Shown here one piece after another: positions 1 through 64,000 of a stretch of 64,000 nucleotides of DNA. How positions within the stretch are numbered: the first letter of the stretch is position 1; each line of letters starts with the position of its first letter. The position numbers and the translations under genes are program-made. The notes under the pieces are model-generated. The model was not told where the DNA came from and did no database searches. It saw nothing but the letters and a program-made list of their open reading frames with translations. The DNA is taken from NCBI RefSeq assembly GCF_900109885.1, contig NZ_FOBS01000002.1, forward strand, positions 62,001-126,000, in the 5' to 3' direction. Source of the DNA: Syntrophus gentianae. Its GTDB lineage: Bacteria; Desulfobacterota; Syntrophia; Syntrophales; Syntrophaceae.

Positions 1-432
1 ATCGTATTCAATTTCGGGGAAGATAATCTGCTCCTTGACACCGATCGAAAAGTTGCCCCGACCATCAAACGTGTTCGGTGATACACCTCTGAAATCGCGA
101 ATTCTCGGAAGCGCCACGTTTATGAATCGGTCAAAAAATTCATACATTCTCTCTCTTCTCAAGGTTACTCTGCATCCAATGGACATTCCTTTTCTCAACT
201 TGAACGTAGCAATGGATTTTTTCGCCTTCGTAATGACGACCTTCTGCCCCGTTATCAGTTCCAGCTCACTCGCCGCCGTCTCAAGAATTTTTACATTCTG
301 GATGGCTTCGCCCAACCCCATATTGACAACAATCTTCTTCATTACCGGAACTTGCATGGGATTGCTGTACCCGAACTGAGAAACCAAAGCAGGAACGACT
401 TCCTTTTTGTAATAATCCTTTAATCTCGCCAT
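1..432 (-). CDS. rplE: 50S ribosomal protein L5, 3' end cut by the window
   Basis: Large-subunit protein of the central protuberance that contacts 5S rRNA. The first 144 codons are present, from an ATG at 430-432 ([16 protein letters not shown]) to the window edge. L5 is usually about 179 residues, so roughly the last 35 are missing because the window ends, not because the gene is broken. The late segment with [19 protein letters not shown] is typical of the family. It lies 11 nt downstream of rplX in the S10/spc gene order. Confidence 0.97.
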
Positions 433-443
433 TTCACCAATAC

Positions 444-764
444 CTACACATCCAAGATGTCACTGCATTTTTTGCAGATGCGAACTTTCTTCCCATCTTC
501 AATCATCTTTATGCCAATTCTCGTTTCCTTGTTGCATTTTCCACACATAATGCTTACGTTCGAGGCATGAATCGAACCTTCTTTATCGACGATTCCACCT
601 TTTCCCATGGCATTAGCTTTCTGGTGCCGTTTGATCATGTTCAGTTTTTCTATGACGACTCTGTTCTTTTCCTTGATCACGCTCAGGACTTTTCCCGTTT
701 TTCCCTTTTCCTTGCCTGCAGTGACCTTTACCAAGTCGCCTTTTTTCAAATGCTTCAATTGCAT
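444..764 (-). CDS. rplX: 50S ribosomal protein L24
   Basis: Assembly-initiating large-subunit protein of 106 residues, the usual length for bacterial L24. The N-terminal KOW motif is visible ([20 protein letters not shown], residues 8-27). A GGAG ribosome-binding site lies 8 nt before the ATG. The C-terminal half has four cysteines as two C-x2-C pairs (CGKC and CKKC), a zinc-ribbon-like arrangement seen in some bacterial L24 proteins. Zinc binding is inferred. It sits between rplN and rplE in the standard order. Confidence 0.97.
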
Positions 765-815
765 TGCCTATTCTCCATCATCTCTTTCACTGTTCAAGCT
801 AATATACCGCAATAA

Positions 816-1184
816 TCACAGTACTTCAGGGGCCAGCGATATGATCTTCATGAACTGCTTTGCTCGCAACTCCCGGGCTACTGGACCAAAGATTCTTGTT
901 CCAATCGGCTCCATCTGATTGCTGATCAATACAGCGGAATTATCATCAAATTTTAAATACGACCCATCCGGGCGCCTGACCTCTTTGGCAGTCCGAACGA
1001 TGACGGCCTTCATGACATCGCCTTTCTTTACCTTAGAGTTCGGCATCGCTTCCTTTACTGCCACAACAATAACGTCGCCAACGCCGGCGTATCTTCTCTT
1101 TGAACCCCCTAGCACCTTAATACAGGCGACTTTTTTTGCGCCGGAATTATCTGCCACATTAAGTACCGTTTGCATCTGAATCAT
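816..1184 (-). CDS. rplN: 50S ribosomal protein L14
   Basis: Large-subunit protein at the interface that binds 23S rRNA and contributes to intersubunit bridges. It is 122 residues, the canonical length, and opens with [19 protein letters not shown] as expected. The conserved internal [13 protein letters not shown] block is present. It lies between rpsQ and rplX in the conserved S10/spc order with short gaps, so it should share the same mRNA. Confidence 0.98.
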
Positions 1185-1220
1185 AATGCGACTCCATCAA
1201 CCTTCCCGAGTATTTTCTGA

Positions 1221-1478
1221 CTATTTTGCTTTTTCAACGATATTAAGCATTCTCCATCTCTTCAATCTGCTGAGTGGACGCGATTCCATGATGATCACGG
1301 TGTCTCCTACCTGACATTCATTTTTTTCATCATGCACCAGATATTTCACGTGCTTTTTCGTATATTTATGAAAGACCGTATGCTTGACCAGACGTTCTGC
1401 TCGAATGACGATTGTTTTGTCCATCTTGTTACTGACGACAACGCCTTTAATGGTCCTTTTCTTGCCTCGTTCGTTCAA
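1221..1478 (-). CDS. rpsQ: 30S ribosomal protein S17
   Basis: Primary 16S rRNA-binding protein of the small subunit, 85 residues. The OB-fold core is clear (GVVVSNKMDKTIVIRAERL, then GDTVIIMESRPLSRLKRW). The start is a TTG codon at 1476-1478, 2 nt after the rpmC stop, so expression is probably coupled to rpmC translation. A G-rich stretch just upstream can serve as ribosome-binding site. An ATG start is not available in this frame near the expected N-terminus. Confidence 0.96.
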   Translation of the reverse strand: MNERGKKRTIKGVVVSNKMDKTIVIRAERLVKHTVFHKYTKKHVKYLVHDEKNECQVGDTVIIMESRPLSRLKRWRMLNIVEKAK

Positions 1479-1480
1479 TG

Positions 1481-1672
1481 CTATTTAACCCCCTTTTCCC
1501 GCAATACCGTTTTCGTCCGGGCGATATCTTTTTTAATCTTTCCAAATGCCGCCGTTGATTCCAGTTGCCCTGATGCACTGCGCATTCTAAGGTTAAAAAG
1601 CTCTTCTACCAATTCGTTTTCCTTCTGCCTTATCTCATCAAGGCTCTTATCCCGCCATTCTTTAGCCTTCAT
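1481..1672 (-). CDS. rpmC: 50S ribosomal protein L29
   Basis: Small helical large-subunit protein near the exit tunnel, 63 residues. It shows the family pattern [14 protein letters not shown], then [15 protein letters not shown] and [15 protein letters not shown]. Its ATG lies upstream of the rplP stop, giving an 11-nt overlap and probable translational coupling. It is followed after 2 nt by rpsQ. Confidence 0.97.
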
Positions 1673-2084
1673 CGGTCAACTCCCTAGAAAGAAACCTTGT
1701 TCCTATTGGAAGCTTATGTGATGCCAGCCGGAACGCTTCCTTCGCTACATCCTTTGAAACTCCCTCCATCTCATAGAGCACCGTACCCGGTTTTACAACC
1801 GCTACCCATTCTTCCGGCGCCCCCTTTCCTTTTCCCATACGCGTTTCGGCTGGTTTCTTTGTTATTGATTTGTGAGGGAATATTCGTATCCATATCTTCC
1901 CGCCTCTGCGAACATGACGCGTTATTGCAATTCTGGCTGCTTCAATCTGTCTTGCTGTTATCCAGCCACATTCTTCGGCTTGAAGGCCGAACTCTCCAAA
2001 GGAGATTTTGCTGCCCCTTGTTGCAGTCCCTGTCCTGCGTCCTCTTTGCAGCTTCCGATATTTAACTCTTTTTGGCATTAACAT
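1662..2084 (-). CDS. rplP: 50S ribosomal protein L16
   Basis: Large-subunit protein at the A-site finger and peptidyl-transferase region, 140 residues. It begins [17 protein letters not shown], matching the ML-x-PKR start common in the family, so the first ATG is kept. The segment [20 protein letters not shown] is highly conserved across L16 proteins. It overlaps rpmC by 11 nt and follows rpsC after about 55 nt. Confidence 0.97.
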
Positions 2085-2138
2085 GGAACTTATCCCTCTA
2101 TCGATTCAAACTTTTTCTATATTAAAAGCAGGTTGGGT

Positions 2139-2789
2139 TTAGGTCCTTTCAATTTCTTTTTTTCCCGGCAGGACCTCACCGTGAAATATCAATACCTTAA
2201 TTCCGATTTGTCCGTATGCCGTCTTTGCTTCCGTGAAACCGCTGTCTATATCTGCCCTCAATGTATGCAATGGAACTCTTCCTTCACGATACCACTCCGT
2301 CCGTGACATCTCAGCTCCCCCCAACCTTCCCGAGCAACTGACTCGAATCCCTTTCGCTCCGAATTTCAGGGCAGTCAGAACACACTTTTTCATGGCCCTC
2401 CGAAAGGCAATCCTACGCTCCAACTGCATCGCAATATTTTCTGCAACAAGTTGCGCATCTATCTCCGGTTTCCTGACTTCCAGAATATTGATGATGATCT
2501 CACTTGTTGATACATTCTCCAGGTCTTTCTTCAGTTTTTCAATCTCTGCACCCTTTTTCCCGATAATAATCCCGGGACGTGCTGCATAGATATTTACTTT
2601 CGCTTTATTGACCGCCCTTTCGATGTCAATATGAGAGATCCCCGCATGATACAACTTCTTCTTGAGGTAACGACGAATTTCGAGATCTTCATAAAGCATT
2701 GACCGATAATTTTTATCGGCGTACCACCGAGAGTTCCAGTTCTTATTGATCCCCAATCTCAGACCGATAGGATTAACCTTCTGCCCCAA
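2139..2789 (-). CDS. rpsC: 30S ribosomal protein S3
   Basis: Small-subunit head protein at the mRNA entry tunnel, 216 residues from the chosen start. The frame stays open to a GTG at 2802-2804, but the family begins [13 protein letters not shown], and the codon before GQKVNP is a TTG at 2787-2789. A strong GGAGGTG ribosome-binding site sits at about 2795-2801, 5 nt before it, which decides the start. The KH domain motif [15 protein letters not shown] is present, followed by the S3 C-terminal domain with [20 protein letters not shown]. Confidence 0.96.
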
Positions 2790-2807
2790 TCTAACACCTC
2801 CCACACG

Positions 2808-3140
2808 TTACTTTTCGTCAAGAATAACGGTAATATGACTCATTCTTTTCTTGATTGATGCAGCTCGGCCCTGAGCCCTTGCACGCCATCGTTTCAATGA
2901 AGGTCCTTGATCGACCATCACTTCTTTTACATATAATATATTTTCATCGATATTCGGATTCTGTGTAGCGTTTGCAACTGCCGATTTGAGAACTTTTCCT
3001 ACTATCTCTCCAGACCTCTTCTGAGAATAGTTAAGGATCACTCTCGCATCTTCCACCTTTTTGCCGCGTATCAGATCTACAACCAACCTCGCCTTTTGAG
3101 GTGATATTCTGATATATTTTGCTACCGCTTTCGCTTCCAT
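2808..3140 (-). CDS. rplV: 50S ribosomal protein L22
   Basis: Large-subunit protein lining the nascent-peptide tunnel, 110 residues. The N-terminal [20 protein letters not shown] and the tunnel hairpin region with [20 protein letters not shown] are typical, with no insertion in the macrolide-associated loop. It is between rpsS and rpsC as in other bacteria and should be cotranscribed with them. Confidence 0.98.
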
Positions 3141-3194
3141 ATTTTCCGTCTCTAAGATCTTAACTTATATAGTACCGTCAAATTTTTATATTTC

Positions 3195-3476
3195 CTATTT
3201 CCGCACTTTGGACTTTCTGTCACCTGCATGACTGAAGAATATTCTCGTGGGTGAAAATTCACCCAGTTTATGGCCAACCATATTCTCAGTTACGAATACT
3301 GGTATAAATTTCTTCCCATTATGCACAGCGAAGGTATTTCCTATCAAATCAGGGGTTATTGTTGACCGGCGGGACCATGTTTTAATCACATTCTTATTCC
3401 CCGACGAAACAGCCTTTCTAACCTTATCAAGAAGCTTTTCATCAACAAACGGACCTTTTTTGATTGATCTTGCCAC
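3195..3476 (-). CDS. rpsS: 30S ribosomal protein S19
   Basis: Small-subunit head protein of 93 residues that pairs with S13 near the A site. It begins [16 protein letters not shown], and the core [22 protein letters not shown] and [12 protein letters not shown] motifs match the family. It starts 3 nt after the rplB stop, consistent with tight operon packing. Confidence 0.98.
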
Positions 3477-3479
3477 TGC

Positions 3480-4301
3480 TTATCCCCTTCTCTTTACGAT
3501 GTATTTATCTGTACCCTTATTGGTTCTCGTTTTATGCCCTTTTGTTGGTACGCCCCAGGGAGTACAGGGATGTCTTCCACCCGATGATCGCCCTTCGCCA
3601 CCCCCCATAGGATGGTCGACCGGATTCATGACAACGCCCCTTACCTTTGGTCTCTTCCCAGTCCATCGGGTTCGGCCGGCTTTCCCTATACTGATGTTTT
3701 CGTGTTCGTTATTTCCAACCTGACCGATCGTGGCTCGACAATCAATGAAAATCTTCCTCACTTCTCCGGAAGGCAATCTCACCTGCGCGTAACTCCCTTC
3801 CTTTGCCATTAACTGCCCGTAAGTTCCCGCACTTCTTATAAGCTGCCCGCCTTTTCCCACTTTAAGTTCAATATTATGGATGAGAGAGCCAACCGGGATA
3901 TTCTTAAGCGGCAGTGCATTGCCAGCTTTGATGTCCGCCTTCTCGCCACTGAGGATCTTCTCTCCGAGTTCGATTTTGGCCGGGGCTAGAATGTATCTCT
4001 TTTCCCCATCTTCATAATTAATCAAGGCGATTCTTGCGGACCTGTTCGGGTCGTATTCTATCGATGCAATCCTGCCGGGTACATCCAGCTTTTCTCTTTT
4101 GAAATCAATGAATCGATAACGCCTTTTATGCCCGCCACCAACATGCCTGCTCGTAATTCTCCCGAAGTTATTTCGACCACCTGTTTTTTTTATGGTTTTT
4201 AGAAGGCTCTTTTGCGGTGAATCTGAAGTAATTTCTTCAAACGTAGAGCAAGTCTGATATCTTCTACCTGGTGAAGTTGGTTTATATTTTCTGATCGCCA
4301 T
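3480..4301 (-). CDS. rplB: 50S ribosomal protein L2
   Basis: One of the largest and most conserved 50S proteins, needed for subunit association and the peptidyl-transferase centre. It is 273 residues, the normal length. The C-terminal region with [18 protein letters not shown] contains the conserved histidine linked to peptidyl-transferase function in the family. It lies between rplW and rpsS with gaps of 17 and 3 nt. Confidence 0.98.
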
Positions 4302-4318
4302 CCGTTTATGCCCCTTCT

Positions 4319-4606
4319 CTATACACCGTATATGTCAATCGAATTTCCAGGGGAAAGCGTTATGACTGCTTTTTTCCAGTCCTTTCTTTTCCCCATCGTC
4401 CGTCCCATTCTTTTTTTCTTGCCTTTAATATTTATGACATGAACATCATCAACAACAACCTTCAGAAGCTTTTCCGCAGCTTTACGAATCTCGATCTTGT
4501 TCGCTCTGGAATCTACTTCGAAATAATACTTATTTTTTTCATCCTTCTCGATGGTGCTCTTCTCAGTCACCAACATTCTTTTAAGGATCGAATGCATTTC
4601 CATCAT
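4319..4606 (-). CDS. rplW: 50S ribosomal protein L23
   Basis: Protein of the tunnel exit that docks trigger factor and SRP, 95 residues. The conserved LVTEKST segment is near the N-terminus, followed by the two lysine-rich central strands and the final [18 protein letters not shown]. Its ATG overlaps the rplD stop by 4 nt. A second in-frame ATG 3 codons in would also fit the family start; the first is kept because of the stop-start overlap. Confidence 0.96.
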
Positions 4607-5226
4607 GATAGCAGCGCCCCTTCCAATTTCTTAACAGCCGGCTCCAGAATGACGAGGTGTTCATGATTCAGAACATCATAAACATTAATGCCTTCGGACC
4701 TGATCATCTTGATTCCTTCTATATTTCTGGAAGACTTTTCCAGAAATTCGTTTCTCTCGTCCGTAACAAACAATGCCTTCTTCAATCCAAACCGATCCAC
4801 GACTTCCTGAAACTTTTTCGTTTTTATTTCTTCCAGCGGAAAATCCTTCAAGACGACCAGCTTCTGTCCCTGATACTTCATACTCAATACGGATCGCAAG
4901 GCACTCTTTCTGATCTTTTTCGGAACTTTATATTTGTAATCTCTCTGCACTGGTCCGAACACGATTCCGCCACCACGCCATATGGGTGATCTGCTCGTTC
5001 CTGCACGGGCCCGTCCTGTCCCCTTTTGCCGCCAGGGCTTCTTGCCACCGCCACTTACATCACTCCGACCTTTGGTCGCTGCCGTACCCAAGCGCCGTGA
5101 CGCCATCTGCATTCTCACTACGTCATAAACAACCGCATCATTAACTTCAGCACCAAACACGGCATCACTAAGCTCGATCTCGGACACTTTATTTTTAGCA
5201 ATGTCATATACTTCAGCAACCAACAT
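4603..5226 (-). CDS. rplD: 50S ribosomal protein L4
   Basis: Tunnel-constriction protein, and the autogenous repressor of the S10 operon in enterobacteria. It is 207 residues from the ATG at 5224-5226 (MLVAEVYDIAKNKV), preceded by GAGGGGA. The frame opens 10 codons earlier, but that extension lacks family similarity. The extended loop GGGKKPWRQKGTGRARAGTS is conserved. Whether L4 autoregulates here is not visible; no S10-type leader hairpin was recognised upstream of rpsJ. Confidence 0.96.
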   Translation of the reverse strand: MLVAEVYDIAKNKVSEIELSDAVFGAEVNDAVVYDVVRMQMASRRLGTAATKGRSDVSGGGKKPWRQKGTGRARAGTSRSPIWRGGGIVFGPVQRDYKYKVPKKIRKSALRSVLSMKYQGQKLVVLKDFPLEEIKTKKFQEVVDRFGLKKALFVTDERNEFLEKSSRNIEGIKMIRSEGINVYDVLNHEHLVILEPAVKKLEGALLS

Positions 5227-5252
5227 CTTATTTCCCCTCAAATAGCATACTC

Positions 5253-5882
5253 TCAAGACTTAACAGAGTTTTTTATGAATAGATAGCCGTTTCGCGCTCC
5301 GGGAACCGCACCCTTTATCAGCATGATATTTCTTTCGGACCGGATGCTCCAGATCATAAGGTTCTTCACGGTCTTCTGCTCGTTTCCCATTTGACCGGGC
5401 AGCTTTTTACCTTTCATTACCCGTGATGGATAGGCACTCGCGCCAATGGAGCCGGGAGCCCGATGGAACATCGATCCATGTGTGGATCTTCCTCCGCCGA
5501 AACCATGCCGCTTGATGACACCGGCGAACCCCTTTCCCTTGGTTATACCGGTTATGTCAACACTGTCGCCGATCTCGAAAATATCCACCGTGACTTCCTG
5601 ACCCAATTCATATTCATCAATCGAGTCCGGGCGCATTTCCTTCAGGATACGGAAGTATCCCTTATTGGCCTTGTCAAAATGGCCCTGCAGCGGCTTGGTA
5701 ACCTTATTCTGCTTAATTCTTCCATAACCGAGTTGAACTGCATCATAACCATCTTTCTCTGCAGTTTTTTTCTGAATCACTACCGATGGTTCAACCTCAA
5801 CGACCGTAACCGGAACAGCAGCCCCATCCTCGGCAAATACCTGCATCATTCCGACTTTCCTGCCAATGATCATCTTTTTCAT
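5253..5882 (-). CDS. rplC: 50S ribosomal protein L3
   Basis: Early-assembly large-subunit protein near the peptidyl-transferase centre, 209 residues from the ATG at 5880-5882 (MKKMIIGRKVGMMQVF). The frame is open to a GTG 3 codons upstream, and another ATG lies 3 codons downstream; no ribosome-binding site clearly decides between them. The GGGRSTHGSMFHRAPGSIGA and GQMGNEQKTVKNL motifs are diagnostic, the second containing the glutamine methylated in other bacteria. Confidence 0.95.
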   Translation of the reverse strand: MKKMIIGRKVGMMQVFAEDGAAVPVTVVEVEPSVVIQKKTAEKDGYDAVQLGYGRIKQNKVTKPLQGHFDKANKGYFRILKEMRPDSIDEYELGQEVTVDIFEIGDSVDITGITKGKGFAGVIKRHGFGGGRSTHGSMFHRAPGSIGASAYPSRVMKGKKLPGQMGNEQKTVKNLMIWSIRSERNIMLIKGAVPGARNGYLFIKNSVKS

Positions 5883-5982
5883 CAGATCCACTTTATCGTC
5901 TACATTTATTTTTTAAACGTTTGTTGCCTAAGACCACCAGCACAATCTGTTCAACAGATCCCGCACGCTGCTTGTCCCGAGC

Positions 5983-6291
5983 CTAAGCCTTGATTTCCAC
6001 ATCCACGCCCGCCGACAAGTCGAGCTTCATCAGTGCATCTACCGTGGATTGCGTTGGCTCGATAATGTCAATCAATCTTTTGTGCGTTCTTATTTCAAAT
6101 TGCTCTCTTGATTTCTTGTCGACATGCGGGGAACGATTCACACAATATTTGTTGATTTCTGTGGGAAGCGGCACAGGACCCGCAACCCGGGCTCCCGTGC
6201 GCCTCGCTGTCTCCACAATCTCTTCCACCGAGCGATCAAGTAATTTATAATCGTACGCTCTTAGACGAATCCTTATCTTCTGATCTTTCAT
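5983..6291 (-). CDS. rpsJ: 30S ribosomal protein S10
   Basis: Small-subunit head protein that also partners NusB in antitermination, 102 residues. The motifs [28 protein letters not shown] and the C-terminal [12 protein letters not shown] are typical. It is separated from tuf by 44 nt and from rplC by about 100 nt, so the str and S10 groups are fused into one codirectional run with no obvious terminator between them. Confidence 0.98.
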
Positions 6292-6335
6292 GTTATCGTT
6301 CGACCCAATATCTCATCAAGTATTCAATCAATTAG

Positions 6336-7529
6336 TTATTCGATGACTTTGCTGACAACGCCGGCACCGACCGTTCTTCCACCTTCCCGGATAGCAAAGC
6401 GCAGTTGCTCTTCCATGGCAATAGGCGTGATCAAAGTCACTTCCATCTCCACATTATCTCCAGGCATAACCATCTCTACGCCTTCGGGCAATTTGGCCAC
6501 ACCGGTCACATCTGTCGTTCTGAAGTAGAACTGCGGACGATAGCCGGTAAAGAAGGGGGTATGCCTTCCACCTTCCTCCTTGGTCAAGACGTAAACCTGA
6601 GCCATGAACTTCGTGTGCGGGGTAATGGAAGCCGGTTTGGCAACGACCTGGCCTCTTTCGACATCTTCCCGTTTAATTCCCCGGAGCAGCAAGCCGACAT
6701 CGTCACCGGCTCTTCCCTCATCCAAGGTCTTGCGGAACATCTCAACACCCGTGCAGACTGTCTTCTGGGTCGCACGGACACCGACGATTTCCACTTCTTC
6801 ACCGGTTTTGACGATACCCCGGTCAATTCTTCCCGTAACAACGGTACCGCGGCCGGAAATCGTGAAGACATCGCCGACAGGCATGAGAAATGGTTTATCC
6901 AGAGCTCGTTCGGGCTCGGGGATATAGCTATCAACGGCATCCATCAGGGCATAGATGGACTTTACGTCAGGATCTTCAGCACTTTCACTTTCAAGAGCCT
7001 TTAAAGCCGATCCTCGAATGATGGGGATATCATCGCCGGGGAATTCGTATTCGTTCAGCAGTTCTCTCAATTCCAGTTCAACCAGATCAAGAAGCTCAGG
7101 ATCATCCACAAGGTCTACCTTGTTCATGTAAACCACGATATAGGGAACCTGCACCTGCCTCGCAAGAAGGATATGTTCACGGGTCTGCGGCATGGGACCG
7201 TCCGAAGCTGCAACCACGAGAATCGTCCCGTCCATATGCGCTGCACCGGAAATCATATTTTTGATGTAGTCGGCATGCCCCGGGCAGTCCACATGGGCAT
7301 AATGACGTTTGTCCGTCTCGTATTCCACATGGGCGATATTGATCGTGACGCCTCTTTCTTTCTCTTCGGGTGCGTTGTCAATCGAATCAAAGGCTCGAAA
7401 TTCGGCTAAGCCCTTTTTTGCAAGCCACTTTGTGATCGCAGCTGTCAAAGTGGTTTTGCCATGATCGACGTGTCCAATGGTTCCAATATTTAAGTGCGGC
7501 TTCGTCCTTTCAAATTTCTTCTTAGCCAT
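6336..7529 (-). CDS. tuf: Elongation factor Tu
   Basis: GTPase that delivers aminoacyl-tRNA to the ribosomal A site, 397 residues, the usual length. The G motifs are intact: GHVDHGKT (19-26), DCPGH (near 81-85) and NKVD (near 136-139), followed by the two beta-barrel domains. A GGAGG ribosome-binding site precedes the ATG. It follows rpsG directly, with no fusA between them. It is the only tuf in the window. Confidence 0.98.
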
Positions 7530-7672
7530 CCTCCGACCTCCTTAATCTTTATGATTCTCTTGAATAAGTAATTTCGCAACTCTTTGAGAAAGCATCCTCT
7601 GCTTTCTTCAAAATTTTTTTTCAGCTCATGCGCTGACTGAACACTGATTGTCCAGTCAATTCCGGCAAATAT

Positions 7673-8143
7673 CTAGAAGCGATAATGAGCAAAAGCCTTA
7701 TTCGCTTCGGCCATTTTATGAACACTTTCACGTTTTTTTATCGATCCACCCCGGTTGTTTGCGGCATCGATAAATTCACCGGCCAGTTTTTCCCTCATCG
7801 TTTTTTCAGTTCTGTCACTCGCATTGGAGATGATCCAGCGGATGGCAAGGGCAACCCTTCTGGAAGCTGCAACCTCAGTGGGAACCTGATACGTCGAACC
7901 TCCAACCCGCCTCGACTTGACTTCAATGATGGGTTTCACGTTGCTGACGGCCCGCTCAAACAACTCCACCGGAGATTCCTTAGCCTTTCTCTCTATAATG
8001 TCAAAAGCACCATAAAGAATGGACTCGGCAACGCTCTTCTTTCCCTCCTTCAGGAGATTGTTGACAAACTTTGCAACGAGAACATTCTTGTATTTCGGAT
8101 CCGGCAGGATCACTCTTTTCGCAATTTCCCTTCTTCTTGGCAT
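7673..8143 (-). CDS. rpsG: 30S ribosomal protein S7
   Basis: Primary assembly protein of the small-subunit head near the E site, 156 residues. The start [20 protein letters not shown] and the core [21 protein letters not shown] are diagnostic. It begins 16 nt after rpsL. In most bacteria fusA follows; here the next gene is tuf after a 143-nt spacer without coding capacity. Confidence 0.98.
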
Positions 8144-8159
8144 AACTCAGAACCTCGCA

Positions 8160-8531
8160 TTAACTTGGCTTTTTAGCCCCGTATTTTGATCTCCCCTGTT
8201 TCCTGTCCTGAACGCCGACTGCATCGAGCGTCCCGCGTACAATATGGTATCTCACACCGGGAAGATCCTTAACGCGCCCACCGCGAACCAGTACGACGGA
8301 ATGCTCCTGCAGGTTATGACCGATTCCGGGGATGTATGATGTCACTTCATAGCCGCTGGTCAATCGGACTCTGGCAACCTTCCTTAAGGCGGAGTTGGGC
8401 TTTTTAGGGGTTGATGTATATACCCGGACGCATACTCCCCGCCTCTGCGGTGATCCAGCCAATGCTGGCGTTGATGCTTTTTTTGCAGCTCGCAATCTGC
8501 CATTGCGAACCAACTGATTTATAGTAGGCAT
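8160..8531 (-). CDS. rpsL: 30S ribosomal protein S12
   Basis: Decoding-centre protein, 123 residues. The conserved loops [12 protein letters not shown] (Lys43/Lys44) and [11 protein letters not shown] (Lys88, Asp89) carry the residues associated with streptomycin sensitivity in other bacteria, unchanged. The aspartate in KDLPG is the site methylthiolated by RimO in E. coli, and a rimO gene is present at 35633-36997. It follows rpoC after 66 nt. Confidence 0.98.
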
Positions 8532-8597
8532 TAATCCTCCCGTGAGCTGAACTTCAAGTACGAAATATGATTTGACTAAGAAAAGCTTGGTTAACTA

Positions 8598-11500
8598 TCA
8601 ATTCGTTGCGTGCATGTCAAGAGTTTTCTCGTCGTCAGTGTTATTTTCAGCGATTTCCGCCGATTCTGCCGCATCATCGGCAATGGTTTTTATGCCGAGT
8701 TTACGGTACATAACCAGTCCGGTCCCGGCAGGAATGAGCCTTCCCATGATGACGTTTTCCTTCAAACCACGAAGGTAGTCCACCTTGCCGGCGAGACTTG
8801 CTTCCGTAAGCACCCGTGTCGTTTCCTGGAATGATGCGGCGGAGATAAAGCTCTGGGTACTCAAAGAGGCCTTGGTTATACCAAGAAGTACGGGTTCCCC
8901 GACGGCTGGACGCTCTCCTCGAGCGATAGCCTTTTCGTTTTCTTCCTGGAATCGGAACTTTTCGACCTGCTCATCAGCCATGAAGGGGGTGTCGCCAGGA
9001 TCCATCACCTTTACCCGACGCAGCATCTGACGCACGATAACTTCCATATGCTTGTCATTGATCTTCACGCCCTGAAGCCTGTAGACTTCCTGCACCTCAT
9101 CCACGAGATAGCGGGCCAGAGCCTTCTCCCCCTTGATCATCAGAAGATCGTGGGGATTGTTCACCCCGCTCATCAAGGCTTCGCCGGCAATGACACGATC
9201 GCCTTCCTGGACACTGACATGCTTTCCTTTGGGGATCAGATATTCTTTTTCGTCGCCGATTTCCGGAACGACGATCACTTTTCTCTTTCCTTTGGCATCC
9301 TTGCCGTAGGAAACCACCCCGTCGATTTCACTGATCACGGCAAAATCCTTAGGCTTACGCGCTTCAAACAGTTCGGCCACTCTCGGAAGACCACCGGTGA
9401 TATCCTTGGTCTTCGTCGTTTCTCGCGGGATTTTGGCGATAATATCACCGGCCTTCACCTCATCCCCTTCAGAGACGACGATGTTTACACCGACCGAAAG
9501 AAGATGGCGTGCGGCGGCATTTGTCCCGGGAACCTTGGCCGTTCTGCCTTTGGCATCCTTGATGGAAACACGTGGTCTGAGGTCGGCACCTTTGAATTCC
9601 ACGATGACTTTCCGGGAGAGGCCGGTGACTTCATCAACCTGCTCCTGCATGGTCTTTCCTTCAATGATATCGCCGAATTTGATGATACCATCCAGTTCGG
9701 CAAGAATGGGAATGGAGAAAGGATCCCATTCCGCCATACGGTCCCCTCTCTTGACGGATTGGCCGTCGCCAACCTTCAGGTGCGCACCGTAGGGGACGGT
9801 ATATTTGCCCCGGCTTCTCGACTGTTCATCAAGAACATGAATTTCGCCGTGGCGGCTCATGACGACCACATTGCCCGTTTTACTGGTGACATAATTGAGG
9901 TCGACATATTTCGCATTTCCATCATGACGGGAATCCAGGGTGGAATGTTCTTCAAATTTCGCCGTTCCACCAATATGGAACGTCCTCATGGTCAGCTGGG
10001 TTCCCGGTTCTCCAATGGATTGCGCCGCAATAATCCCGACGGCTTCTCCAATATTGACGAGGTGCCCGTGGCCCAGGTCCCGACCGTAACACTTTGCGCA
10101 AACGCCGTACTTGGCCTTACAGGTCAGGACAGAGCGGATACTGACACTTTCGATGCCTGCCCGGTCGATTTTTTCGGAAAGGGCTTCATCAATGTCCTCA
10201 TTGGCACCGACAATGACTTCACCGGTAAAGGGATCCAGAATTTCTTCAAGGGCCACACGCCCGAGGACCCTCTCCCCTGCCGTCTCGATAATTTCTCCAC
10301 CCTCCATCAAGGCGGAGACATAAATGCCGTCGATTGTACCACAATCCGTCTGGGTAATAATGCAGTCCTGAGCGACATCCACAAGTCGCCTCGTCAGGTA
10401 GCCGGAGTTCGCCGTTTTCAGTGCCGTATCGGCAAGCCCTTTTCGCGCCCCATGGGTTGAAATAAAATATTGAAGAACCGTCAACCCTTCCCGGAAGTTG
10501 GCCTTAATCGGCGTTTCAATGATCTCACCGGATGGTTTCGCCATCAGTCCGCGCATACCGGCCAACTGCCGAATCTGCGCGTTGCTTCCCCTTGCCCCGG
10601 AATCGGCCATCATGTAAATCGGATTGAAACTCTCGACGATCTTTTTCCCTTCCGCCGTAATCTGCTCCTCTGTCTCAATTCCACCCATCATTTCCGAAGC
10701 AATCTTTTCCGTAGCCTGAGCCCAGATATCGATGACCTTATTGTACCGTTCACCGTCCGTAATCAGACCGTCCATGTATTGCTTCTGGATTTCCAGAACA
10801 TCGCGGTCCGCACGGCCAAGAATGTCTTTCTTATTTCCCGGGATATTCAGGTTTCTAACCGCAAAAGACATCCCGGAATGGGTCGAATATTTAAAGCCGA
10901 GGTCCTTCAACCGATCTGCGAGGAGAACCGTCATTTTTTCCCCGCAGGTCCGGTAACAGTAGTCGATCAGATTGGCCAGTTCCTTTTTGTTCATCACCTT
11001 GTTGATGACATCAAAGGAGATGGCTTCCGGAATAATTTCGTTCAAAAGCACCCGGCCTACGGTGGTCTGTTTCAATTCCCCATTTATCCGCACCTTTATT
11101 CTTGCCTGCAATTCCACGGCGCCTGCATCAAAGGCGGAGCGGACTTCCTCAGAATCGGCAAAACTCATCCCATGGCCCAGGGCATCTTCTTTCATCCGGG
11201 TTAAGTAATAGATCCCGAGGACGACATCCTGACTGGGGATGATGATGGGTTTGCCATTGGCCGGTGAAAGGATGTTGTTCGTGGACATCATGAGGACCCG
11301 TGCTTCCGTCTGGGCTTCAATGGACAGGGGCACATGAACGGCCATCTGATCACCGTCGAAGTCGGCATTAAAGGCCGTACAGACGAGTGGATGAAGCTGA
11401 ATCGCCTTTCCTTCGATCAGAACCGGCTCAAAGGCCTGCAGACCCAACCGATGGAGTGTCGGGGCGCGGTTCAGCATCACCGGATACTCCCGGACGACCT

Positions 11501-12743
11501 CATCCAGGGCATCCCATACCTCTGCCGTCTCACGCTCCACCATTTTCTTGGCGCTCTTTACAGTCGTGACGTACCCTTTTTCCTGCAGCCTGTTGTATAC
11601 AAAGGGCTTAAACAGTTCGAGAGCCATTTTTTTCGGCAGCCCGCATTGGTGCAAGCGCAGATCCGGACCTACCGTGATTACGGAACGGCCGGAATAGTCG
11701 ACGCGCTTTCCCAGAAGGTTCTGGCGAAAGCGCCCCTGTTTTCCTTTTAGCATATCGGACAGCGATTTCAAAGGCCGCTTGTTCGTTCCCGTTATGGCTC
11801 TGCCTCGTCTGCCATTGTCAAAAAGAACATCGACGGCTTCCTGGAGCATCCTTTTTTCGTTGCGAATGATAATCTCGGGGGCGTTGAGCTCCTGCAAGCG
11901 CTTCAACCGATTGTTCCGATTGATCACGCGCCGGTAAAGGTCATTTAAATCCGACGTGGCAAACCGCCCGCCATCCAGCGGAACAAGGGGGCGCAAATCC
12001 GGGGGAATAACGGGAAGAACGGTCAGGATCATCCACTCCGGGCGATTCCCTGATTTACGAAGGGCCTCAATGACCTTCAATCTCTTGATGACCTTCTTTC
12101 TCTTCGTATCCGAGGAAGCGGTCTTCAACTCCTCCCGCAGCTCCACATCCATCGATTCCAGGTCGACTTCTTCAAGAAGCTTTCTAACGGCTTCCGCACC
12201 GATACCTGCCTGGAAGGCATCCACCCCGTACTGGTCTCTCAGATCATTGTACTCCTCATCGGAGAGCAACTCTTTTTTTCTCAACGGCGTGCTTTTCGGA
12301 TCGAGGACGATCCACGATTCAAAATAGAGAATCCGCTCCAACTCCTTCAACGTCAGATCCAGGACATTCCCGATCCGGCTGGGCAGACTCTTGAGAAACC
12401 AGATATGTGCAACCGGCGTAGCCAGGGTGATATGCCCCATCCGCTCGCGCCGAACCTTCGACTTAATGACTTCAACGCCGCATTTCTCGCAGACGACTCC
12501 CCTGTGTTTCATTCGCTTGTAGCGCCCACAGAGACACTCATAATCCTTAACGGGACCAAATATTTTCGCACAGAAAAGCCCGTCACGTTCGGGTTTGAAC
12601 GTTCGATAATTAATCGTTTCAGGCTTTTTAACCTCACCGTAAGACCAGGAAAGAATCTTGTCCGGTGAAGAAATGGATATTTTTATTGCATTGAATCGAA
12701 TCGGATCTTTTGGTTTTTCAAAATAGCTGAAAACATCTTCCAC
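8598..12743 (-). CDS. rpoC: DNA-directed RNA polymerase subunit beta'
   Basis: Catalytic large subunit of RNA polymerase, 1381 residues. The N-terminal zinc ribbon ([20 protein letters not shown]), the active-site Mg-binding motif [12 protein letters not shown] and the second zinc cluster ([11 protein letters not shown]) are all intact. The length is close to proteobacterial RpoC without the large E. coli-type insertion being obvious. It is 54 nt downstream of rpoB, as a separate gene rather than an rpoBC fusion. Confidence 0.99.
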
Positions 12744-12797
12744 AGTTTTTACTCCCGGTTATATATAACTTGATGTTGCGGACGAAGGAGACGACTT

Positions 12798-15700
12798 CTA
12801 TTCTTCTTCCATCAATTCAACATCAAGGCAAAGACTTTGCAGTTCTTTTACCAGAACATTAAACGACTCCGGCAGGCCTGGTTCTGATGTATTCTCACCT
12901 TTAACGATCGCTTCATAAATCCTCGTTCGGCCGGCCACGTCATCCGATTTGACGGTTAAAAATTCCTGCAGCGAATACGCGGCACCGTAAGCTTCCATGG
13001 CCCATACTTCCATCTCTCCCAGTCTCTGCCCGCCGAACTGAGCCTTTCCGCCCAGAGGCTGCTGAGTGACCAGCGAATACGGACCAATGGACCTTGCATG
13101 AATCTTGTTGTCCACAAGATGATGCAGTTTGAGCATATAGATCATGCCCACGGTTATTTCCTGATCGAAGGGTTCACCCGTGCGACCGTCATAGAGTGTC
13201 GCCTGCCCCTTTGAAGGCAGATCCGCCAGTTCCAGCATTCCTCGAATATCCGTTTCACTGGCGCCGTCAAAGACCGGTGACGAAACGGCTATGCCCCGCT
13301 GAAGCTTGCGTACAAAGTGGACAACTTCTTCTTCTGTCGCCCCGTCCACAAATATTTCGAAATCCTTTGACCTGTAAACATTCTTTAACTCGTCCCTCAG
13401 TTGATTCTGGCTGGAATAGCTCTCCAGCAGTTCATTGAGTTTTTCACCCAGTCCTTTCGCCGCCCAGCCGAGGTGCGTTTCAAGAATCTGTCCCACATTC
13501 ATTCGCGAGGGCACGCCAAGAGGATTCAGCACAATGTCAACAGGCCTGCCGTCTTTAAAATACGGCATATCCTCTTCCGGCAGGATCCTGGAAAGAACAC
13601 CCTTATTTCCATGCCGGCCCGCCATCTTATCGCCGGCCTGCAGTTTCCTCTTGATCGCGACATAAACCTTCACCATTTTGATGACGCCAGGCGGAAGTTC
13701 ATCGCTCGCCTTGAGCTTTTCCATCTTCTCATTAAAATAGGCTTCGACCAGATCTATCTTGTTGTAAAGATTGGTCATCATGCGGCCCACCGCCTGCTCT
13801 GTCTCCTCATCATCCACTAAGGTGATTTCCTTCCACAGATTCAGAGGAATTTCATTCAAGACTTCCGGGGTGATGACATCGCCCTTCTTGAGGCATATTT
13901 TCTTTCTCTTTGGATCAACGATCCGTGCACCGGACTGTTTACCCTGCAGCAGGGAGCTGACGTCCTTCTTCACCATTTCCGTGACGATCCGAATCTCGTC
14001 GTCTCTATCCTTTTGCAGCATCGCCGCCGCTTCATCTTCAATATACTGTGACCTCAGGTCTTTCTCCGCTCCCTTCCGGGTAAAGATCTTGGCATCGATC
14101 ACGGTCCCCTCGACACCCGGCGGAACACGCAGCGAGGTATCTCTCACATCACTGGCCTTCTCACCGAAGATAGCGCGGAGCAGCTTTTCTTCAGAGGACA
14201 ACTGGGTTTCTCCCTTGGGGGTTATCTTACCCACCAGGATATCACCCGCCTTGACGGAGACACCCATCCGGACGATCCCGCTGTCATCGAGGTTGCGGAG
14301 GGCTTCTTCGCCGACATTCGGAATGTCCCTTGTGATATCCTCCTTGCCGAGTTTGGTATCCCTGGCCATGGTCTCAAATTCTTCAATGTGAATGGACGTG
14401 TAGATATCCTCCTTGACGATCCGCTCACTGACGAGGATGGAGTCTTCATAATTGTATCCCCCCCAGGACATGAACGCCACCATGACATTACGTCCCAGGG
14501 CAAGTTCACCATTATCCGTGGCAGGTCCATCGGCGATGATATCGCCTCTCTTGACCCATTCCCCCTTGTTGACGATGGCCTTCTGGTTGAAGCAGGTATC
14601 CTGATTGGACCGCTGATATTTAATCAAGGTGTAGATATCGACACCGGTATCGCTTTCTTCTTTCTCGGCGTTCTCGCACTTGATGACAATCCTCGAGGCA
14701 TCGACACTCTCAACAAATCCGGATCTCTTGGCAACCAAAACCGCACCGGAATCCCGGGCGACAGCCCGCTCCATGCCGGTCCCCACGAGAGGGATCTCCG
14801 GCCTCATCAAGGGAACGGCCTGCCTCTGCATGTTCGATCCCATCAAGGCTCGGTTCGCATCATCATGCTCCAGAAAAGGAATCAGTGTCGCGGCAACGCT
14901 CACCAACTGGTTCGGTGATACATCGACCATGTTGACATCCGTGGGAATCACCGTGACAAAATCTCCGCCTTTCCTTGCCGAGATCAATTCGTCTTTGAAA
15001 CTCCCGTCGGAATTCACGGGTTGGTCCGCAGGCGCGATGACCTGGTTTTCCTCCTCGATAGCGGTCAGATACTTGACTTCAGGCAGGACCCGGCCCTCTC
15101 CCACCATACGATAAGGCGTCTCGATAAACCCGAACTCATTGACCCTGGCGTAGGTGCTCAGGGAAACGATCAATCCGATATTCGGACCTTCCGGCGTCTC
15201 CACGGGACAGATTCGGCCATAATGCGTAGGATGGACATCGCGCACCTCAAACCCGGCTCGTTCACGGGTCAATCCACCAGGTCCCAGGGCGGACAACCTC
15301 CTCTTATGGGTAATCTCGGACAAGGGATTGGTCTGGTCCATAAACTGCGAAAGCTGGCTGCTGCCGAAAAATTCACTCACGACTGCAGATACGGGCTTTA
15401 CATTGACGAGATCATGGGGCATCATCGTTTCGATGTCCTGAAGGCTCATTTTTTCCTTGATCGCCCGTTCCATCCGCACCAAGCCGATGCGGTACTGATT
15501 CTCAATCAGCTCTCCGACGGAGCGCACCCTCCGGTTGCCGAGATGATCAATATCATCCACGCTGCATTCCGGGACGCCGTTTTTAAGGTCGATGAGATAT
15601 TTCACGGCGGCCATGATGTCTTCGTTTCTCAAAACAGTCACATTGGTGGAAACATCCAGACGGAGTTTATAGTTCATCTTCGCCCGGCCAACCGTGGAAA

Positions 15701-16889
15701 GGTCGTAGCTGTCGCTCTCAAAAAAGAGGCTGTTGAAAAACTTCTGCGCCGTATCGGGCGTCGGTGGATTGCTTGGTCTCAAACGCCGGTAAATCTCGAT
15801 GATGGCGTCGCCTGATGTCTCCATCCGGTCAATCAGCAAGGTGTCTCTTATGGAGGCATTGGACATATCATCGCCGATCTGAATGACGCTCAGCTCTCGA
15901 ATTCCTTTTTCCCGAATCGCATCCACTCCTGCGGCGCTCAACGCCTCATTGCAACGGAAGATGACTTCTCCCGTTTCCGGATCCAGGATATCGGCCGCCA
16001 GAATTCTTCCCGGCAGTTCCTCAATATCCAGCAGAATCCGTTCAACATGCTGTTCTTTGATTTTCTTCAGAATTGTCTTGTTGATCCGGCGGCCTTTCTT
16101 GAAAAGAAGTTCGCCCGAGTTCAGATCTCTGATGTCGTCATAAAGTTTATGACCAATCAGAGATTCCTCAACCGCCACGTAAAAGGAATCTCCTTCACAA
16201 AAGACATGCTCCACATCATAGAAGTAATTCAGCAAGTCCTCCGTGGAGTAGCCCATTGCCTTAAGGAGAATGGTAACGGGCATCTTCCGACGGCGGTCAA
16301 TGCGGACATAGAGGAGATCCTTGGAATCAAATTCCAGATCCAGCCAGGACCCCCGGATGGGAATGATCCTGGCTGAATAGATCAGCTTTCCGCTTGATAA
16401 GGTTTTTCCTTTGTCATGGTCGAAAAATATGCCTGGGGATCGGTGCAATTGGCTGACAATGACTCGTTCCGTTCCATTGACAATGAAAGTCCCCTTTTCG
16501 GTCATAAGGGGAATCTCACCGAAGTAGATCTCCTGCTCCTTGATGTCCCGGATGTTCTTCTGATCGGACACGCGGTCCGTATCAAAAACAACGAGTCGTA
16601 CGACAATCTTCAAGGGAGCCGCATAGGTCATCCCTTTCTGAATGCACTCGTTGACGTCATAACGTACAGCCCCTATTTTATAACTTACAAATTCCAGCGA
16701 ACATTTCCCACTGAAATCCGAAATGGGAAATACGCTTTTAAAAGCACCCTGCAGGCCGTAATTCTTACGATTTTCCGGAGCTTCCTTCTCCTGGAGAAAT
16801 GTTTCGTAAGACCTCACCTGAATGTCAATGAGGTTGGGAACTTCCAGAATTTCTTCAATACGGCCAAAGTTTTTTCTAAATTCGCCCAT
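12798..16889 (-). CDS. rpoB: DNA-directed RNA polymerase subunit beta
   Basis: Second large RNA polymerase subunit, 1363 residues from an ATG at 16887-16889 ([20 protein letters not shown]) with an AGGA site 6-8 nt upstream. The frame continues to a TTG at 16919, but that extension is not family-like. The rifampicin region reads [20 protein letters not shown] then [12 protein letters not shown], with Asp, His and Ser at the positions usually mutated in resistant strains, so it looks like a sensitive allele. The C-terminal clamp-connecting region ([20 protein letters not shown]) is intact. Confidence 0.99.
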
Positions 16890-16939
16890 GGCATTCCTAA
16901 TTATAGTTTGGGCACGCAATGTGCCCTCGTGTTATTCAA

Positions 16940-17323
16940 TTATTTAACCTCTACGGTCCCGCCGACTTCTTCAATTTTCTTCTTGATATCAGCGGCTTCA
17001 TCCTTGGATACAGCTTCTTTGATGGGTTTCGGCGCACCTTCCACCAGGTCTTTCGCCTCTTTGAGACCAAGACCCGTTATGGCCCGGACAACCTTGATGA
17101 CCTGAATCTTCTGATCACCAAAACCGGTCAGAATCGCATCGAATTCCGTCTTTTCCTCGACGGGCGCCGCCGCCTCCGCCGGACCTCCAACCGCGGCAAC
17201 AGCGACAGGAGCTGCAGCGGATACACCGAATCTTTCTTCCAGTTCCTTCACCAGTTCGGAGAGTTCCAGAACCGTCATCCCTTCAATGAATTTCACGACA
17301 TCTTCTTTTGTAATTTCCGCCAT
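16940..17323 (-). CDS. rplL: 50S ribosomal protein L7/L12
   Basis: Stalk protein that recruits translational GTPases, 127 residues. It has the N-terminal dimerisation helices ([20 protein letters not shown]), an Ala/Val/Pro-rich hinge at about residues 36-55, and the C-terminal factor-binding domain with [20 protein letters not shown]. It follows rplJ by 64 nt and precedes rpoB, the standard order. Confidence 0.98.
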
Positions 17324-17387
17324 TTTCTATCCCTTCCTGTGTGTAGTTATAATGTGTGGAGTTATAATAACGTTGAAGAGTGCTCCT

Positions 17388-17912
17388 TTAATTGCCCTCT
17401 TCTTTTTTGGCTCGATATCCATCCAGCACCTGGACAAAACCCCGCGGCACTGCGCTGAGTACATTGACCAGCTGCGTCTGAACGCCTACCATCACGGAAA
17501 GCAGCTTGGCGAGCAGAATCTCCCTGCTGGGAAGATCCGCCAATGCGCCCAGTTGCTGAACTGTAATGACCTTATCGCCCAACATGCCGATTTTAAGCTC
17601 CAATTCCGCGTTCTTCTTTGCGAAGTCAGACAAAATCTTACTCGGCTCTACGGGATCGCCATAACTGAGAATCAAAGCCAACGGCCCTTTGAAATAATCC
17701 TGCAATGCTTCAAGGGATGTCTCCCGAGAGGCAATGTTCAAAAGGGTGTTTTTCACAACTTTCAACTCAGCGTTAGACTTCCGCAAGTCATTTCGCAATG
17801 CCGTCATTTTGGCAACATCAATTCCACTGAAGTTTGCCAGAACGGCCAGTTTGAATGACTTAACCTTTTGGTGGAGCTCAACGGCAACCTGCTCTTTCGT
17901 CCTCCGATCCAA
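17388..17912 (-). CDS. rplJ: 50S ribosomal protein L10
   Basis: Base of the ribosomal stalk, binds L7/L12 dimers and 23S rRNA, 174 residues. It starts with a TTG codon at 17910-17912 (MDRRTKEQVAVELHQKVKS), preceded by AAGGAGG with 6 nt spacing, so the unusual start is well supported. The L10 core with LKVVKNTLL is present. A leader RNA upstream (18081-18133) suggests feedback control by the L10-L7/L12 complex. Confidence 0.97.
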   Translation of the reverse strand: MDRRTKEQVAVELHQKVKSFKLAVLANFSGIDVAKMTALRNDLRKSNAELKVVKNTLLNIASRETSLEALQDYFKGPLALILSYGDPVEPSKILSDFAKKNAELELKIGMLGDKVITVQQLGALADLPSREILLAKLLSVMVGVQTQLVNVLSAVPRGFVQVLDGYRAKKEEGN

Positions 17913-18080
17913 TCTTAACCTCCTTTCTCGCCTACCATGCGATTACATGGCAGAATAAATTATCTTCCTGGAAAATCAGAACCTGTTACAAAGGAATTAA
18001 AAATAGGAGAACTGAGCAGCACACAGGAACATACACACAAGCTTACTGCACTGAAGCATAATTACGCTTCACTCAATAGT

Positions 18081-18133
18081 GATCTCGGCAGGCCGATGCA
18101 CGCATCGTTTAAACCCTGTACCTGCTGTCTCAG
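18081..18133 (-). ncRNA. L10 leader RNA (autoregulatory element of rplJL)
   Basis: On the minus strand a GCAGG arm and a CCTGC arm enclose a short hairpin (GATGC, two-base loop, GCATC). The closing side reads CCTGCCGAGA, which resembles the kink-turn side of the L10_leader family. It lies about 170 nt upstream of rplJ in a 288-nt non-coding gap, exactly where the element occurs in other bacteria. The known role is binding of the L10(L12) complex to limit rplJL expression. The rest of the gap holds another small hairpin (TGAAGC...GCTTCA at about 18050-18070). Confidence 0.7.
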
Positions 18134-18200
18134 ATTTCTCTATTAGTGGTATGATTTCACATCTGCCTTGAACTGATTAAAATAGAAGTAACTTGAATTC

Positions 18201-18899
18201 TTAAAGATTTCTTAAATCCAGCGGATCAACCCTCACACCGGGGCCCATTGTCGAGGAAACCGCGATCCCTTTAACATAGGTTCCCTTACTTGTGGCAGGT
18301 TTCAACTTGATAATCATTTCCATGAGGGCCTGAATGTTTTCCATCAACTTCTCAGGACCAAAGGACACTTTCCCCACGGGACTGTGGACAATCCCCGCTT
18401 TCTCCACCCGAAATTCCACTTTGCCTGCCTTCACTTCCTTGACAGCCGTGGCGACATCAAAGGTAACCGTCCCCACTTTGGGATTAGGCATCAATCCCCG
18501 AGGACCGAGAATTTTCCCGAGTTTGCCGACGTTTCCCATCATATCCGGTGTCGCCACAACACGGTCAAATTCAAGCCATCCTCCCTTGATCTTCTCGATG
18601 TACTCATCGGCTCCAACGTAATCTGCCCCTGCATCAAGGGCTTCTTTTTCCTTTTCGCCCTTCGCAAAGACCAGGAGTCGTACTGTTTTCCCCAAACCGT
18701 TCGGAAGCACGACACTTCCTCGAACCATCTGATCAGCATGGGCCGGATTTACACCCAGACGAAAAGCGGCCTCAACCGTTTCATCGAACTTCGCTCTTGC
18801 ATTACCCGTTACAAGTTCCAACGCTTCGGAAAGCGTATAGCGGTGTCCCGGCTCCACTTTCCCCCTCGCAGCTAAATATGTCTTACCCCTTCTTGGCAT
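18201..18899 (-). CDS. rplA: 50S ribosomal protein L1
   Basis: L1-stalk protein involved in E-site tRNA release, and the L11-operon repressor in E. coli, 232 residues. It begins [18 protein letters not shown]; the motifs [16 protein letters not shown] and [18 protein letters not shown] are diagnostic. It lies 128 nt downstream of rplK. The spacer has no gene; I did not identify an L1-binding site in it with confidence. Confidence 0.98.
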
Positions 18900-19027
18900 G
18901 ACTTAACCTCAATGTACAGTTTCGACCCGAAAGAACAAAAAAACCAATTCTTTTCAGGTCTCTACCGGTTTTTGTGAAATCGTGTTTCCTACTTTAATAT
19001 AAAGAACACTCCGGAATAACCTGGCGT

Positions 19028-19453
19028 CTAACCGGATATCTCAATCCCCATCGATCTTGCCGTACCTTCAACAATCCGGATCGCTCCTTCCATGTCCACG
19101 GCATTCAAATCTTTATATTTCAAATCTGCAATTTCTCTCACCTGCTGCGCCGATACCGTTCCTACCTTATCCCGCTTCGGATCGCTCGCTCCCTTGGCAA
19201 TTTTTGCCGCCTGTTTGAGCAATACGGAGGCCGGCGGCGTTTTGGTGACAAAGGTAAAGGATCTATCCGCATAGACCGTGATCAAAACCGGAATAACCGT
19301 CCCTTCCTGATTTTGCGTCATAGCGTTATATGCCTTGCAGAATTCCATGATATTAACGCCATGCTGGCCCAAAGCCGGACCCACGGGCGGCGATGGTGTC
19401 GCTTTTCCCGCTTTCAGCTGAAGTTTGATATTAGCGATGACTTTCTTGGCCAT
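19028..19453 (-). CDS. rplK: 50S ribosomal protein L11
   Basis: GTPase-centre protein that binds 23S rRNA near the thiostrepton site, 141 residues from the ATG at 19451-19453 ([20 protein letters not shown]). The frame opens 3 codons earlier at a GTG, but that GTG lies inside the GGTGG ribosome-binding site of the chosen ATG, so the shorter form is preferred and matches the family length. The [20 protein letters not shown] motif is present. It is 52 nt after nusG. Confidence 0.97.
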
Positions 19454-19505
19454 AATAACCACCTTACTTTATGATCTTGAGGCTGTCGGTACAACTTCTT
19501 TCCGA

Positions 19506-20036
19506 TCAGCTCTGAACAACCTGAATAAAATCCAATTCCACCGGGGTCGGTCGACCGAAGATGCTGACAATGACCCGCAACTTGCCTTTCTCTGCCTTGA
19601 CCTCGTCTATCACCCCATCAAAATTCGTAAAAGGACCATCTACAATGGTCACATGGTCTCCGACTTCAAATTTAAACTTCGGTTTGGGCTTCAGGGTACC
19701 TTCATCGATTCTTGTCTTAAGAAGCTCCACATCCCGGTCGGGGATAGGCGAGGGCTTTTCCCTGCTTCCGATAAATCCCGTCACCTTCGGGGTATCCTTC
19801 ACAAGATGCCACGTATCATCGTCCAGATCCATCTTCACAAGGATGTATCCCGGGAAGAACTTGCGCTTTGACGTTTTTTTCATACCTGAGACGAGTTCCA
19901 CGACATCTTCTTCCGGAATCAGAATGTCTGCAAAGCGAGACTGCATGCCGGCAGTCTCTATCCGCTCCTGCAGAGACTGTTTCACCTTGCTTTCGAACCC
20001 TGAATACGTATGCACGACATACCACTTGAAAGCCAT
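19506..20036 (-). CDS. nusG: Transcription antitermination/elongation factor NusG
   Basis: Binds the RNA polymerase clamp and couples transcription to Rho or the ribosome, 176 residues. The NGN domain ([32 protein letters not shown]) is followed by a C-terminal KOW domain ([35 protein letters not shown]). It starts 6 nt after secE, the common secE-nusG-rplK-rplA order. Confidence 0.98.
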
Positions 20037-20042
20037 AGTATT

Positions 20043-20258
20043 TTAACCCAAAACCAGTTTAATCGTCTTGGTGAGGCCGAAATCTACGATACCGAGGAAG
20101 GTGGAAACAATAATGACAACGATAATGACCACGGAGGTAGAAGCCAGGGTCTGCTTCGGTGTGGGCCACGTTACTTTCTTAAGCTCCGCCCTCGCTCCTT
20201 TCAAAAACAGGCTTACGATTTCCGTATAGCCCTTCAACTTGATCATTATATTTTCCAT
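20043..20258 (-). CDS. secE: Preprotein translocase subunit SecE
   Basis: Small essential SecYEG subunit, 71 residues, the one-membrane-span form. The amphipathic segment GARAELKKVTWPTPKQT is the SecE signature, followed by one transmembrane helix (SVVIIVVIIVSTFLGIVDF). It sits between tRNA-Trp (29 nt upstream) and nusG. A second ATG 4 codons in is an alternative start. Confidence 0.97.
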   Translation of the reverse strand: MENIMIKLKGYTEIVSLFLKGARAELKKVTWPTPKQTLASTSVVIIVVIIVSTFLGIVDFGLTKTIKLVLG

Positions 20259-20287
20259 GCCTAAGACCTTTGACCCACTAAAAAAAA

Positions 20288-20364
20288 TGGCAGGCCAGGA
20301 GGGACTTGAACCCCCAGCATCCGGATTTGGAGTCCGGCGCTCTATCCATTAGAGCTACTGGCCT
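20288..20364 (-). tRNA. tRNA-Trp (anticodon CCA)
   Basis: A cloverleaf can be folded: acceptor AGGCCAG pairs with CTGGCCT, D stem GCTC/GAGC, anticodon stem CCGGA/TCCGG with loop CTCCAAA (anticodon CCA), T stem GGGGG/CCCTC with TTCAAGT loop. The 3' CCA is encoded. It sits between rpmG and secE, as in many proteobacteria, and is probably processed from the same transcript. Confidence 0.98.
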
Positions 20365-20390
20365 GTAGATGTCGCGTAAGAACGATTTAC

Positions 20391-20540
20391 CTATTTTGTC
20401 TCCCTGTGGAGCTTGTGGGACCGGCAGAACCGGCAGAATTTCTTGATTTCAAATCGGCCTTGCATCGTCCGCTTATTCTTCGTTGTCGTGTAATTTTTCT
20501 GCTTACACTCCGTACATGCCAAAATAATAATATTACGCAT
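20391..20540 (-). CDS. rpmG: 50S ribosomal protein L33
   Basis: Small E-site-region large-subunit protein, 49 residues. It reads [20 protein letters not shown], then [19 protein letters not shown], then [10 protein letters not shown] and a TAG stop. Two C-x2-C pairs (CTEC and CRFC) make this the zinc-binding type of L33. It lies 22 nt after tRNA-Thr(GGU) and 26 nt before tRNA-Trp. A slightly longer open frame overlapping it in another register has no family match. Confidence 0.97.
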
Positions 20541-20562
20541 ACCTCTCCCGCCTGCACACCAT

Positions 20563-20638
20563 TGGAGCCCACGACCAGGATTGAACTGGTGACCTCATCC
20601 TTACCAAGGATGTGCTCTACCGACTGAGCTACGTGGGC
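20563..20638 (-). tRNA. tRNA-Thr (anticodon GGT)
   Basis: A 76-nt cloverleaf with acceptor GCCCACG/CGTGGGC, D arm GCTCAGTCGGTAGAGC, anticodon loop with GGT in CTTGGTAAG, T arm CCAGTTCAATCCTGG and encoded CCA. In many proteobacteria a tuf gene follows this tRNA; here rpmG starts after 22 nt. Confidence 0.98.
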
Positions 20639-20782
20639 GTTAAGATTTTTTCTGCGCTATTTCCTGACTCTTTTGTGGTTCGCTCCTGCCTCTCCAGAAT
20701 GTAATTCTCGCACAACCGATTCTCTTTCGCAATTACGCTGGAAGACCTTTACAACCCCACACATCCCTGAAATGGAACTAAA

Positions 20783-20858
20783 TGGAGCGGGAAACGGGAT
20801 TCGAACCCGCGACCCTCAGCTTGGAAGGCTGACGCTCTAGCCCCTGAGCTACTCCCGC
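20783..20858 (-). tRNA. tRNA-Gly (anticodon TCC)
   Basis: A 76-nt cloverleaf: acceptor GCGGGAG paired with the 3' side TTCCCGC (one mismatch or G-T pair), D arm GCTCAGGGGCTAGAGC, anticodon TCC in CTTCCAA, T arm GCGGGTTCGAATCCCGT and encoded CCA. It is third in the Thr-Tyr-Gly-Thr cluster, with about 145 nt of spacer before tRNA-Thr(GGT). Confidence 0.98.
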
Positions 20859-20931
20859 TTACCGATGGAATTCGATGGATAACCCGGAAAGTTCCTGTAC
20901 CGAATTTTCTCCTCCCCATGGAGGCAATAAA

Positions 20932-21016
20932 TGGTGGAGGGGGGAGGGTTCGAACCTCCGTAGGCTGAGCCGACAGATTTACAGTCTGCTCCCTTTGACC
21001 GCTCGGGAACCCCTCC
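20932..21016 (-). tRNA. tRNA-Tyr (anticodon GTA)
   Basis: An 85-nt class II tRNA with acceptor GGAGGGG/CCCCTCC, a long variable arm, anticodon GTA in CTGTAAA, T arm GGAGGTTCGAACCTCC and encoded CCA. It is 18 nt downstream of tRNA-Thr(TGT) and 73 nt upstream of tRNA-Gly. Confidence 0.98.
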
Positions 21017-21034
21017 GCTTTAGCAATACTTATC

Positions 21035-21110
21035 TGGAGCTGGCGATGGGACTCGAACCCGCAACCTGCTGATTACAAATCAGCTGCTCTACCGATTGAG
21101 CTACGCCAGC
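21035..21110 (-). tRNA. tRNA-Thr (anticodon TGT)
   Basis: A 76-nt cloverleaf: acceptor GCTGGCG/CGCCAGC, D arm GCTCAATCGGTAGAGC, anticodon TGT in TTTGTAA, T arm GCGGGTTCGAGTCCCAT and encoded CCA. It is the first gene of the minus-strand run. Confidence 0.98.
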
Positions 21111-21182
21111 ACAAACGCATTTTCAATGACTTCAATCGGTCAATTCGCAAAAATACTGGGAAGTAAAAACCCTGAAGCGGTG

Positions 21183-21211
21183 AACTTAATTTGATTGTCT
21201 GCGTTTGTCAA
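21183..21211 (-). promoter_or_regulatory. Putative sigma-70 promoter of the tRNA/ribosomal block
   Basis: On the minus strand a perfect TTGACA (21206-21211) is followed after 17 nt by TAAGTT (21183-21188), a weaker match to TATAAT. The expected start of transcription would be about 65 nt before tRNA-Thr(TGT), the first gene of the block. It is the best promoter-like pair in the gap between amrA and the tRNAs; no experimental support. Confidence 0.5.
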
Positions 21212-21282
21212 GTAAATTTTAAACAATATTTTTACCGGTTTTCTTCACCCGTGCCAGAGGAACCGGTCATATTTTCTCCCGG

Positions 21283-21855
21283 CTATACGGAATTCTCCTG
21301 CGGTTCTTCAATGATTTCAGCAGAAAAAATAAAAATAGCCGCATGTTCGTTTTTCCAGGCATCATAGGGAAGTCCGGCCTTATAGCAGGTCTCCTCCAGA
21401 AAAGTCAAGGCATCCCAATCGTATTCCGTCGCCACTTGAGGCAGTAATAAGCCCGAACAATTTCCCAGCATGATGTATAACCCATGCTTCCCGATTTCTA
21501 TTTCCTCGGGACTTTCTATTTTTTTCAAAGGGGACAGCACAGATATCTCAATCGAGAGATCCCCCAGTTCATCCCCTTTCAAGGGAAGAAATCTCGGATC
21601 ATGAAAAGCGGCGGCCAAGGCCATTTCCCTCACGGCCTGATTGAGAGGTTTAAAGGCCTGGATATAGCCGATACAGCCACGCAATTGTCCCCGTTTCTTA
21701 AGAGTTACGAATACCCCTCTTTTCTCCTGAAGTACGGAGGAAATTTGATTTTTCTCCTGCTCTTTGGGAGATACGCCCTCTTTCTGCAGCTTCGCCTCGA
21801 TCGTTGACCGGACGATCTCCAGCAAGGCCTTCCTGTCTTCTGCCGTCAAATTCAT
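21283..21855 (-). CDS. amrA: AmmeMemoRadiSam system protein A (AMMECR1 domain)
   Basis: A 190-residue protein made of a single AMMECR1 domain. The family signature LRGCIG is at residues 58-63, followed by YIQAFKPLNQAVREMALAAA. Its biochemical role is not established. Its ATG overlaps the stop of the Memo-like gene by 4 nt, so the two are translationally coupled, matching the known co-occurrence of AMMECR1 and Memo domains with a radical SAM protein. The radical SAM partner is not in this window. Downstream lies the tRNA cluster, 172 nt away. Confidence 0.93.
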   Translation of the reverse strand: MNLTAEDRKALLEIVRSTIEAKLQKEGVSPKEQEKNQISSVLQEKRGVFVTLKKRGQLRGCIGYIQAFKPLNQAVREMALAAAFHDPRFLPLKGDELGDLSIEISVLSPLKKIESPEEIEIGKHGLYIMLGNCSGLLLPQVATEYDWDALTFLEETCYKAGLPYDAWKNEHAAIFIFSAEIIEEPQENSV

Positions 21856-22685
21856 CGTCGTTCCCCCTTGTAGAAAACAGCGGCCGCATATCCGACAACA
21901 CCGCTTCTGTCTCCGGTCACATCTCCTGAATTCGCATACTTCAAGACATCCGCCTTATCCGCCCCCAATTGCTTCGCCACCATCAGAGTCACAGCCGCCG
22001 GCCCTCCTCCGCAAGCCTCACCGACCCCCTTTTCCAGATCTCTCATTAAGCCGACCTCGTCCATTTTTCCGAGATGTTCGACAATACGCCGATCCATTTT
22101 AAGGGCCTGCTCATAGTTATGAAAATGAGACAAATCCGAGCTGCCCACAACCAGTATTTTTTTTTCTCCCGCACAGGAAACGATTGCATCAGCCAGAAGG
22201 CTGCACGTGTCCTCATCCTGATCGCCCATCATTAAAGGAACAAAGAGGAATTCTCCGAGAGCAACCTGCAGAAAGGGCAATTGAATTTCAACGGAATGTT
22301 CCTGGGTGTGGACATCAGGCAGGAAGGAAATGCGAGGATCCTCTTCCAGGAGTCTGTCGGCAATAGCCGAATGGACGCGGACAACGCCCAGAGGCGTTTC
22401 ATACCCCCCTTGATTGAAAAGGGAAACACCGCGGAAATAGGCGCGGTGGCTGGGTCCGATCACGAAGACGACATCGAAAGTTTTACCCTGGATCTGCTTA
22501 TAGGCGTGCGCCGCAACCTGGCCGGAATACATATAGCCAGCATGGGGTGCGACAAGGCCGAGAATTACCCCTTGAATCGGTGCATCGGGCACCTGGGTAA
22601 AATAATGAAGAATATCCCGTTCCAGGACTCGAGGATTTCCTGGATACCATGAACCCGCAATCAGGGACTTTTTAATATAGTCCAT
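21852..22685 (-). CDS. amrB: AmmeMemoRadiSam system protein B (Memo-like)
   Basis: A 277-residue Memo-family protein, related in fold to class III extradiol dioxygenases. The start ATG at 22683-22685 (MDYIKKSLIAGSWYPG) has a GGAGGAG site 6-8 nt upstream; the frame is open 29 codons further but that part looks random. Candidate metal ligands match the family: His48 in VAPHAGYMYSG, the SH in IGPSHRAYF, and the cysteine in GEACGGGPAAVT. It overlaps amrA by 4 nt and lies 145 nt downstream of the cysK-cysS fusion gene. Confidence 0.93.
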   Translation of the reverse strand: MDYIKKSLIAGSWYPGNPRVLERDILHYFTQVPDAPIQGVILGLVAPHAGYMYSGQVAAHAYKQIQGKTFDVVFVIGPSHRAYFRGVSLFNQGGYETPLGVVRVHSAIADRLLEEDPRISFLPDVHTQEHSVEIQLPFLQVALGEFLFVPLMMGDQDEDTCSLLADAIVSCAGEKKILVVGSSDLSHFHNYEQALKMDRRIVEHLGKMDEVGLMRDLEKGVGEACGGGPAAVTLMVAKQLGADKADVLKYANSGDVTGDRSGVVGYAAAVFYKGERR

Positions 22686-22829
22686 AGCGATCTCCTCCGT
22701 TTCATGGCGGTTCGCAGGCTGGCAAGGATTGCTCCTCCCAGGCAAGCGCAATCTCATAGGGTTAAATTTCAAACAGCCAGAACCGAGGGCATTCTCTTCA
22801 GCCCTTTGACCGGCCTATTCCCCTCCCGA

Positions 22830-25139
22830 TCATTTTAAGCGCCAGGCCACACCCTCCGGAGTATCGGCCACCAAAATCCCCATTTCCAGAAGCTTCTGAC
22901 GAATTTCATCCGCCTGCGCCCACTGTCCCGCCGCTCGCAGATCCTCCCGTTGATTCATCAAGCGCCTTGCCTCTTGAGTCAGCTGCTCTTCCTCAAACTT
23001 CAGCACGCCGAACACCGCATCGACCTTCTTCATAGCCTCCAGGACCGAATCCCGCTGCTCCAGGGTCAATTGACCCTGGGCAAGAGGAATGCTGACTTTC
23101 TTGACGAAGGCGAACAGGGCGGCCAGGGCTCCGGAGATGTTGAGATCATCATCCATGGCCGTGGTAAATCCCTGCCGGAGATCATACATCAGCTGTTCCA
23201 GATCAGGATGCCCGCCTCCGGCCTTGAATCGGATCAGACGCTGGATGAAGCCATTGAGTTTAAGGACTGTATATTTTGCCGTATCCAGAGCACCAAAAGA
23301 AAAGTTCAGCGGTTTTCGATAATGTGAACTGAACAGGAAAAAGCGGACTTCTTGACCAGTATAGCCCTTTTCTTCCAGATCCTCAAGGGTCAGGGCATTG
23401 TCGAGGGAGCGGGACATCTTTTTCCCGCCGACCATGACCAGGTCCGTGTTGATCCAGTAATTCGCAATCTTTTTACCCGTCGCGGCCTTGCCGATGGCCA
23501 TGACATTCTCGCAATGGGGAAAGACAATATCGGAACCGCTCGCATGGATGTCGAAGGTATCAGCGAGATAATGCTGGGCAATGGCAGCGCATTCCAGATG
23601 CCAGCTCGGCCGGACGCTGCCCCAGCGGGTCTTGAAGCACACCCCCCGTTTCAACTCACTGAGCGTGGATCGCTTCAACAGGGTAAAATCCACGGGGCTG
23701 TCTTTTTCGTAGTAATCCAGGTCGATCGTCCGGCCATGCTGAACCCGGGTAAGATCGATATTGGAAAGGCACCCGTAATCATTCAGTTTTGAAATGTCGA
23801 AATAAACGGATCGCAATTTTTCATAGGCAAATCCCCTATCGACCAGTTTGTCCACCAGCTTCACCATGCAGTCGAAGTTCTCGCTGGCCCGGGGATAACT
23901 CTCGTCCTTTTTGATGTTCAGCTTCTCGATATCCCGGAGAAACGCCTCTGCACAGCGGGCCGTATAAATGCCCAGATCCATATCTTCCCGCTCGGCGCCC
24001 CGGATGGAGCGGTCCGCCAGATCGATGATGTTCAGGACGTGCTTGACCGGATAACCCCGAAATTCGAGATACCGGCGGATCAGATCGGAAACCACAAACC
24101 GGCGATAACTGCCGATATGGGGGACCTCATGGATCGTGGGTCCGCAGGAGTGCATGAGGACCAGCTCCGGATTGATGGGCCGGAAGAAGGTTTTATTCCG
24201 CGACAGGACATTGTAAAAGCGGATGGTGGATTCTTCCTTATCCATGAACAGCTCGGTGCTGAGGTAACGCTCGCCGCTGTCCGGGAAGATCACCACGATC
24301 ACGCCCTCGCTCATCTCTTTTGCCTTCTGCGCCGCCACATGCATGGCCGCCCCCGAGCTCATCCCCACCAGGATTCCCTCTTCTCTGGCCAGCCTTCTGG
24401 CCATCTCATAAGCATCCTCATCCAGGATGTGAACCTTTTCGTCAAGACTGCGTTTATCATAGATTCCGGGTACATAGGATTCCTTCAAATTCTTCAGACC
24501 CTGAATCCGGTGCTGAAGATAGGGTTCCACCCCGACTATCCTGATCTCCGGATTATACTCCTTCAGCCGCCGGGAAAGCCCCATCGCCGTTCCCGTCGTC
24601 CCCAGGGTGGCGATGGCCATGGTGACTTTCCCTTCGGTCTGCTGCCAGATTTCCTCGGCCGTCCCGAAATAATGGGCCAGGATATTGTCGGGATTGTTGA
24701 ACTGGTCCGGAACAAAATAACGAGCCGGATTTTCCCGCATCATGCTGTAGACGACCTCGATGGCCCCGTCCGTTCCCATGCCGGCCGGGGTAAAATATAA
24801 TTCCGCCCCCAGGGCCTTGAGGATCTTTTTCCTCTCTTCGCTGGCCGATTCCGCCATCGCCAGACACAGCCGATACCCCTTGGCCGCCGCAATCAACGCC
24901 AAGCCGATACCGGTGTTGCCACTGGTTGCTTCCAGGATGATTTTATCCGCGGTCAATTCCCCCCGCTTTTCGGCCTCGTTGATCATATAAAGGGCTGTCC
25001 GGTCCTTAATGGATCCACCCGGATTAAAGCTTTCCAACTTGGCATAGATCTTTACATTCGGATTCGGATTCAACCGGCGAATCTCAACAAGGGGCGTATT
25101 GCCTATCGACTCAATAATATTGCCGTAAAGTTTCTTCAT
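22830..25139 (-). CDS. Cysteine synthase / cysteinyl-tRNA synthetase-like fusion protein
   Basis: A 769-residue two-domain protein. Residues 1-300 are a PLP-dependent cysteine synthase (O-acetylserine sulfhydrylase family): SFNPGGSIKDR with PLP Lys45, ATSGNTG at 71-77, SSGAA near 261. From about 308 to the end is a class Ia cysteinyl-tRNA synthetase fold: SCGP (Cys332), WHLEC (Cys517), FDIHASGSDIVFPH, KMSRS at 574-578. Departures from the usual enzyme are HIGS instead of HIGH (341-344), DLADRS where DIDDKI is usual, and Val546 where the zinc-ligand Glu of E. coli CysRS aligns. No internal stop or frameshift is seen. It could make cysteine and charge tRNA-Cys with it, or the second half may be a repurposed ligase. 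Whether a separate canonical cysS exists is not visible here. Confidence 0.93.
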   Translation of the reverse strand: MKKLYGNIIESIGNTPLVEIRRLNPNPNVKIYAKLESFNPGGSIKDRTALYMINEAEKRGELTADKIILEATSGNTGIGLALIAAAKGYRLCLAMAESASEERKKILKALGAELYFTPAGMGTDGAIEVVYSMMRENPARYFVPDQFNNPDNILAHYFGTAEEIWQQTEGKVTMAIATLGTTGTAMGLSRRLKEYNPEIRIVGVEPYLQHRIQGLKNLKESYVPGIYDKRSLDEKVHILDEDAYEMARRLAREEGILVGMSSGAAMHVAAQKAKEMSEGVIVVIFPDSGERYLSTELFMDKEESTIRFYNVLSRNKTFFRPINPELVLMHSCGPTIHEVPHIGSYRRFVVSDLIRRYLEFRGYPVKHVLNIIDLADRSIRGAEREDMDLGIYTARCAEAFLRDIEKLNIKKDESYPRASENFDCMVKLVDKLVDRGFAYEKLRSVYFDISKLNDYGCLSNIDLTRVQHGRTIDLDYYEKDSPVDFTLLKRSTLSELKRGVCFKTRWGSVRPSWHLECAAIAQHYLADTFDIHASGSDIVFPHCENVMAIGKAATGKKIANYWINTDLVMVGGKKMSRSLDNALTLEDLEEKGYTGQEVRFFLFSSHYRKPLNFSFGALDTAKYTVLKLNGFIQRLIRFKAGGGHPDLEQLMYDLRQGFTTAMDDDLNISGALAALFAFVKKVSIPLAQGQLTLEQRDSVLEAMKKVDAVFGVLKFEEEQLTQEARRLMNQREDLRAAGQWAQADEIRQKLLEMGILVADTPEGVAWRLK

Positions 25140-25346
25140 GCCTCTCTTTTCGTCCCATGATCACGGCTGTAAAAAATGCCCATGGTTCTTCCTCTGCAGT
25201 AATGTTCTTTTTCCAATAAAGAGATGTTCCTTGATCTTGATTTGAAGGAAATTCGGGTGAAAATATGAATACGGAATGCCAAACTATGGCTTCGTGAAAG
25301 CTTTTTTTCAGGCGTGATCTTAAGTTACTGAAAAGGAATTGCGGTT

Positions 25347-25763
25347 TTAGCTGTCCAACTTCGGGAGGGGAATTTTAAGAAACTTCACCCCTTCGTCTTT
25401 CAACAGGTCTTCCTCCTGCTTCGTCGTGGTCCCTTTGATATTTCTGGGATCCTCCTTGCCGTGAAAGATGTTCAACGCCACTTCCGCAAACCGTTCGCCG
25501 ACATCCTCGAAATGTTTATTGACATAGTCCTGAAATTTCTGCAGTAGGCTCATCTGGCTTGTCTCGCGGGGATCTTTTTTACCATCGCTCCCTGAATTTC
25601 GACTCACGATCTTCGGCGAAGAAGGCAGTTGCTGGGCTTCAAAACTTCCACAAATCGGACAGGCAATCATCTTTTGTTCCTTCTGTTCTTCGAAGGCCTT
25701 TCTGTCCTTGAACCATCCTTCAAATTTATGCCCTTTTTCACATTTCAGATCATAAATAATCAA
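25347..25763 (-). CDS. DUF1178 family zinc-ribbon-like protein
   Basis: A 138-residue protein of unknown function. The N-terminus MIIYDLKCEKGHKFEGWF and the pair CPIC (Cys36, Cys39), with the earlier Cys8, give a short zinc-ribbon-like region typical of DUF1178 proteins. The middle is charged and polar, and a conserved-looking helix precedes a Glu/Lys-rich C-terminus. No signal peptide or membrane segment. It lies 207 nt upstream of the cysK-cysS fusion on the same strand; cotranscription is possible but not evident. Confidence 0.85.
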   Translation of the reverse strand: MIIYDLKCEKGHKFEGWFKDRKAFEEQKEQKMIACPICGSFEAQQLPSSPKIVSRNSGSDGKKDPRETSQMSLLQKFQDYVNKHFEDVGERFAEVALNIFHGKEDPRNIKGTTTKQEEDLLKDEGVKFLKIPLPKLDS

Positions 25764-25955
25764 GAATACTACCTCTTTAATTCTCTTCGGTCCTCAATAG
25801 CACGTTAATCAGCAAAAAACAATAGAGCAGCAACAGAGGAGATTCAAGGTAAATTCCCGCAAGATTTGCTGTGACAGCTTTGATCCTGCGCCCTATCATC
25901 AGATTTCTGATATTTCATAGGAGAATATTTTATGGCGGACCATGTAAATTAATGA

Positions 25956-25984
25956 TGGACTTTTCTCAATAAATTTTATATGAA
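25956..25984 (+). promoter_or_regulatory. Possible promoter of tRNA-Pro
   Basis: TGGACT (25956-25961) and TATGAA (25979-25984) are separated by 17 nt and would place the transcript start a few bases before the tRNA at 25996. The surrounding sequence is AT-rich. Both hexamers are imperfect, so this is a weak call. Confidence 0.3.
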
Positions 25985-25995
25985 CATCACCCTGT

Positions 25996-26072
25996 CGGGA
26001 TGTGGCCCAGCTTGGTAGGGCACTGCGTTCGGGACGCAGGAGTCGCGCGTTCAAATCGCGCCATCCCGACCA
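25996..26072 (+). tRNA. tRNA-Pro (anticodon CGG)
   Basis: A 77-nt cloverleaf: acceptor CGGGATG/CATCCCG, D arm GCCCAGCTTGGTAGGGC, anticodon stem CTGCG/CGCAG with loop TTCGGGA (anticodon CGG), T arm CGCGTTCAAATCGCG and encoded CCA, then a run of seven T that may end transcription. It stands alone on the plus strand and abuts the 3' end of the converging pilC gene with a 5-nt gap. No integrase or duplicated tRNA end is visible nearby. Confidence 0.98.
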
Positions 26073-26077
26073 TTTTT

Positions 26078-27289
26078 TTATCCACCCACCACGGAAGCCA
26101 TCTGGAAGATCGGCAGGTACATCGCGATGATCATTCCTCCGACGACGCCTCCCAGAAACACCATCATGAAAGGTTCCAGCAGAGCCGTCATGGCGCTTAC
26201 CGCCGCGTCTACTTCATCGTCATAAAAGTCGGCGATCTTGGCCAACATGGCATCCAAGGCGCCGGTGTGCTCTCCTACGGCAATCATCTGAACGACCATG
26301 GGAGGAAACAGCCCCGATGCCTCAAGGGGCTCCGCAATCGTTTTTCCTTCACTGATGCTGCGCCGCGTGTTCATCAGCGCCTCTTCCACAATCTTGTTTC
26401 CTGACGTCCTGCTCACAATCGCCAAGCCGTCCAGAATAGGGACACCGCTGCTCATCATCGTGGACAGAGTCCGCGTGAACTTGGCCACGGCAACCTTTTT
26501 CAGGAGTGGGCCGAAGACAGGCAGCTTCAGGAGCGCGCGGTCCACCAGAACCGTTCCTTTTTCGGTCCGATAAAATTGTTTAAATCCGAAAATCGCCGCA
26601 ATAACCGCCGCAACCATATAAACAAAATAATGTTGCATGAATTCGCTGCAATTGACCAGAAACTGTGTCGGCGCCGGCAGCGCCCCGCCCATATCGGAAA
26701 ACATTTTCTGGAATACGGGGATCACCTTCAGCAGCAACAATGTCACGACGCCGATGGAGATTACCAGGACGCTGATCGGATAGGTCATGGCGCCCTTAAC
26801 CTTTCGCTTGAGCTTCATGGCTTTTTCCATATACGCGGAAAGTCTTCCCAGGATGACATCCAGGATACCGCCGCTTTCCCCGGCCGCAATGAGATTGACA
26901 AAGAGTTCGTCAAAAATCTGAGGGTACTTTTTCAGGGCATCCGTCAATGAAGCTCCGCCTTCAATATCCTCTTTGATGGAAAGGATGATCTTGGCAAAGG
27001 TTTTATTGGTTTCCTGCTGGGCAAGGAGATCCAGACATTGGATCAGGGGGAGACCGGAATCGATCATCGTCGAAAAAATTCTGGCAAAGATGACGATCTG
27101 CTTCTCTTTTACTTTTTGCTTGAGAAAAGGAAGATATTCAAGAAGGTCTTTGGGTTTTTTCTTGATCGTTATCGACTTGTAGCCCTGCCTCCGAAGCAGC
27201 TTTCTCAAAGTGGCTTCATCGGCAACCTTCATTTCGCCTTGCTTGACCTCACCCCTCCGTGTGGTCGCTTCCCATAATAACTCAGTCAT
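26078..27289 (-). CDS. pilC: Type IV pilus / type II secretion inner-membrane platform protein (PilC/GspF)
   Basis: A 403-residue polytopic membrane protein that couples assembly ATPases to pilus or pseudopilus growth. Two repeated T2SSF domains are seen: the first contains IFARIFSTMIDSGLPLIQCL and ends near MTYPISVLVISIGVVTLLLL, the second contains FTRTLSTMMSSGVPILDGLA and ends in MTALLEPFMMVFLGGVVGGM, giving three or four membrane spans. It starts MTELLWEATTRRGEVKQG, typical of PilC. No pilB, pilT or pilin gene is adjacent, so the partners must be elsewhere. Confidence 0.95.
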   Translation of the reverse strand: MTELLWEATTRRGEVKQGEMKVADEATLRKLLRRQGYKSITIKKKPKDLLEYLPFLKQKVKEKQIVIFARIFSTMIDSGLPLIQCLDLLAQQETNKTFAKIILSIKEDIEGGASLTDALKKYPQIFDELFVNLIAAGESGGILDVILGRLSAYMEKAMKLKRKVKGAMTYPISVLVISIGVVTLLLLKVIPVFQKMFSDMGGALPAPTQFLVNCSEFMQHYFVYMVAAVIAAIFGFKQFYRTEKGTVLVDRALLKLPVFGPLLKKVAVAKFTRTLSTMMSSGVPILDGLAIVSRTSGNKIVEEALMNTRRSISEGKTIAEPLEASGLFPPMVVQMIAVGEHTGALDAMLAKIADFYDDEVDAAVSAMTALLEPFMMVFLGGVVGGMIIAMYLPIFQMASVVGG

Positions 27290-27541
27290 GACGACAGCTC
27301 CTTCTGTTCAGAACTTTCCTGAAAAAAATCTTTGCCTCTCCCAGATAGTAAAAGGTTCCGGGCAGAAATTTATTTCAAGAAACGTTCCTTCCTGTCGTCT
27401 TTATCCTCGTTCCGTTCAAGGATTATCTTCATGCGGTCGGTAGATGCAGAAAAATGCTGAGGTATAGGGTATAAAACCGAGGAGGGTTCCAACGCGAAGA
27501 AAACTTTGATCAGAAACCGGACGAAATCCCGCAATCCTGTA

Positions 27542-28285
27542 TCACGAATTGTGCCAGATGGTTTTCCGACGGATCTCATGCATCACGATCCCTGCCGAAA
27601 CGGACACATTGAGCGAATCGATTTTCCCCAGCATCGGAATGGAGATCAGAAAATCACATTGTTTGCGGATCAATGGCCGCATGCCCTTTCCTTCCGCCCC
27701 CATGATCAGACCGACGGCCCCCTGATAATCCGGGACGGATACGGACTGCGTTGCATGCGCGTCAGCCCCGAATATCCAGAAGCCGCGTTTTTTGAGTTCA
27801 TCAAGGGCCCGGGCAAGATTGGCAACACGAGCAACAGGAAGATAACGGGCAGCCCCTGCGGAGGTCTTGATAACCGTAGCGGTAACGGAAGCCGACCGGT
27901 GTTCGGGAAGAAGAACGCCGTTGACGCCGAAACAGTGCGCCGTTCGAAGAAGGGCCCCCAGGTTATGAGGATCGGTGATCCCGTCCAGGATAAGCACCAG
28001 ATCATGAAGGCAGGAAGGATGGCGATTGGCGATCACGGCATCCAGATCCTGGTATCGATAAGGTTTGCACATGCCAAGAACGCCCTGGTGGGACGACGTT
28101 TCGGCCAGTTCATCCAGGAAAGCCCGTTCCCGGACCTCCACCGGAATCCCCTGTTTCGCCGCCATGGTTGAAATCTCGCGGATCGCCGACTCGCTTCGCC
28201 CCCGGGCAATGACGATCCGCGTCAAACCTCCGCCACCGCTGATCAGCGCCTCCTTGAGAGGGTTGACGCCATAAATCACTTCCAT
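27542..28285 (-). CDS. rlmB: 23S rRNA (guanosine-2'-O-)-methyltransferase RlmB family
   Basis: A 247-residue SPOUT methyltransferase that in E. coli methylates G2251 of 23S rRNA. It has the N-terminal L30e-like substrate-binding domain (MEVIYGVNPLKEALISGG) and the SpoU motifs DPHNLGALLRTAHCFG, GAEGKGMRPL and LNVSVSAGIVMHEI that form the knot. It lies 33 nt downstream of pyrF. A related tRNA modification role cannot be excluded from sequence alone. Confidence 0.9.
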   Translation of the reverse strand: MEVIYGVNPLKEALISGGGGLTRIVIARGRSESAIREISTMAAKQGIPVEVRERAFLDELAETSSHQGVLGMCKPYRYQDLDAVIANRHPSCLHDLVLILDGITDPHNLGALLRTAHCFGVNGVLLPEHRSASVTATVIKTSAGAARYLPVARVANLARALDELKKRGFWIFGADAHATQSVSVPDYQGAVGLIMGAEGKGMRPLIRKQCDFLISIPMLGKIDSLNVSVSAGIVMHEIRRKTIWHNS

Positions 28286-28318
28286 GATGGTCCCTTTAGA
28301 TCCGGCAAGAACTCTGGC

Positions 28319-29062
28319 TTATCTTGCATCCAGCCCTCGGGCGATCTCCTGGCAGAGCTCGTCTGCCGCCGCCACCGGGTCTGCCGCCGTCTGAATCGGT
28401 CTGCCGACCACGAGATAATCCGAACCCCGCCGAATGGCCTCTTCAGCGGTCAGGGTGCGCTTCTGATCATCCCCGGAAACCCTGGCCGATCCTCGAATCC
28501 CCGGCGTTACAATGACAAAGTCCTTCCCGCAGGCCCCTCTTATCGCCTCGACATCCTGTGCCGAGGCAACAACCCCGGAAAGACCGGCATCCTGAGCCAT
28601 ACGTGCGAGTCTCAGGACCAGTTCCGCCGTTGAGTAGGAAAAACCCAGGGCCCGCAGATCGTCGTCATTGAGGCTGGTCAAAACCGTCACCCCGAGAACA
28701 AGGGGCACGGGCAGGTTCCGCTTCCGGGCCATCTCCCGCACGGCCTTTGCGGTCTCTTCCATCATGCTCTTCCCACCCAGGGTATGGACGTTGAACATGG
28801 CCACCCCCATTTCCACGGCGCCTTCCGCAGCCCTGGCAACCGTATTGGGGATGTCATGAAACTTGAGATCAAGAAAAACCCGGGACCCTGTTTCCTGTAT
28901 TTCCTGAACAAGCTTGGGGCCAAAACGGGTAAAGGCCTCCTTGCCGACCTTGAATACCCCAACATGCCCCGTAAGACGCCGGACCCAGGACATGGCCTCG
29001 TCGAGCCCCTTGCCCATGTCCAGGGCAAAGATTAGCTTTTCTCGCGCCGCCTTATTCGACAT
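28319..29062 (-). CDS. pyrF: Orotidine 5'-phosphate decarboxylase
   Basis: Catalyses the last step of UMP synthesis, 247 residues from the ATG at 29060-29062 (MSNKAAREKLIFALDMGKG). The frame opens 43 codons earlier but that stretch is rpoZ read in another frame. The catalytic D-x-K-x-x-D is seen in LDLKFHDIPNT, and the phosphate-binding region in VTPGIRGS. The ATG lies upstream of the rpoZ stop, an 11-nt overlap that suggests translational coupling. Confidence 0.96.
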   Translation of the reverse strand: MSNKAAREKLIFALDMGKGLDEAMSWVRRLTGHVGVFKVGKEAFTRFGPKLVQEIQETGSRVFLDLKFHDIPNTVARAAEGAVEMGVAMFNVHTLGGKSMMEETAKAVREMARKRNLPVPLVLGVTVLTSLNDDDLRALGFSYSTAELVLRLARMAQDAGLSGVVASAQDVEAIRGACGKDFVIVTPGIRGSARVSGDDQKRTLTAEEAIRRGSDYLVVGRPIQTAADPVAAADELCQEIARGLDAR

Positions 29063-29327
29063 AGTCTTCGTCACCGATGAATTCCGTCGTATCGTCGACG
29101 ATAAGCTTGAAATCTTCCTTGGCCCCCATGAGATATTCCGGATGGGAAAAATAAACCTTGTTATCGGCAATTTCCCGGAGGGCACCGACAATTTCCCGGT
29201 TGTTCCGGGTATTGGTTAATGCTTTCGAACCTTTCAAAAGCTGCTTGGATCTTTTCACCGCCAGTAAAACCAGGGCGAAGCGATTCCCCGTAGCTATCAG
29301 AGCGTCTTCAACCGTAATTCTTGCCAT
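29052..29327 (-). CDS. rpoZ: DNA-directed RNA polymerase subunit omega
   Basis: Small subunit that assists beta' assembly, 91 residues. The family start MARITVEDALIATGNRFALV and the helix RSKQLLKGSKALTNTRNNRE are clear. The C-terminal part is acidic. The gmk-rpoZ order is common in proteobacteria; here gmk is 44 nt upstream and pyrF overlaps the 3' end. Confidence 0.95.
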   Translation of the reverse strand: MARITVEDALIATGNRFALVLLAVKRSKQLLKGSKALTNTRNNREIVGALREIADNKVYFSHPEYLMGAKEDFKLIVDDTTEFIGDEDYVE

Positions 29328-29371
29328 GCTGAACAGGCCTCCCTAAATAATATTCCCTGCATTATCTTAAG

Positions 29372-29995
29372 TTAGTTTTGATCCAGGAGATCCTGAATCT
29401 GCCTTCTTCTTCTTATCGCCCGGCTTTTTTCCGACCGATAAATCGTCTGGAGAGATTCGACCGCCTTTTCCAGGGAATCATTGAAGATGACATAGTCGTA
29501 GCCGTAAGCCTCTCCTATTTCCTCCCGCACCTTATTCAGGCGCTTCTTTATTTCGACGTCTGATTCCCCCCTTTTCTGCAGCCTCGCCTTCAGCTCAGCC
29601 AAAGAGGGAGGTAAAACAAAGACATAAATACCACCCGTATAATTCTTTTTCAATGTCTTTGCCCCTCTCATTTCGATATCCAGGAGCATATCCCGACCCT
29701 GATCCAAAAAGTGGTCCATGATTTTCCCGGAGGTCCCGTAATAACGGCCATAATTCTCTTCCCATTCGGCAAACTCCCCCCGGTCGATCCGCTCCCGGAA
29801 CTCCGCCTCAGAGATAAAGAAGTAATCCCTACCATCTTCTTCTCCCGGCCTGGGCTCCCGGGTCGTACAGGACACGGAAAATTGAACCTCGGGATGGCGT
29901 TCGAGGAAAATCCGGCGGATGGAGGTCTTCCCCGTCCCGGACGGAGCAGACAGGACAAGGAAAAGCCCCCTGGATTCTGCGTCCGAATTATTCAA
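29372..29995 (-). CDS. gmk: Guanylate kinase
   Basis: Phosphorylates GMP to GDP using ATP, 207 residues. The P-loop is SAPSGTGKTS at 16-25, followed by the GMP-binding segment SVSCTTREPRPGEEDGRDYFF. The C-terminal lid and helices have normal length. It overlaps the 3' end of yicC by 8 nt and is followed by rpoZ, a conserved neighbourhood. Confidence 0.97.
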   Translation of the reverse strand: MNNSDAESRGLFLVLSAPSGTGKTSIRRIFLERHPEVQFSVSCTTREPRPGEEDGRDYFFISEAEFRERIDRGEFAEWEENYGRYYGTSGKIMDHFLDQGRDMLLDIEMRGAKTLKKNYTGGIYVFVLPPSLAELKARLQKRGESDVEIKKRLNKVREEIGEAYGYDYVIFNDSLEKAVESLQTIYRSEKSRAIRRRRQIQDLLDQN

Positions 29996-30872
29996 TGTTC
30001 TGCACCTGCTCTCTCAATTTGGCAAGTTCGCTCTTGATCTCGATCACCAGCCGGGAGATTTGCGCATCGCTGCTCTTGGACCCGATCGTATTGATTTCCC
30101 GGCCCATTTCCTGGATGAGAAAATCAATCTTCCGTCCCACCGCTTCCGAACTGTCCATCATGGTTTCAAATTGTTCGAGATGACTGCGGAAGCGCACGGT
30201 TTCTTCCGTAATATCGCTCCGTTCCGCCATGACCGCCACTTCCTGAGCCAGACGCGCCTCATCGATAACCAGCCCCTTTGTCAATTCCTGAACGCGGGCA
30301 ACCAGACGGGCGTGATATTCCTCAAGGAGCACCGGCGTTCTCGATATGATCCCATCGAGGGATTTCCGAATCGTGCCCATCCGGTCCCGGAGGTCCCGAT
30401 AGAGAATGTCTCCTTCCGTCTTTCGCATGGCCTTCAGTTTCGCCAGGGCCTCATAAAAGATCGGCTCCACTTTGGCCCAGCAGGCTGGCAGATCCGGCAC
30501 AGCTTCCACAGGGATCATGACATCCTTGAAACGCGACAGAAGGTCCAGGGTAATCTCATCGGTAAGATTCAATTCACTCTTCATCTCTACCAGAAGAGAA
30601 AAATAATTTTTCAACAGGGGCAGGTTGAGGGAATACCGGTTTCGACCATCCCCCTCATTCTCCGCATCCATCTTAATGGAGACATCAACTCGGCCACGGA
30701 AGAAATGCTCGCCGACTTTTCTTTTGATCTCCATCTCCATGGGGAAAAAAAGGTTGGGAAGGCGAAGGGACACCTCCAGATAGCGGTGATTGAGCGATCT
30801 CATCTCAACCACGATCTTTCTCTCGTTATCCGTGGATTCCGCCCTTCCATAACCGGTCATGCTGCTGATCAT
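29988..30872 (-). CDS. yicC: YicC family endoribonuclease-like protein
   Basis: A 294-residue YicC/YloC protein. Start at ATG 30870-30872 (MISSMTGYGRAESTDNERK) with an AGGGG site 8 nt upstream; a TTG 7 codons earlier is less likely. The N-terminal SSMTGYGRAE and the C-terminal GREINTIGSKSSDAQISRLV motifs are diagnostic. E. coli YicC has been described as an RNase acting on sRNA; the activity here is inferred from the family. It precedes gmk, as in many genomes. Confidence 0.93.
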   Translation of the reverse strand: MISSMTGYGRAESTDNERKIVVEMRSLNHRYLEVSLRLPNLFFPMEMEIKRKVGEHFFRGRVDVSIKMDAENEGDGRNRYSLNLPLLKNYFSLLVEMKSELNLTDEITLDLLSRFKDVMIPVEAVPDLPACWAKVEPIFYEALAKLKAMRKTEGDILYRDLRDRMGTIRKSLDGIISRTPVLLEEYHARLVARVQELTKGLVIDEARLAQEVAVMAERSDITEETVRFRSHLEQFETMMDSSEAVGRKIDFLIQEMGREINTIGSKSSDAQISRLVIEIKSELAKLREQVQNIE

Positions 30873-30925
30873 AACTTTTCCCCTATTCCTCAAAACTCTG
30901 TCTATGCATAACAGTCTGCGTTTGT

Positions 30926-31459
30926 TCAGTTCTCTCGGTTTCTCAACTGATCGACATATCTGGCACGGATCTTATTGAACATTTCAATCGAGGATTTTTC
31001 CGCGTAATCGGGATAAGTCCAGGGAAGCGTTGAAAAGGTCTTATGACTGTACATCAGGGTCAAATCCGCGTAAATCCCGTCCCGCAGGTAAGGCCGATGG
31101 GTATATCCCTTTCCCGTGGCAAGAATCAGATGGGCCTTGGCAATGTAACCCGGATCGATATTGACCGTTCTTTGCCCGGCCACGGCGAACCGGTCCTCCA
31201 GCCCGTTGGTCAGGTTCTTGACATCGGGCAGGCTTTCCGGACGGATCAGGCGTTCGAAAGACACAAACCGCCTCAGTAATGAAGGCCCCATTTCCGCCGC
31301 ATAGTAAGACGTATATTCGAAAGAGAGCAGGCCGCTGACGAAGTCCGTTCCCCCGTAAGTCTCGATCAAGCAGGTCAGGATATTCCGCAGAACGTCCCGA
31401 TCCACGGCAAAGAGACTCATGATCAGCTTGACCGGTTCAGCTTCGCGCGGCCGGCTCAT
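30926..31459 (-). CDS. DUF4416 family protein
   Basis: A 177-residue protein of unknown function found mainly in Deltaproteobacteria and related anaerobes. Recognised from the family-like segments EPVKLIMSLFAVDRDVL, FEYTSYYAAEMG, NIDPGYIAKAHLILATGK and DLTLMYSHKTF near the C-terminus. No signal peptide or membrane span. It overlaps rfaE1 by 4 nt and precedes yicC, an arrangement that recurs in the group and suggests an accessory role in RNA or nucleotide housekeeping (inference). Confidence 0.88.
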   Translation of the reverse strand: MSRPREAEPVKLIMSLFAVDRDVLRNILTCLIETYGGTDFVSGLLSFEYTSYYAAEMGPSLLRRFVSFERLIRPESLPDVKNLTNGLEDRFAVAGQRTVNIDPGYIAKAHLILATGKGYTHRPYLRDGIYADLTLMYSHKTFSTLPWTYPDYAEKSSIEMFNKIRARYVDQLRNREN

Positions 31460-32454
31460 AGGACCTTCTTCAACTCCTGACGGGTCACCGTTGCCGTTCC
31501 TACCTTGCCGACCACAATCCCCGCGGCATAGTTGGAGATCGCCGCCGCTTCGCGGAAACTTGCCCCCGAGGCCATACAGAGGGCGAAGACGCCGATCACC
31601 GTATCCCCTGCGCCGGTGACGTCAAAAACTTCCCGGGCTTCGGTCGGGAAAAGGGTATGCAGGATTCCTCCCATCTGTCCGTCTCTTTCAAAGAGGCTCA
31701 TCCCTTCCTCGCCCCGGGTGATCAGCAACGATCGAAAATTATAACGGGAAAGCAGTTCCTTGCCGACCTTCACGAGTTCATCCCCAGTCGGCGCATCGAC
31801 ACCCACGGCTTTTCCCGCTTCATGATGATTGGGGGTAATGATGTCCACCCCCGCATAAAGGGACAGGTCGGTACGCTTGGGATCGACGCAGACCATGATA
31901 TCCGTTCCGGATACCAGGTCAAGGATACCGGCCATCAGGTCTTCGGTCACAACCCCTTTGCCGTAATCGGAAACAACGATGGCCCCCAGTTCCCCGCGCA
32001 GCGTCCGGATATAGTCGATCAGTTTTTCGATGCTCTCCAAAGCCGCGGTTTTCCGGCTCTCCCGATCGAACCGCACGACCTGCTGCCCGTGGGCAATAAT
32101 TCTTGTTTTCAACGTGGTCGGACGCCCCGCCTCGACAATCAGTCCCGCCGGGTCGATCTGCCGCCGGCGGAACTCTTCCCGGATCCGCTCAGCCATGGCA
32201 TCCTCGCCGACGATGCCGGCGCCATAGACGGTCCCCCCCATGGCATAGATGTTATTGATGACATTGGCGCAGCCGCCGAGAAGGAGGTGATCCCCCGAAA
32301 CATCCACCACGGGGACCGGCGCCTCGGGAGAAATCCGGGCAACCTTCCCCCGGATGAAGTGGTCCACCATGACATCACCGACCACCAGAACCCGGGCCTC
32401 GGGAAAACGGTCAACGATTTCCTGGGCTCTCTTCCTGTCGATAGCTTTTTTCAT
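31456..32454 (-). CDS. rfaE1: D-glycero-beta-D-manno-heptose-7-phosphate kinase
   Basis: PfkB/ribokinase-family sugar kinase of 332 residues that phosphorylates heptose 7-phosphate at C1 in LPS inner-core synthesis. It shows VLVVGDVMVDHFIRG at the N-terminus, the PfkB signature VTGAGDTVIG with the catalytic Asp, and YAAGIVVGKVGTATV near the end. The nucleotidyltransferase half found in fused HldE enzymes is absent, so a separate rfaE2 should exist elsewhere. First gene of a minus-strand run that diverges from plsC. Confidence 0.93.
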   Translation of the reverse strand: MKKAIDRKRAQEIVDRFPEARVLVVGDVMVDHFIRGKVARISPEAPVPVVDVSGDHLLLGGCANVINNIYAMGGTVYGAGIVGEDAMAERIREEFRRRQIDPAGLIVEAGRPTTLKTRIIAHGQQVVRFDRESRKTAALESIEKLIDYIRTLRGELGAIVVSDYGKGVVTEDLMAGILDLVSGTDIMVCVDPKRTDLSLYAGVDIITPNHHEAGKAVGVDAPTGDELVKVGKELLSRYNFRSLLITRGEEGMSLFERDGQMGGILHTLFPTEAREVFDVTGAGDTVIGVFALCMASGASFREAAAISNYAAGIVVGKVGTATVTRQELKKVL

Positions 32455-32668
32455 ATCAAAATTATCAAAATATCAAGATTTTCAAGCGAATTTTATACCT
32501 CGGAAAGCGACCGATGCTATTACCATGAGGCAAGTTTGTCAATGAATTTCTTGCCTTGACTTTCGCTTCGGAATTTTGCCGGTCTATTCCTGATTGACTT
32601 ACCAAAAATTATCAAGTAGAGGGAAATACTTAAATAATAAATAGGTTTACTCTGGAAAATATATTTTC

Positions 32669-33430
32669 ATGATCCGGTCGATTCTTCTCATTTTTGTGGG
32701 AGTGTCCATTACGGCTTTTTTCTGTTTCTGGGCCGTTGTTTTCTCCCTCCTTGGCGCTGGAGAGAGCCGCATCCACAAACTGGTCCGGCTCTGGGCCAGG
32801 ATTCTGCTGTCTCTTTCATCTATTCCCGTGGAAATTTCCGGCTGGCGTCATGTCCTGCTGGACAGCCCGCAGATCTTCGCCGCCAATCACCAGAGCGATG
32901 TGGATACTTTGGTCGCCCTGGCCTGGACTCCCGTGCCGTTCCGCTGGATCGCCAAGGAGGAACTCTTCAAAATCCCTCTCTTCGGCGCCGCCATGCGCAA
33001 TGCGGGATACATCCCCATTAATCGCAGGGACCATGACAGCGCCCTGAAAAGCCTGGATGAGGCCGCCCAGATCATTCGAAAGGGCAGTTCCGTCATGACC
33101 TTTCCTGAAGGGACCAGAAGTGGCGATGGAACGATCCAGCCTTTCAAGCAGGGGGTCTTTTATCTGGCGATCCAAGCCGGTGTTCCCGTTGTCCCGGTAA
33201 CGATCATCGGCAGCGGCGCCATCATGGGGAAGCGCTCCTTGAAGATCAACCCGGGCGGCGTGAAGCTGATTTTTGACAAGCCGATCGATGCAAACAACTA
33301 TTCGATTGAAAACCGCCACCAGCTGATCGAAGAGGTGCGCAATACCATTCTTGAGAATTACCGGAAATATTCCTCCCCTTCCGGGTCCGGTTTTTCCGCT
33401 CAAAATGCTGGGAGAGAAAAGGGAGTTTGA
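32669..33430 (+). CDS. plsC: 1-acyl-sn-glycerol-3-phosphate acyltransferase
   Basis: Converts lysophosphatidic acid to phosphatidic acid, 253 residues. It has an N-terminal membrane helix (FVGVSITAFFCFWAVVFSLL) and the acyltransferase motifs NHQSDVD (H-x4-D block), the substrate-binding FPEGTRSG, and VPVVPVTIIGSG. The 214-nt AT-rich gap to the divergent rfaE1 should hold promoters for both; I could not define one clearly. ftsK begins 1 nt after its stop. Confidence 0.94.
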   Translation: MIRSILLIFVGVSITAFFCFWAVVFSLLGAGESRIHKLVRLWARILLSLSSIPVEISGWRHVLLDSPQIFAANHQSDVDTLVALAWTPVPFRWIAKEELFKIPLFGAAMRNAGYIPINRRDHDSALKSLDEAAQIIRKGSSVMTFPEGTRSGDGTIQPFKQGVFYLAIQAGVPVVPVTIIGSGAIMGKRSLKINPGGVKLIFDKPIDANNYSIENRHQLIEEVRNTILENYRKYSSPSGSGFSAQNAGREKGV

Positions 33431-33431
33431 G

Positions 33432-35636
33432 GTGGGAAATAAATCTTTAAACAATCCTCCTCCCCGTTCTTCATGGAAGCATGAGATTCCCGGCATCATC
33501 AGCCTGACGGCGGCCCTTTTCCTGCTCCTGTGCCTTTTTTCCTATTCCCCCCAGGACCCCTCCATCACGCATGTCGTTCCGGAAGGAGAACCGGTCCACA
33601 ATCTCATCGGCCCCTTCGGCGCCCGCCTTTCCTATGCCCTAATCTGGCTGTTCGGCCTCGGCATTTTACTGCTGCCCGCCGGACTGCTTCTTGCCTCCGT
33701 TCTTTATTTCATCCGCCCGGATTTCACAGTGCGGAAAGAGGTCCTCTTCAGCTTCTCCGCGCTGATTCTGGCCTCCTGTGGACTCCTGTCTCTTCTGAGT
33801 CCTGAATTGTCCCTTCACGGGGTTGTGCATCAGTCCGGCGGCCTGCTGGGGAAGGCTCTGATGGGTCTTCTCACGTCCACGCTGGGCTTCGCCGGCACCC
33901 TTCTTTCCCTCACTGTTGCCTTGATTCTATCCCTGATGGCCCTGTTCCGGTTCTCCCTCAGATCCTTGGGAAGCGGGCTGAAGACCGGTCTGACGACCGG
34001 GGGGCAGACCCTCATGCGCCTCTCACGGAAAGGAAGGTCCCTGATCCCGGCAAAGAAAGAGCAAGCCCCCCGCATCGGCTCACAGAAGTCGGCGGCACCA
34101 CCGGAAAAAAGAAAAGATAGACCGCCGGAACCGTCCCCCCTCGTCCCCGTTGTGCGCCGCGGGGGAGGATATACGCTGCCGCCCCTTTCCCTGCTCGACT
34201 ACAAGGAGCGCAAGGATACGAAGATCAAGAAGGACGCCCTGCTGGCCAACTCCCGCACCGTGGAAAAAACCCTGGCCGACTTCGGCGTGGAAGGAAAAGT
34301 GGTGGAAGTCCAGCCCGGCCCCGTTGTCACCCTCTACGAACTGGAGCCGGCGCCGGGGGTCAAGATCAACCGGATCACAACCCTTTCCGACGATCTTGCC
34401 CTCGCCCTGAAAGCGCCCAGCATCCGGATCATGGCCCCGATCCCCGGCAAGGCCGCCGTCGGCATTGAAATCCCCAACGGCAACAGGGAAACCGTTTACC
34501 TCCGGGAAGTCCTCGACAGCGAGACCTTCCGGGAATCCCGCCTGGTCCTTCCCATCGCCTTGGGCAAGGATATCGTCGGCATCCCTGTGGTTGCAGACCT
34601 GACCCGCATGCCCCACCTTCTCATCGCGGGGACCACCGGTTCGGGCAAGAGCGTTTCCCTCAACGCCATGATCTGCAGCATCCTGCTCAAGGCCGCGCCG
34701 GAGGACGTCAAGTTCCTCATGATCGATCCCAAGCGGCTGGAGCTCTCTTCCTACGAAGGGATTCCCCATCTCCTCCATCCCGTGGTGGTGAATCCCAAGA
34801 AGGCGGCCCAGGTCCTCAAGTGGGCCGTGGAAGAAATGGAGCGCCGCTACCAGTTGATCGCCGCGGCAGGCGTCAAGAACATCGACTCCTACAACAAGGC
34901 CCTCGCGACGGCTGCTCCGCAGCAGTCCCTGCCCGGACTGATACCGTCCGAAGGAAATTCCCAGGGTTTGCCACCCGCCAAACTACCCTATATCGTTATT
35001 ATCATTGACGAACTGGCCGACCTCATGATGGTCGCCCAGAAGAACGTGGAAGACTCCCTGACCCGGCTGGCCCAAATGGCCCGGGCGGCGGGCATCCATC
35101 TGATGCTGGCCACCCAGCGTCCCTCCGTGGATGTCATCACAGGTCTGATCAAGGCCAACTTCCCCACGCGGATCTCCTTCCAGGTCTCCTCCAAGGTGGA
35201 CTCCCGCACCATCCTCGATCAGCAGGGGGCGGAAAGTCTGCTGGGCTCCGGAGATATGCTCTTCGTCCCCCCCGGAACCGGCAAAATGTCGCGGATTCAC
35301 GGGGCTTATGTCTCCGACCGGGAGATCGAACAGATCACCGAATTCATCAAGCAGCAGGCGCAACCCACCTACGACGAATCCATCTCCCGCTATGAAGCGG
35401 ATTCGGAAGCAAGGGAGGGGGAAAAGGGCGACGAGGACTTTGATGAAAAATACGACGAAGCCGTGGAACTGGTGACGGACCTGGGGCAGGCCTCGATTTC
35501 CCTGGTCCAGCGCTACATGAAGATCGGCTACAACCGGGCGGCCCGCCTCATTGAACGGATGGAGGCGGAAGGGATCGTCGGGCCGTCGGACGGCGCGAAA
35601 CCCCGTAAAGTCCTGGTTGGAAAGTTACCGCGATGA
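33432..35636 (+). CDS. ftsK: DNA translocase FtsK/SpoIIIE
   Basis: Septal DNA pump that clears the chromosome termini and activates XerCD, 734 residues from a GTG at 33432-33434. The GTG comes 1 nt after the plsC stop, with GGGAG 6 nt upstream; the frame is open further into plsC but without family similarity. Four membrane spans occupy about residues 15-170, then a short linker, the motor with Walker A GTTGSGKSV near 399-407 and Walker B IIIDELADLMM near 520, and a C-terminal winged-helix gamma domain (LGQASISLVQRYMKIGYNRA). The linker is short, as in non-enterobacterial FtsK. Confidence 0.95.
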   Translation: MGNKSLNNPPPRSSWKHEIPGIISLTAALFLLLCLFSYSPQDPSITHVVPEGEPVHNLIGPFGARLSYALIWLFGLGILLLPAGLLLASVLYFIRPDFTVRKEVLFSFSALILASCGLLSLLSPELSLHGVVHQSGGLLGKALMGLLTSTLGFAGTLLSLTVALILSLMALFRFSLRSLGSGLKTGLTTGGQTLMRLSRKGRSLIPAKKEQAPRIGSQKSAAPPEKRKDRPPEPSPLVPVVRRGGGYTLPPLSLLDYKERKDTKIKKDALLANSRTVEKTLADFGVEGKVVEVQPGPVVTLYELEPAPGVKINRITTLSDDLALALKAPSIRIMAPIPGKAAVGIEIPNGNRETVYLREVLDSETFRESRLVLPIALGKDIVGIPVVADLTRMPHLLIAGTTGSGKSVSLNAMICSILLKAAPEDVKFLMIDPKRLELSSYEGIPHLLHPVVVNPKKAAQVLKWAVEEMERRYQLIAAAGVKNIDSYNKALATAAPQQSLPGLIPSEGNSQGLPPAKLPYIVIIIDELADLMMVAQKNVEDSLTRLAQMARAAGIHLMLATQRPSVDVITGLIKANFPTRISFQVSSKVDSRTILDQQGAESLLGSGDMLFVPPGTGKMSRIHGAYVSDREIEQITEFIKQQAQPTYDESISRYEADSEAREGEKGDEDFDEKYDEAVELVTDLGQASISLVQRYMKIGYNRAARLIERMEAEGIVGPSDGAKPRKVLVGKLPR

Positions 35637-36997
35637 GAGAGAGCACCGTTCATGTGGTCAGCCTCGGCTGCCCGAAAAATCTCGTGGATTCGGAGGTGAT
35701 GGCCGCCCTGCTGGTCCAGGCGGGCTGCCGGATCGTCTCCACCCCGGAAGAGGCCGAAATCCTGCTCCTCAATACCTGTGCCTTTATCCTGCCGGCCCGG
35801 GAAGAGTCCATTGATGAGATCTTCCGTCTCGCCGAACTGAAAAAAGAGGGGAAATGCCGGTATCTCATCGTGGCGGGCTGCCTCTCCCAACGCTATGGAG
35901 CCGAACTGGCGGCGGAGATCCCCGAGGTCGACCTCTTTCTGGGGATTTCAGAAGTGCCGAACATTGCCGATCATCTCCGGAAGCTGAGGGAAGGCGAACC
36001 CGGCGTGACAGCAGACCGCTCCGTGGTAACCCCGCCCCTTTTTCTCATGGATGCCGGCCATCCCCGCCTGCTGTCCGCCCCGACCTTCAGCGCCTATCTC
36101 AAGATCGCCGACGGCTGCTCCAACCGCTGCACCTACTGCAGCATCCCCAAGATCCGGGGGAAGGGGCGCAGCCGGCCCGTTGACGACCTCCTCCGAGAAG
36201 CGGAAGACCTGGCGGAACGCGGCGTCAGGGAACTGATCCTCATTGCCCAGGACACGACCGCTTACGGCCGGGACCTGCCGGGAAAACCGACCCTGGCCCT
36301 GCTCCTCCGGAAACTGGCGGAACTGGACGACCTGGCCTGGATCCGCATCCTCTACACCTATCCCACCGGCCTGACGGATGAACTCTTCGAGGTCATCGCG
36401 GCACATGACCGGATCTGCTCCTACCTGGATGTCCCGATTCAGCACATCGACGATGATATTCTTAAAGCCATGAAGCGCCAGGGTGACGGCCCCCTGATCC
36501 TGAGAAAGCTGGAACGCGCCCGCGCGACCCTCCCCGACCTTGCCCTCCGGACCTCCCTCATCGTAGGATTCCCCGGCGAAACAACGGCCAAATTTAACCG
36601 CCTCCTGGACTTCGTTCAGGAAACCCGCTTTGATCATCTCGGGGTCTTTCCCTTCTCCCCCGAAGAAGGAACACCCGCGGAAAAACTCCCCCGCCAGGTT
36701 TCGGACCGGACGAAAAAGGCCCGGCGCAACCTGCTCATGGAAGAGCAGGCCGTCATCTCCCACGAGATCAATCAAACCCTGATCGACTCCCGCCAGGAGG
36801 TCCTCATTGAAGGACTAAGCCAAACCCTCGATTATCCCCTGATAGGCCGCTGCCGCCGCCAGGCCCCGGACATCGACGGTATTACCTATGTAAAAAGCGG
36901 CGATCAGCCCCTTCCGCCCGGCACCCTGGTCCCCTGCCGGATCGTCGCCGCAGACGACTACGATCTTTTTGCGGAACCAATCCAGACATTGGATTGA
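35633..36997 (+). CDS. rimO: Ribosomal protein S12 methylthiotransferase RimO
   Basis: Radical SAM enzyme that adds a methylthio group to the conserved aspartate of S12 (Asp89 in the rpsL product of this window), 454 residues. The N-terminal UPF0004 domain carries Cys13 (SLGCPKN), Cys49 (LNTC) and Cys83 (AGC). The radical SAM cluster is Cys162, Cys166 and Cys169 in CSNRCTYCS, and a C-terminal TRAM domain follows. Its ATG overlaps the ftsK stop by 4 nt. Confidence 0.95.
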   Translation: MRESTVHVVSLGCPKNLVDSEVMAALLVQAGCRIVSTPEEAEILLLNTCAFILPAREESIDEIFRLAELKKEGKCRYLIVAGCLSQRYGAELAAEIPEVDLFLGISEVPNIADHLRKLREGEPGVTADRSVVTPPLFLMDAGHPRLLSAPTFSAYLKIADGCSNRCTYCSIPKIRGKGRSRPVDDLLREAEDLAERGVRELILIAQDTTAYGRDLPGKPTLALLLRKLAELDDLAWIRILYTYPTGLTDELFEVIAAHDRICSYLDVPIQHIDDDILKAMKRQGDGPLILRKLERARATLPDLALRTSLIVGFPGETTAKFNRLLDFVQETRFDHLGVFPFSPEEGTPAEKLPRQVSDRTKKARRNLLMEEQAVISHEINQTLIDSRQEVLIEGLSQTLDYPLIGRCRRQAPDIDGITYVKSGDQPLPPGTLVPCRIVAADDYDLFAEPIQTLD

Positions 36998-37479
36998 AGT
37001 TCGCTGATTGAATGTTGATACAAAGTTTAAGCGAAACAGGGTCAGGAAAGAACTTCTCCTTATCGCCTTCATCAACACCCTAATCGTCCGATAATTGTCC
37101 GATGAAATCTTGTAATCGTCAGATCACGGGACAAAATATCAGGAGAATCATTCGATGATGTAAAGGGAAGGGGTAACGCTGATTTTTCTACCTTGAAATC
37201 TCATACATGGCCTTTGATATTTCAAGGTAGATCCTGCAGACTTCAACCATAAAGCTGACTTACAGAATATTCAGACATTCAAGATTCCACTGACTGGAAA
37301 GCCTCCTGCAATATCCACCTAAGTCTTACGCCAAAATAAGGAATTTCAGGTATTGCTCTAAGCGGGCTTTTCTGGGAAATATTTGTTTCAAAAGAGACGC
37401 CTTCGTCATCATGATGCGAAATGCGAGTTTTGAGGCGGAACAACGACGTTCATTTGATTACAAACGTGAGGAGGCTCCC
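36998..37479. other. 482-nt intergenic region without a recognisable gene
   Basis: No open frame with family similarity on either strand. Visible content: a near-direct repetition of TCGTCCGAT/TGTCCGAT at about 37083-37102, a perfect 12-bp inverted repeat (37188-37230, listed separately), and a GAGGAGG ribosome-binding site just before the next gene. No rho-independent terminator with a T tract was found after rimO; a 6-bp imperfect stem (TTCGCT...AGCGAA) lies at about 37000-37037. Confidence 0.6.
37188..37230. repeat. Perfect 12-bp inverted repeat with 19-bp spacer
   Basis: CTACCTTGAAAT at 37188-37199 is repeated in inverse as ATTTCAAGGTAG at 37219-37230. It has no downstream T tract on the plus strand and A residues on the other side, so it does not look like a standard terminator. 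It sits in a non-coding gap about 250 nt before the DUF3135-like gene. It may be an operator for a dimeric regulator or a structured RNA. Confidence 0.85.
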
Positions 37480-37845
37480 ATGAACCAGCTTCTGTGGGAA
37501 GAAGAGAAGGAAAAGCGAAGAGAGGAATCGGAAAAGCGGCATGCCCGAATGGCCAAGCTTTTTCGAGAAGACCGTCTGGCCTTCGAACGGGAGCGTAAAC
37601 GGCTGCTCGATGAATTTTTCAGCAGTGTCGAGGATGAAGACCTGCGCCAGCGGCTGCGCGCCCTGCAGGCTTCCTTTGAAACGAAAATGAAACACGCCGG
37701 ATCAGCCCATAACCGGTTCGTGCTGGCCCAAACAATCTTCTGGGATAATTTTCATCAGAACTGGCAGCCCGGCATTCAAGAGATCAATGAATCCCTGAAG
37801 AACCTTTCAGGAAAATTCGCCGCCCTCAAGGACTCGGATCACTAA
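37480..37845 (+). CDS. Small charged coiled-coil protein, DUF3135-like
   Basis: A 121-residue protein starting at ATG 37480 (MNQLLWEEEKEKRREESEKR), chosen because GAGGAGG lies 5 nt upstream; the frame is open 23 codons earlier. The first half is a highly charged helix. The segment AKLFREDRLAFERERKRLLD followed by LRALQASFETKMKHA resembles DUF3135 proteins, whose function is unknown. No signal peptide or membrane span. Its stop overlaps the stop of the converging beta-barrel gene by 4 nt. Confidence 0.7.
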   Translation: MNQLLWEEEKEKRREESEKRHARMAKLFREDRLAFERERKRLLDEFFSSVEDEDLRQRLRALQASFETKMKHAGSAHNRFVLAQTIFWDNFHQNWQPGIQEINESLKNLSGKFAALKDSDH

Positions 37846-38663
37846 CGTCCGCGATTCTGATAGGCATAGGTCACGGCGATGCCTACCGAGAACCTTTCGG
37901 AATACTGGCCTTCCGCATTGAGGAAAAATCCCTTTCCCAGAGGCACTGAAATTCCGGCATACCCACCCAGCATCGCTTTATTCTTCAGAGTGGCGTCCTC
38001 TTCCGCCAATGGAATTCCGGAAATGTGATGGGAGGCGGATACCCTGGCTTCCGAATAATGGAGATAGGGGCCGGCATAAAGCACGATCCCATAGGGAACG
38101 GTGGCAGAAACACTGATCCCCGACGTAATGTCCCAGAGATCTTTCACTTTGAGTTCCGTTGAATAGGGGGTGCTGCTGGTGCTGCTGTCCAGGCGCCCCG
38201 AAACCTCGTCCGTAAAGCCGCTGAAGAAATAGGTGCCCTGGAGAAAAGCGCCGACTCCGAAAGATTTTCCCAGCGGGAAAAAAATCTTCGCCCCCAGTGT
38301 GCCGAAAAACTTCTCATTTTCTTCAAAATCGTCTTTGGAAGAGGTGGTTGTATTTACTTCAGACCGGTAGGCATCGTCAATTTCCAGATCTGCGATTCCG
38401 ATTCTCCCGTAAACTTCCCAGAGGTGGCGGGCGCCACCGTAGGCCACCTGTGAGTATATCTGGTTCTGCCGAATGACATACGTCCCGTCATTCTCAAATT
38501 TATCTTCGTGATATCCATAGCCGACGGCCGTATTCAAACCGCCGTCTTCCCTCGAAAGAGACTGCGGGGGGCCGAAGAGACCGCCCGCGACAGCGGGTCC
38601 CGGGATGAAAAAAAGTATCAGTAGAAGCGATATCCCTATAAAGTTCACAACTTTCTTAGTCAT
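37842..38663 (-). CDS. Outer-membrane beta-barrel-like protein
   Basis: A 273-residue protein from ATG 38661-38663 with GGAGG 5 nt upstream; the frame is open 18 codons earlier. The N-terminus is a signal peptide (MTKKVVNFIGISLLLILFFI...AVAGG), followed by alternating polar and hydrophobic short strands rich in Gly and aromatics, ending in a barrel-like GIAVTYAY strand. I do not recognise a named family. It lies 68 nt downstream of mlaA on the same strand, so it may be the last gene of the mla operon. Confidence 0.75.
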   Translation of the reverse strand: MTKKVVNFIGISLLLILFFIPGPAVAGGLFGPPQSLSREDGGLNTAVGYGYHEDKFENDGTYVIRQNQIYSQVAYGGARHLWEVYGRIGIADLEIDDAYRSEVNTTTSSKDDFEENEKFFGTLGAKIFFPLGKSFGVGAFLQGTYFFSGFTDEVSGRLDSSTSSTPYSTELKVKDLWDITSGISVSATVPYGIVLYAGPYLHYSEARVSASHHISGIPLAEEDATLKNKAMLGGYAGISVPLGKGFFLNAEGQYSERFSVGIAVTYAYQNRGR

Positions 38664-38731
38664 TCCGACCTCCGGCGTCTCCGCGTCTTCCCTTGGTAAA
38701 AGGTCCTTGCTCTTCATCCTGTCCCCACCTG

Positions 38732-39781
38732 TTACGGCATCTTTTTTTCTTCCCCAGATGGGGCGTTGTTCTCCGTCTTGTTTTTACGGGCTTCAATTTT
38801 CTTCTTCCGATGCTGGACAAAGGCATCCCGGATGGACAGGTAAGGATCGATGGCCGCTCCCTTGAGGGCCTCATAATCCCCGATTCTCAGGGAGGTATCG
38901 TTTACCGCATCATATCCCCGAACCGCCATGGGGGCATACCAGGGATTCAGGTAGGAGGCGGGATAAAGAAAATATCTGCCGGCGATATCGACCGTATCGC
39001 GAAGGCTGGAAGGTCCCAGGAATGGCCAGAGGATATAGAAGCCCGGCCCCACGCCGTAGACGCCCAGGGTTTGCCCCAGATCGACATTCTGTTTCGGAAT
39101 GTCCAGTTCTTCTTTAGACGAGGGATCCATAAGGCCCCCGATACCCCAGAGGGTATTCACGAAAAACCGGCCTGATTCCTTGGCGGCGCCATTAAAGTCC
39201 GCCTGCAGCAGGCAACTGAGGAAACGGAGCGGAAAGGCGAGGTTTGAAAAGAAATTCTGAACGCTGATCCGCGCCGGCTCGGGAACGACCTTGCCATAGG
39301 CCTGCGACACGGGCTTGAGCAGCCAGAAGTAGAACTTGTCATTGAAATGGTACATGGCCCGGTTAAAGGGCTCCAGGGGATCGGCGATGGTTGCCGGCGC
39401 CTCCTCCCCTTCCTCCGGCACATAATCGGATTCCAGTTCTTCATCCGAATCCTCTGCACCGGGCCCCTCCGTCTCCGGATTCGTCAAGGATTCTTCGGGG
39501 GTTGTGCCTTCCGGGACATCTTCACCCGACACGGCATCCTTGTCCGGGTCACCGGTTGAAGCATCAAGCTTTTTCGGAGTCTCGACACGTCCGAGGGTGG
39601 ACTTTGCCGCCTCTTCAGGGAATTCCTGCGATATTGGCTCAATCTGGGTTGAGCTTCCCGGCGTTTGGAACATAATTGGTGTCCCCCCTGAGGCCGCAGA
39701 GGAAGACGAGGCTTCAACGCAGGGGACACTGACTATAACAAGAAGAACAAGAAGAATGATCGCCGGACAGAGCTTTTTCAT
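38732..39781 (-). CDS. mlaA: MlaA (VacJ) family phospholipid-transport protein
   Basis: Outer-membrane component that removes misplaced phospholipids from the outer leaflet, 349 residues. The signal peptide (MKKLCPAIILLVLLVIVSV) is followed by a long acidic Ser/Pro/Glu-rich stretch (about residues 45-130) not found in E. coli MlaA. The conserved domain begins DPLEPFNRAMYHFNDKFYFW and includes ISVQNFFSNL, FVNTLWGIGGLMDPSSK and DLGQTLGVYGVGPGFYILWP. The only N-terminal cysteine, in SVPCVEA, is preceded by Pro and does not form a standard lipobox, so lipidation is uncertain. Confidence 0.94.
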   Translation of the reverse strand: MKKLCPAIILLVLLVIVSVPCVEASSSSAASGGTPIMFQTPGSSTQIEPISQEFPEEAAKSTLGRVETPKKLDASTGDPDKDAVSGEDVPEGTTPEESLTNPETEGPGAEDSDEELESDYVPEEGEEAPATIADPLEPFNRAMYHFNDKFYFWLLKPVSQAYGKVVPEPARISVQNFFSNLAFPLRFLSCLLQADFNGAAKESGRFFVNTLWGIGGLMDPSSKEELDIPKQNVDLGQTLGVYGVGPGFYILWPFLGPSSLRDTVDIAGRYFLYPASYLNPWYAPMAVRGYDAVNDTSLRIGDYEALKGAAIDPYLSIRDAFVQHRKKKIEARKNKTENNAPSGEEKKMP

Positions 39782-39809
39782 GGAAAGGACTCCCTTTCTT
39801 CTCTGGAGA

Positions 39810-40403
39810 CTATGTTTCTTTCACCTTTTTCCTCAGGGTCTGGAGCAGCTGTTCGGGGCTGTTTTTAGCCAGAATTTCATTGAATTGCGTGCGATAGTTC
39901 TGGATCAGACTGATATTCTCCACAACGACGTCATAGACTCTCCAGACGTTTCCTTTCCGGATCATTCGATAGGTGAACGGGATGGTCTTCGAAGAGGTGA
40001 CAATCCTCGTTTTCACCTCGGCCTGATTCTCAGAAATCATGTTTTCCCTGTCAAAGATGACTTCCTCGTTGGCATAGGCAAGAATTCGGTCTGCGTAAGT
40101 CTTCTCGAGCACCTGCCGGAAGAGATGGACGAACTCATCGCGCTGAGCGGCATTAAGATTATTCCAGTTTCTCGCCAAGGCACGTTTGGAGAGTTCCACC
40201 TCATCAAACATCTGAATGTAAATAGTCCGGAGTTTATCCTTTTTGCGCTCCTTGGCCGATGGCGATTTGAGCGCCGGATCTTTCAGTATCGCAAGAATCT
40301 TATCAACATGAACATGAACCGTGTCCATGGCCACACCGGCAAACACCCATGTCGGCGCCAACAGAAACAACCCCAATACGACACTACTTAGAAGTCTTTT
40401 CAT
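39810..40403 (-). CDS. mlaC: MlaC-like periplasmic phospholipid-binding protein
   Basis: Soluble shuttle between MlaA and the inner-membrane MlaFEBD complex, 197 residues. It has a signal peptide (MKRLLSSVVLGLFLLAPTWV, cleavage near VFA-G) and the Ttg2 domain with the segments ARNWNNLNAAQRDEFVHLF and NVWRVYDVVVENISLIQNYR. Its ATG overlaps the mlaD stop by 4 nt. Confidence 0.93.
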   Translation of the reverse strand: MKRLLSSVVLGLFLLAPTWVFAGVAMDTVHVHVDKILAILKDPALKSPSAKERKKDKLRTIYIQMFDEVELSKRALARNWNNLNAAQRDEFVHLFRQVLEKTYADRILAYANEEVIFDRENMISENQAEVKTRIVTSSKTIPFTYRMIRKGNVWRVYDVVVENISLIQNYRTQFNEILAKNSPEQLLQTLRKKVKET

Positions 40404-40888
40404 AATGAATCCTTTTCTTTTTTGTCGGCATCATCCTTCTTTTTAACCTCTCCAAAGGCATATTTGCCAATGAGGCTCTCGATATCCAATGCCGGCTGCG
40501 TTTCGGTAATCGTTCCTCCCGGACGAAGGAGATCTCCGCCTCCCCCTGGATCGATGCTGAGATACTTGTCGCCGATCAATCCTTCCGTTTTGATGGAGGC
40601 GATGGCATCATCATAGATTTTAATGTCTTTCTTGATTGTCATTTCCACAACGGCTTTCTGATCCTTCTGGTCGATGAAAAGTCTTTCCACCCGGCCGATT
40701 TCGATGCCCAGCATATCCACCGTGCTTCCCGCTCTCAAACCGGAAACCGAGGTAAATTGAGCCCGAAGCTTATAGGTATCTTCGCCGAAGAGGGATACAT
40801 GGCCGAGTTTCACGGTCATGTATCCGACCAGAATCAATCCGAAAACGATAAAGACACCTACCGTTGTTTCCATGGCATATTTTTTCAT
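40400..40888 (-). CDS. mlaD: MlaD-like MCE domain protein
   Basis: Inner-membrane-anchored periplasmic lipid-binding subunit, 162 residues. One N-terminal membrane helix (TTVGVFIVFGLILVGYMTV) precedes a single MCE domain with the hallmarks VSGLRAGSTVDMLGIEIGRV and EGLIGDKYLSIDPGG. The C-terminus is a short Lys/Asp-rich tail. It begins 4 nt after mlaF. Confidence 0.95.
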   Translation of the reverse strand: MKKYAMETTVGVFIVFGLILVGYMTVKLGHVSLFGEDTYKLRAQFTSVSGLRAGSTVDMLGIEIGRVERLFIDQKDQKAVVEMTIKKDIKIYDDAIASIKTEGLIGDKYLSIDPGGGGDLLRPGGTITETQPALDIESLIGKYAFGEVKKKDDADKKEKDSL

Positions 40889-40892
40889 GACT

Positions 40893-42137
40893 TCACTCCT
40901 GCGCTGCGCACTGTATGCGGCCGATTTCTTTCTGCTGGCTCCTTGCGGACTCGATGACGGACTCTACCTGTTCAAGCAGGTTGCCCTGGGCCTGTCCGGC
41001 AAGAACAATCATTTCGACGCACTCACCCAAGCCTAGCTTTCCACCGGCCTCAGCCTGAAGATCGCGAATGCCCTCCTTCTGGAAATCTTGAATGAAATCC
41101 ATCATAATGGCATCCGCTTCGGCCCGATCCGAATAGGGAAGCATGGTCACAAATTCCTGAGAATTGATCCGGGTGGAAAACCCTCCGATAGGACCAAAGT
41201 GTTTATCAATGACCCGTCCGGCGCTGTAGATCGCCTTCTGTGCCGCGTCGTACCCCAAATTGGTGGCGACGGCATCCAGTCCCTCCAAGGTAAAGATCAC
41301 AATGGTGAAACTCTCCCCCAGGGCGCTCCCTTTCAGGCTCGCATGATACTGGATCTTGAACTGCCGTTTGGAACGAAGCCCCGTCAGTTCCTGCTGCAAC
41401 CCCTCGAGGCTGCGGAGGACTTCATCCTTGAAGGGATGGTTGAAATCCTCGAGTTCCTCCACCGTTCCCTGAAAAACAATGGTCCGATTATAAAGGGCGA
41501 GAATGCGGTTGGAGATGAAGTACACATCGGGAATCTCATGGCTGACCAGGATCGCCGTAAAGCCGAATTTTCGCTGATACTGGGCGATCATGCTCAGGAT
41601 GGCATTTTTCCGCACGGGATCCTGCCCGGAAGTCGGTTCATCGAAAAGGACAATCTGGGGATCGATGACCAGGGCTCGCGCCAGGGCTGCCCGCTTCTGC
41701 ATGCCTCCGGAAAGTTCGGACGGGTACTTGAACATCGCTTCGCTAAGTTCCGTTTGCTCGATCCGTGCCATGACCCTGCGGTCGATTTCCGCTTTTTTCA
41801 GCTTCGTCGTTTCTCGAAGGGGCAGGGCAACATTGTCGTAGACAGTCATGGAATCGAAGAGCGCGTTGTCCTGAAACATGTAGCTCATCCGGCCCAGGGC
41901 GTCATACCGCTCCCTTTTGCTCATCCGGTCCAGGGATTGCCCTCGGAACAAAATGGTCCCTTCATCGGGTTGGAGCAATCCGATGATATGCTTGAGGAGC
42001 ACGCTCTTCCCCCCACCGCTCAAACCGATGATGGTCGTGACCTCGCCCTCGTAAATTTTCAGATTCACCTTTTCCAGGACGGTGAGAGAACCGAAGCGCT
42101 TCGTCACATCCCGGAATTCGATCAGCGGGTTATCCAT
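40893..42137 (-). CDS. mlaF: MlaF ABC ATPase with a C-terminal degenerate GGDEF-like domain
   Basis: ATPase of the phospholipid ABC transporter, 414 residues where MlaF is usually about 240-270. Residues 1-250 are a complete ABC domain: Walker A GLSGGGKS (38-45), signature LSGGMQKR (142-149), Walker B LFDEPTSG (164-171), switch His200. Residues about 275-395 form a second domain whose order of motifs resembles GGDEF domains: FTIVIFTLEGLDAVATNLGY aligns with the metal-binding strand and helix, and STRINSQEFVTMLPYSDRAEA aligns with the GGDEF loop (NSQEF at 325-329). The metal-binding Asp and the first two glycines are missing, so cyclase activity is unlikely. The reading frame is continuous. 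Confidence 0.92.
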   Translation of the reverse strand: MDNPLIEFRDVTKRFGSLTVLEKVNLKIYEGEVTTIIGLSGGGKSVLLKHIIGLLQPDEGTILFRGQSLDRMSKRERYDALGRMSYMFQDNALFDSMTVYDNVALPLRETTKLKKAEIDRRVMARIEQTELSEAMFKYPSELSGGMQKRAALARALVIDPQIVLFDEPTSGQDPVRKNAILSMIAQYQRKFGFTAILVSHEIPDVYFISNRILALYNRTIVFQGTVEELEDFNHPFKDEVLRSLEGLQQELTGLRSKRQFKIQYHASLKGSALGESFTIVIFTLEGLDAVATNLGYDAAQKAIYSAGRVIDKHFGPIGGFSTRINSQEFVTMLPYSDRAEADAIMMDFIQDFQKEGIRDLQAEAGGKLGLGECVEMIVLAGQAQGNLLEQVESVIESARSQQKEIGRIQCAAQE

Positions 42138-42145
42138 AACAGACC

Positions 42146-42994
42146 TCAGAGCAGAAGGGAAGTGACCACATAATCAGAAACCAGGATCAGCACACAGGAA
42201 AGGACCACGGCCGAGGTCGTGGCCAGACCGACGGCCTTTGCCCCGTGGCTCTCTTGTCGCATGTGGGCGAAATAGCCCTGGTAGCAGCAGACCGTGGCAA
42301 CGATGACCGCAAAGACAAGGGCCTTGATAAACCCGTCGGTGACATCCTTCAGCTCCACGCTGGACTGAACGCGATAGAAATAGGTCCCGGCATTGGCGCC
42401 CATGATCCAGACCCCGGAAACATAACTCCCCAGAATGCCGATCAAGTCGAAGAGGGTCGTCAGGATGGGAAAGCTGATGATGGCCGCGGCGATTCTCGGA
42501 CTGACGAGGTATCTCAACGGATCGATGTGCATGGTGTCGAGGGCGTCAATCTGTTCGGAGATGCGCTGAATCCCGATTTCCGCCGTAATGGCCGATCCGG
42601 CCCTGGCAGTGATCATGATGGCGGTGAGAACGGGTCCCAATTCCCGGATCAGCGACAGAGCGACGAGGGTGCCGAGGGCCCCTTCCGCGCCGACTTTGAC
42701 CAGGGCATGGTAGGATTGAAGGCCCAGAACCATGCCGGTAAAGAGACCAACGAGCATGATGATCATCGTGGATCTCGCCCCGATATAGTAAATCTGCGAA
42801 ATCACCTTCTCCAGCTGGCGGGGACGGAGAATCTTCCAAGAGGCCAGCAGCAGGAAAATTGCCGCTGCGCCGGTATGGTTTACCCAGTTGAGCACCGTTC
42901 TTCCGAGAAGGGAAAAGGGCAGAGAGAACAATCTGCCCGCCTGCCAGCGTTCCCCGTTTCCCAAAGAATCTTGAATATTTGCAGGAACCTTCAT
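42146..42994 (-). CDS. mlaE: MlaE family ABC transporter permease
   Basis: Inner-membrane permease of the phospholipid transporter, 282 residues from the ATG at 42992-42994. A TTG 21 codons upstream is an alternative; neither has a strong ribosome-binding site. The MlaE core is clear: ISQIYYIGARSTMIIMLVGL, ELGPVLTAIMITARAGSAIT with AEIGIQRISEQIDAL, and LVSPRIAAAIISFPILT, with five or six membrane spans. It is the first gene of the E-F-D-C-A operon; no MlaB (STAS) gene is present. Confidence 0.93.
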   Translation of the reverse strand: MKVPANIQDSLGNGERWQAGRLFSLPFSLLGRTVLNWVNHTGAAAIFLLLASWKILRPRQLEKVISQIYYIGARSTMIIMLVGLFTGMVLGLQSYHALVKVGAEGALGTLVALSLIRELGPVLTAIMITARAGSAITAEIGIQRISEQIDALDTMHIDPLRYLVSPRIAAAIISFPILTTLFDLIGILGSYVSGVWIMGANAGTYFYRVQSSVELKDVTDGFIKALVFAVIVATVCCYQGYFAHMRQESHGAKAVGLATTSAVVLSCVLILVSDYVVTSLLL

Positions 42995-43149
42995 AAATCG
43001 AGTCTCTATCCGGGAAGCATTTTCAAATTCTTTCCCTGTTCGGCATAAGCCCAGCAAATGATTAAGCGGTTTTTATTATCAGCTCCAGGTGTCGCAAGTC
43101 AAGAGAAGCTTCCTTACTTTTTACAGGATATCGCCAAAGTCGGCCATTT

Positions 43150-43223
43150 GATATCAAGCATAGCCGTACGTCTGTGTACGACTGCGTCGCCTCTGCCTTG
43201 CCGCCTTTATGGCATTCTTGATC
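43150..43223. repeat. Dispersed intergenic repeat, copy A
   Basis: A structured unit between the divergent mlaE and msrAB genes. Ends GATATCAAG and CTTGATC are inverted. The interior has GTACGTCTGTGTACGACTGC then GTCGCCTCTGCCTTGCCGCC. The block GCCTTGCCGCC, together with the neighbouring GTACGT-TGTGT and a terminal TTGAT, is shared with copy B at 46753-46876. The two copies differ by an insertion/deletion of several bases. Confidence 0.6.
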
Positions 43224-43351
43224 CAGAATTGGGATTACCGACCGTTCAATAAGCAGGCAGGCTGAAAATGCAATTTTCGTGCGCTCTTGATAAAAGGAAA
43301 ATCATCGCTAAATTTATCCATGAAAGACATCATCCGGAATGGAGAATGACC

Positions 43352-44443
43352 ATGAAAAAGGTTTTTCTTTTCATCGCGATCCTGGTTTTTGCCTTGGGGT
43401 GCGAAGGCAATGGATCTTTTCAGAAAGGGGTAAATAGAATGACGGAGCAGCAAGGACTCACCCAGGTTGCCACCTTCGCCGGCGGCTGTTTCTGGTGTGT
43501 GGAAAGCGATTTTAAAAAGGTTCCCGGCGTGGTCCAGGTGGTTTCCGGCTATACAGGGGGAACGGGAGAAAACCCGACCTATGAGAATTACAGCCAAAAA
43601 GGGCACGTCGAAGCCGTGCAGATCACCTTCGATCCCCGGAAGATCTCCTACGAAATGTTGCTGGACATCTTCTGGAGGCATATCGACCCCACGGACGGAG
43701 GTGGACAGTTCGTGGACCGCGGCCCCCATTACCGGAGCGCTGTATTCTATCATGATGAAGAACAACGGAAAGCGGCGGAAAAATCGAAACAGAAGCTTGA
43801 AAAGTCAGGAAAGTTCGACAAGCCGATCGTAACGCCATTGATTCCTTTCACAAAGTTCTACAAGGCGGAAGCCTATCATCAGGACTATGGCGCAAATAAT
43901 CCCCTGCACTACCAACTTTACCGTTCCGGATCCGGCCGGGACCGGTTTCGGGAAAAGGTCTGGGGAAAGGAAGCCGCCACCGTTCTCCCGGATCAAGACC
44001 GCGCCTATGGCAAGCCCGATGAGGCAACCTTGAAAAAGATTCTGACGCCCCTGCAGTACCGGGTCACGCAGCAGGAGGATACGGAGCCGCCTTTCCGCAA
44101 TGAATACTGGGACAACAAGAGAGAGGGGATCTATGTGGATGCGGTCTCCGGCGAACCCCTTTTCAGCTCCCGGGATAAATACGATTCCGGAACGGGATGG
44201 CCAAGTTTTACCAAGCCCCTGGAACCGGCCAACATCGTGGAAAGGGATGATTTCCGCCTCTTTTCCCGGCGCACGGAGATCCGCAGCCGGCATGGCGATT
44301 CCCATCTGGGGCATGTCTTCCACGATGGACCAAAGCCGACGGGTTTGCGCTACTGCATGAATTCCGCCGCCCTGCGCTTTATCCCCAAGGAGGATCTGGA
44401 GAAGGAAGGCTACGGCCGTTATGCCGGGATGTTTAAGCCATAA
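43352..44443 (+). CDS. msrAB: Peptide-methionine sulfoxide reductase MsrA/MsrB fusion, probable lipoprotein
   Basis: Repairs oxidised methionine in exported proteins, 363 residues from ATG 43352 with GGAGA 7 nt upstream. A short signal sequence ends FALGC (Cys17), a plausible though not perfect lipobox. MsrA follows with GGCFWC (Cys46 nucleophile) and [13 protein letters not shown]. MsrB is at the C-terminus with [22 protein letters not shown] and the catalytic RYCMNS. MsrB lacks the usual zinc cysteine pairs in the segments I can read. A membrane-anchored form fits periplasmic oxidative repair (inference). Confidence 0.94.
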
Positions 44444-44493
44444 GTAAAGACCCAAAGGATTTCAATGCTCGCGGATCATCATGACAAGCGACA

Positions 44494-44535
44494 CCCTGAT
44501 TAATCCGTAAGGATTTTAGAAGTAAAAAATCAGGG
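44494..44535. repeat. Nested inverted repeat after msrAB
   Basis: CCCTGATT (44494-44501) pairs with AATCAGGG (44528-44535), and inside it AATCC-GTAA-GGATT forms a second hairpin (44502-44515). There is no T tract after it. It is about 50 nt after msrAB and 150 nt before the LamG gene, so it could be a 3' stabilising structure, part of a 5' leader, or a binding site. Confidence 0.6.
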
Positions 44536-44687
44536 AATGCCCGATTGAATAATGTTGTGTTATCTTGTAGATTTAATTTAGATATTGAAAGAAATAGATC
44601 GGCTTCTTTCATTGAGGCCGAGTTTAAAAATCACACCATTCAGACACTGACCGCACAACAACCCCCTGTGGGGAAAGGGAGGGAATT

Positions 44688-45494
44688 ATGAAAAAACTCA
44701 TTATACTTTTTTTCGCAACAGCCATTTTTTTGTTGTTTGCGCCGAGCGTAAACGCACTTTTAACGACGCCCTATGCCGTTGACGCCAATACCGTCGCCCT
44801 TTATCACCTCGACTCCGAGGTGGGAGGTGTGACCCCGGACAGCGTGGGCAATCATAACGGCGTCCTCAATGGAAACGCACAGATCACCAGCGCCGGCAAA
44901 TTCGGGGGAGGCCTTCTCCTGGACGGCAACGGAGACTACGTCCGCCTCGGCAACGTGCATCAGAATCCTCCAAGGGACTATTCGCAGGGGAGCGTCGAAG
45001 CATGGGTAAATCTAACCGCTGCCCCAGGATACATGGTCGTGCTGGGCTCCGGCACGGAATACGGGAGCTCTTGGGACAACGGATGGTTCCTTGGAAGGCA
45101 TCCGGGGTTCACGGGGTCCAGTCTGGGATTCATGATCTGGTCCAGCGGCTATTGGCGGGTTGCCAACAGTGGAATTACCCTGGAGAGTCTGGTGGGTGGA
45201 TGGCACCATATCGCGGGAACGTGGGGCGCGAAGGGCATCGAAGTGTGGGTGGATGGTGTTCTTATGGGGAACAATCCCGGCTGGACCGCACCGCCCGATG
45301 ACCCGAATTACCTGACCGCCCTCATCGGGACCGACTCCTGGACATGGGCCACTCCGGGAACACTTGATGAAGTCAGGATATCCGATATCCAGAGAGACTT
45401 CGCGGCCACAGCGGTTCCGCTTCCCGCCAGCCTGCTGTTCCTTGCTCCAGGGCTCGCCGCCATTGCCGGACTGAGGAAAAAGCTGAGGGCATAA
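44688..45494 (+). CDS. Secreted LamG-domain protein with VPLPA-CTERM sorting signal
   Basis: A 268-residue exported protein. GGGAGGG precedes the ATG. The signal peptide (MKKLIILFFATAIFLLFAPS, cleavage near VNA) is followed by a concanavalin-like LamG domain (VALYHLDSEVGG, GGGLLLDGNGDYVRLGN, WHHIAGTWGAKGIEVWVDG, GTLDEVRISDIQRDF). The C-terminus is AVPLPASLLFLAPGLAAIAG with RKKLRA, which fits the VPLPA/PEP-CTERM pattern: Pro-rich motif, hydrophobic helix, basic tail, the target of an exosortase. No exosortase gene lies in the window. Confidence 0.88.
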   Translation: MKKLIILFFATAIFLLFAPSVNALLTTPYAVDANTVALYHLDSEVGGVTPDSVGNHNGVLNGNAQITSAGKFGGGLLLDGNGDYVRLGNVHQNPPRDYSQGSVEAWVNLTAAPGYMVVLGSGTEYGSSWDNGWFLGRHPGFTGSSLGFMIWSSGYWRVANSGITLESLVGGWHHIAGTWGAKGIEVWVDGVLMGNNPGWTAPPDDPNYLTALIGTDSWTWATPGTLDEVRISDIQRDFAATAVPLPASLLFLAPGLAAIAGLRKKLRA

Positions 45495-45525
45495 ATACGA
45501 ACCATGTTCGTTCGCGTAATTCACG

Positions 45526-45557
45526 GGCAGGATCCTTTGACGGTCCTGCCTTTTTTA
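45526..45557 (+). terminator. Rho-independent terminator of the LamG gene
   Basis: GGCAGGA (45527-45533) pairs with TCCTGCC (45545-45551), an 11-nt loop, followed by six T. It is 33 nt after the stop codon of the LamG gene. Confidence 0.88.
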
Positions 45558-45778
45558 TGCTCTTCCAGCGAGATCGGCCTGCCTCTTGAGGGATGAAAGA
45601 ATTGACATTCCGGGACACATCTCCTATAGTTCCGCAAGCTCAGCGGTTTCTCCCGGGAATGCTTCCATCTCCTCGGGAAATTAAATCGTGAAATAGCATC
45701 AAAGAGCCGGTGGTTTTGTCCGTTTCCGTCAATCGCCTGGAGCAGGATTATTCCGCCGGTCATAAAACTGGAGTTTTT

Positions 45779-46753
45779 ATGCAGATTCAGGATGTTTTTT
45801 CCCATTATGGCCCGGAGCTGAAGCGCGTCGAAGAGGAAATGGAAAGTCATCTTCGTTCCGATGTGACCGTCATCCCCGAAATCGTCAACCATCTTCTGGG
45901 CAGCGGCGGCAAGCGCTTCCGTCCTCTGCTCGTCCTGACGACCGCCGATCTCTTCGGTTACCAGGGAAAGCGGTGCTATACGCTCTCTGCGGTCATCGAG
46001 TTCATCCATACGGCCAGCCTTTTCCACGACGATGTCATCGACAAGGCGGAAACCCGGCGAGGCAAGGTCTCGGCCAACAATATCTGGGGAAACGCCGCCA
46101 CGGTGCTGGTGGGGGATTATCTCTATTCGAAGGCCTACCAGCTCATGGCGGAAGACGGCAATCTGAAGATTGTGCAGCTCATTTCGAACACCTCCAATGT
46201 CATGTCAGAGGGAGAGGTCTTTCAGCTGATCAAATGCGGCGAGGTGAACCTTTCCGAAGAGGAATACCGGAAAATCATTGAAAAAAAGACATCCATCCTC
46301 ATCTCCGCGTCCTGCGCCCTGGGCGGTCATCTTGGCAACGCCGGAGCCGACCGGATTGAGGCCCTGAAGCAGTTCGGCCTGCGGCTGGGGTCGGCATTCC
46401 AGATCACAGACGATACCCTGGATTACGTTGCCCGCGAAGACGAATTCGGGAAGGCAATCGGCAAGGACCTCGGCGAAGGGAAGATGACTCTCCCCCTGAT
46501 CTACACCCTGAAACGCTGTACGCCGGACGAACGGGAATTCATCGAAGGCGCTTTGGCGTCAAGACAGACCCGGGAAATACCCGTAGAGGAAATTTTGACT
46601 CTGATTTCCCGCTACGGCGGTATCGCCGATGCCCTGCGTTCAGCCGAAATCCTGATTGAAGAGGGGAGGGCTTTTCTGGACGGAATGCCAGAAACACCGG
46701 CAAAAGAAGCCCTCCTGGCCATCTGCGACTATGTCCTGAAGCGGAATCTCTGA
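45779..46753 (+). CDS. ispB: Polyprenyl diphosphate synthase (octaprenyl type)
   Basis: Chain-elongating prenyltransferase supplying the side chain of menaquinone or ubiquinone, 324 residues. The start is ATG 45779 (MQIQDVFSHYGPELKR) with CTGGAG 6 nt upstream; the frame is open 23 codons further. Both aspartate-rich motifs are present: FHDDVID with RRG downstream, and FQITDDTLDY. GSGGKRFRPLL matches the isopentenyl-diphosphate-binding site. Product length cannot be assigned from sequence. Confidence 0.92.
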   Translation: MQIQDVFSHYGPELKRVEEEMESHLRSDVTVIPEIVNHLLGSGGKRFRPLLVLTTADLFGYQGKRCYTLSAVIEFIHTASLFHDDVIDKAETRRGKVSANNIWGNAATVLVGDYLYSKAYQLMAEDGNLKIVQLISNTSNVMSEGEVFQLIKCGEVNLSEEEYRKIIEKKTSILISASCALGGHLGNAGADRIEALKQFGLRLGSAFQITDDTLDYVAREDEFGKAIGKDLGEGKMTLPLIYTLKRCTPDEREFIEGALASRQTREIPVEEILTLISRYGGIADALRSAEILIEEGRAFLDGMPETPAKEALLAICDYVLKRNL

Positions 46754-46876
46754 TTCCAATTCCACATCAAAGCCAAAGCGCTGTCTTCGTTGGCTGCGTT
46801 ATCGGCTCCTCGACGTACGTATGTGTCGCCTCCTGCCTTGCCGCCGTGATGTCACCATTGATTGGTAAATTGGAAT
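46753..46876. repeat. Dispersed intergenic repeat, copy B
   Basis: A unit of about 124 bp between the converging ispB and nnr genes, bounded by a perfect 9-bp inverted repeat ATTCCAATT (46753-46761) and AATTGGAAT (46868-46876), extended by matching ATCAA/TTGAT. Inside are a hairpin AGCCAA...TTGGCT, a CGAC...GTCG element and the block CTGCCTTGCCGCC shared with copy A at 43150-43223. No open frame. It resembles a miniature palindromic element. Confidence 0.65.
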
Positions 46877-46892
46877 GTGATCCGGTCTGTCC

Positions 46893-48467
46893 CTACAGCA
46901 CTTCCGCACCGGCATAGCGGCGACGGAGATGCTCCGGCAGACCCGCCCGATCCGCTTTTCTCGCCTCGGGCAGAAAATCAAGGATGTCCGAAGCGGTCAT
47001 TCCATCCTCCCCGCGGACCTCGGCCGCCAGATCCCCGGACAGTCCGTGAAGAAAAACCCCCTTGCAGACGGCCTCTTCCACGGGGAGTCCCTGGCCGTAC
47101 ATCGCCGCAATGGTTCCCGTCAGCACGTCACCGGAGCCTGCCGTCGCCATCCCCGCATTCCCGCTGAGATTCACATAGACCCGCCCATCGGGCAGGCCGA
47201 TGAGAGAATGGGCCCCCTTGAGGACAATGACGGCCTGCAGATCGGCCGCCGTCTCCTGAAGAAGTCCGATCCGGTTCCGCCGGATCTCCGGAACGCTCTT
47301 CCCGGAGATCCTAGCCATCTCTCCCAGATGGGGGGTGAGAATCGTCGGCGCCTTTCTTTCCCGGATCAGATCGAGACGGGAGGCAACCGCCGTCAGTCCG
47401 TCGCCGTCGATCAGCAGAGGACAGGGGATTTCCTGAACCAGTGTCCGCACCAGGGCCTGGGTTTCTTCCTCCAGGGAAAGGCCGGGGCCGAGAACGACCA
47501 TATCCATCTTTGCGGAAAGGGACAGCAAAGTTTCGTAATTATCACCGGACAGGCTGCCCGCCGCCGTTTCCCGCTGCGGGACAAAGACGATCTCGCCACC
47601 CTTCTGGGCGATGGAGGGAATCATGGATGCGGGGGCCGCCAGGCGGGAATAGCCGCCTCCGGCCTTGAGGAAGGACAGAGCGGCAAAGCAGGGCGCTCCA
47701 AAATAGTTCGCCGCCCCGGCGATAAACAGGGTTTCTCCCATGCTGCCTTTGTGCGCATCAGGATCGCGCGGCGGCGCCGGCGGAGGGCTGTTCAAACAGA
47801 TCTTGAGGGAAGGACCTTCCTGCAGATCCGGGGGAAAGGAGATGTGGCAGACAGAGAGTTTCCCTCCCCTGGCAAAACCGGGGTAAAGGAGATTGCCGAT
47901 TTTCGGAAGGCCGAAGGTCACCGTATAATCGGCCTGCACCGCAATCCCCAGAACCTCGCCCGTATCGCCGTTGATGCCGGAGGGGATATCCAGGCTCAGG
48001 ACCTTTTTGCCGCTGGCATTGATCCGCTCAATCACCTCTTTGAAGAGCCCCCCGACCGGACGGTCCAGGCCAGTGCCGAAAATTGCGTCCACGATGCCCT
48101 GGCAATGGGAAATATCTTGATGGATCTGTTCCGGAGAATCGACACGCACCAGGGGAACAGAAAGCCGCTTCATAATCTCCAGATTGGTCCGGGCCGCCCC
48201 TTGAAATTTCCCCGGATCGGAAAGGAGAAAAACCTTGACGGATCCTCCGTCAGACAGGATTTTCCGGGCCACGACGAAACCATCCCCCCCGTTGTTTCCT
48301 CCGCCGCAGAAAACCACGAATCTTTTCCCCGGAATTCCGATTTCCCGATTCAGAACCGCCGCGGATGCCAGTCCCGCGTTCTCCATCAGGACCTCTTCCG
48401 GAATGGCGAGGTTTTCGATGGCATATCGATCCATGGCGCGCATTTCCTGAACACTGCATACTCTCAT
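46893..48467 (-). CDS. nnr: Bifunctional NAD(P)HX epimerase / ADP-dependent NAD(P)HX dehydratase
   Basis: Repairs hydrated NADH and NADPH, 524 residues from the ATG at 48465-48467 (MRVCSVQEMRAMDRYAIENL) with AAAGGAG 6 nt upstream; the frame is open 10 codons further. The N-terminal YjeF_N epimerase domain (about 1-215) has VVFCGGGNNGGDGFVVAR and DAIFGTGLDRPVGG. The C-terminal ribokinase-like dehydratase (about 230-500) has HKGSMGETLFIAG, LTPHLGEMARISGK and the signature GNAGMATAGSGDVLTGTIAA. It converges on ispB across repeat copy B. Confidence 0.95.
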   Translation of the reverse strand: MRVCSVQEMRAMDRYAIENLAIPEEVLMENAGLASAAVLNREIGIPGKRFVVFCGGGNNGGDGFVVARKILSDGGSVKVFLLSDPGKFQGAARTNLEIMKRLSVPLVRVDSPEQIHQDISHCQGIVDAIFGTGLDRPVGGLFKEVIERINASGKKVLSLDIPSGINGDTGEVLGIAVQADYTVTFGLPKIGNLLYPGFARGGKLSVCHISFPPDLQEGPSLKICLNSPPPAPPRDPDAHKGSMGETLFIAGAANYFGAPCFAALSFLKAGGGYSRLAAPASMIPSIAQKGGEIVFVPQRETAAGSLSGDNYETLLSLSAKMDMVVLGPGLSLEEETQALVRTLVQEIPCPLLIDGDGLTAVASRLDLIRERKAPTILTPHLGEMARISGKSVPEIRRNRIGLLQETAADLQAVIVLKGAHSLIGLPDGRVYVNLSGNAGMATAGSGDVLTGTIAAMYGQGLPVEEAVCKGVFLHGLSGDLAAEVRGEDGMTASDILDFLPEARKADRAGLPEHLRRRYAGAEVL

Positions 48468-48612
48468 AACGGACTCCTTTGTTTTTCTCTGCCGCAATCA
48501 CCTTCTTTTTTTATCCTTAAACCGGTGCGGATGGCAAGAAGCGATCTTTAAAATTGTGTTTTCCGGAAAAGGTGTGTTAGATTTTTCCTGGAATAATCAA
48601 GGAGGAAGACGA

Positions 48613-49149
48613 ATGAACAAAGGAAAGAAATTCGGCATTCTCGCGGCGGTTGTCGTCGTCCTGTGTGGAGCCCTTTACCTGGGAGGTTTGTGGCAGGGAA
48701 GAAGCCAGGTGAATGCCGAAAAGGAAAAATGCCGACAGCAACTCAAGGACAGCGATGCCCGGCGAATCGCGGCGGAAAATCAAGTCCATTTTTTCAAGGC
48801 CCGGACGGCCCTATTCCAGACGGCCCTTGATCTCGATCAGCGCAACTTCGGCCTGGCAAACGCCCATCTTCGGGAGGCGGACGATCCCCTGGCCAGACTG
48901 AACGCTGCTGGCATGGGTATGGACAAAGCCCAGCTGGATGCCCTCCGGCGGGAAATTGCCAACACCAACATCCAGGTGGCGATTGATCTGGAGGTGCAGA
49001 GGAATCTGATTCTCAACTTCGAAAGACGCCTGGACAGCCTGATCCCCAGGCCCACCAGCCCGGCCGTTCTGCCGCCTGCGGCAGTTCCGCCTCCTCCTCC
49101 GCCAGCCGCCCCTCAACCGGCGGCTCCGGCAAGCCCGGCAAAACCATAG
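48613..49149 (+). CDS. Small membrane-anchored protein with coiled coil and Pro/Ala-rich tail
   Basis: A 178-residue protein not assigned to a named family. The ATG at 48613 has GGAGG 7-9 nt upstream; the frame is open 19 codons earlier. One N-terminal membrane helix (KFGILAAVVVVLCGALYLGG), a charged coiled-coil region with TALFQTALDLDQRNFGLANA, then a long Pro/Ala-rich C-terminus with a run of six prolines. A periplasmic scaffold or spacer is plausible. It is 11 nt upstream of the CoA-transferase pair, so it may be cotranscribed. Confidence 0.7.
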   Translation: MNKGKKFGILAAVVVVLCGALYLGGLWQGRSQVNAEKEKCRQQLKDSDARRIAAENQVHFFKARTALFQTALDLDQRNFGLANAHLREADDPLARLNAAGMGMDKAQLDALRREIANTNIQVAIDLEVQRNLILNFERRLDSLIPRPTSPAVLPPAAVPPPPPPAAPQPAAPASPAKP

Positions 49150-49160
49150 AGGGAAAAGCG

Positions 49161-50156
49161 ATGGAGGATCGCCGCAACAAGGTCATGGATCTGGACGAGG
49201 CCATCCGGACGTTTGTCCGGGACGGCAGCCACATGTCCATCGGCGGATTTTCCATCAGCCGCAATCCCATGGCGGCCGTTTATACGATCATCCGCCAGGG
49301 CATCAAAAATCTTCACTTCTATGTCCATTCCAACGGGACGGGTATCGACGAGTTGATCGGCGGGGGCTGCATCTCCCGGCTGGAAATCGCCTATGGCGGC
49401 AACGGGAAGGCGGCAACCACCTGCATCCGCTTCCGGAAAGCCGTTCAGGAAGGAACTCTCCAGGTTGAGGATTACTCCAACTACCAGATGACCCTGCGCT
49501 TCGCCGCGGGGGCCATGGGCGTGCCCTTCCTTCCCACCCGCTCCTCCCTGGGCACCGATATCATAAATCGGTGGGGCTTCTCGGAGGAAACGCGGAATAA
49601 GGACCCGAAGATCGCCGACAAGAAACTGGTCGTCCTGGACAATCCCTTCGGCTCCTGGGCCGATGCCCCCAAGGTCGTCCTCGTCCCGGCCATTCACCCG
49701 GATGTGACGATTATTCACGTCCAGAGGGCCGACTATCAGGGAACCTGCCGGATTCTGGGCCTGACTTATGCGGATATCGAACAGGCGAAAGCCTCCCGCC
49801 ACGTCATCGTCACCTGCGAAGAGCTCGTTGAACCCGGCCAGATGCGGGAAAATCCAGGACTGAACCAGATCCCCTTCATTCATGTCAGCGCCGTCTGCCA
49901 TGTCCCCTATGGCGCTTATCCCACGGCGGTTTACCGCTATTACGATTACGACCCCCAATACCTCATCGCCTACGCCAGGGCAGCGAGAGATGAGCAGCTT
50001 TTCCGGAAATACCAGGACGAGTTCATCTACGGCGTGAACAATCACGGGGAGTTTCTGGATCGGATCGGGCGGAAGCGGCTGGAACAGATTCAGGCCGACC
50101 CGAGAACAGGATACGCCGTCAACCTGCAATGGTATGATCGTGGAGAGATGACATGA
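49161..50156 (+). CDS. CoA-transferase subunit A (glutaconate CoA-transferase-like)
   Basis: Alpha subunit of a class I CoA-transferase, 331 residues, with GAGGGA before the ATG. It aligns in outline with GctA: MDLDEAIRTFVRDGSHMSIG, HSNGTGIDELIGGGCISRLE, GVPFLPTRSSLGTDIINR and VTIIHVQRADYQGTCRI. The substrate is not determined; glutaconate or another dicarboxylic or aromatic acyl-CoA of a fermentative/syntrophic pathway is possible. It overlaps subunit B by 4 nt. Confidence 0.9.
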   Translation: MEDRRNKVMDLDEAIRTFVRDGSHMSIGGFSISRNPMAAVYTIIRQGIKNLHFYVHSNGTGIDELIGGGCISRLEIAYGGNGKAATTCIRFRKAVQEGTLQVEDYSNYQMTLRFAAGAMGVPFLPTRSSLGTDIINRWGFSEETRNKDPKIADKKLVVLDNPFGSWADAPKVVLVPAIHPDVTIIHVQRADYQGTCRILGLTYADIEQAKASRHVIVTCEELVEPGQMRENPGLNQIPFIHVSAVCHVPYGAYPTAVYRYYDYDPQYLIAYARAARDEQLFRKYQDEFIYGVNNHGEFLDRIGRKRLEQIQADPRTGYAVNLQWYDRGEMT

Positions 50157-50914
50157 ACTACACCTCCCCGGAAATCATGACGATCATGGCCGCCCGGGAA
50201 ATCCGGAACGGCGACATCGTGTTCTGCGGAACGGGTATCTCCATGCTGGCTGCCATGGCGGCAAAGAACATCTCCGCCCCCGAAAGCGTCATTTTCTTTG
50301 AATCCGGCGCCGTCGACTCCCTCCTGGAGGAGCTTCCCTTGGCGGTCTCCGATTCCCGGGTCATGTACGGGACCGACTCCAACGGGGGGTTGATGGACGC
50401 CTTTGCGACGATGCAGAACAGGATGACCGGAGACCGGGTCATCGCCATCCTGGGCGCCGCCCAGATTGACAAATACGGCAATCTGAACACCACGGTCATC
50501 GGCGACTATTTTCACCCGGAGACCCGCTTCGCAGGAAGCGGCGGCGGTTGTGACGTGGCTTCCTTCGTTCCCCGGTGCATCGTCTTCATGCACCACGAGA
50601 AACGCAAGTTTGTGCGAAAACTGGACTATCTGACCAGTCCGGGATATCTGGACGGCCCCGGCGCCCGCGAGCGGGCAGGCCTCCCTCCGGGCGGCATATC
50701 CTGCGTCGTGACCAATATGGCGGTGATGCGGTTCGACGAACACTCCAAGGAAATGTATCTGGACCGGTTCTATCCTGGAACAACCCCGCAGCAGATACTG
50801 GATCGCATGGGATTTCCCGTGGATATTTCCCGCGCCCGCCAGGCCGATCCGCCGACGGAAGAAGAACTGCGGATCCTGAGGGAAAAATGCGATCCCAGCC
50901 GGATGCAGCTCTAA
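50153..50914 (+). CDS. CoA-transferase subunit B (glutaconate CoA-transferase-like)
   Basis: Beta subunit, 253 residues. The catalytic glutamate that forms the enzyme-CoA thioester is probably Glu50 in FFESGAVD, matching the E-x-G motif of the family. The conserved GAAQIDKYGNLNTT and GSGGGCDVASF segments are present. GGAGAG precedes the ATG, which overlaps the subunit A stop. It ends 21 nt from the stop of the converging PAS-LuxR gene. No acyl-CoA dehydrogenase or decarboxylase gene is nearby to indicate the pathway. Confidence 0.9.
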   Translation: MNYTSPEIMTIMAAREIRNGDIVFCGTGISMLAAMAAKNISAPESVIFFESGAVDSLLEELPLAVSDSRVMYGTDSNGGLMDAFATMQNRMTGDRVIAILGAAQIDKYGNLNTTVIGDYFHPETRFAGSGGGCDVASFVPRCIVFMHHEKRKFVRKLDYLTSPGYLDGPGARERAGLPPGGISCVVTNMAVMRFDEHSKEMYLDRFYPGTTPQQILDRMGFPVDISRARQADPPTEEELRILREKCDPSRMQL

Positions 50915-50935
50915 AAAATGGACCGCAAGAGGGAA

Positions 50936-53590
50936 CTATGAAAAGGATCGCAGCAGCATCACAAGGCTTTCGCCTCTCTCCGTCAGCCCAAGCTTCTTCC
51001 TGATGTTTTTCCTGTGAAAATCAATGACCCGCTGCGATACGTTCAACAGCCCCGCAATCTCTTTCGATGTCTTGCCGTCCCGCACCAGGGAGGCAATCTG
51101 ACTCTCTTTCATCGTAAGATTAAAACAGCCGGATGCTATTTTTTTCAGAAAGGGTGAGGCAATTTCGTTAAGGTTGGTTTCTGTCATTTGAACATAGTCT
51201 CTCTGGAGTTCATTGAGCGGTGAGTTTTTCAGTTTGTCCAGGTAAGGCAGCACCTGGTCCTTGATGTTGGTTAAAACCCTTTCTTTCAATTCCTCCTGGT
51301 CGCTCTCCATGGTTTTCAGCAGAACCTTCAACGCCATATTGGCTTCTCCGAGACGCATCGCCTTGAGCTGCAATTCTTTATCTCTTTCCTGCAAAACCTT
51401 TTCCGTCTTTTTCCGCTCGGTAACGTCTTCCACAATCCCTTCCAGATAAGCCGAATCGCCATCTCCTTTGATCACCTTCCGAACAGACAGTTTCCCGATC
51501 ATGACGCTGCCGTCCTTGCGGAGGTAGGGCTGCTCGGCATAGAACCACCCATCCCGATCCACTGCGGCCAGCAGTTCGGCCCGGTTTCCAGGATCGGCAT
51601 GAATCTGCGTGGCGGTGTCCGTTATGGTCAAGATCACTTCCCCAGGCGATTCATAACCGAGCATCGTTGCGTAGGCCTGATTAATGCGCAGAAATCTCCC
51701 TTCAAAGGTGCTCTGGAACATGCCGATCGAAGCGTTCTCAAAGAGATTTCGATACAATGCCTCACTTTCCGCCAGGGCGTTTTCCACCCTCTTCCGTTCG
51801 GTATTGTCAAAAACGGAATCCCGGCTCATTATATAATTACCTTTTTCGTCATGAATTGGATTGACGGTAGCGAGGATATCGAATGTTGTACCGTCCTTGC
51901 GCATCACTTTAGCTTCTATATTAACCAGATCTCCATGGTTCTTAAAAAGTGAAAAACGCTGATGAAACGTTTCAATTTCCTCGGGCGGCAACATGTCGGC
52001 ATACTTCATCTTCCCGATCACCTCGTCACGGGAATAGCCCAACCATGAAAGTTCCGTCTTATTCATGCGGAGGATTGTCCCGTCCTCTAGCAGGGAATGG
52101 TAGCCGAAGGGGGCGTTTTCGTAAAGATCCTCAATCTCTTCGAGATACTTCTTCAGTTCGTCTTCCGCCTGCTTCTGCTGGGTCCTGTCGACAATGGCCA
52201 CAACAGCCGAAAGCAGCCTTCCCTGTTCATCGCGGATCGGCGTGGATCGCATCTCTCCCCACCGCAAGGCGCCGTCTTTCCGGACATAATACTTTTCCTG
52301 GAATAGCAGATTGATCTCATTATTGATCTGCTTTTCAATGAGGATTCTGGTCTGCTCGATGTAATCCGGATGTGCGACACTCCTGGCGTTTATTTTTTCC
52401 AGTTCTTCCCAGGTGTAACCTAAAAATTCCAGGAAGTTGTCATTGGCGCGAAGAAATTTCCCCTGGGCATTTACATGGGCAATCGCCACACCGGCATGTT
52501 CAAAAAGGGCCCGATAATGGGCCTCGCTCTCACGAAGGGCGTTTTCCACGGCTTTCAGGGGGGAAATATCCAGGACGGAGGCGATGCTTCTCATCGTCCC
52601 CGGGATCATGGCAATCGTAATGTAACTTTCATGCACACGACCGAATCGGTCCACCACCTTCAATTCATAGTTCCGGGGGGAGGCTTCCGGATCGACTCTT
52701 CGCATGTAATGATATCTCTTCAGCCATTCCAAGTCCTCCGGGAGGGTGATGTCCATCCAGCTCATCCTGTCCTCCACCTCGTCCCGCGAATAATGAAATG
52801 CCCGTTCAAACTCTGCATTCACCAGATAGATCGTGGTATCCTCCTCGAAGATCAGAAGAGGCGTGCCGGTGTTTTCAAAAATCGTGCGATACTGGTCTTC
52901 TGATTTTCGCAGGGACTCTTCCGTCCTTTTCCGTTCGATCGCATTGACGATGTTCCCCGCTGCGGCAATAAGGATGGATTCCTCGTCTTTCGTCCATTCC
53001 TTTCCCTCATGGCAGTCATCAAAGCCGATAAACCCCCAGAAATGCCCTTCCATCATGACAGGAACAACCAGAAGGGAAAGGATTCCCTGCGCCGCAAGAA
53101 ACTCCCGTTCCGCCGCCGGGAAATCCTCTATCAGACCTTTTATGGATCGGCCCACGGGAAGTTCGCTCTGCCAGCGTGGGAAAAAATTACGGTAAGGTTG
53201 GTTGATCAACAGGGGATTATCCCTCTGGCTGATGATGTCGGCTTTCGACCATTCAAAACGCTGACTGGCCTGGAGCTCCCCGCTAAAGGGGTCCTGGTGA
53301 TTCTCAAAAAGATAGACCCGATCCACATTCGTGCCTTCACCAAGAACAGCCAGAGCCTGATCGACCGCTTCGGAGATGTTCGGGCAGGCCAGAAGGGCAA
53401 GGGCGCTCCCTGTCATAATGTCCACCAGGGAAGTGGATCGCGGGGCACTGTTTTCTTTCTTTTTTTGTTTCTTTTGAGCGAGCATTGGTCTCTGTTCGAT
53501 GGACTCATACCCGGCGACTCTGGCCCTCAGTTCCTCCAATTCTCTTATCAGGTGCGCTTTGGTCTTCTTCCAATCATTCATACAATCCAT
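50936..53590 (-). CDS. Multi-PAS/GAF sensor with C-terminal LuxR-type HTH
   Basis: An 884-residue cytoplasmic regulator with no membrane segment. Order: short coiled N-terminus, a GAF domain (about 48-212, with FWGFIGFDDCHEGKEW), then four PAS domains (about 225-350, 350-475, 475-600, 600-725; the turns RSEAHYRALFEHAG-type are clear in each), a coiled linker, and a LuxR-type HTH at about 820-880 (LTMKESQIASLVRDGKTSKE, VIDFHRKNIRKKLGL). There is no histidine kinase or receiver domain, so it is probably a one-component regulator that binds small ligands. It is divergent from the hybrid kinase at 54023. Confidence 0.93.
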   Translation of the reverse strand: MDCMNDWKKTKAHLIRELEELRARVAGYESIEQRPMLAQKKQKKKENSAPRSTSLVDIMTGSALALLACPNISEAVDQALAVLGEGTNVDRVYLFENHQDPFSGELQASQRFEWSKADIISQRDNPLLINQPYRNFFPRWQSELPVGRSIKGLIEDFPAAEREFLAAQGILSLLVVPVMMEGHFWGFIGFDDCHEGKEWTKDEESILIAAAGNIVNAIERKRTEESLRKSEDQYRTIFENTGTPLLIFEEDTTIYLVNAEFERAFHYSRDEVEDRMSWMDITLPEDLEWLKRYHYMRRVDPEASPRNYELKVVDRFGRVHESYITIAMIPGTMRSIASVLDISPLKAVENALRESEAHYRALFEHAGVAIAHVNAQGKFLRANDNFLEFLGYTWEELEKINARSVAHPDYIEQTRILIEKQINNEINLLFQEKYYVRKDGALRWGEMRSTPIRDEQGRLLSAVVAIVDRTQQKQAEDELKKYLEEIEDLYENAPFGYHSLLEDGTILRMNKTELSWLGYSRDEVIGKMKYADMLPPEEIETFHQRFSLFKNHGDLVNIEAKVMRKDGTTFDILATVNPIHDEKGNYIMSRDSVFDNTERKRVENALAESEALYRNLFENASIGMFQSTFEGRFLRINQAYATMLGYESPGEVILTITDTATQIHADPGNRAELLAAVDRDGWFYAEQPYLRKDGSVMIGKLSVRKVIKGDGDSAYLEGIVEDVTERKKTEKVLQERDKELQLKAMRLGEANMALKVLLKTMESDQEELKERVLTNIKDQVLPYLDKLKNSPLNELQRDYVQMTETNLNEIASPFLKKIASGCFNLTMKESQIASLVRDGKTSKEIAGLLNVSQRVIDFHRKNIRKKLGLTERGESLVMLLRSFS

Positions 53591-54022
53591 ATCCCCATTC
53601 TCGAGTTGCTCAGATCAGAAATTCGTTAATCGCATGTCCGCTTCCCATATGTCCAAGAAAACAGGATATCCTTTCTCACTATTAGAATAATCCATACCAT
53701 TACAATCTGCACAGAGGGCAAGTCATTGAAGGGCAGATACATCCGCCCGGAATCAAGATCACAAATACATCCATAATCTCAATATAATAACAGAGCCGTG
53801 TCAATCCGGATAATATTTAAGAAGGCCTGCCTGATACCAGTATTTCCCTGTAAAGAACTGCGTAATCAATACGTGTTGAATTTCTCAAGCAATAAAGAGA
53901 CATTATTGTGCCGCCTGGAACGGCAAACGACCAATACGCTTCTTCCTGTAACATTGCAAATAAAAAAGGGGTTTCAGGACATTTCTTCAAAACAGAGGAC
54001 CTGCAAATTTAAAGAAAGAATA
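53591..54022. other. 432-nt intergenic region between two divergent signalling genes
   Basis: AT-rich region that must hold the promoters of the PAS-LuxR gene (minus) and the hybrid kinase (plus). An open frame covers 53798-54022 in frame with the kinase but has no family similarity and lacks a good ribosome-binding site, so it is treated as non-coding. I could not define a clear -35/-10 pair, sigma-54 site or operator. Confidence 0.5.
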
Positions 54023-55696
54023 ATGAAACGACAATCAAAAAAGAAATCAGAACTCATCGAAGAGATATCGTTCTTGAAACAGAGGATACAGGAGATGGAA
54101 GAACAGGAAACAAAACGTAAACACGCCGAGGAGCAAACTCGGGAATCCCGGCAGGACCTCTTGAACATCATCCATTATCTTCCCGAATCCACCCTGGTCA
54201 TCGATAAAGAAGGCAAAGTCATAACCTGGAACCGGTCGATGGAAGCCATGACGGGAATCAAGGCGGAAGAGATGCTCGGGCGGGGCGATTACGAGTATGC
54301 CCTCCCTTTTTACAAGGAGAGAAGGCCCATTCTTGCCAATCTCGCCCTTTCCCCGGACAAGCAGATGGAAAAACGATACACAACGATTCAGCGGATGGGA
54401 GACACCCTTTTCGGTGAATCCTTCACCCCGGGAATTCCACCCGGCGATATGCACCTTTCTTCCACAGCAACGGTCTTGCGGAATTCCCGGGGAGAGGCCG
54501 TTGCAGCCATCGAATGCATCCGCGACAATACGGAATGGAAAAAACTGCAGGAACGTTTAAGCCGCGCCGAAAAGATGGAGGGATTGGGAAGACTGGCCGG
54601 TGGGGTCGCTCACGATCTGAACAATGTCCTGGGGGTCCTTGTCGGCTATTCGGAACTGCTTGCGGAAGCCGTTCCGGAAGGCAGTCCCTTGAAAAAATAT
54701 GCCAAAACCATTATGCAATCCGGGATGAGGAGCGCCGCGATCGTTCAGGACCTGCTGACTCTGGCCAGAAGAGGCGTGACGGTTTCGGAAGTGGTCAATC
54801 TGAATTCGGTTGTAATTGATTACTTCAAAACGCCGGAATTCGAGGAGCTGAACTTCTGTCATCCCCAGGTGAAGATTTCAACCAACCTCGAAGAAGGGCT
54901 CTTGAATATCAAAGGGTCCGCCGTTCATCTAAGCAAAACCTTGATGAATCTCATCTCCAACGCCGTAGAGGCCATTCCCGGTTCCGGCGAAGTGACGATC
55001 CGGACGAAGAACCGGCATATGGACGTTCCCATACAGGAGCTCCCGGAAGGGGATTATGCGATCCTGACCGTATCTGACACGGGAAGAGGCATTTCAGCGG
55101 ATGACCTGGACAAGATCTTCGAGCCCTTCTACACCAAAAAAGTGATGGGCCGCAGCGGTACGGGTCTTGGTCTGGCCGTTGTCTGGGGAACGGTAAAGGA
55201 TCATGACGGGTATATCGACGTGCAAAGTGACGAGGGAAAGGGAACAACCTTTACGCTCTATTTCCCGATTACAAGGGATGAGGAAGACGATGACAGGAAA
55301 ATTGTTCCGGTCGAGAACTATCAAGGCTCCGGAGAATCCATTCTCGTGGTGGATGACGTGCCTGAGCAGAGAGAACTTGCGCAGAGCATGCTGGGCAAGC
55401 TCGGCTACACGGTGATTTCGGTCTCCGGCGGGGAAGAAGCCGTCACCTGGCTGCGTTCGAACAAAGCCGACCTCGTCGTTCTGGACATGATCATGGATCC
55501 CGGCATCGACGGGCTGGAGACCTATCAGCGGATTTTGAAAATCAACGCGGCTCAAAAGGCGCTGATCGTCAGTGGATTTTCCCGGACGGAAAAGGTGAAA
55601 AAGGCTCAGGAACTGGGGGCCGGGGCTTATGTCCGGAAACCCTATATCCTGGAAAACCTGGGCATGGCGGTTCGACAGGAACTTGACCGATCCTGA
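54023..55696 (+). CDS. Hybrid sensor histidine kinase / response regulator
   Basis: A 557-residue cytoplasmic two-component protein, start chosen at ATG 54023 with AAAGAAAG upstream. An N-terminal coiled coil (1-45) is followed by a PAS domain (about 46-170, NIIHYLPESTLVIDKEGKVI), HisKA with phosphoacceptor His197 in LAGGVAHDLNNVLG, HATPase_c (about 270-420: NLISNAVEAIPGSG, DTGRGISADDLDKIFEPFYT, GTGLGLAVVWG) and a receiver domain (about 440-557) with Asp488 in VVLDMIMD and Lys in VRKPY. The receiver at the end allows phosphorelay. It reads toward the DUF255 gene and stops at TGA immediately followed by that gene's stop on the other strand (TGATCA). Confidence 0.94.
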   Translation: MKRQSKKKSELIEEISFLKQRIQEMEEQETKRKHAEEQTRESRQDLLNIIHYLPESTLVIDKEGKVITWNRSMEAMTGIKAEEMLGRGDYEYALPFYKERRPILANLALSPDKQMEKRYTTIQRMGDTLFGESFTPGIPPGDMHLSSTATVLRNSRGEAVAAIECIRDNTEWKKLQERLSRAEKMEGLGRLAGGVAHDLNNVLGVLVGYSELLAEAVPEGSPLKKYAKTIMQSGMRSAAIVQDLLTLARRGVTVSEVVNLNSVVIDYFKTPEFEELNFCHPQVKISTNLEEGLLNIKGSAVHLSKTLMNLISNAVEAIPGSGEVTIRTKNRHMDVPIQELPEGDYAILTVSDTGRGISADDLDKIFEPFYTKKVMGRSGTGLGLAVVWGTVKDHDGYIDVQSDEGKGTTFTLYFPITRDEEDDDRKIVPVENYQGSGESILVVDDVPEQRELAQSMLGKLGYTVISVSGGEEAVTWLRSNKADLVVLDMIMDPGIDGLETYQRILKINAAQKALIVSGFSRTEKVKKAQELGAGAYVRKPYILENLGMAVRQELDRS

Positions 55697-57781
55697 TCAA
55701 ACCGAATGGAGCCAGGCCATCATCTCCGCCGGGTCCGTTGTGGGTTGCTGGCAGGAAAAATTCCGGCAGACATAGGCCGTCGACCGGCCATTGACCGGAG
55801 TCATCTCCCGCGCAAATTCCGCCACCCTCAAAAGGCTCTCCTTTCCTCCACCCTCCGGGGATAAGAGAACAACCGTGCGGGGAAGAAAAGTCCGGCGAAG
55901 TTCCCGCAGCATTTCGCGGGTATCCTTCCCTTCCGGGTTTCCGGCAATGACCACCTCGGCGGAAGGACCGGCCAGGAAATCCAGGGCAACCAGAAACTGG
56001 GAGTGGCCCGCAGGCAGGGAGCGGATAGAAGCGGCAAAGGCCTGCCCCGTCGCGACGGCCCGCTCTTCCAGTTCTCCCCGACCCGTCAGGCGGGCCAGGC
56101 GCAGCAGATTGAGCATGGCCACGGAATTTCCCGAGGGAATGGCCCCGTCGTAACTCTCCTTCTGGCGAACGAGCAACGGTTCGCCGTCTTCCGGAGTAAA
56201 ATAATACCCGCCGTTTTCCTTGTCCCAGAAAAAAGCCCTCAGCTCCTCTTCCAGGGAAAGGGCGGCCTCCAGAAGGGTGGCATCGAAGGTCGCCTCGTAG
56301 GCCTCGATCAGCCCCCAGAGAAGAAAGGCGTAATCGTCCAGGTTCGCCGGCATGGCCGCCTCACCGTCCCGCCAGCGATGGAGCAGGCGCCCCCGGGAAT
56401 CGCGCAGGTTCTCCAGGATAAAGGAGACGGCCTTGCGGACCGCCTGGAGGAAGACAGGGTCTTCGAAGACGAAAGCCGCCCGGGCCATCGCCGCAATCAT
56501 CAATCCATTCCAGTCAGTGAGGATCTTGTCGTCCCGAAGAGGTTTTATCCGCTGCCGGCGGTGCTGAAAAAGCTTCTCCCGCGCGGATTCCATCGCTGCC
56601 GAAAGGCGCTCCTCCGGAATGCCCAGTGTCGCCGCCAGATCCGCCGGCGGGTATGAACAGGAGAGAACCTGAGGTCGGCCGCCGGCCTGAAGGGCATAGA
56701 TCCGGATCAGCAAGTCGGCCTCCTCCGGTCCCAGGACCTGCCGCAGCTCTTCCGCCGTCCAGAGATAAAAGGCTCCCTCTTCTCCGGCGGTATCGGCATC
56801 CTCTGCCGAGTAGAAGCCGCCCTCCGGAGCGGTCATGTTCCTCAGCACGTAGGTCAGGATCTCCCGCGCCGTTTTTTCATAAAACGCCTGCCCCGTCGCC
56901 GAAAAGGCCTCGGTATAGGCCAGGGCCAGAAGGGCCTGATCGTAGAGCATCTTCTCGAAATGGGGGACGCGCCACTGGGCATCGGTGCTGTATCGATGAA
57001 AGCCGAAGCCGAGCGCATCATAGATCCCCCCCTGCCGCATCGCCGTCAGGGTTTTTTCCACCATCGCCAGGGCCTGGGAATCTCCCTGTCTCTGCCAGTA
57101 GCGCAGAAGAAAGAAGAGATGCTGAGCCATGGGGAACTTCGGGGCGTCTCCAAACCCGCCATAGCGGGAATCGAAGCGGCGGCACAGATCGTCATAGGCC
57201 TCCCGCAAAACCGTCTCCAGGGGAAGCTCCCCGCGACCGCCGGAATCCGGCCCCATCCCCTGCAGGGCCTTTTCAATCTCTTCGACGGATTCCAGCACTT
57301 TGCCCCGCTCCCTGCGCCAAACCTCGCCGAGTCCGGGGATCAGTGCAAGCATCCCCATCATCCCCGGCCGGCTTTCCCGGGGAATATACGTCGCAGCATA
57401 GAAAGGACGGCGCTCGGGAGTCATCACAATCGTCAACGGCCAGCCGCCGCCTCCGGTCAAGAGCTGGCAGACGGTCATGTAAAGCTTGTCGATATCGGGA
57501 CGCTCCTCCCGGTCCACCTTGATGGAAACGAAACGCTCATTGAGCAGCCGGGCGACCTCTTTGTCCTCGAACGACTCATGGGCCATCACATGGCACCAGT
57601 GGCAGGTGGAATAGCCGATGGACAGGAAAACCGGTTTGTCTTCCCGTCGGGCTTTTTCAAAGGCCTCCTCTCCCCAGGAATACCAGTCCACGGGATTGGC
57701 GGCATGCTGCAGCAGATAGGGACTCTTCTCGAATTGCAGGCGGTTCCGGAAGGAACTTTCCGGTACAGGCTGTTCTCCCAT
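55697..57781 (-). CDS. DUF255 / thioredoxin-fold protein (YyaL, spermatogenesis-associated protein 20 family)
   Basis: A 694-residue soluble protein. The N-terminal thioredoxin-like domain has [20 protein letters not shown] with Cys60 and Cys63, then a six-hairpin alpha/alpha toroid ([39 protein letters not shown]) and the C-terminal [15 protein letters not shown]. The physiological substrate is unknown; the family is often linked to redox or nucleotide-sugar metabolism by fold only. It lies 40 nt downstream of transketolase and may be cotranscribed with it. Confidence 0.92.
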
Positions 57782-57821
57782 GGTCTTGCTCCTTAATTTT
57801 CAGACAAAGGGGCTGTTTCCA

Positions 57822-59891
57822 TTAAGACAGGACGCCGGCATGCAAGAGCGCTTTGGCCGCTTTCATCACATTGTCGACGGTCATGCCGAATTTTTCGACG
57901 AGGACTTTGGCCGGTGCGCTGGCTCCGAAACCGTCCATTCCGATCACGGTTCCATCCAGCCCGACGTAGTGTTCCCAACCCAGCTTGATGCCCGCTTCCA
58001 CGGCGACCCGCACACGAACGGCCGATGGCAGCACAGCTTCCCGGTAGGCGGCCGGCTGGCGGTCAAAAAGTTCCCAACTGGGCAGCGAGACCACCCGCAC
58101 CGCAATGCCTTCCGCGGCCAGACGCTTTCCGGCCTCGAGGACCAGAGGAACTTCGGAACCCGTCCCAATCAGAAGAACCTCCGGGATTCCTTCTCCTGAC
58201 TCCCAGAGGATATAGCCGCCCTTCTGCAAACCCTTTGCAGGGGCCAGCTTTTTTTGATCCAGCACGGGCAGATTCTGGCGCGAAAAGATCAGGGCCGTCG
58301 GACCTTCCGAATTGCTGAGTGCCTCCCGCCAGGCTTCCACGGTTTCATGGGCATCGGCGGGACGGATCACGGTGAGGTTGGGAACGGCCCGCAGGTTCAT
58401 GACCTGTTCGATCGGCTGATGGGTCGGACCATCCTCGCCCAGGCCGATGCTGTCATGGGTAAAGACATAGATGACCCGCAGACCCATGAGGGCGGAAAGG
58501 CGCATGGGCGGCCGCATGTAATCGGCAAAGGTCAGAAAGGTGGCCGTATAGGGAACGACGCCCCCGTGGAGGGCCATCCCCACGGCAATGGAACCCATGG
58601 CATGCTCACGGACGCCGTAATGGACATTGCGGCCTTCATAGCCCCACGATCCGCCAACCCGGCCCTGCACACCCTCCGGAGACAATCCGGGGCGCTGAAA
58701 ATCCCCCAGCCCCTTGAGCCAGGTGAAGCAGGATGGATTGAGATCCGCCGATCCTCCCATCAGTTCCGGAATACAAGGGGCAAGGGCCTGCATCACCGTT
58801 TCCCCGACCTTGCGGGTCGCCACATCGGCAGCCCCATCTTCGTAGACGGGCAGCGCCTTTTCCCAGTCGTCCGGCAGTTGGCCTGCCATCACCCGGCGCA
58901 ACTCCGCCGCGAGTTCCGGATACTGACGGCCATAATGTTCAAAATTCTGAAGCCATTGCGCCTCTCTGACTTTTCCCTGCTCGGCTGCCGAACGGTAAAA
59001 ATCCGTAACTTCCCCGGGTACGAAGAAGGTCGGCTCCAACGGCCAGCCCAGATTTTCCTTGGCCGCATTCAGTTCATCCTGGCCCAGGGGAGAACCGTGG
59101 GAATCCGCGGTTCCCTGTTTGTGAGGAGCGCCGTAGCCGATGGTCGTCTGCACGAAGAGGATCGAGGGCCTCGTCACGTCCGCCCGCGCCTGCTGCAGGG
59201 CCGCATCAATGGCCGCCGGGCGGTTGCCCTCGGGAACCCGCAGCACCTGCCAGCCATAGGCTTCATAACGCTTGCCCACATCTTCCGTAAAAGCCAGCCC
59301 CGTTGATCCGGCAAGAGAGACCCGGTTGTCATCATAAAGTACGATGAGCTTGCCTAACCCCAGATGCCCGGCCAGGGAACAGGCCTCCGCCGTGACCCCT
59401 TCCATGAGGTCGCCGTCACTGGCCATGACATAGGTGAAGTGATTGATGACCTCGCTGTCGGGGCGATTGAAGCGGGCCGCCAGATGGGCTTCGGCGATCG
59501 CCATCCCCACGGCATTGCTCAGGCCCTGCCCAAGGGGGCCCGTGGTCACTTCCACGCCCGGTGCACAGCGATATTCGGGATGGCCCGGCGTCCGGCTTTC
59601 CCATTGGCGGAAGACCTTCAGATCATCCAGGGAAAGGTCGTATCCGGTCAGGTGAAGCATGACGTAAAGAAGCATGGAGGCGTGCCCTGCGGAGAGGACA
59701 AAACGGTCCCGGTCGATCCACTGTGGATTGGCGGGATTATGCTTCAGGTGAGAAGCCCAGAGGGTATGGGCGGTGGCAGCAGCCCCCATCGGCATTCCGG
59801 GGTGCCCAGACTTCGCCTTTTCCACGGCATCCGCGGCTAAAAAACGAATGGTATTGATACACTTTACTTCCAAATCATTTGTTTTCGACAT
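57822..59891 (-). CDS. tkt: Transketolase
   Basis: Thiamine-diphosphate enzyme moving two-carbon ketol units in the non-oxidative pentose phosphate pathway, 689 residues, the full-length type. It has [19 protein letters not shown], the ThDP-binding GDGDLMEG-type block ([20 protein letters not shown]), [20 protein letters not shown] and the pyrimidine domain ([20 protein letters not shown]). GGAGATAGGA lies upstream of the ATG. A decayed glucokinase gene lies 381 nt upstream. Confidence 0.97.
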
Positions 59892-60272
59892 GAGGTTTCC
59901 TATCTCCTTCAGATATTCCAGATCTTGTCATGCCAATTCCATCGTTCAAAGCGTACATCTTATTCCGTAACCGAGTCTTCGCCGATCTGCCGCTTTGCCT
60001 GTCCTCCGACCAGGAACTGGAATGACGAATTGCTCGTCGATCCTTGACTTTTACCCCTGCGCTTATACTCCAACCTCGCGTCTTAGACAAGCACATTAGT
60101 TCCTGAATTTTGAATAGAGTTCAAATTATCGCATTCTTGAAATTCTTATTCAATATCCATTAATTATGATTGCACAACAGGGGATAATCTAGGAAATATG
60201 TGCGATAAATTGACGTTTATTGAATGCAAGCACAGAGAAGAATGAAAAGAAGGGAAGAGTCAGGACTTGATT
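59892..60272. other. 381-nt intergenic region upstream of transketolase
   Basis: Between the glucokinase remnant and tkt. No coding region with family similarity on either strand; only the tkt ribosome-binding site is recognised. AT-rich stretch at about 60100-60240 may carry the tkt promoter, which I could not pin down. Confidence 0.5.
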
Positions 60273-60583
60273 TTAAGGGCTGCTTTTTTCGGTCGAATTC
60301 CGACAGAAAACTGCAGCCCCCAGCAGGGCCTGTCCTTCAGATCCGGTAGGCGCAAAATCCACATGTACCCCTTCTGACGGATAGGCCTGATAATCTCCCC
60401 CGGTCCGAACCAGGAATGCTTCTCCCAGTCCGGTACCGGGGGCAAGGACCACTCAAACACCCGTCGGATCAGGACAACCGGCATTCAGAACGCAGAGATC
60501 CTCAGGTTTGAGATGGGGAACAGCCCAGCCGGGTGTTTTGTCCCTCCGATATCGCCGGCAAGCAGCAAGGCCGATTCGCCCAT
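60273..60583 (-). pseudogene. Decayed glucokinase (glk) fragment
   Basis: Frame 1 begins at ATG 60583 and reads MGESALLLAGDIGGTK, the N-terminal sugar-kinase motif, then stops at TGA after about 32 codons. A second frame gives PHLKPEDLCVLNAGCPDPTG, an in-frame TGA, then VLAPGTGLGEAFLVRTGGDY, QAYPSEGVHVDFAPTGSEGQ and ends at TAA. These align in order with N-terminal residues 1-25 and about 110-170 of bacterial glucokinase, so roughly 90 internal residues and the whole C-terminal half are missing, with a frameshift and a stop. Glycine to valine in GGHVDFAP adds to the decay. It cannot make an active enzyme. Confidence 0.85.
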
Positions 60584-60609
60584 CACGATGTTCCCTTTTC
60601 CTTACTTTG

Positions 60610-60939
60610 TTATTTTTTCAGCAGCTGCTTCTCCATCCAGTCCATATATTCTGTGCTGCCTCCGATAATCGGTGTGATGATAAATTCCGAAACCACATAG
60701 GAAGTGAGGTCGCGAATCACCTTTTCCACATCCCCACAAAGATTTTTCCTTGTTTTGATAATGATCCGCCATTCCTCTTCCGTTTCAATCTGTCCCTCCC
60801 ATCGGTAGACGCTGGTCATAGGAGAAATCTGGACACAGGCGGCAAGTTTCTTCTCAACGAGCGCTTTGGCAACCGTCCTGCCATCAATACCTTCCTTTTC
60901 CCTGTTTACCGTCGTGAACACCTGCACATACTCTTCCAT
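60610..60939 (-). CDS. cutA: CutA1-type divalent cation tolerance protein
   Basis: A 109-residue trimeric ferredoxin-like protein. The segments VQVFTTVNREKEGIDGRTVA, LAACVQISPMTSVYRWEG and SEFIITPIIGGSTEYMDWME are typical. The role in copper tolerance is from E. coli and is debated. It lies 26 nt upstream of the glucokinase remnant and 198 nt downstream of the TrmH-type gene. Confidence 0.93.
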   Translation of the reverse strand: MEEYVQVFTTVNREKEGIDGRTVAKALVEKKLAACVQISPMTSVYRWEGQIETEEEWRIIIKTRKNLCGDVEKVIRDLTSYVVSEFIITPIIGGSTEYMDWMEKQLLKK

Positions 60940-61137
60940 AGTTCTTCCTCCCTTTCTGAGATTGTTCGTCTCCTTTTTCCAGGAACAGATAACCGTTGAT
61001 TACCACCCATAGAGATCACCGAACTCCGCAGTTTTCCTCCGATACTGGACCTACAAGGGAATCGAAAATCTCCACCCGGCTGCTCAAAAAACGTCTACCC
61101 ATTTGAGCATCCCGATATCCAAACGTCATCCTCCTTT

Positions 61138-61968
61138 TCACCCATCCTGAGAAAGAGCATTGACGTGGACGCACTCATACATCAGAATCGCCGCGGCTTG
61201 CGGCAGACTGAGGGATTCCCCTCCCCCAACCCTGGGAATATGCCACTGTTCATCGGTCCTGCGCAGCAGGGAATCCGGTAATCCATGGCTTTCACTCCCC
61301 AGAAGCAATGCCGTATTTTTCCTGCAGGGATGAGGACGATCTCCCCCCTGGACCGAAGTTCCCACCAACTGATAACGCCCTTTAAGTTGCAGCAAAACCT
61401 CGGACAGATCCACTTCCGAAAGACAGGAAATATGAAAGAGGCTTCCCATCGCCGCCCGAATCACCTTCGGGTTTAACGGAGAGACAGATCCTCTGCTCAG
61501 AATAATATTTGAAAAACCAAACCAGTGGGCCGTACGGATAATCGTCCCCAGATTCCCCGGATTATTGATCTCCGAGAGCAGCAACAGCGGCCCCTCTTCT
61601 TTGAGGATCAAATCGGACTGCGGTTTTTCCAGCGGCGCAATTCCCACGGCCATGATCCCTTCCGGGGCGGCGTCCTGAGTCAGAGTGCCCCACTCCCTGA
61701 TTGAAAGACCGTAACAAGGCAGGTTTGCCGGCAGCCCCTTCAGGAAGGCGATCCATCGCTCCTCCTTGTCTTCCCGAACCAGAAGTGCTTGAACTTTCCA
61801 GGCACTATCGAGGAGATTCGATACAATCTTATAGCCCTCCGCCAGGAAAAGACCGGTTTCCTTCCGGACCTTTCCCCTGTCCAGACGGCTCCATAGCCGA
61901 AGTTGCGCCTTTGATGGATCTTTAAGTCCGGGAAACAGCTCTGTATTTATCTGCTTCAGCTCAGTCAT
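61138..61968 (-). CDS. TrmH/SpoU family RNA 2'-O-methyltransferase
   Basis: A 276-residue SPOUT methyltransferase with an N-terminal substrate-binding domain (GLFLAEGYKIVSNLL). The catalytic knot motifs are EINNPGNLGTIIRTAHWFGF, LLLGSESHGLPDSLL and SLSLPQAAAILMYE. The target nucleotide, rRNA or tRNA, is not determined. The ATG at 61966-61968 is preferred because a TATAAT hexamer lies 10 nt upstream of it, which would make a nearly leaderless mRNA; the frame is open 7 codons further. Confidence 0.88.
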   Translation of the reverse strand: MTELKQINTELFPGLKDPSKAQLRLWSRLDRGKVRKETGLFLAEGYKIVSNLLDSAWKVQALLVREDKEERWIAFLKGLPANLPCYGLSIREWGTLTQDAAPEGIMAVGIAPLEKPQSDLILKEEGPLLLLSEINNPGNLGTIIRTAHWFGFSNIILSRGSVSPLNPKVIRAAMGSLFHISCLSEVDLSEVLLQLKGRYQLVGTSVQGGDRPHPCRKNTALLLGSESHGLPDSLLRRTDEQWHIPRVGGGESLSLPQAAAILMYECVHVNALSQDG

Positions 61969-61977
61969 CACAACTAT

Positions 61978-61983
61978 ATTATA
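61978..61983 (-). promoter_or_regulatory. Possible -10 box of the TrmH-type gene
   Basis: A perfect TATAAT on the minus strand at 61978-61983. Transcription from it would start about 2-3 nt before the chosen ATG, giving a leaderless mRNA. The matching -35 is poor. Confidence 0.3.
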
Positions 61984-62070
61984 CATCAAAAAAAACTTAA
62001 TGAATACACAAGAATGCTTTTTCTCAAGACACTATGATTACCCGTAGTTCAGTATAAATATCAAATAGTT

Positions 62071-62090
62071 GCGGCAAACAGCCGCTTTTT
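62071..62090 (+). terminator. Small terminator-like hairpin, plus strand
   Basis: GCGGC-AAACA-GCCGC (62071-62085) followed by TTTTT. Only 5 bp of stem but GC-rich. There is no plus-strand gene within the preceding kilobases, which raises the possibility of a small RNA ending here. Confidence 0.4.
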
Positions 62091-62184
62091 CGTTTTTCTT
62101 TGGTTAATTCAATACCTTACGTAGTCTGTAAACATACTCGTGTTCCGTTTCGAGCAGCTTCCTTTTTTCAATTTCTCAGCAAAT

Positions 62185-62223
62185 AAAAAAGCCAGCCCGG
62201 TTTTGCCCTGTGGCTGGCTTTTT
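62185..62223 (-). terminator. Bidirectional rho-independent terminator
   Basis: AAAAAAGCCAGCC and GGCTGGCTTTTT pair across a 14-nt loop, with T tracts on both strands. It lies 77 nt after the stop of the cytidylate-kinase-like gene and should end that transcript. Confidence 0.88.
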
Positions 62224-62299
62224 ATGAAGAATATCAAGATTTTTTCTAATCTAGTTCAAGGGATCGCTCACATGGTTCTCTTCATCCACGACTCTCTAC

Positions 62300-63124
62300 C
62301 TAGATCCCCCGGAAAGGCCATGAGCCGCGATAGTGAAGGTTGCATTTTATCGGAATGTTTCCGGCCATTTTCATAATCTCTTGTTCAATAAGCTTATGCT
62401 GCTCCGGATTGCGCACCACCCCACTAACCACCAGGACTTCATCTTCCATTTCTATTTCCAGGGTGGGGACAAGAAAGCCGGGGGAGGTCATGATCTTTAC
62501 CTTGATCCGGGTGGCCAGGGCTTTCATATCCAAAAGTTTCTGGGATTCTAGCGAATAAGCCTTCTCCCTTTCCAGAAGATCGTTTTTCAGGCTGCCGGCA
62601 ATGGCATCCCAATCTTTCCTGCTCGTATCAACGACCCGGTCATATTCCGTGGGATCCGTCCAGTTGGCGCCCTCGACCTGCTGGATCGTCACCGCCATCT
62701 CACGATCCGCCTTTCTCGCCATCATGGCCGCGATTTGCAGGCTCACCTCTTCCCGCTGCACAATTCGCTGCACCCTGGCTTCAAAAGGTGCGGTCATGAA
62801 TACTCTCAGGGCATGGGGGATGTTTCTCAACAGAACATTGCCGCCCCGGGTCATCACCACAACATTGTTTCTCAGAGAATACTTCAAGATGATACTCTGA
62901 CTGAAGGCGGCAAAGGCCAGGAAGGACCAGTCCGTCTGTTCCCATAATCCGGGGACGCCTTTACTGACTTCTTCAGCTATTCTCTTAAGTTCTCCCCCCG
63001 CCTTTTCCGCCTCTTCAAAGATCCTGTGCAGAGGGATGTATTCGTATCCCAGAAGGCTTGCAACAGCATGCCCGATTACCCCACCACCGCTCCCATACTG
63101 TTTGGTAATCGTCAGGATTGCCAT
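62300..63124 (-). CDS. Cytidylate-kinase-like protein with C-terminal BON-like domain
   Basis: A 274-residue protein from the ATG at 63122-63124 (MAILTITKQYGSGGGVIGHA) with GGAAGGA upstream; the frame is open 5 codons further. Residues 1-195 look like the cytidylate-kinase-like P-loop family (GSGGGVIG at 11-18, VVMTRGGNVLL, ALRVFMTAPFEARVQRIVQR, YDRVVDTSRKDW). Residues about 203-266 (RIKVKIMTSPGFLVPTLEIE, LVVSGVVRNPEQHKLIEQEI) resemble a BON domain, usually found in exported membrane-associated proteins, but there is no signal peptide. Substrate unknown. Confidence 0.82.
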   Translation of the reverse strand: MAILTITKQYGSGGGVIGHAVASLLGYEYIPLHRIFEEAEKAGGELKRIAEEVSKGVPGLWEQTDWSFLAFAAFSQSIILKYSLRNNVVVMTRGGNVLLRNIPHALRVFMTAPFEARVQRIVQREEVSLQIAAMMARKADREMAVTIQQVEGANWTDPTEYDRVVDTSRKDWDAIAGSLKNDLLEREKAYSLESQKLLDMKALATRIKVKIMTSPGFLVPTLEIEMEDEVLVVSGVVRNPEQHKLIEQEIMKMAGNIPIKCNLHYRGSWPFRGI

Positions 63125-63294
63125 AGGTCCTTCCTTCAAATCTGTTTTCCTTCAGACGTTAACGCCATCTTCCTCTTTACATCAATGAAAGAGGACCTCA
63201 CGTTCATATCCCATTCAGATTCCGGCACTTCACAGAATATCTATCCCGATGGATCTGCGTTTTCATGCACAGGTTCGAAGACCTTCTTTCCGGA

Positions 63295-64000
63295 TCAGGA
63301 GCGATGAATTTCCCCGGATTTCTCCGCCTGGGCGATTTTCCTTTTCTGCAGGAATTTCCCCACTGCGACTACACCCACAATGCAGACAATCTGGACAGCA
63401 TATTCCATCACAGCGTTGGGATGCAGCAACTCTTCGACAGCGGGATCCGTGATCATCATCTCACCGCCGACCCGACCGAGAATGGCCGCGCCAATGACGA
63501 TGATGATGGGATACTTGTCCATCAGGGTGGAAATGAGGTTGCTGGTAAAGATGATGATGGGGATACTTAAGCCCAATCCGAACAGCAACAGGAACATATT
63601 TCCCCCGGCAGCTCCGGCAACCCCCAGGACATTATCCAGCGACATGGTCAGATCGGCAATGATGATAATCTTGATTGCCTGCGCCAGGGTCGCGGTTGAT
63701 TCCCCTCCCTCTCCTTCCTCTTCACCGAGGAACAGCTTGGTGGCGATCCAGAGGATCAGGGCGCCGCCGATCAGCTTGAGATAGGGTACGTTCAGCAGCA
63801 TGGCAACGAAGAAAGTCAGGATAATCCTGAGGATAACGGCAGCCGCCGTTCCGAAAATAATGCCTTTTTGCCGCTGCTCCTTGTTCAGTCCGCGAACCGC
63901 CATGGCAATGAGCACAGCGTTGTCGCCGGACAGGATGATGTTGATAAAAACGATGTTCAACATCGCCAGTAAAAAGGGCATGGTCCATTCAATGTGAAAC
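63295..64000 (-). CDS. TerC family integral membrane protein, 5' end cut by the window
   Basis: A polytopic membrane protein, at least 234 residues. The first internal ATG is at 63979-63981 but the frame stays open to the window edge (FHIEWTMPFLLAMLNIVF), and relatives have a few more N-terminal residues, so the true start is probably outside. TerC hallmarks are NIILSGDNAVLIAMAVRGL and DLTMSLDNVLGVAGAAGGN, each with the conserved Asp in a membrane helix. About seven spans. The family includes manganese exporters and tellurium-resistance proteins; the ion is not known here. Confidence 0.92.
   Translation of the reverse strand, partial: FHIEWTMPFLLAMLNIVFINIILSGDNAVLIAMAVRGLNKEQRQKGIIFGTAAAVILRIILTFFVAMLLNVPYLKLIGGALILWIATKLFLGEEEGEGGESTATLAQAIKIIIIADLTMSLDNVLGVAGAAGGNMFLLLFGLGLSIPIIIFTSNLISTLMDKYPIIIVIGAAILGRVGGEMMITDPAVEELLHPNAVMEYAVQIVCIVGVVAVGKFLQKRKIAQAEKSGEIHRS

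Follow-up and report, generated by a model that had tools for sequence, protein, structure and literature searches.

A small barrel gene behind mlaA in Syntrophales encodes a candidate dedicated outer-membrane partner of MlaA

In the 64,000-nucleotide stretch of Syntrophus gentianae DNA analysed here (the window), the mla genes are followed by a gene for an exported barrel protein. In Syntrophales this gene is located almost always right behind mlaA, which makes its product the best candidate for the porin-like partner that MlaA would need there. With slightly better than even confidence, we favour the reading that the barrel is a dedicated MlaA scaffold which stands in for OmpC/OmpF. A small outer-membrane barrel of about ten strands with a polar interior would serve as the dedicated partner of MlaA. 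The Syntrophales operon would thereby supply its own MlaA holder, made right behind MlaA, and the barrel would act as a scaffold and not as a pore or an enzyme. A more specific proposal is that in Syntrophales MlaA is bound obligatorily to a small closed barrel of its own, which takes the place of the porin trimers, by way of a patch around Thr19 and Ser45. The cell would keep the two proteins in step because translation of the barrel begins directly after mlaA, in many lineages at a conserved near-cognate ACG codon that has a Shine-Dalgarno sequence. This full proposal is tentative, and we give it somewhat less than an even chance. If true, MlaA would have a scaffold dedicated to it, and bacteria a native gene family that initiates at ACG. 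An mla operon with its own barrel would offer a clean pair for co-purification, structural and deletion work, and such a pair would separate the scaffold role of the porins from their pore role.

A single minus-strand run, from position 43057 down to 37842, comprises mlaE, mlaF, mlaD, mlaC, mlaA and the barrel gene in this order (Table 1). MlaE, MlaD, MlaC and MlaA were recognized by matches to their Pfam families, and MlaF was called by its ABC_tran match and its position. A preliminary description of this DNA had placed an exported barrel gene 68 nt behind mlaA. This was confirmed, and the distance holds for the barrel ATG at 38663; a longer reading frame starting from 38717 is also present. 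A simple scan of the minus strand revealed no promoter-like or terminator-like sites between 37842 and 39809. The same scan showed a promoter-like site (40054-40026) and a terminator-like site (40329-40313) in the interior of mlaC, others farther upstream, and a promoter-like site at 43102-43075 ahead of mlaE. Since the site numbers are near the level of shuffled sequence (7 against 4.0, s.d. 2.1, and 11 against 7.5, s.d. 3.1), we infer the operon structure, in which the barrel and the mla genes would share one transcript.

Table 1. Features of the mla run and of the barrel gene in the window.
Feature	Position	Strand	Remarks
Barrel gene	37842..38663	-	final gene of the run; 273 aa including signal peptide
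Barrel signal peptide, residues 1-26	38586..38663	-	by eye and alignment; mature N-terminus GGLFGPPQ
Shine-Dalgarno GGAGGT	38668..38673	-	4 nt upstream of the barrel ATG (38663)
mlaA-barrel gap, 68 nt	38664..38731	-	scan: without minus-strand promoter-like or terminator-like site
Thr 19 codon (mature barrel numbering)	38529..38531	-	clade signature; predicted strand 1, probably lipid-facing
Ser 45 codon (mature barrel numbering)	38451..38453	-	clade signature; predicted strand 2, probably lipid-facing
mlaA	38732..39781	-	Pfam MlaA, residues 133-327
MlaA acidic, Ser/Pro-rich segment, residues 25-131	39389..39709	-	ahead of the conserved domain
MlaA Trp 212 codon	39146..39148	-	Trp in 67/67 barrel-linked MlaAs compared
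mlaC	39810..40403	-	Pfam
mlaD	40400..40888	-	Pfam
mlaF	40893..42137	-	ABC_tran; C-terminal extension with weak GGDEF match
mlaE	42146..43057	-	Pfam; listed TTG start probably too far upstream

Two further details of the run concern its 3′ end and mlaF. The barrel gene and a convergent DUF3135 gene overlap in their stop codons by 4 nt (37842-37845). The C-terminal extension of MlaF matches GGDEF around the Pfam cut-off in seven of the eight proteins tested, three of them over the cut-off. The matching proteins are those of the window and of the relatives L032, L046, L050, L059, L098 and L112, and L043 gave no match at E 0.01. This GGDEF-like extension is a possible nucleotide-signal input to the transporter.

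The barrel protein of the window matches neither NCBIfam nor any PDB sequence, and no Pfam family over the cut-off (the best is AbfB, E 0.094); the profiles Porin_1, Porin_4 and Porin_O_P likewise gave no match over the cut-off. Its relatives end in an aromatic residue, and in the window's genus five extra residues follow this position. The AlphaFold2 model, computed from 30 aligned mature barrels, has a pLDDT of 87.4 and a pTM of 0.80. About ten membrane strands can be read from the strand list of the model, as opposed to the 16 strands of a porin. The conserved charged or polar residues R61 (100%), K100 (97%), Q116 (99%) and E225 (100%) lie on the more polar face of the strands.

Scaffolding of MlaA by trimeric porins is described in excerpts of PMC10719372, and in E. 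coli the porins concerned are OmpC/OmpF. The MlaA partners known or suggested in the excerpts of PMC10212509 are 16-stranded trimeric porins, and the approximately ten strands of the present barrel therefore count against the dedicated-scaffold reading. The excerpts of two reviews (PMC10212509, PMC11131202) present the placement of MlaA without OmpC/F as an unanswered question. The MlaA domain of the window aligns over about 198 residues with the solved MlaA chains of the E. coli MlaA-OmpC/OmpF complexes (PDB 5nuo, 5nup, 5nuq, 5nur, 8i8r). An outer-membrane barrel is the partner of MlaA in these complexes, whereas here it is proposed as such. The window barrel differs from OmpC/OmpF in its predicted ten or so strands, in lacking a porin Pfam match and in that its gene belongs to the mlaA locus, whereas OmpC/OmpF are general porins. 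The same question of what holds MlaA without OmpC/F is raised by OprO/OprP and DcaP, the partners suggested for Pseudomonas and Acinetobacter in the excerpts of PMC10212509 and PMC11131202; these are described there as trimeric porins, in contrast to the small, operon-encoded barrel of the window. Another Mla system with its own outer-membrane barrel is Veillonella MlaEFD. In the portion of PMC10665443 describing it, the barrel is located at the end of MlaD, and MlaA and MlaC are absent, whereas the barrel described here is encoded by a separate gene beside those of MlaA and MlaC. In the available text of a Francisella barrel paper (PMC4981453), VacJ appears only as a changed transcript. No description of the present barrel gene was found in the literature on MlaA/vacJ, as represented by the listings and excerpts consulted.

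The lack of linkage between the barrel family and mlaA in other genomes had been named beforehand as an outcome that would speak against the partnership. The survey of relatives gave the opposite result. The barrel gene lies directly behind mlaA on the same strand in all 30 loci fetched, the window's own included. A named survey gave 65 loci under the titles Syntrophus, Smithella, Smithellaceae, Syntrophaceae, Syntrophales, Syntrophobacterales and unplaced Deltaproteobacteria; mlaA is directly upstream of the barrel gene in 64 of them, and the 65th begins inside the barrel gene. The two sets overlap in species, and merging of the pairs identical in both proteins leaves 67 or 68 distinct pairs. 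Forty further loci, largely from the same species, contain 39 full barrels (L195 has no full barrel and was left out), of which 38 have mlaA on the same strand. Nine of these barrels appeared to be new; L190 and L196 were judged to repeat L042 and L040 with shifted boundaries, which leaves seven. The other neighbours of the window are rarely retained among the 65 loci: rimO and DUF3135 in two each, ftsK in two and msrAB in one. Retention of mlaA in 64 of the 65 loci, compared to two each for rimO and DUF3135, indicates that the linkage is not due to chance.

The distribution of the two genes among 100 related genomes leads in the same direction. The barrel is found in 35 of them, all of one order (by protein search; the profile also gives 35), and MlaA in 60. 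All 35 genomes with the barrel encode MlaA, compared to 25 of the 65 genomes without it (Fisher 5e-11, kinship ignored). The barrel gene adjoins mlaA by coordinates in 34 of the 35 genomes; in G086 they are found on separate contigs, and the match to the barrel is truncated. G015 contains an additional, unlinked barrel copy.

The idea that a dedicated barrel is the partner of MlaA, already put forward in the preliminary description, is thus strongly backed on the genetic side by the near-absolute linkage, the restriction of the barrel to genomes with MlaA among the 100 relatives, the tight spacing of the genes and the porin profiles of the strain's own genome, where Porin_1 and Porin_O_P gave no match and Porin_4 gave one below the cut-off. 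The contact as such was addressed by folding and by covariation. The two genes share one reading frame in 19 distinct loci, where a single stop and a short gap separate them. The AlphaFold2 prediction for the mlaA-barrel read-through of L043, with the stop read as Gly and an alignment of 113 rows including 19 read-through rows, reached a pTM of 0.52 and a mean pLDDT of 75, with much of the MlaA half at pLDDT 54-80; at this pTM the barrel is not placed confidently on MlaA. The covariation of the barrel with MlaA is no clearer than that with MlaC or MlaD in a low-power set of 29 genomes (effective number about 20). A direct contact between MlaA and the barrel is accordingly suggested by genetics and location. 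A complementary distribution of barrel and porins was also considered. Over-cut-off matches to Porin_4 or Porin_O_P, profiles that miss divergent porins, occur in five of the 35 genomes that encode both MlaA and the barrel (G013, G017, G033, G086, G092) and in seven of the 25 that encode MlaA without it (G014, G026, G030, G058, G065, G072, G078), which is a trend without significance (p 0.21), and this candidate was set aside; Porin_1 was sought in the strain's own genome only.

A possible site of contact is seen in the sequences of the linked barrels. A tree branch with support 99/97 splits eight unlinked homologues from the 30 linked rows used, L144 included. Thr19 is present in 67 of 67 linked barrels and in none of the eight unlinked homologues, which have Leu, Val or Gly there; Ser45 is present in 66 of 67 and again in none of the eight. 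The linked but fast-evolving L144 barrel, which is about 35% identical, keeps both Thr19 and Ser45 and has lost R39, F102 and R231. For both of these small hydroxyl residues a lipid-facing orientation is predicted, since the same-face neighbours and the residues of the unlinked homologues at these positions are mostly aliphatic. The signature is compatible with a protein contact, although it marks a single clade and is not a proof. The patch on strands 1 and 2 may represent the site of contact with MlaA.

The most serious alternative, which we nevertheless consider rather unlikely, is that the barrel has a role in the Mla pathway other than holding MlaA. It might dock MlaC, sense or gather misplaced phospholipid or LPS, or stiffen the membrane near MlaA. 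The linkage and the spacing apply equally to such a role, and across the 29 genomes the barrel distances correlate no less well with those of MlaC (0.80) than with those of MlaA (0.75). On the other hand, the barrel gene abuts mlaA and not mlaC, and the signature residues are predicted to face the lipid, as would be expected of a site for a partner that, like MlaA, is embedded in the membrane.

Known outer-membrane lipid enzymes (PldA, PagL, PagP) use a catalytic His, and omptin proteases use catalytic Asp/His. A catalytic His of either kind was not found in the barrel family, as no His column of the barrel alignment exceeds 69%, the best being at position 26. The closest structural matches of the model, in shape only, are a designed 10-strand barrel (Z 17.4), the omptin Pla (13.8), a Legionella porin (13.6) and OpcA (13.3). 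Pla superimposes with an rmsd of 3.4 over 204 residues, so the omptin-type shape is present, but the identity to omptins and OpcA is only about 6-11% and the conserved His column is lacking in the window family. The model is consistent with a closed barrel with a polar interior and without a known catalytic site. It is therefore improbable that the barrel is an outer-membrane lipid-repair enzyme, a phospholipase or acyltransferase beside Mla in the manner of PldA, even though Pla is the second-best fold match and lipid enzymes can operate beside Mla according to excerpts of PMC11131202; besides the His columns, the lack of any Pfam match over the cut-off argues against it.

The barrel is common in the order, yet it is not indispensable. 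A search of the class found the family in 73 of 155 genomes, and the profile matched in 28 of 395 sampled genomes of the phylum. Seventeen of the 18 genomes with matches outside the order were fetched (G489, a weak phylum match with E 8e-4, was left out), and mlaA is located beside the barrel only in the three close ones, G200, G235 and G293. A match to mlaA was found in 90 of 198 genomes of the phylum. Among the 30 best-scoring of these mlaA loci, three (L147, L151, L174) contain the barrel family; the next reading frames of the remaining 27 were judged by eye. From the 25 MlaA genomes without the barrel, 18 regions of 17 genomes were fetched, together with two second copies from genomes that have the barrel. 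In nine of these Syntrophales loci (L098, L099, L101, L103, L104, L107, L110, L111, L112) the mlaEFDCA run is complete but is not followed by the barrel, and the genomes give no match to the profile, which shows that the barrel is dispensable there; the region of L110 includes unread bases. The mlaEFDCA run of L106 is also complete, but its contig ends behind mlaA. On a quick tree of MlaA, the barrel label changes six times, one change being forced by the starred branches, and this count is weakly supported. These changes, possibly several losses, and the existence of homologues without an adjacent mlaA (the eight used in the signature comparison) would fit an unrelated outer-membrane protein that is in the operon by history. 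We give this explanation little credence, since the linkage extends across 16 of the 51 genera among the relatives while the other neighbours of the window are not kept.

Several loci with other arrangements were encountered. A natural fusion of MlaA with the barrel was ruled out, as the long frames in L127 and L128 contain a barrel domain after a non-MlaA protein: one frame each (L127:3659-6049, L128:4862-7198) encodes Ig-like and C-terminal sorting segments (by eye), a second signal peptide and a distant barrel homologue. L145:4626-5516 is a second, mla-unlinked barrel paralogue in a Syntrophales genome, located behind a PAS-type sensor (by eye) and devoid of Thr19 and Ser45. Outside the order, L142:3-650 weakly resembles the barrel (E 4e-6; truncated at the start of the contig) and lies about 1.1 kb before a same-strand mlaC (1796-2446), and no mlaA was found between them. 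An alternative order, with mlaA before mlaC and without the barrel, occurs in L100, L105, L108, L113 and L114, the last of which is cut before mlaF and mlaE.

The dedicated-scaffold reading in its full form includes coupled synthesis of the two proteins. In 30 of 67 pairs, the barrel gene has an ordinary start codon between -8 and +5 nt relative to the mlaA stop (for instance an ATG immediately after the stop, or a start that overlaps it), and in 14 such a codon is farther off. No ordinary start is found in the searched stretch in the other 23 pairs (20 of 68 in a wider stretch), so coupling in these rests on the reading of ACG as the start. The barrel gene of the window itself starts with ATG.

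The wider stretch comprised the 18-40 codons before the mature end, and 20 of the 68 distinct mla-linked barrel genes lack an in-frame ATG, GTG or TTG in it. In 18 of these 20 genes (L009, L014, L022, L026, L027, L031, L036, L038, L042, L044, L048, L049, L055, L065, L066, L068, L089, L095), an ACG is found 21-25 codons before the mature end. The same place (23) is occupied in other barrel genes by ATG (L007, L013, L016, L017, L081, L134) or GTG (L019, L076, L093). The two exceptions are L035, with TCG there, and L088, in which a stop closes the frame just before the mature part. ACG makes up 90 of the 291 Thr codons in the same mature genes, so its use in 18 of 18 is not a codon habit (kinship ignored). 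A Shine-Dalgarno 5-mer at a spacing of 5-9 precedes the ACG in 13 of the 18 genes, compared to 3 of the 90 other in-frame ACG codons, and with 4-mers the numbers are 15 of 18 and 6 of 90. In L048, an in-frame stop leaves a single CTT ahead of the ACG. Some of the 18 genes have ATT, ATC or ATA one or two codons upstream, which might be an alternative rare start; L022, L042, L048, L049, L065, L066 and L068 have none of these just upstream of the ACG. Controls from the same loci have ordinary starts almost throughout, with none missing in mlaF (0/36), mlaD (0/34) and mlaC (0/39) and one in mlaA (1/68). The control with mlaE (7/13 without an ordinary start) is void, because the MlaE start in the window is mis-set. 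The state without an ordinary start changes 13 times on the barrel tree. Among the seven new barrels, both that lack an ordinary start (L207 and L208, mutually related) have the ACG with the Shine-Dalgarno signal. Initiation at ACG is probable in these barrel lineages. Excerpts of PMC9845219 describe bacterial starts other than AUG, GUG and UUG as rare, and no native bacterial gene family with ACG starts was found in literature searches limited to open-access listings and to these excerpts. The pattern recurs across lineages in one gene, while mlaC, mlaD and mlaF of the same loci keep ordinary starts.

The MlaA protein of the window matches Pfam MlaA (PF04333) with E 1.6e-66. The preliminary description had reported an acidic insert of about 85 residues ahead of the conserved domain and no standard lipobox. 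The acidic character (27 D/E, 5 K/R) and the non-standard lipobox (SVPC) stand, and the length had to be corrected to 107 residues. It had further been suggested that the acidic linker replaces the lipid anchor. This is very improbable as a general rule. In the window's genus the MlaA linkers are indeed long (104-107 residues) and a lipobox is absent, but 36 of the 68 distinct barrel-linked MlaAs combine the linker with a lipobox as judged by a simple pattern, and most barrel-linked MlaAs lacking the lipobox outside this genus have linkers of ordinary length. This lipobox pattern, which misses a few likely cases such as L049, L115 and L161, is found in 13 of 45 MlaAs at barrel-less loci, second copies included. 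Acidic linkers are also present in these proteins: after merging of identical MlaA domains, the median linker is 60 residues with a net charge of -8 for barrel-linked and 48 residues with -10 for barrel-less MlaAs. Since acidic linkers occur in both groups and are of ordinary length elsewhere without a lipobox, the linker is no general substitute for the lipid. According to excerpts of PMC11131202, there are other cases of a non-lipoprotein MlaA that is processed by signal peptidase I.

Trp 212 of MlaA was considered as a mark of the partnership. It is conserved in all 67 barrel-linked MlaAs compared and in L144, and is found in 3 of 10 barrel-less Syntrophales proteins and 3 of 22 others; the position is Leu in three solved MlaA chains. 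The independent changes on the tree are too few, and this candidate was set aside. Stand-alone mlaA-like genes without other mla genes nearby are present in L097, L102, L109, L115 and L116. The linkers of the four measured are short (22-24 residues), and the lipobox pattern is found in L097, L102 and L116.

Follow-up and report, generated by a model that had tools for sequence, protein, structure and literature searches.

The ATPase subunit MlaF of the Mla phospholipid transporter of Syntrophus gentianae is extended at its C-terminus by a degenerate GGDEF domain, which its sequence predicts to be a catalytically dead pseudo-diguanylate cyclase. We favour, with moderate confidence, the view that this tail serves the Mla ATPase as a fused module for dimerisation or regulation and stems from a single old GGDEF fusion.

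The window, a stretch of 64,000 nucleotides, corresponds to C2:62001-126000 of the 3.7 Mb genome, which is distributed over 71 contigs. The mla genes were identified in it as follows:

42146..43057, minus strand: mlaE permease (Pfam/NCBIfam)
40893..42137, minus strand: mlaF-GGDEF fusion gene, 414 amino acids from ATG (translation and Pfam/NCBIfam)
40400..40888, minus strand: mlaD, MCE protein, short form (NCBIfam OM_asym_MlaD, 146 bits, above the cut-off; Pfam)
39810..40403, minus strand: mlaC (Pfam)
38732..39781, minus strand: mlaA lipoprotein (Pfam)

The genes form a tight operon with the order mlaE-F-D-C-A, in which mlaF is the second gene and is adjoined by mlaE, mlaD and mlaC, the neighbours expected of an MlaF gene. 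The operon encodes a complete Mla phospholipid transporter, with mlaF coding for its ATPase subunit. The real start of mlaE probably lies inside the called ORF (MKVPANIQ...), and no STAS part was found in this gene by Pfam or NCBIfam. A search of the mla operon with Rfam gave no match. The closest public MlaF, with 87% identity, is that of Syntrophus sp. PtaU1.Bin005. Behind mlaA lies an ORF of 291 amino acids (37842-38717, minus strand) with no significant Pfam or NCBIfam match, whose product looks secreted and is possibly an outer-membrane barrel.

The fusion protein is composed of the following elements:

41406..42137, minus strand: ABC ATPase domain, residues 1-244 (motifs by sequence; structural match to 6xbd)
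41382..41435, minus strand: connecting helix between the ABC domain and the tail, residues 235-252 (full-length model)
40896..41405, minus strand: degenerate GGDEF domain, residues ~245-414 (Pfam, profile-profile comparison, fold)
41376..41387, minus strand: LTGL turn at the start of the GGDEF fold, residues 251-254 (sequence and alignment)
41289..41291, minus strand: Thr283, replacing the catalytic metal-binding Asp (alignment to canonical domains)
41151..41165, minus strand: NSQEF, residues 325-329, replacing GGDEF (sequence and alignment)

The ABC part is of the MlaF type, as judged by its sequence and predicted fold. Residues 21-170 match ABC_tran of Pfam (1.3e-33), and the top NCBIfam match, PRK11831, covers residues 4-234 with 205 bits, a score below the 441-bit cut-off of this full-length equivalog. 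The top structural match of the ABC part is E. coli MlaF (6xbd; Z 31.0, rmsd 2.2, 243 residues aligned), with which the domain shares 38% identity. The Walker A (GLSGGGKS), signature (LSGGMQKR), Walker B (IVLFDEP) and His-switch (SHE) motifs are intact by sequence, and ATP hydrolysis driving phospholipid transport is predicted from them. Only ABC proteins were among the matches listed in a fold search with the full-length model, one domain having filled the list, and the tail was therefore folded alone.

Beyond the end of the ABC domain, near residue 244, come about 170 further residues. The preliminary description had read this tail as a degenerate GGDEF domain from its order of motifs. That order is correct, with LTGL, a strand bearing Thr in place of the metal Asp, a helix, and RINSQEF in place of RxGGDEF, and Pfam, profile-profile comparison and the predicted fold agree with the assignment. 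The tail alone passes the cut-off of the Pfam GGDEF family (PF00990; 25.3 bits, E 1.5e-5, cut-off 23.8), while the whole protein remains just below it (22.6 bits). Of 28 homologous tails, 27 match the family when E values up to 1 are admitted, the best of them at 1.6e-11, and divergent tails reach up to 78 bits (8.5e-22). GGDEF proteins lead the list when a profile of the tail is compared with PDB sequences (6zxb, 9e-8), and the top NCBIfam match of the tail is LapD (4e-5). Against the six canonical GGDEF domains encoded by this genome, profile-profile comparison gives 97.0% and 8.9e-11. The AlphaFold2 model of the tail alone (pLDDT 82, pTM 0.80) has the helix-strand order of the GGDEF fold; it matches SadC in Foldseek (6.1e-9) and PleD in VIA-align (Z 16.5, rmsd 2.9 over 154 residues), and GGDEF domains are present in all 50 top entries listed in its fold search. 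Sequence profile, profile-profile comparison and modelled fold thus identify the tail as a GGDEF domain. A GGDEF family search of the S. gentianae genome missed the mlaF tail, so that counts of this kind are lower bounds.

Across the phylum to which the window belongs, the genome search found the long form of MlaF in about 50 of 395 genomes, from many families; where other genomes gave a match, it was mostly to a short MlaF of about 250 residues. A tree of 76 ABC domains, built quickly and weak at many of its branches, places every one of the 49 tail-bearing rows in a single supported clade of 60 rows; presence and absence of the tail require 5 state changes on this tree, compared with 22.4 in shuffles. 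The history of the tail is compatible with one old gain and several losses. In two relatives (L078 and L168) the tail is gone and a stub resembling its first residues is left (EELTREEARRRFRM in L078), the trace of a secondary loss. At another locus (L140:477-6829), two MlaF genes with a tail, each from a different subgroup, lie about 3 kb apart on one contig, with an MlaA-like gene between them. In one family (f46; L141, L165 and L166), MlaF-like ATPases were found for which mlaE and mlaD homologues were not detected within about 5 kb.

Functional sites were placed by aligning 75 distinct tails to the canonical GGDEF domains of the S. gentianae genome, and the aligned columns are named by residue function after PleD and its numbering. 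The catalytic metal Asp, present in 6/6 of the canonical domains, is Thr283 in the tail, and the motif reads RINSQEF where RxGGDEF is expected; the loss of the metal Asp and the change of GGDEF to NSQEF, both noticed at the outset, are borne out by the alignment with these six domains. The guanine-binding Asn and Asp are replaced in S. gentianae by Ala and Gln, and both the R and the D position of the I-site RxxD are occupied by Gly. Across the distinct tails, Thr or Ser stands at the metal position in 57/75, and Gln takes the place of the guanine-contacting Asp in 57/75. Since the metal Asp, the GGDEF motif, the guanine contacts and the I-site are all lost, the tail is classed as a pseudo-diguanylate cyclase and is predicted to be catalytically dead. 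The Arg before the motif, by contrast, is kept in 75/75 tails, and the Leu-Thr-Gly of the entry turn is retained in nearly all of them. In the proteins LapD, WspR and PleD, the link from the incoming helix to the GGDEF domain is held in place by a pairing of this Arg with an Asp that directly precedes the LTG loop (PMC3032553); the partner Asp is found in only 27/75 tails. In line with the same work (PMC3032553), the connecting helix of MlaF appears to sit where diguanylate cyclases have their signalling helix. With the active sites lost but the Arg and LTG retained, catalysis would be gone, and the mechanical connection (fold, LTG turn and Arg) has largely stayed.

The main rival reading is that the pocket of the pseudo-GGDEF domain is a nucleotide sensor, binding GTP, ATP/ADP, c-di-GMP or another nucleotide and gating the ATPase, which we regard as unlikely. 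It would account for the consistent, not random, replacements in the pocket (Gln and Thr/Ser, each in 57/75 tails) and for the basic residues found at the phosphate-contacting Lys/Arg positions in most of the main group (K/R 52/65; R/K 44/65), although these C-terminal columns contain a gap and are less surely aligned. A divergent minor group of 10 tails retains the I-site Asp in 10/10 and the I-site Arg in 6/10, and the genome of S. gentianae has canonical diguanylate cyclases, so that c-di-GMP is probably made. However, the S. gentianae tail has lost the metal Asp, the two Gly of the motif, the I-site RxxD and the guanine Asn, and the same holds largely for the main group. The loss of most canonical GTP and c-di-GMP contacts counts against these two ligands at the classical sites, but leaves room for a different ligand or a protein that binds the tail.

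No mlaB is present in the mla operon of S. gentianae, as the preliminary description had stated and as Pfam and the STAS scans of the neighbourhood confirm. It had also been proposed that the tail replaces MlaB, that is, does the job of this STAS subunit by stabilising MlaF and its association with MlaE. The tail is indeed located where the E. coli extension contacts MlaB (PMC7367683), and a comparison of STAS_2 matches with MlaF positions, contig by contig, found a STAS gene within 10 kb of the tail-bearing MlaF in 0/49 genomes, 8 of which have no STAS_2 match at all. Yet the count is likewise 0/50 for tail-less MlaF of the same phylum, 16 of these genomes being without any STAS_2 match, and a second neighbourhood scan with the STAS proteins of S. 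gentianae as queries agrees. Long and short MlaF are thus alike in having no adjoining STAS gene: the absence of MlaB does not track the tail, and the replacement of MlaB, which we consider distinctly improbable, finds no support in the comparison, which does not refute it either. MlaB is sparsely distributed in diderms, and MlaEFD systems that do without it have been described (PMC10665443); a missing MlaB is the rule in our sample, with or without a tail, in agreement with that survey. Because MlaB is not universal in Mla systems, its absence is not defining, and the assignment of the protein to MlaF stands. Three STAS proteins encoded elsewhere in the S. gentianae genome match anti-sigma factor antagonists, and none of them reaches the cut-off of the MlaB model. 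Two of their genes were rejected as mlaB candidates because of their kinase-like (HATPase) neighbours, an arrangement seen in partner switching; the remaining one, on the short contig C55, may encode a partner of MlaF in trans.

Two further loci of the same genome contain related components. A second MCE-type system (L089:2705-5679, contig C4) combines an MlaE that carries an N-terminal STAS fusion with an MlaF lacking the tail. At L091:3892-6081 (contig C27), an ORF of 127 amino acids (4761-5144; open frame 174 amino acids) lies between a third MlaE and an MCE protein. It has no Walker A and bears a weak likeness to the C-terminal half of an ABC ATPase (E 6e-4 in hhalign, at a probability of only 29%). 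This ORF is conserved in 19 of the 31 genomes searched, comprising S. gentianae and its relatives, and it would be unusual for a lipid permease to have a partner that lacks a Walker A.

The dN/dS ratio is 0.14-0.25 for the tail versus 0.04-0.14 for the ABC part, with dS near saturation in the more distant pairs; the L016 pair (dS 0.59 and 0.70) gives 0.18 and 0.04, respectively. By this measure the tail is under purifying selection. Its faster evolution relative to the ABC part, together with its loss in some relatives, indicates that it is not indispensable. The same faster evolution and secondary losses would suit a passive relic, a once-active GGDEF domain that now merely stabilises the polypeptide and regulates nothing, but this is very unlikely for a tail that is intact and in frame across many families, has a dN/dS well below 1 and shows consistent substitutions at the pocket positions.

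According to our preferred reading, a fused dimerising or regulatory module, the C-terminus of MlaF would have been joined to a GGDEF domain, probably once and long ago, and the domain would then have lost its catalytic, substrate and inhibitory sites. In the resulting protein, a helix would exit the ABC domain where E. coli MlaF carries its 25-residue C-terminal 'handshake', and the chain would turn via the conserved LTG loop into the pseudo-GGDEF fold. Two such folds, or one such fold and a partner protein, would pair and thereby stabilise or tune the closed ATPase dimer. In E. coli the 25-residue extension crosses to the other MlaF and touches MlaB, and MlaF fails to join MlaED when MlaB is missing (PMC7367683). 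The pseudo-GGDEF domain begins at approximately the same point of the chain as this extension. We infer the pairing, the contact with the ATPase and the regulation by the domain; in the full-length model (pTM 0.64) the relative placement of the two domains is uncertain.

Among known systems, the protein resembles E. coli MlaF (MlaFEDB; 6xbd, 6xgy) in its ABC domain, its partners MlaE, MlaD and MlaC and its intact-reading ATPase motifs, but has a 170-residue pseudo-GGDEF domain and an operon without mlaB where E. coli has the 25-residue extension and MlaB. The tail shares the fold, the order of elements, the LTG turn and the Arg before the motif with the diguanylate cyclases PleD, SadC and WspR, and differs from them in that the metal Asp, the motif, the guanine contacts and the I-site are replaced and in its fusion to an ABC ATPase. 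LapD and FimX likewise keep a dead GGDEF fold as a regulatory or structural part; unlike theirs, the MlaF tail has no EAL domain and its partner is a transporter ATPase. A GGDEF-EAL-type protein of the same genome (L149, contig C12), whose GGDEF part is seemingly degenerate (TGGDF, metal Asp replaced), is LapD-like at a glance. MetN, which is among the PDB matches, also has an ABC domain followed by a small C-terminal regulatory or dimerising domain, of a different fold. MalK and ModC are ABC ATPases with a small C-terminal regulatory or dimerising domain as well, again with a fold unlike that of the MlaF tail; in contrast to these three proteins, the tail has no known ligand. The MlaEFD transporter of Veillonella parvula lacks MlaB too, but has a short MlaF extension, a long MlaD and neither MlaA nor MlaC, unlike S. 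gentianae (PMC10665443).

A search of the open literature, with subscription papers and preprints outside its range, returned incidental co-mentions only and no description of an MlaF-GGDEF fusion, which is thus undescribed in the literature searched. How an active MlaB is controlled is an open question according to the authors of the MlaFB study (PMC7367683). A transporter ATPase with a built-in pseudo-signalling domain and no adjacent mlaB offers a natural case that is testable by the deletion of a single domain. With this protein, the ATPase of a lipid transporter joins the places where dead GGDEF domains were reused. Should the pseudo-GGDEF domain be a re-specified receptor for a nucleotide or second messenger that switches phospholipid transport on and off, to which we assign a low probability, a cytoplasmic signal would directly control the outer-membrane lipid traffic of these anaerobes through a domain built into the transporter itself.
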